Shown: one piece after another, positions 1-9,896 of the stretch
Position numbering within the stretch: the stretch's first letter is position 1
Layout of the letters: every line of letters starts with the position of its first letter
Assembly: GCA_020723935.1 (NCBI GenBank)
Contig: DYHY01000027.1
Span: 1 to 9,896 of the forward strand
Source: Candidatus Micrarchaeum sp.
GTDB taxonomy: Archaea > SpSt-1190 > DYHY01
Reading direction: 5' to 3'
DNA length: 9,896 nucleotides
Notes under the pieces: model-generated
Database searches by the model: none
Told to the model about the DNA's origin: nothing
Seen by the model: only the letters and a program-made list of their open reading frames with translations
Translations under genes and position numbers: made by a program

Positions 1-1
1 C

Positions 2-1186
2 GTCATCCTCGCGCCGACGGGCGAGAAGTTCCCCCAGATTGACGAGGTCGCCTTCAGGGCCGGCGGCAAGCTCCTCAAAATCCCCTGGGGGGAGGTCAAC
101 CGCTTCGACAAGAGGATAACCCTGGGGATAGGGAAGGCGGCCGTCAGCGCCTCGCATGTGAAATCGACCGACATCCTCCTCGCAAAGGACCTCCTGGACA
201 AGCAGATAGTTGACATCGACGGCCTGAAGGTCGTGCGCGTGAACGACGTCGTGCTGGGCGAGGCGAACAACAAGTTCTGCGTCGTGAGCATAGACGTGGG
301 GACGCGCGGGCTCCTGCGGCGCCTCGGGATGGAATGGCTGTCTAGCCGCATCGGCGGGAGGGAGAAGCTCGTCCCCTGGGCGCTCGTCGAGCCGCTCCAG
401 TCCAGGGTCGGGAAGATCAAGCTCAACGTCTCGCGCCACAGGCTCTCGGACCTGCACCCCGCCGACATCGCGAGCGTCATGACGGAGCTCTCACAGTACG
501 AGCGCGAGAGCGTCATGAAGAACCTGGATTCCGAGAAGATAGCCGAGATCCTCACGAAGCTGGACCAGCGGGCGAGGGTGGCCTTCTTCAGCGAGATGGC
601 AGACTCGAAGGCCGCCGAGATATTCCAGAAGATCTCCCCGGACGAGGCGGCCGACCTCCTTGCGGTGATAGCCCCGGAGCGCGTGACGACGATAATAGGC
701 CTGATGGAGGACGACGTCGCCCTCAACATCATGGAGCTCCTGAGATACAAGGACAGGTCGGTGGGGAGCATCATGACGACGGACTACTTCACGGTGCGCC
801 CCGAGACGAGGGTGCGCCAGGCGATAGCCCTCCTCAGGAAGCGGCCCGACGCCAAAGTCTTCTCCCACGTCTTCGTCGCCGACGGCCAGGGCAGGCTCAA
901 GGGCGCCGTGTCGCTGCGCCTCCTCCTCCTCGCCAAGCCCTCGGAGACGATGGACCGGCTCCTCTTCTCCTCGTCCAACAAGCGGATAATCAAGATCCAC
1001 CGGCACGTGAACAAGGCCAAGGCCGCCTCGCTCATGGCCAAGTACGACCTCGTCACCCTCCCGGTCGTGGATTCCAAGGGCAGGCTCAAGGGCGTCGTCG
1101 TCGCGGACGACGCGATAAACGCCGTCCTCCCGCCGAAGGTGGCGATCAAAATACCGCACTTCTTCCCCGAGGGGGGCGCGAGGTAG
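2..1186 (+). CDS. PRC-barrel / MgtE N-terminal / CBS-pair protein, 5'-partial; probable Mg2+ sensor
   Basis: The frame is open to the left edge, so the true start lies upstream; 394 residues are visible. Visible residues 1-45 look like the end of one PRC-barrel-like domain, and about 60-110 like a second. HPADI at 152-156 opens an MgtE_N superhelical domain (to about 247). A first CBS motif begins near 254 (VGSIMTTDYFTV) and a second covers about 330-375 (YDLVTLPVVDSKGRLKGVV). No membrane segment follows, so the MgtE channel domain is absent. In MgtE channels, the N and CBS domains are the cytosolic Mg2+ sensor that gates the pore. The inference is that this soluble sensor acts on the transporter encoded 9 bases downstream in the same operon. 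A GTG at 158 is an internal valine, because the protein-like sequence continues upstream of it. Domain calls are firm; the regulatory role is inferred. Confidence 0.9.
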   Translation, partial: VILAPTGEKFPQIDEVAFRAGGKLLKIPWGEVNRFDKRITLGIGKAAVSASHVKSTDILLAKDLLDKQIVDIDGLKVVRVNDVVLGEANNKFCVVSIDVGTRGLLRRLGMEWLSSRIGGREKLVPWALVEPLQSRVGKIKLNVSRHRLSDLHPADIASVMTELSQYERESVMKNLDSEKIAEILTKLDQRARVAFFSEMADSKAAEIFQKISPDEAADLLAVIAPERVTTIIGLMEDDVALNIMELLRYKDRSVGSIMTTDYFTVRPETRVRQAIALLRKRPDAKVFSHVFVADGQGRLKGAVSLRLLLLAKPSETMDRLLFSSSNKRIIKIHRHVNKAKAASLMAKYDLVTLPVVDSKGRLKGVVVADDAINAVLPPKVAIKIPHFFPEGGAR

Positions 1187-1195
1187 GCGGACCGG

Positions 1196-2467
1196 ATGGC
1201 GGGAATCAACCTCAAGAGCCGCCTGAAAAGCATAATGATATTCCTCGCGATAGTGGGCCCGGGGATAATCACGGCGAACGCCGACAATGACGCGGGCGGG
1301 ATAGCCACCTTTTCCCTCGCCGGCTCGCGCTTCGGCTATTCGCTCCTCTGGAGCCTAGTGCCGATAACAATCTCCCTCATAGTCATCCAGGAGATGGCCG
1401 CGCGCATGGGCGCGGTGACGGGCAAGGGCCTCGCCGACCTCATCAGGGAGGAGTTCGGAGTGAAGACGATCTTCTTCATAATGACCCTCCTCGTGATAGC
1501 CAACGCCGGGACGACCGCGGCCGAGTTCGCGGGGATAGCGGCGGCCGGCGAGATCCTGGGCGTGAGCAAGTACATAGCGGTGCCGATCGGCGCGATACTC
1601 GTCTGGCTTCTCGTCGTCAAGGGCACATACAGGATAGTCGAGAAGATATTCTTCGTCTCGATAGCGTTCTACGGCTCCTACATCCTCTCGGCCCTTATGA
1701 TACCGGGCCTCGACTGGGGCAAGGCCGTCGCCGCCCTCGCAGTCCCTTCATTCCAGATGAGCGCGCCCTACGTGATACTCCTGATAGCGCTGATAGGGAC
1801 CAACATCACGCCCTGGATGCAGTTCTACCTCCAGTCGTCCGTCGCCGAGAAGGGCATCAAGGCCAGGGACTACAAGTATTCCAAGTGGGACGTGATCGTC
1901 GGATGCATAACGACCGACGTGATATCCTTCTTCGTGATAGTCGCGACGGCAGCCACCCTCTTCAAGGCGGGGATAATCGTCGAGAACGCGGGGGATGCGG
2001 CGGTGGCCCTCGCGCCCCTCGCGGGGAAGTACGCGACGACCCTCTTCTCCTTCGGCCTCCTCAACGCGGCGCTCCTCGGCGCGACGATCCTCCCCCTGAC
2101 GACGGCGTACCACGTCTGCGAGGGCCTCGGGTGGGACGCTGGCCTGGACAAGAAGCTCAAGGACGCCCCGCAGTTCTACGCGCTCTTCACCGCGACCCTC
2201 CTCTTCGGGGTCGCGGTCGTCCTCATCCCCGGCGCGCCGCTCATGAGGATAATGTTCTTCTCCCAGGTGCTCAACGGCGTCCTCCTCCCGTTCATACTCT
2301 ACTTCATGCTGCGCCTGATAAACGACAAGGCGATAATGGGCAAGTACGTGAACGGCGCGATCTTCAACGCCGTCGCGTGGGGGACTGCCGTCTGCCTGAT
2401 AATCCTAACGACCGCCATGGTCGTCCTTACCATCTGGCCCGGCGCCCTTTCCGTTGTCGGCCTTTGA
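1196..2467 (+). CDS. NRAMP-superfamily divalent metal transporter, probably the Mg2+-type (NRMT-like) branch
   Basis: The 423-residue protein is almost entirely hydrophobic with about 11 membrane helices, the usual length for NRAMP/SLC11 proteins. Conserved blocks include GPG at 21-23, the QEMAARMG..TGKGLADL stretch at 65-82 and GATILPLTTAYHVCEGLG at 295-312. The helix-1 metal motif, DPGN in classical NRAMPs, reads DAGG at 32-35, so the Asp is kept and the Asn is lost. In helix 6 the usual A-x-x-M-P-H reads T-N-I-T-P-W at 202-207, so the coordinating Met and the His are absent. Loss of that Met is known for NRAMP-related magnesium transporters (NRMT), which take hard ions such as Mg2+. With the MgtE-type sensor gene 9 bases upstream, Mg2+ (perhaps Mn2+) uptake is inferred. 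The ATG at 1196 follows GGCGG closely. The last 63 bases overlap the convergent GIY-YIG gene. Confidence 0.9.
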   Translation: MAGINLKSRLKSIMIFLAIVGPGIITANADNDAGGIATFSLAGSRFGYSLLWSLVPITISLIVIQEMAARMGAVTGKGLADLIREEFGVKTIFFIMTLLVIANAGTTAAEFAGIAAAGEILGVSKYIAVPIGAILVWLLVVKGTYRIVEKIFFVSIAFYGSYILSALMIPGLDWGKAVAALAVPSFQMSAPYVILLIALIGTNITPWMQFYLQSSVAEKGIKARDYKYSKWDVIVGCITTDVISFFVIVATAATLFKAGIIVENAGDAAVALAPLAGKYATTLFSFGLLNAALLGATILPLTTAYHVCEGLGWDAGLDKKLKDAPQFYALFTATLLFGVAVVLIPGAPLMRIMFFSQVLNGVLLPFILYFMLRLINDKAIMGKYVNGAIFNAVAWGTAVCLIILTTAMVVLTIWPGALSVVGL

Positions 2468-2725
2468 GGCGGAGAACCGCGCCACGAGCCGCTCCTTCCC
2501 TGTCTTCCCGAGCCCCTTCACCGCGACCTCACGCCTCATGGCGTCCGCCCTGCTGGGGAGCGCCTCGAGGTAGACCACCTCGACCGGGCCCCTCCCCTGG
2601 GTGTAGCGCGCCCCCCTGCCGCTCGCGTGCTCGACGACGCGCCTCTCGATGTTGTCGGTGGAGCCCACGTAGAGCGTCTTGTCGGCGCAGCGCAGGATGT
2701 AGACGTAGAAAGTCTTCCCTTCCAC
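2405..2725 (-). CDS. Small GIY-YIG nuclease-domain protein (UPF0213/YhbQ-like)
   Basis: From a GTG start at 2725 this gives 106 residues. The GIY-YIG signature is seen as YVY at 7-9 and YVG at 19-21. The conserved Arg follows in ERR (27-29), then H33, the GARYT block at 38-42, and the MRRE motif whose Glu (66) is the metal-binding catalytic residue. This arrangement and size fit the single-domain UPF0213/YhbQ group, probably DNA- or RNA-structure-specific nucleases of uncertain cellular role. A longer frame exists upstream, but it runs antisense through the divergent coiled-coil gene and has no domain. The GTG lies about 26 bases from the centre of a TTTTTAAA box, which fits a leaderless mRNA and supports this start. 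The last ~20 residues are antisense to the transporter's C-terminal helix and show no family conservation that I can recognise. Confidence 0.85.
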   Translation of the reverse strand: MEGKTFYVYILRCADKTLYVGSTDNIERRVVEHASGRGARYTQGRGPVEVVYLEALPSRADAMRREVAVKGLGKTGKERLVARFSASKADNGKGAGPDGKDDHGGR

Positions 2726-2747
2726 GGGCGTTGAAAGCAGGGGCAGG

Positions 2748-2755
2748 TTTTTAAA
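2748..2755. promoter_or_regulatory. Shared TATA-like core between divergent genes
   Basis: The AT-rich stretch TTTTTAAA, with palindromic centre TTTAAA, is the only AT-rich site in the 54-base gap between the GIY-YIG gene (start 2725, minus) and the coiled-coil gene (start 2780, plus). Its centre is about 26 bases from the first start and 28 from the second. That is the normal archaeal TATA-to-transcription-start distance, so it could serve both directions with leaderless or nearly leaderless transcripts. No initiation data are available; this rests on spacing and base composition. Confidence 0.5.
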
Positions 2756-2779
2756 CAAGGCAGGGGGGAGCGAAAAGCG

Positions 2780-3469
2780 ATGCCCGAGAGCGACATGCTG
2801 CACGCGAGGAAGACGATCGACACCGAGCAGGCGCGCGAGCTCGCGCAGGCGGTCTTCGAGCAGGGGAGGATAGTGGAGGACCTCGTCCGCGACGCGGACG
2901 AGAGGTTCGCGGAGCTCACGAGGCGGATGTCCTCCATTGAGCAAGCCGGCCCCAGGACCGCGGGCCTGGCGACGCAGGCTGCGAGCAGGGACATGGCGGT
3001 CGCCAACGCCGTGAACGACATGCGGGCGAAGACCGACGAGAGCACGAAGAACGTGACCGCCCTGCGCACGGAGCTCAACAAGTGGGAGGCCGAGATAAAC
3101 GACCGCTTCGGGACCCTCGCGAAGGCGGTCGGGCGCTCGACATCCTCGGCAATGGACTCGAGGCTCCTTGACATGGAGACCAAGATCAAGGCGATGGACA
3201 CGACCATCGACGGCGTCGAGCAGATGATAATGGAGATTTCAGCCAAGACCGAGGCGGTCGCCTCCAAGGCCGCGGGCTTCGACAGGCTTTCGGGCGAGGT
3301 GAAGTCCGCGGCCAAGGAAGCGGAGAGGAAGATGCAGGTGGCGGTCTCCGGGATGACGGATTCCGACAAGCGCTTCTCAATGCTTGAGTCGCGGATATCG
3401 TCGGTGGAGGCCAGGATCCAGAAGATAGTGAAGATCGCGATACACATGGGGCCGAGGGTAATAGAATAG
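2780..3469 (+). CDS. Coiled-coil protein of unknown function
   Basis: The 229-residue product is hydrophilic, without cysteine, membrane segment or signal peptide. It is dominated by heptad-like helices rich in Ala, Glu, Lys, Met and Ser. Helical stretches run through about 15-52, 70-115, 125-170 and 180-220, with short Gly/Pro breaks (for example GPRTAG near 57). The register resembles long cytoplasmic coiled coils such as chemoreceptor or structural-maintenance stalks, but I see no specific signature of either, so no function is assigned. ATG at 2780 has a purine-rich GGGGGAG about nine bases upstream. The stop is followed after two bases by the start of the 88-residue gene, so the two are almost certainly cotranscribed and probably translationally coupled; the products may be partners. 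Confidence 0.8.
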   Translation: MPESDMLHARKTIDTEQARELAQAVFEQGRIVEDLVRDADERFAELTRRMSSIEQAGPRTAGLATQAASRDMAVANAVNDMRAKTDESTKNVTALRTELNKWEAEINDRFGTLAKAVGRSTSSAMDSRLLDMETKIKAMDTTIDGVEQMIMEISAKTEAVASKAAGFDRLSGEVKSAAKEAERKMQVAVSGMTDSDKRFSMLESRISSVEARIQKIVKIAIHMGPRVIE

Positions 3470-3471
3470 AG

Positions 3472-3738
3472 ATGGGAGACGAAACGGGGGACAGGATCGC
3501 AAGGAAGCTGGAGGTTTCGTTCTTCGTCCTCAACAAGAAGTTCAAGGGCCTCTCGAGGGAGCGGCTCGAAAGCGAGGTCAAGGCGCACCTCGCGACGCTC
3601 CTCGGGCCGGGATGGGAGGGGAAGGCGAGGGACCTCCCCGACGACGATTTCGTCCCGGTGCTAAACGACGCGGTGGAGATGGCGCGCAAGTCCTACGTCA
3701 TGACGCTCCCATCCAAGAAGAAAGCCAAGATCGCCTAG
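3472..3738 (+). CDS. Small basic protein of unknown function
   Basis: The 88-residue product is cytoplasmic-looking, with no cysteines, membrane segment or recognised motif. Residues about 8-47 suggest helix-rich structure (RIARKLEVSFFVLNKKFKGL and a following amphipathic helix). The middle holds an acidic DLPDDDF patch at 54-60, and the end is strongly basic (PSKKKAKIA), which could contact nucleic acid or an acidic partner. The gene starts two bases after the coiled-coil gene's stop and is followed by an inverted repeat with a T run, so it is probably the last gene of that operon. Codon use matches its neighbours, so it is likely a real gene despite its length. Function is unknown. Confidence 0.7.
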   Translation: MGDETGDRIARKLEVSFFVLNKKFKGLSRERLESEVKAHLATLLGPGWEGKARDLPDDDFVPVLNDAVEMARKSYVMTLPSKKKAKIA

Positions 3739-3752
3739 GCCGCGCGGGCCGC

Positions 3753-3768
3753 AAAAGGCCCTTTTCCT
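3753..3768 (+). terminator. Inverted repeat with T run after the coiled-coil operon
   Basis: AAAAGG at 3753-3758 and CCTTTT at 3760-3765 form an almost perfect palindrome around one C, giving a T-rich end 15 bases after the stop of the 88-residue gene. Archaeal termination relies mainly on T runs, so this is a plausible terminator; the T run is short, hence modest confidence. Confidence 0.4.
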
Positions 3769-3780
3769 CGATATCAATAA

Positions 3781-3810
3781 CAATAAAAGCCCGGCTACGG
3801 AGCCGCTTTT
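3781..3810 (+). promoter_or_regulatory. Helicase upstream region: TATA-like box overlapping a hairpin
   Basis: AATAAAAG at 3782-3789 is a TATA-like element that would place transcription initiation near 3811, about 16 bases before the helicase ATG at 3828, with AGGG at 3811-3814 as a weak ribosome site. The same stretch forms an imperfect hairpin: AAAAGC (3785-3790) pairs with GCTTTT (3805-3810), and GGCT (3793-3796) with AGCC (3801-3804), leaving a two-base bulge. It could instead be a second terminator for the upstream operon, or an operator. The sequence alone does not decide. Confidence 0.4.
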
Positions 3811-3827
3811 AGGGAAAATCAGCGAAA

Positions 3828-5279
3828 ATGGACGAACATCAATCCGAGAATCACGAACACCACGAGCACCATGAACACCACGAACATCATGAGCACTCTT
3901 CCGAGCACCACGAGCAATCAGAGCACCACGAGCACCGCGCCGGAGAAGGAAGGAAGAAGGAAGAGCTTGAGCCTGTGGAGAAGTTCTCGGACCTGAAGGT
4001 GCGGCCCGAGACTCTCCAGGCGATACAAGCCCTCGGCTTCGAGAAGCCCTTCCCGATACAGGCCAAGGCCCTCCCTTACGCGCTCGCGGGGCGAGACATC
4101 GTCGCCCAGGCGCAGACGGGCACCGGGAAGACGGCGGTTTTCGGGATACCGATAGTGGAGAAGGTGGGCCCCTTCACCAAGGACCTCCAGGCGCTCGTGA
4201 TAGTCCCGACGAGGGAGCTCGCCATGCAGGTCGCCGAGGAGATAAAGAGCTACACGTTCGACCCGGTGAGGATAGCGCCCATCTACGGCGGCGTCTCCAT
4301 TGAAAACCAGATCAACGACCTGCGGCAGGGCCTCCAGGTGGTCGTCGGGACCCCGGGCAGGCTCCTGGATCACCTCGAGAGGAGGACGATCGACTTCTCC
4401 AAGGTGAGGATGCTCGTCCTGGACGAGGTGGACAGGATGCTGGACATGGGGTTCATCGAGGACATTGAGCGCCTCGTCTCCCGCGTCCCGCGCCAGAGGC
4501 ACACGATGCTCTTCTCCGCGACGATCCCCGCCAAGATACGCGAGCTCGCCCAGAAGTACCTGCACGACCCGGCCGACGTCTCTGTGAGGATCGGGACCCT
4601 GGCCGCCGAGAAGGTCAAGCAGTACTACGTCGACGTCAAGGAGTGGAACAAGTTCGTGACGCTGCGCGAGATACTGGCGACGCAGCCGATCGGGACGCTC
4701 ATGATCTTCTGCAGGACGAAGGCGAAGGCGCACCGCGTGGGGGCGAACCTCCAGCGCGCCGGCTTCAGCGCTCTGAGCATCCACGGCGACCTCACCCAGG
4801 CGCAGAGGACCCACGCCCTGACGCAGTTCCGCGAGGGGAAGCTGCAGATACTAGTCGCGACCGACGTTGCGGCGAGGGGCCTGGACATCGAGGGCGTCAC
4901 GCACGTCATGAACTACGACCTCCCCGACGACCTCGACTCCTACGTCCACAGGATAGGGAGGACTGCGCGCGCGGGGAAGGAGGGCGTGTCAATATCGTTC
5001 ATAACCCACGAGGACCACCAGATCTTCAGGAAGGTTATGGACCTCATGGGGGGCACGATCGAGAAGATGGACGTGACCCTCCCGCTCGGGGTCGGCGAGC
5101 GGCCGCCCGCGGGATGGAAGGAGGAGAGGCCCCCGCGGGGGCGGGGCGGCGCAGGCCGCGGAAGGTCCTTCGGCGGCGGAAGGGGGGGCGGGGGCCGGGG
5201 CGGCAGGAGAGGCCCCCCGCGCAGAGGAAGGAGGCCTGGCAGCGGTGGCGGCGGGCAGTCGCACCATTCTTCGCCCTAG
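3828..5279 (+). CDS. DEAD-box ATP-dependent RNA helicase with His-rich N-terminus and RGG-type tail
   Basis: The 483-residue protein carries the full DEAD-box core: Q motif (F53...Q78), Walker A AQTGTGKT 95-102, PTRELA 127-132, TPGR 175-178, motif II as DEVD 199-202, SAT 230-232, HGD 319-321, ARGLDI 349-354 and HRIGRTAR 374-381. It should unwind or remodel RNA using ATP, for example in ribosome assembly or mRNA turnover. Motif II has Val where DEAD has Ala; the Walker-B Asp and Glu are intact, so activity is expected. Residues 1-36 contain 16 histidines in an H-E-H-H pattern, which is not part of the helicase fold and could bind Ni2+, Zn2+ or Cu2+. Residues 431-483 are rich in Arg and Gly (RGRGG, GRGGGGRGG), like RNA-binding tails of other DEAD-box proteins. 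Transcription is probably monocistronic. Confidence 0.95.
   Translation: MDEHQSENHEHHEHHEHHEHHEHSSEHHEQSEHHEHRAGEGRKKEELEPVEKFSDLKVRPETLQAIQALGFEKPFPIQAKALPYALAGRDIVAQAQTGTGKTAVFGIPIVEKVGPFTKDLQALVIVPTRELAMQVAEEIKSYTFDPVRIAPIYGGVSIENQINDLRQGLQVVVGTPGRLLDHLERRTIDFSKVRMLVLDEVDRMLDMGFIEDIERLVSRVPRQRHTMLFSATIPAKIRELAQKYLHDPADVSVRIGTLAAEKVKQYYVDVKEWNKFVTLREILATQPIGTLMIFCRTKAKAHRVGANLQRAGFSALSIHGDLTQAQRTHALTQFREGKLQILVATDVAARGLDIEGVTHVMNYDLPDDLDSYVHRIGRTARAGKEGVSISFITHEDHQIFRKVMDLMGGTIEKMDVTLPLGVGERPPAGWKEERPPRGRGGAGRGRSFGGGRGGGGRGGRRGPPRRGRRPGSGGGGQSHHSSP
3856..3935 (+). repeat. Low-complexity CAC/GAG-type repeat encoding the His-Glu tract
   Basis: An imperfect 9-base unit of the form GAACACCAC / GAGCACCAT / GAACATCAT is repeated in frame and encodes E-H-H triplets at about residues 10-23, then again less regularly to residue 36. 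Synonymous variation between units (GAA/GAG, CAC/CAT) shows selection on protein sequence rather than a very fresh DNA slippage event. Confidence 0.6.
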
Positions 5280-5280
5280 C

Positions 5281-5580
5281 GATAGAGGCGGCGGCGGAGG
5301 CCACCTGGGCGTCGGCGATCGAAGCGGAGAAGTTGAGGAAGCCGGCCCTTCCGGTGGCTTTCGCGGACAAGGCCAAGGTCCCCTACGACGTGAGGCGCGT
5401 CGACTTCCGCAGAATCGTCCCACTCACCGGCGCCTTCCCTAACAGGCTCTACGTCCCGCAGGGGCTCACGGATGCGGATCTCTTCCTGCTGGCGGAGATG
5501 TCGCGAGCTGGGGGTCCCGCCCCCGCCGGTGGGGAGCGCCCGGCAATTTCAACGAATACAGGATCCCGGCCTTGGAGTGA
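5281..5580 (+). pseudogene. Coding-like remnant between the helicase and the TPD-nuclease gene
   Basis: The gap of about 300 bases between the helicase stop and the convergent nuclease stop contains no intact gene, but one plus-strand frame from about 5282 to 5530 has the codon character of the real genes here (GCG, GAG, AAG, GAC, TTC, GTC). It yields protein-like sequence such as KAKVPYDVRRVDFRR and NRLYVPQGLTDADLFLLAEM. Around 5530-5545 this quality shifts to another frame, which ends ...NFNEYRIPALE at the TGA 5578-5580. No ATG or GTG precedes it in frame downstream of the helicase; a TTG at 5333 is the only start-like codon. The simplest reading is the C-terminal remnant of a decayed or frameshifted gene. 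I do not recognise the family. It could also be chance composition. Confidence 0.4.
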
Positions 5581-5587
5581 GAGCCTT

Positions 5588-6439
5588 TCAGGAAAGGCCT
5601 TCTCCGAGGAGCCGGTCGGCCAGGTCCGGCACGTCGTCCCTGAGGTCCTCGCCCGAAAGGACGAGGATGCTCTTCTCGCCGTTGACGCTTGAGAGGTATT
5701 CGCGCGCCTCCTTGGAGATGCCTAGCCAGTAGACTATCGCCCCCGGCCCGAAAAGGCTCGTGTAGAACGACAGCTGGCTCCTGTTGTCCTCCTTGACCTC
5801 TTGCAGGTTCCCGAACGTCGCCTTGCTCTCGAACCACTTGGCCACGAATTCGGTGCGCGGGATCTTCTCAGTCCCCTTGAAGAGGAAGTCAGGGGTCTTC
5901 CCGGTCTTCGCCTGCTGCTTCTCCGTCGCGAACTTGGTGATCTCGTGCTTGCGCAGGAACGTCTCGGCGGCCAGCTCCCCCAGCTGCCCCTTCTCCTTCA
6001 TGTAGAAGAGGGCGCGCGGGGAATGGAGCCAGTCCACCTTGCAGGCCTCGCCGACCTCGCGCCTCACGCGCTCGTCCCTCGTCTCGCGCTCCTTCCTCCT
6101 GATCTCCCTGTCGTGGCTGGAGCATATTATCTCCTTGAACTGCTTCTTGGTGTACCTGAGGTCCGGGCGCATCGCGTAGGCTATCGCCATGGGGAGGAGG
6201 CCGAACTCGGCCGCTATCTCCACGAGGCTTTTGCCCGAGAACCACAGCTTCCTGATCCTGGAATAATTGTTCCTCAGCTTGTATGAGAACTTCTTCGCGC
6301 GCTTTATCTCGTGCTGTATGAGGATGGCCGAGAGCTGCCCGGCCCTGAGCTCCGGGAACCTCTGGAAATCCGCTAGGGATTTGAGCTCCTCGCCTATCTG
6401 CTCAATCCTAGCGTCGTTGATGTCCGTCGTGTCGTCCTC
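5588..6439 (-). CDS. TPD-motif nuclease, archaeal CDIN1/C15orf41 homologue; N-terminus unresolved
   Basis: The open frame is 283 residues up to a TGA at 6440-6442. It has a helical N-terminal half with a helix-turn-helix-like segment (SGKSLVEIAAEFG, about 68-80). The C-terminal PD-(D/E)XK-type nuclease region follows: GQLGE 151-155, the name-giving TPD at 182-184, ESKATFG at 204-210 and FGPGAIVYWLG at 230-240. These blocks match the vertebrate CDIN1 protein (erythroid anaemia gene) and its archaeal relatives. E155, D184, E204 and K206 are the likely catalytic set. The role in archaea is unknown; a DNA repair or junction nuclease is inferred from the fold. No ATG, GTG or TTG occurs between the TGA and a GTG at 6223. 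That GTG would delete conserved-looking sequence, so the stop-to-stop frame is reported. It follows the metallophosphoesterase gene on the same strand. Confidence 0.75.
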   Translation of the reverse strand, partial: EDDTTDINDARIEQIGEELKSLADFQRFPELRAGQLSAILIQHEIKRAKKFSYKLRNNYSRIRKLWFSGKSLVEIAAEFGLLPMAIAYAMRPDLRYTKKQFKEIICSSHDREIRRKERETRDERVRREVGEACKVDWLHSPRALFYMKEKGQLGELAAETFLRKHEITKFATEKQQAKTGKTPDFLFKGTEKIPRTEFVAKWFESKATFGNLQEVKEDNRSQLSFYTSLFGPGAIVYWLGISKEAREYLSSVNGEKSILVLSGEDLRDDVPDLADRLLGEGLS

Positions 6440-6487
6440 TCATCTCCCAAAGCGCGTGGATGCGCGTCTGTGCGTGTGGCGGGCCAT
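6440..6487 (-). other. Short in-frame leader ORF ending at a TGA before the TPD-nuclease frame
   Basis: On the minus strand an ATG at 6487, preceded four bases away by AGGAAGG (6492-6498), opens 15 codons (MARHTHRRASTRFGR). They end at TGA 6442-6440, exactly in frame with the nuclease that follows. A second ATG at 6443 overlaps that TGA but lies in another frame and stops after 11 codons. The 15-residue peptide is Arg/His-rich and unlike the codon use around it, so it may be non-coding. Alternatives are a real nonsense mutation, a one-base indel (dropping the A after the ATG at 6443 would give MEDDTTDINDAR...), or initiation at a rare codon such as ATT at 6406. Confidence 0.45.
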
Positions 6488-6496
6488 CGCGCCTTC

Positions 6497-7150
6497 CTAT
6501 ACGGAGAGCATCTCATGGCTCACTTCGCCGTTCTCCCCCAACTCTATCATGGCGGCGTAGCCGTCGCATAGCGCGCCGGGGTTTATTATCGTTGTCTTTC
6601 CTATTCTGTCGACGCCCCTCGCCTCGTGGATGTGGCCGCATATCACGAGGTTCGGCTGGGCCTCCTCTATCACGTCCCTGAGGAAGTCGCTCCCGACGTG
6701 CTCGCCCGAGAAGACGGCGTCGAGCTTCGTGTTGGAGGGGGGAACGTGCGAGACGAGGACCCGCCTCTCGCAGCCCGAGAGGTCCGCGAGGGTGTAGTTT
6801 ATCCTGTCGTAGTTGGTTATCGCGAAATTGCCCATCTGCAGCGTGGTCGGGCCGGAGAAGCCGACGAAGCCTATCTTGTCGATGACAACCGCCTTGTTGT
6901 GGATGTCCAGGTCCTTCTTCCTGATTATCCTCTCGACATCCCTGCTGTCGGCGTTCCCGGTTATAGCGACGATGCGCCTGTTCGTCTTCTTGAGGGCGTC
7001 GAATATGTCGTAGGCGGCCTTCGCGGGGCCGAAGCGCGTTATGTCGCCTGCGACGACGATGAGGTCGGGCTCCCTGCTCTCGACGAGGGCGAGGAGCTTC
7101 TTCGTCTTGTAGAGCTCCCCGTGGATGTCTGAGATCGCCAGTATTCTCAT
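6497..7150 (-). CDS. Calcineurin-like metallophosphoesterase (YfcE/Icc-like)
   Basis: The 217-residue protein has the complete metallophosphoesterase motif series: DIHG at 8-11, GD at 35-36, GNAD at 65-68, a later SHVPP histidine and GHIHE near the C-terminus. These ligate two metal ions for hydrolysis of phosphomono- or diesters. The family includes YfcE-type phosphodiesterases and cyclic-nucleotide phosphodiesterase relatives; the physiological substrate cannot be read from sequence. The start at 7150 (MRILAISDIHG) is chosen because the fold begins at once and a TATA box lies about 29 bases upstream. An ATG at 7174 would add eight residues with no family match. Its stop is 9 bases before the ATG at 6487, so it is probably cotranscribed with the TPD nuclease, though no functional link is established. 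Confidence 0.9.
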   Translation of the reverse strand: MRILAISDIHGELYKTKKLLALVESREPDLIVVAGDITRFGPAKAAYDIFDALKKTNRRIVAITGNADSRDVERIIRKKDLDIHNKAVVIDKIGFVGFSGPTTLQMGNFAITNYDRINYTLADLSGCERRVLVSHVPPSNTKLDAVFSGEHVGSDFLRDVIEEAQPNLVICGHIHEARGVDRIGKTTIINPGALCDGYAAMIELGENGEVSHEMLSV

Positions 7151-7175
7151 CGTGCTTTGGGGCCGGCCCGCCATC

Positions 7176-7208
7176 TTTTATAAGCTTTAAGAACAGGTCC
7201 TATTTATA
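7176..7208 (-). promoter_or_regulatory. Promoter region of the metallophosphoesterase operon (two TATA-like boxes)
   Basis: Read on the minus strand, TTATAAAA occupies 7183-7176 and TATAAATA 7208-7201. The first is centred about 29 bases before the ATG at 7150, giving an almost leaderless mRNA; the second would initiate near 7178. The AT-rich island (about 7177-7240) stands out from the GC-rich surroundings. The preferred assignment is the proximal box, because the distal one would mainly suit the less likely start at 7174. Confidence 0.55.
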
Positions 7209-7241
7209 TTTTTACCATCAAATAGTGGCTTATTCTCTTTC

Positions 7242-7577
7242 CTAGCGGGCGCCCTCGCGCCGCAGGCCAAGGAGGCCCGGGCAGGTGTGGTTCTCGGGCA
7301 TCTTGTGCCTCTCGCAGTGGACCTTCCCGCAGAACTTGCAGCGGAAGGGCATGCTCGCCCTCTCGGCGCAGAACGCGCAGGTCCCCGATATCGGCGCGCC
7401 GGGCCGCCTCTTCTGCGCGGCCACGCCCTTGGGGAGGAACCATTTCTCCTTGGCCTGCGCCACCTCGCCGCGCCTGCGGGCTTCAGAGAGGGCGCTTTTG
7501 GCGAGGAGCGCGAGGAAGGCGAGGAGCGCGCCGGCCGCGAGGATGAGGGCGACAGTGAGGTATTGCGCGCCGGCCAT
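7242..7577 (-). CDS. Membrane-anchored AN1-type zinc-finger protein
   Basis: The 111-residue protein has one N-terminal membrane helix (about 6-30) and a basic linker. A C-terminal AN1 finger has the full ligand set C67-x2-C70-x9-C80-x2-C83-x4-C88-x2-H91-x5-H97-x-C99. AN1 fingers bind two Zn2+ and occur in eukaryotic stress and ubiquitin-linked proteins; in archaea they are often attached to membrane proteins and their partners are unknown. A helix with few N-terminal residues and the finger after the basic stretch suggests the finger faces the cytoplasm. The ATG at 7577 is preferred over one at 7631: the extra 18 residues look unrelated, and a TATA-like AAATTTAAAG (about 7608-7617) lies between the two, about 34 bases before 7577. 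Confidence 0.85.
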   Translation of the reverse strand: MAGAQYLTVALILAAGALLAFLALLAKSALSEARRRGEVAQAKEKWFLPKGVAAQKRRPGAPISGTCAFCAERASMPFRCKFCGKVHCERHKMPENHTCPGLLGLRREGAR

Positions 7578-7607
7578 TGGTCCCAGCGGACGGTTCGCCG
7601 CCACCGC

Positions 7608-7617
7608 TTTAAATTTT
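7608..7617 (-). promoter_or_regulatory. TATA-like box for the AN1 zinc-finger gene
   Basis: AAATTTAAAG read on the minus strand is centred about 34 bases before the ATG at 7577, predicting a short leader of roughly eight bases. It shares the 92-base divergent gap with the promoter of the gene starting at 7670. Confidence 0.45.
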
Positions 7618-7638
7618 TCCCGCCGGGGCATCCGTCAC

Positions 7639-7670
7639 ATTTAATAAGCCGCCGGGAGGCGGCCCTCCCG
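7639..7670 (+). promoter_or_regulatory. TATA-like box and inverted repeat before the GTG at 7670
   Basis: ATTTAATAA at 7639-7647 is centred about 27 bases before the GTG start at 7670, predicting a leaderless transcript. Between them lies a perfect 7-base inverted repeat with a four-base loop: CGGGAGG at 7653-7659 and CCTCCCG at 7664-7670, the second arm touching the start codon. The first arm also contains GGAGG, a ribosome-binding sequence ten bases from the start. The repeat could therefore be an operator overlapping the transcription start or, if transcription begins further upstream, a hairpin hiding the ribosome site. Confidence 0.45.
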
Positions 7671-8218
7671 TGGCACCGGAACATCGTCCAGCTGGTCATC
7701 CGAAGGAGTCCAAGGCGTCCGAAGCGGGGGAGGGCGGCGTGTTCGCGCAGTTCGTCCCCTACGCGATTGGCCTCCTCGTGATATCGATAGCGATCCTCCT
7801 CCTCTTGCCGAAATGGCAGCCGGCCCCCTCGACGGTGGAGTTCGTTGACGCGAAGGTAGTCCAGGCTTCCAAGGACCAGACGATAGTTGAGGCAACCCTC
7901 TCCTGGTCCGCGCCGCACACCGGGAATTGCTACCTAGCTAACGACGTGAGGCCGGCGGGCGCCGCCAAGGGCGAGCCGGAGACTGCCGAGTGGAGCGCTG
8001 CGCATCTGATAAGGTACAACCTGAGGAACGGCCAGCCGCAGGTCGAATATTGGGTGAACGCCGAGGTCCTCAAGGCGAGGAAGAGCACGAGGACGTACAC
8101 GTACATAATCCAGAACCCGCCCGCCGGGACGTCGCAGCTGGACGTCTATTCGGACCTGAAATGCGACGACGCGCTCCTCGCCTCTGCCAAGAGCACGGTA
8201 GCCTACCAGGCGGCTTAG
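7670..8218 (+). CDS. Single-pass membrane protein with a C-terminal extracytoplasmic-type domain, unknown function
   Basis: The 182-residue protein has a short charged N-terminus, one membrane helix at about 25-48 (FAQFVPYAIGLLVISIAILLLL) and a C-terminal domain of about 130 residues. That domain has beta-rich character (alternating patterns such as VEFVDAKVV, TIVEATLSW, TYTYIIQNPP and LDVYSDLKC). By the positive-outside-free N-terminus and the domain's composition, it is inferred to face outside. Two cysteines, C87 and C165, could form a disulfide. I do not recognise a family; the domain is reminiscent of small fibronectin-like or immunoglobulin-like folds, without a defining motif. GTG is taken as the start because the helix, promoter spacing and reading frame all fit. 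The TPM gene begins 28 bases after its stop, suggesting one transcription unit. Confidence 0.75.
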   Translation: MAPEHRPAGHPKESKASEAGEGGVFAQFVPYAIGLLVISIAILLLLPKWQPAPSTVEFVDAKVVQASKDQTIVEATLSWSAPHTGNCYLANDVRPAGAAKGEPETAEWSAAHLIRYNLRNGQPQVEYWVNAEVLKARKSTRTYTYIIQNPPAGTSQLDVYSDLKCDDALLASAKSTVAYQAA

Positions 8219-8246
8219 AGGGCCGCGCGGGGGACGGGGAGCCGCA

Positions 8247-9080
8247 ATGCGCACACGGGACCTGTTCTCCACCCAATCCGCCGCATGCCTCGTCCTGTTG
8301 CTCCTGACAGCCCTCGCGATCCTCTCCTGCCCTGCCTTCTCGGCGCTCCCGCCCGTCCCGCAGGTCTCCTCCTACGTGACGGACACGGCAGGGGTTCTCT
8401 CGCCCGAGGGGAAGGCGGGCTTCGAGAGGTCCCTACGCGCCCTCCAGTCGGAGACGGCGGGCGTCCAGTTCATCGTCTACGTCGAGCCCCTTTACCCCAA
8501 GGAATACTCGCTTGAGGAATACGCTCTCAAGATTGCGGAGGGCGCAAAGCTTGGGGCGCAGGGCAAGGACAACGGCCTCCTCCTTTACGTGGCGGTGCAG
8601 GACGGTGCCTACCGCTGGGAGGCGGGCTACGGGGTCGAGAGCGCCCTGCCAGCGCCGCTCCTGGGCCGCATCTCGCGCCAGTACCTGGTGCCCAACTTCA
8701 GGAACGGCGACTACGAGGCCGGGATCTCCGAGGCTGTGCGCGTCGCAAGCCTCCTCATGAAGAACTCCACTGACCCGGACATCGCGGCCCTGCGCGAAGC
8801 ATCTTCCGCCGAAAATGCGGACCCGGCCTCGGTCCTGGTGATATCAGCCTTCTTCATCGTGATCCTCCTCTTCATCGTCGCCTCCGTCGTCTCGGCCGCG
8901 CGCGCCGCCAAGTCGGGCAGGGCATCTTCAGGGAGCGACCATTTCTTCAGGTCGGCCGCGACTGGGATATTCCTCGGCGGGATGAGGGGCGGATTTTCCG
9001 GCGGAGGCGGCTCCTTCGGCGGCGGATTTTCCGGCGGAGGCGGCTCCTTCGGCGGCGGAGGCTTCTCTGGAAAATGGTGA
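8247..9080 (+). CDS. TPM-domain (YgcG-like) membrane protein with Gly-rich C-terminus
   Basis: The 277-residue protein starts with a signal-peptide-like hydrophobic segment (about 12-33). A TPM domain follows (about 43-172), recognisable from VTDTAGVLSPE at 44-54 and the DNGLLLYVAVQDGAYRWEAGYGVE region at 108-131. A second membrane helix covers about 195-215, followed by a short cytoplasmic linker and a Gly/Ser/Phe-rich tail ending FSGKW. This is the standard layout of bacterial and archaeal YgcG-type proteins, in which the TPM domain sits outside the membrane. TPM domains are linked to membrane-protein maintenance (Psb32-type) and some have phosphatase activity; the role here is unknown. A GGGGAG sequence precedes the ATG by six bases. 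It probably shares a transcript with the upstream single-pass protein. Confidence 0.9.
   Translation: MRTRDLFSTQSAACLVLLLLTALAILSCPAFSALPPVPQVSSYVTDTAGVLSPEGKAGFERSLRALQSETAGVQFIVYVEPLYPKEYSLEEYALKIAEGAKLGAQGKDNGLLLYVAVQDGAYRWEAGYGVESALPAPLLGRISRQYLVPNFRNGDYEAGISEAVRVASLLMKNSTDPDIAALREASSAENADPASVLVISAFFIVILLFIVASVVSAARAAKSGRASSGSDHFFRSAATGIFLGGMRGGFSGGGGSFGGGFSGGGGSFGGGGFSGKW
8991..9056 (+). repeat. 33-bp tandem repeat (2 copies) in the Gly-rich tail of the TPM gene
   Basis: Two consecutive 33-base copies (8991-9023 and 9024-9056) begin GGATTTTCCGGCGG and each encode 11 residues of the form GFSGGGGSFGG. A shortened third unit leads into the stop. The copies look identical at the DNA level, so this is a recent in-frame expansion of the low-complexity tail. 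Confidence 0.8.
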
Positions 9081-9186
9081 TTGCGGGCCGAACGCGCTCT
9101 GCGGAGCGGGGAGGCTTCTCTGGAAAATGGTGATTGCGGGCCGAACGCGCTCTGCGGAGCGGGGAGGCTTCTCTGGAAAATGGTGA
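9058..9186 (+). repeat. 53-bp tandem direct repeat spanning the TPM stop codon (2.4 copies)
   Basis: Units start at 9058, 9111 and 9164 with GAGGCTTCTCTGG; the first two are complete and identical, and the third is 23 bases long, ending at 9186. Each copy contains the last codons and stop of the TPM gene (GGAAAATGGTGA) and, in another frame, an ATG-GTG start. Each full unit also ends with GGGG, so that GGGGAGG forms a ribosome-site-like sequence before the next copy. The period is not a multiple of three, so the copies cannot extend the TPM protein and instead move the downstream start. Confidence 0.9.
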
Positions 9187-9700
9187 CCTTCGGCAGCCGC
9201 GGAGCGGGCGGCCTCCTCTCGACCCCGGCCTTCTTCGTCGTCTCCGTCGCCGCGTCCCTGTTCCTGTTCTTCGTGAAGAGCCCCTCCAACCCCCTCCTCG
9301 AGACCCTCTTCTCGCTCTCGCTCGTGGTCTGCGCGATGGCTTTCATGGTGTCGTTCGCGGGCGCGATGTCGTTCTTCTCCGGGTTCGTCGGCGACCTTTC
9401 CGCGGGGAAGGCGGGCCTCCTCGGGCGGAGGGCGCGGCCTGGAAGATAGCAGTCTCCGTCCTCTCCACGGGGACGCTAGCATATCTCATGATGGCTCAGT
9501 GGCATTTCCCGCCGGCGCAGACGGCCCTCCTGTTCCTGATCTTCGGCGCGGCGTCGGTGTTCGGGAAGAGGCGGCCCAGGCCGGCGCCGGACGCGATTTA
9601 CGTGGGAGCCGCATCCTCCCTTTTCGCGGGTTCCTTGGGCTTCGGGACGGGGAGGATCGCGGGCGCGGCGACCGCAGGGAGGCTCTCCGGGCGGTGGTGA
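9180..9700 (+). pseudogene. Multi-pass membrane protein gene with an apparent frameshift near 9430-9445
   Basis: From ATG 9180, 12 bases after GGGGAGG, the first frame gives a membrane protein with helices at about residues 14-31 and 42-70. It then loses coding character and stops at 9449. The overlapping frame one base back carries protein-like sequence from about 9436 to the TGA at 9698: helices in IAVSVLSTGTLAYLMMA and TALLFLIFGAASVFG, a basic loop, then a Gly/Ala-rich end finishing LSGRW. Joining the two would give about 173 residues. The C-terminus echoes the FSGKW end of the TPM protein, suggesting a related or companion gene. The shift lies in a GC-rich stretch (around GGGCGGAGGGCGCGG) with no classic slippery site, so a natural mutation and a sequencing indel are both possible. 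Confidence 0.65.
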
Positions 9701-9712
9701 GCCCCGGAGAAA

Positions 9713-9746
9713 GATTAAAGAAGCCCTCAGGCATCTCCCCGGGAGA
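9713..9746 (+). promoter_or_regulatory. TATA-like box and palindrome before the zf-TFIIB gene
   Basis: GATTAAAG at 9713-9720 lies about 32 bases before the ATG at 9748, predicting initiation near 9742. A palindrome, TCTCCC (9734-9739), C, GGGAGA (9741-9746), covers the predicted transcription start and ends one base before the ATG; its right arm also supplies a purine-rich ribosome-site-like sequence. It could be an operator; this is inference from position and symmetry. Confidence 0.4.
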
Positions 9747-9747
9747 A

Positions 9748-9896
9748 ATGGCGCGCGCCGCGATGCAGTACGAGCCCCTCGGATGCCCCAGGTGCTCCGG
9801 GATCCTCAAGGTCGTCATGAGGAAGGTTGAGCACCCCTCGGGCGCGGTCCTAGACGTGTGCGACAGGTGCGGAGGCATGTGGCTGGACGGGCCGGA
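9748..9896 (+). CDS. zf-TFIIB-type zinc-ribbon protein, 3'-partial
   Basis: The gene runs off the right edge; 49 residues are visible. C13-x2-C16 and C38-x2-C41 form a zinc ribbon, with the typical CDRCGGMWLD ending at residue 47 (family form C-x-x-C-G-G-hydrophobic-W-L-D). This is the zf-TFIIB Pfam-type domain, found in many small archaeal and bacterial proteins, often followed by further helices or a membrane part that cannot be seen here. Its function is unknown; the ribbon resembles that of TFIIB but does not imply a basal transcription role. ATG 9748 fits the TATA spacing; a second ATG at 9763 (residue 6) is an alternative start. Confidence 0.85.
   Translation, partial: MARAAMQYEPLGCPRCSGILKVVMRKVEHPSGAVLDVCDRCGGMWLDGP

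Follow-up and report, generated by a model that had tools for sequence, protein, structure and literature searches.

The window, the whole of a 9,896-base contig (G000:C5) from an archaeal assembly of 1.14 Mb that is 91% complete, opens with two genes on the same strand (Table 1). Because the window begins at base 1 of the contig, the first ORF is truncated at its 5′ end; 394 amino acids of its product, hereafter the sensor, are present, and it ends with a TAG stop codon at 1184–1186. The transporter ORF starts 9 bases further on, so that the direct succession of the two genes claimed in the original prediction is borne out.

Table 1. Coordinates of the sensor and transporter genes and their features within the window
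Feature	Positions	Strand	Basis and remarks
Sensor-like protein (PRC + MgtE_N + CBS pair), P0001	2..1186	+	ORF list, Pfam; 5′ end cut by contig edge
First PRC-like beta domain, C-terminal part	2..157	+	Inferred; beta strands in model, complete homologues
PRC barrel	179..409	+	Pfam PF05239; most conserved motif of family
MgtE_N domain	452..754	+	Pfam; E182, D214, D218 = MgtE E59, D91, D95
CBS pair	761..1129	+	Pfam; D349, D370 = MgtE D226, D247; MgtE D250 changed to N373
NRMT-type transporter, NRAMP fold, 423 aa, P0002	1196..2467	+	Pfam, tree, model
TM1 metal-site motif D32-A-G-G35 (NRMT DxxG)	1289..1300	+	Sequence, alignment
TM6 metal-site motif T202-N-I-T205-P-W207 (NRMT TxxA/T; Trp for proton-pathway His)	1799..1816	+	Sequence; PMC8806188

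Pfam analysis of the sensor ORF identified a PRC domain (2e-7, residues 60–136), an MgtE_N domain (1e-19, residues 151–251) and CBS domains (2e-17, two stretches, from residue 254), and the MgtE channel domain (PF01769) was absent. This is the channel-less architecture originally predicted. Sensor residues 140–374 align with MgtE over its cytosolic domain (E = 1e-31). The sensor and the transporter were modelled separately, and the best structural match of the sensor model is 2yvy, the Mg2+-bound MgtE cytosolic domain (TM-score 0.84 by target length). When complete homologues were aligned, the piece missing from the sensor fell at the beginning of a PRC-like beta domain that precedes the PRC barrel. 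The full-length protein therefore probably contains two PRC-like domains, of which the first has to be counted as putative, since Pfam reports only one.

We compared the sensor site by site with Thermus thermophilus MgtE (2yvy/2yvx), whose numbering was fixed by the agreement of all 15 site residues checked. The cytosolic Mg2+-site residues were taken from published mutants (PMC5882242) and six ATP-contact residues from PMC5529423. The two proteins share the fold of the MgtE_N domain and CBS pair, and five of the six cytosolic Mg2+-site residues are kept in the sensor (Table 1); the sixth, D250, is replaced by an asparagine. Of the ATP contacts, the sensor retains Arg187 and Asn203, has an isoleucine for Val207, which makes a main-chain contact, and differs at Tyr170, Asp188 and Phe227. 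With several of these residues altered, it is doubtful that the sensor would bind ATP in the manner of MgtE. In contrast to MgtE, the sensor has PRC barrels in front and no channel; its chain ends shortly after the second CBS domain, and hence the plug helix and the pore sites are also absent.

Within the sensor family, conservation is highest in the PRC barrel. An alignment of 21 members has 23 columns conserved at a level of at least 95%, and 11 of these fall within this barrel, which accounts for 77 of the 394 residues (hypergeometric p = 0.0015). The conserved motif consists of D66-x-Q68-x-x-D71-x-x-G74, R79-x-N81-D82, R106-R107-x-G109 and W126. Judged from this pattern of conservation, the barrel is likely to serve as a docking surface.

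The second gene encodes a transporter of the NRAMP fold (Pfam Nramp, 1e-97). In a search of solved structures, its best relative was EleNRMT (7qia, E = 1.8e-109), while classical NRAMPs scored 1.7e-28 or weaker. An AlphaFold model of the transporter (pLDDT 91.5, pTM 0.90) was matched to EleNRMT (7qji/7qia) with a VIA Z of 57 and an rmsd of 1.8 over 394 residues at 46% identity; the next-best NRAMP structure gave a Z of 50 at 23% identity. The residues singled out in the original prediction are all in the sequence: Asp32 is kept, the classical DPGN motif is replaced by DAGG, and the classical A/C-x-x-M-P-H motif (given there as A-x-x-M-P-H) by T-x-x-T-P-W. The canonical metal-site residues are thus indeed missing, but this is no oddity of the protein, as D32-A-G-G35 and T202-N-I-T205 agree with DxxG-TxxA/T, the signature of the NRMT clade (Ramanadane et al., 2022, PMC8806188). 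Also retained are Asp at the binding site, Glu in TM3 and Gln in TM10, and the first TM6 His is a Trp, as it is in EleNRMT.

A maximum-likelihood tree of 46 rows, including five classical NRAMPs, led to the same assignment. The transporter was split from the classical NRAMPs at 100/100 and was grouped with EleNRMT in a clade supported at 88/83. Tree, motif and structure together rule out that it is a classical Mn/Fe NRAMP. As a rule, such proteins (classical NRAMP/MntH, for example DraNramp and ScaDMT) couple transport to protons and select transition metals; they share with the transporter the LeuT-type fold and the binding-site Asp, but differ from it in both motifs, are only about 20–25% identical to it and form a separate clade.

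Within the tree, the transporter is sister to a Woesearchaeota NRMT (100/96), and the surrounding sequences are mostly bacterial. No match to the transporter was found in nine other sampled members of the host's class. This absence and the mostly bacterial surroundings fit a horizontal acquisition of the transporter by the host. Elsewhere in the tree, L028 and L039 form a tight pair of transporters, from G015, a genome of the same domain, and from a Micrarchaeota genome. Two further archaeal transporters on the NRMT side (L037 and L038, from G052 and G010) have a hybrid metal site, with DAGS in TM1 and A-V-I-M-P-W in TM6, in which the Met is present and the His is changed to Trp; no adjoining sensor gene was found for either, and their genomes have an MgtE channel.

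We then compared 21 named loci whose transporters are 46–58% identical to that of the window. The sensor gene lies directly upstream of the transporter gene in 13 of these. All eight loci without it are acidobacterial (L005–L008, L010, L011, L013 and L018), and two of them are near-duplicates; evidently, an NRMT can function without an adjoining sensor, since these related transporters have none beside them. The sensor-less acidobacterial clade has NDPGG in TM1, whereas its sister, L009, has the sensor gene; this is a natural loss that could reveal what the sensor does. Pairing is strict in the Woesearchaeota order that we sampled (79 genomes): a close NRMT is present in 10 genomes and is adjoined by a sensor gene in each of them, whereas none of three classical-type NRAMPs has one. 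The pair was also found on plasmids of Alicyclobacillus, Citrobacter and Rhodococcus, where it is annotated as a "CBS domain-containing protein" together with an Nramp-type or divalent metal cation transporter; its order is reversed in the Citrobacter plasmid. The pair thus recurs in many relatives, and neither of the two outcomes named as refuting the original prediction, a place among the classical NRAMPs or a lack of recurrence, was observed. Sensor and transporter distances are correlated (r = 0.73 over 16 pairs, 0 of 5000 permutations), as is expected for genes that travel together, and shared descent alone also predicts such a correlation.

The pairing itself was known before. In bacteria, according to Shin et al. 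(2014, PMC4072509), most NrmT neighborhoods encode the N-terminal cytoplasmic domain of MgtE; these authors suggested, but did not demonstrate, that this protein regulates transport by feedback or acts as a chaperone. Hence the idea behind the original prediction is a rediscovery: the observation was correct and is in line with a published hypothesis. Like the known NRMT/NrmT proteins (EleNRMT and Clostridium acetobutylicum Ca_c0685), the window transporter has the characteristic sequence, predicted fold and DxxG-TxxA/T signature, has lost the proton-pathway His, and has an MgtE-like gene as its neighbor, as most NrmT loci do. It differs in having an archaeal host and, at the Met position, a Thr instead of an Ala, which is an allowed variant. 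Acidobacterium capsulatum Acp2976/Acp2977, compared by published description, shows the same gene order, MgtE-like and then NrmT, but was reported to be mainly a Mn2+ transporter (PMC4072509). Our literature search found no paper beyond Shin et al. (2014) and Ramanadane et al. (2022) that joins NRMT, MgtE and Nramp, and none that joins Woesearchaeota with a magnesium transporter. Three points are new here: the pair occurs in an archaeon and has close relatives in other archaea; the sensor has been compared with MgtE residue by residue; and its PRC barrel, a domain that goes unmentioned in Shin et al. (2014, PMC4072509), is conserved. A pair described in bacteria is thereby extended, with clear recurrence, to small-genome archaea, and the PRC barrel offers a part that can be tested in the partner protein, for which a role was first proposed in 2014. 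Because that idea had already been published, the advance would become more than incremental only if gating were shown.

We consider it reasonably probable that the two genes constitute an uptake unit of the NRMT kind for divalent cations, most likely Mg2+, in which the transporter is held down by a soluble sensor. The transporter, uncoupled from protons, would let Mg2+, and probably Mn2+ too, flow down the electrochemical gradient. Its upstream partner would correspond to the part of MgtE that senses Mg2+ in the cytosol, here a soluble protein in which the channel is replaced by PRC barrels. At high cytosolic Mg2+, the ion would bind to acidic residues in the MgtE_N and CBS domains, which would be drawn together as they are in MgtE; the closed sensor may then dock on the transporter from the cytosolic side, perhaps via the conserved PRC barrel, and hold uptake down. 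At low Mg2+, the sensor would be released.

The sensor may nevertheless not gate the transporter at all, but serve to buffer metal, assist in assembly or regulate some other target, its adjacency reflecting a shared pathway; we regard this as improbable. Co-expression of the MgtE-like partner in the A. capsulatum system gave no better rescue by NrmT (PMC4072509), which weighs against the regulatory part of the original prediction, and several of our observations point the same way: there are related transporters without an adjoining partner, in L053 and L056 the partner gene follows the transporter gene, and conservation peaks in the PRC barrel and not in the metal-site domains. On the other hand, the strict pairing in the Woesearchaeota order and the retention of the MgtE Mg2+-site acidic residues argue against this alternative.

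The nature of the cargo is a separate matter. The paired NrmT of A. capsulatum fully rescued a Mn2+-uptake mutant, while its rescue of a Mg2+ mutant required Mg2+ in the low millimolar range (PMC4072509), EleNRMT transports both Mn2+ and Mg2+ (PMC8806188), and acidobacterial NRMTs are placed close to the window transporter in our tree. Moreover, no classical NRAMP was found in the host genome, which might therefore need a Mn2+ route, though a ZIP-family gene that is present could serve. The unit could accordingly be mainly an importer of Mn2+, or a broad divalent one, with the MgtE-like protein responding to Mn2+ or to the overall divalent load, but we think this rather unlikely. Thr202, whose EleNRMT counterpart is needed for Mg2+ transport (PMC8806188), is present in the window transporter, and genomes G049, G116 and G121 each encode a close NRMT alongside an NRAMP of the classical type, suggesting that the two carry different cargo. 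A further pointer to Mg2+ comes from Mg2+-sensing M-box riboswitches, which precede the pair in L017 and L019, both from Eremiobacterota, and in an Alicyclobacillus locus (L055); the transporter of the latter belongs to the same supported 15-row clade as that of the window (95/87). In the NrmT operons of Shin et al. (2014), an M-box accompanies only a subset of members. None was found in nine archaeal upstream stretches or in L023, and none lies within the window, whose contig starts inside the sensor gene and so lacks the region upstream of the pair. For the split Mg2+ homeostasis system that had been predicted, the retained MgtE Mg2+-site residues and the three M-boxes fit a role in Mg2+ homeostasis; the mainly Mn2+-transporting A. 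capsulatum NrmT speaks against it.

The inventory of the host genome bears on the same question. At 91% completeness, CorA, the MgtE channel, CNNM and an Mg-type P-ATPase (MgtA) were not detected; of its P-type ATPases, the two that are full-length score as a copper and a calcium type, and two more matches are fragmentary. CorA is present in all nine other sampled members of the host's class, but the contrast, CorA absent with NRMT present, rests on a single genome (n = 1, p = 0.1). In the Woesearchaeota order, CorA was found in 6 of the 10 genomes with a close NRMT versus 40 of the 69 others (p = 1), which rules out replacement of CorA by NRMT as a general rule. Because CorA loss does not track NRMT there, the absence of other Mg2+ transporters from the host is only suggestive of Mg2+ as the cargo. 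A bolder version of the proposed unit, in which NRMT and its separate PRC/MgtE-type sensor are the host's only dedicated Mg2+ entry, CorA having been displaced after transfer from bacteria, and the PRC barrel does the gating, is in our judgment possible but speculative. If true, it would amount to a two-protein version of MgtE self-gating on an unrelated transporter fold.

The remainder of the window encodes several other proteins. A GIY-YIG endonuclease ORF (2408–2944, − strand) overlaps with its 3′ end the end of the transporter gene on the opposite strand. The DEAD-box RNA helicase ORF at 3828–5279 contains a 9/27-base repeat (3852–3936) that gives rise to a His-Glu-rich N terminus (HEHHEHHEHHEH...). 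AN1 and TPD family proteins are also encoded; together with the L028/L039 pairing in the tree, they make it probable that the host is an archaeon. Finally, a 53-base tandem repeat of 2.5 copies (9052–9186, 98% identity) runs across the 3′ end of a TPM-domain ORF and duplicates the start of the ORF that follows it.
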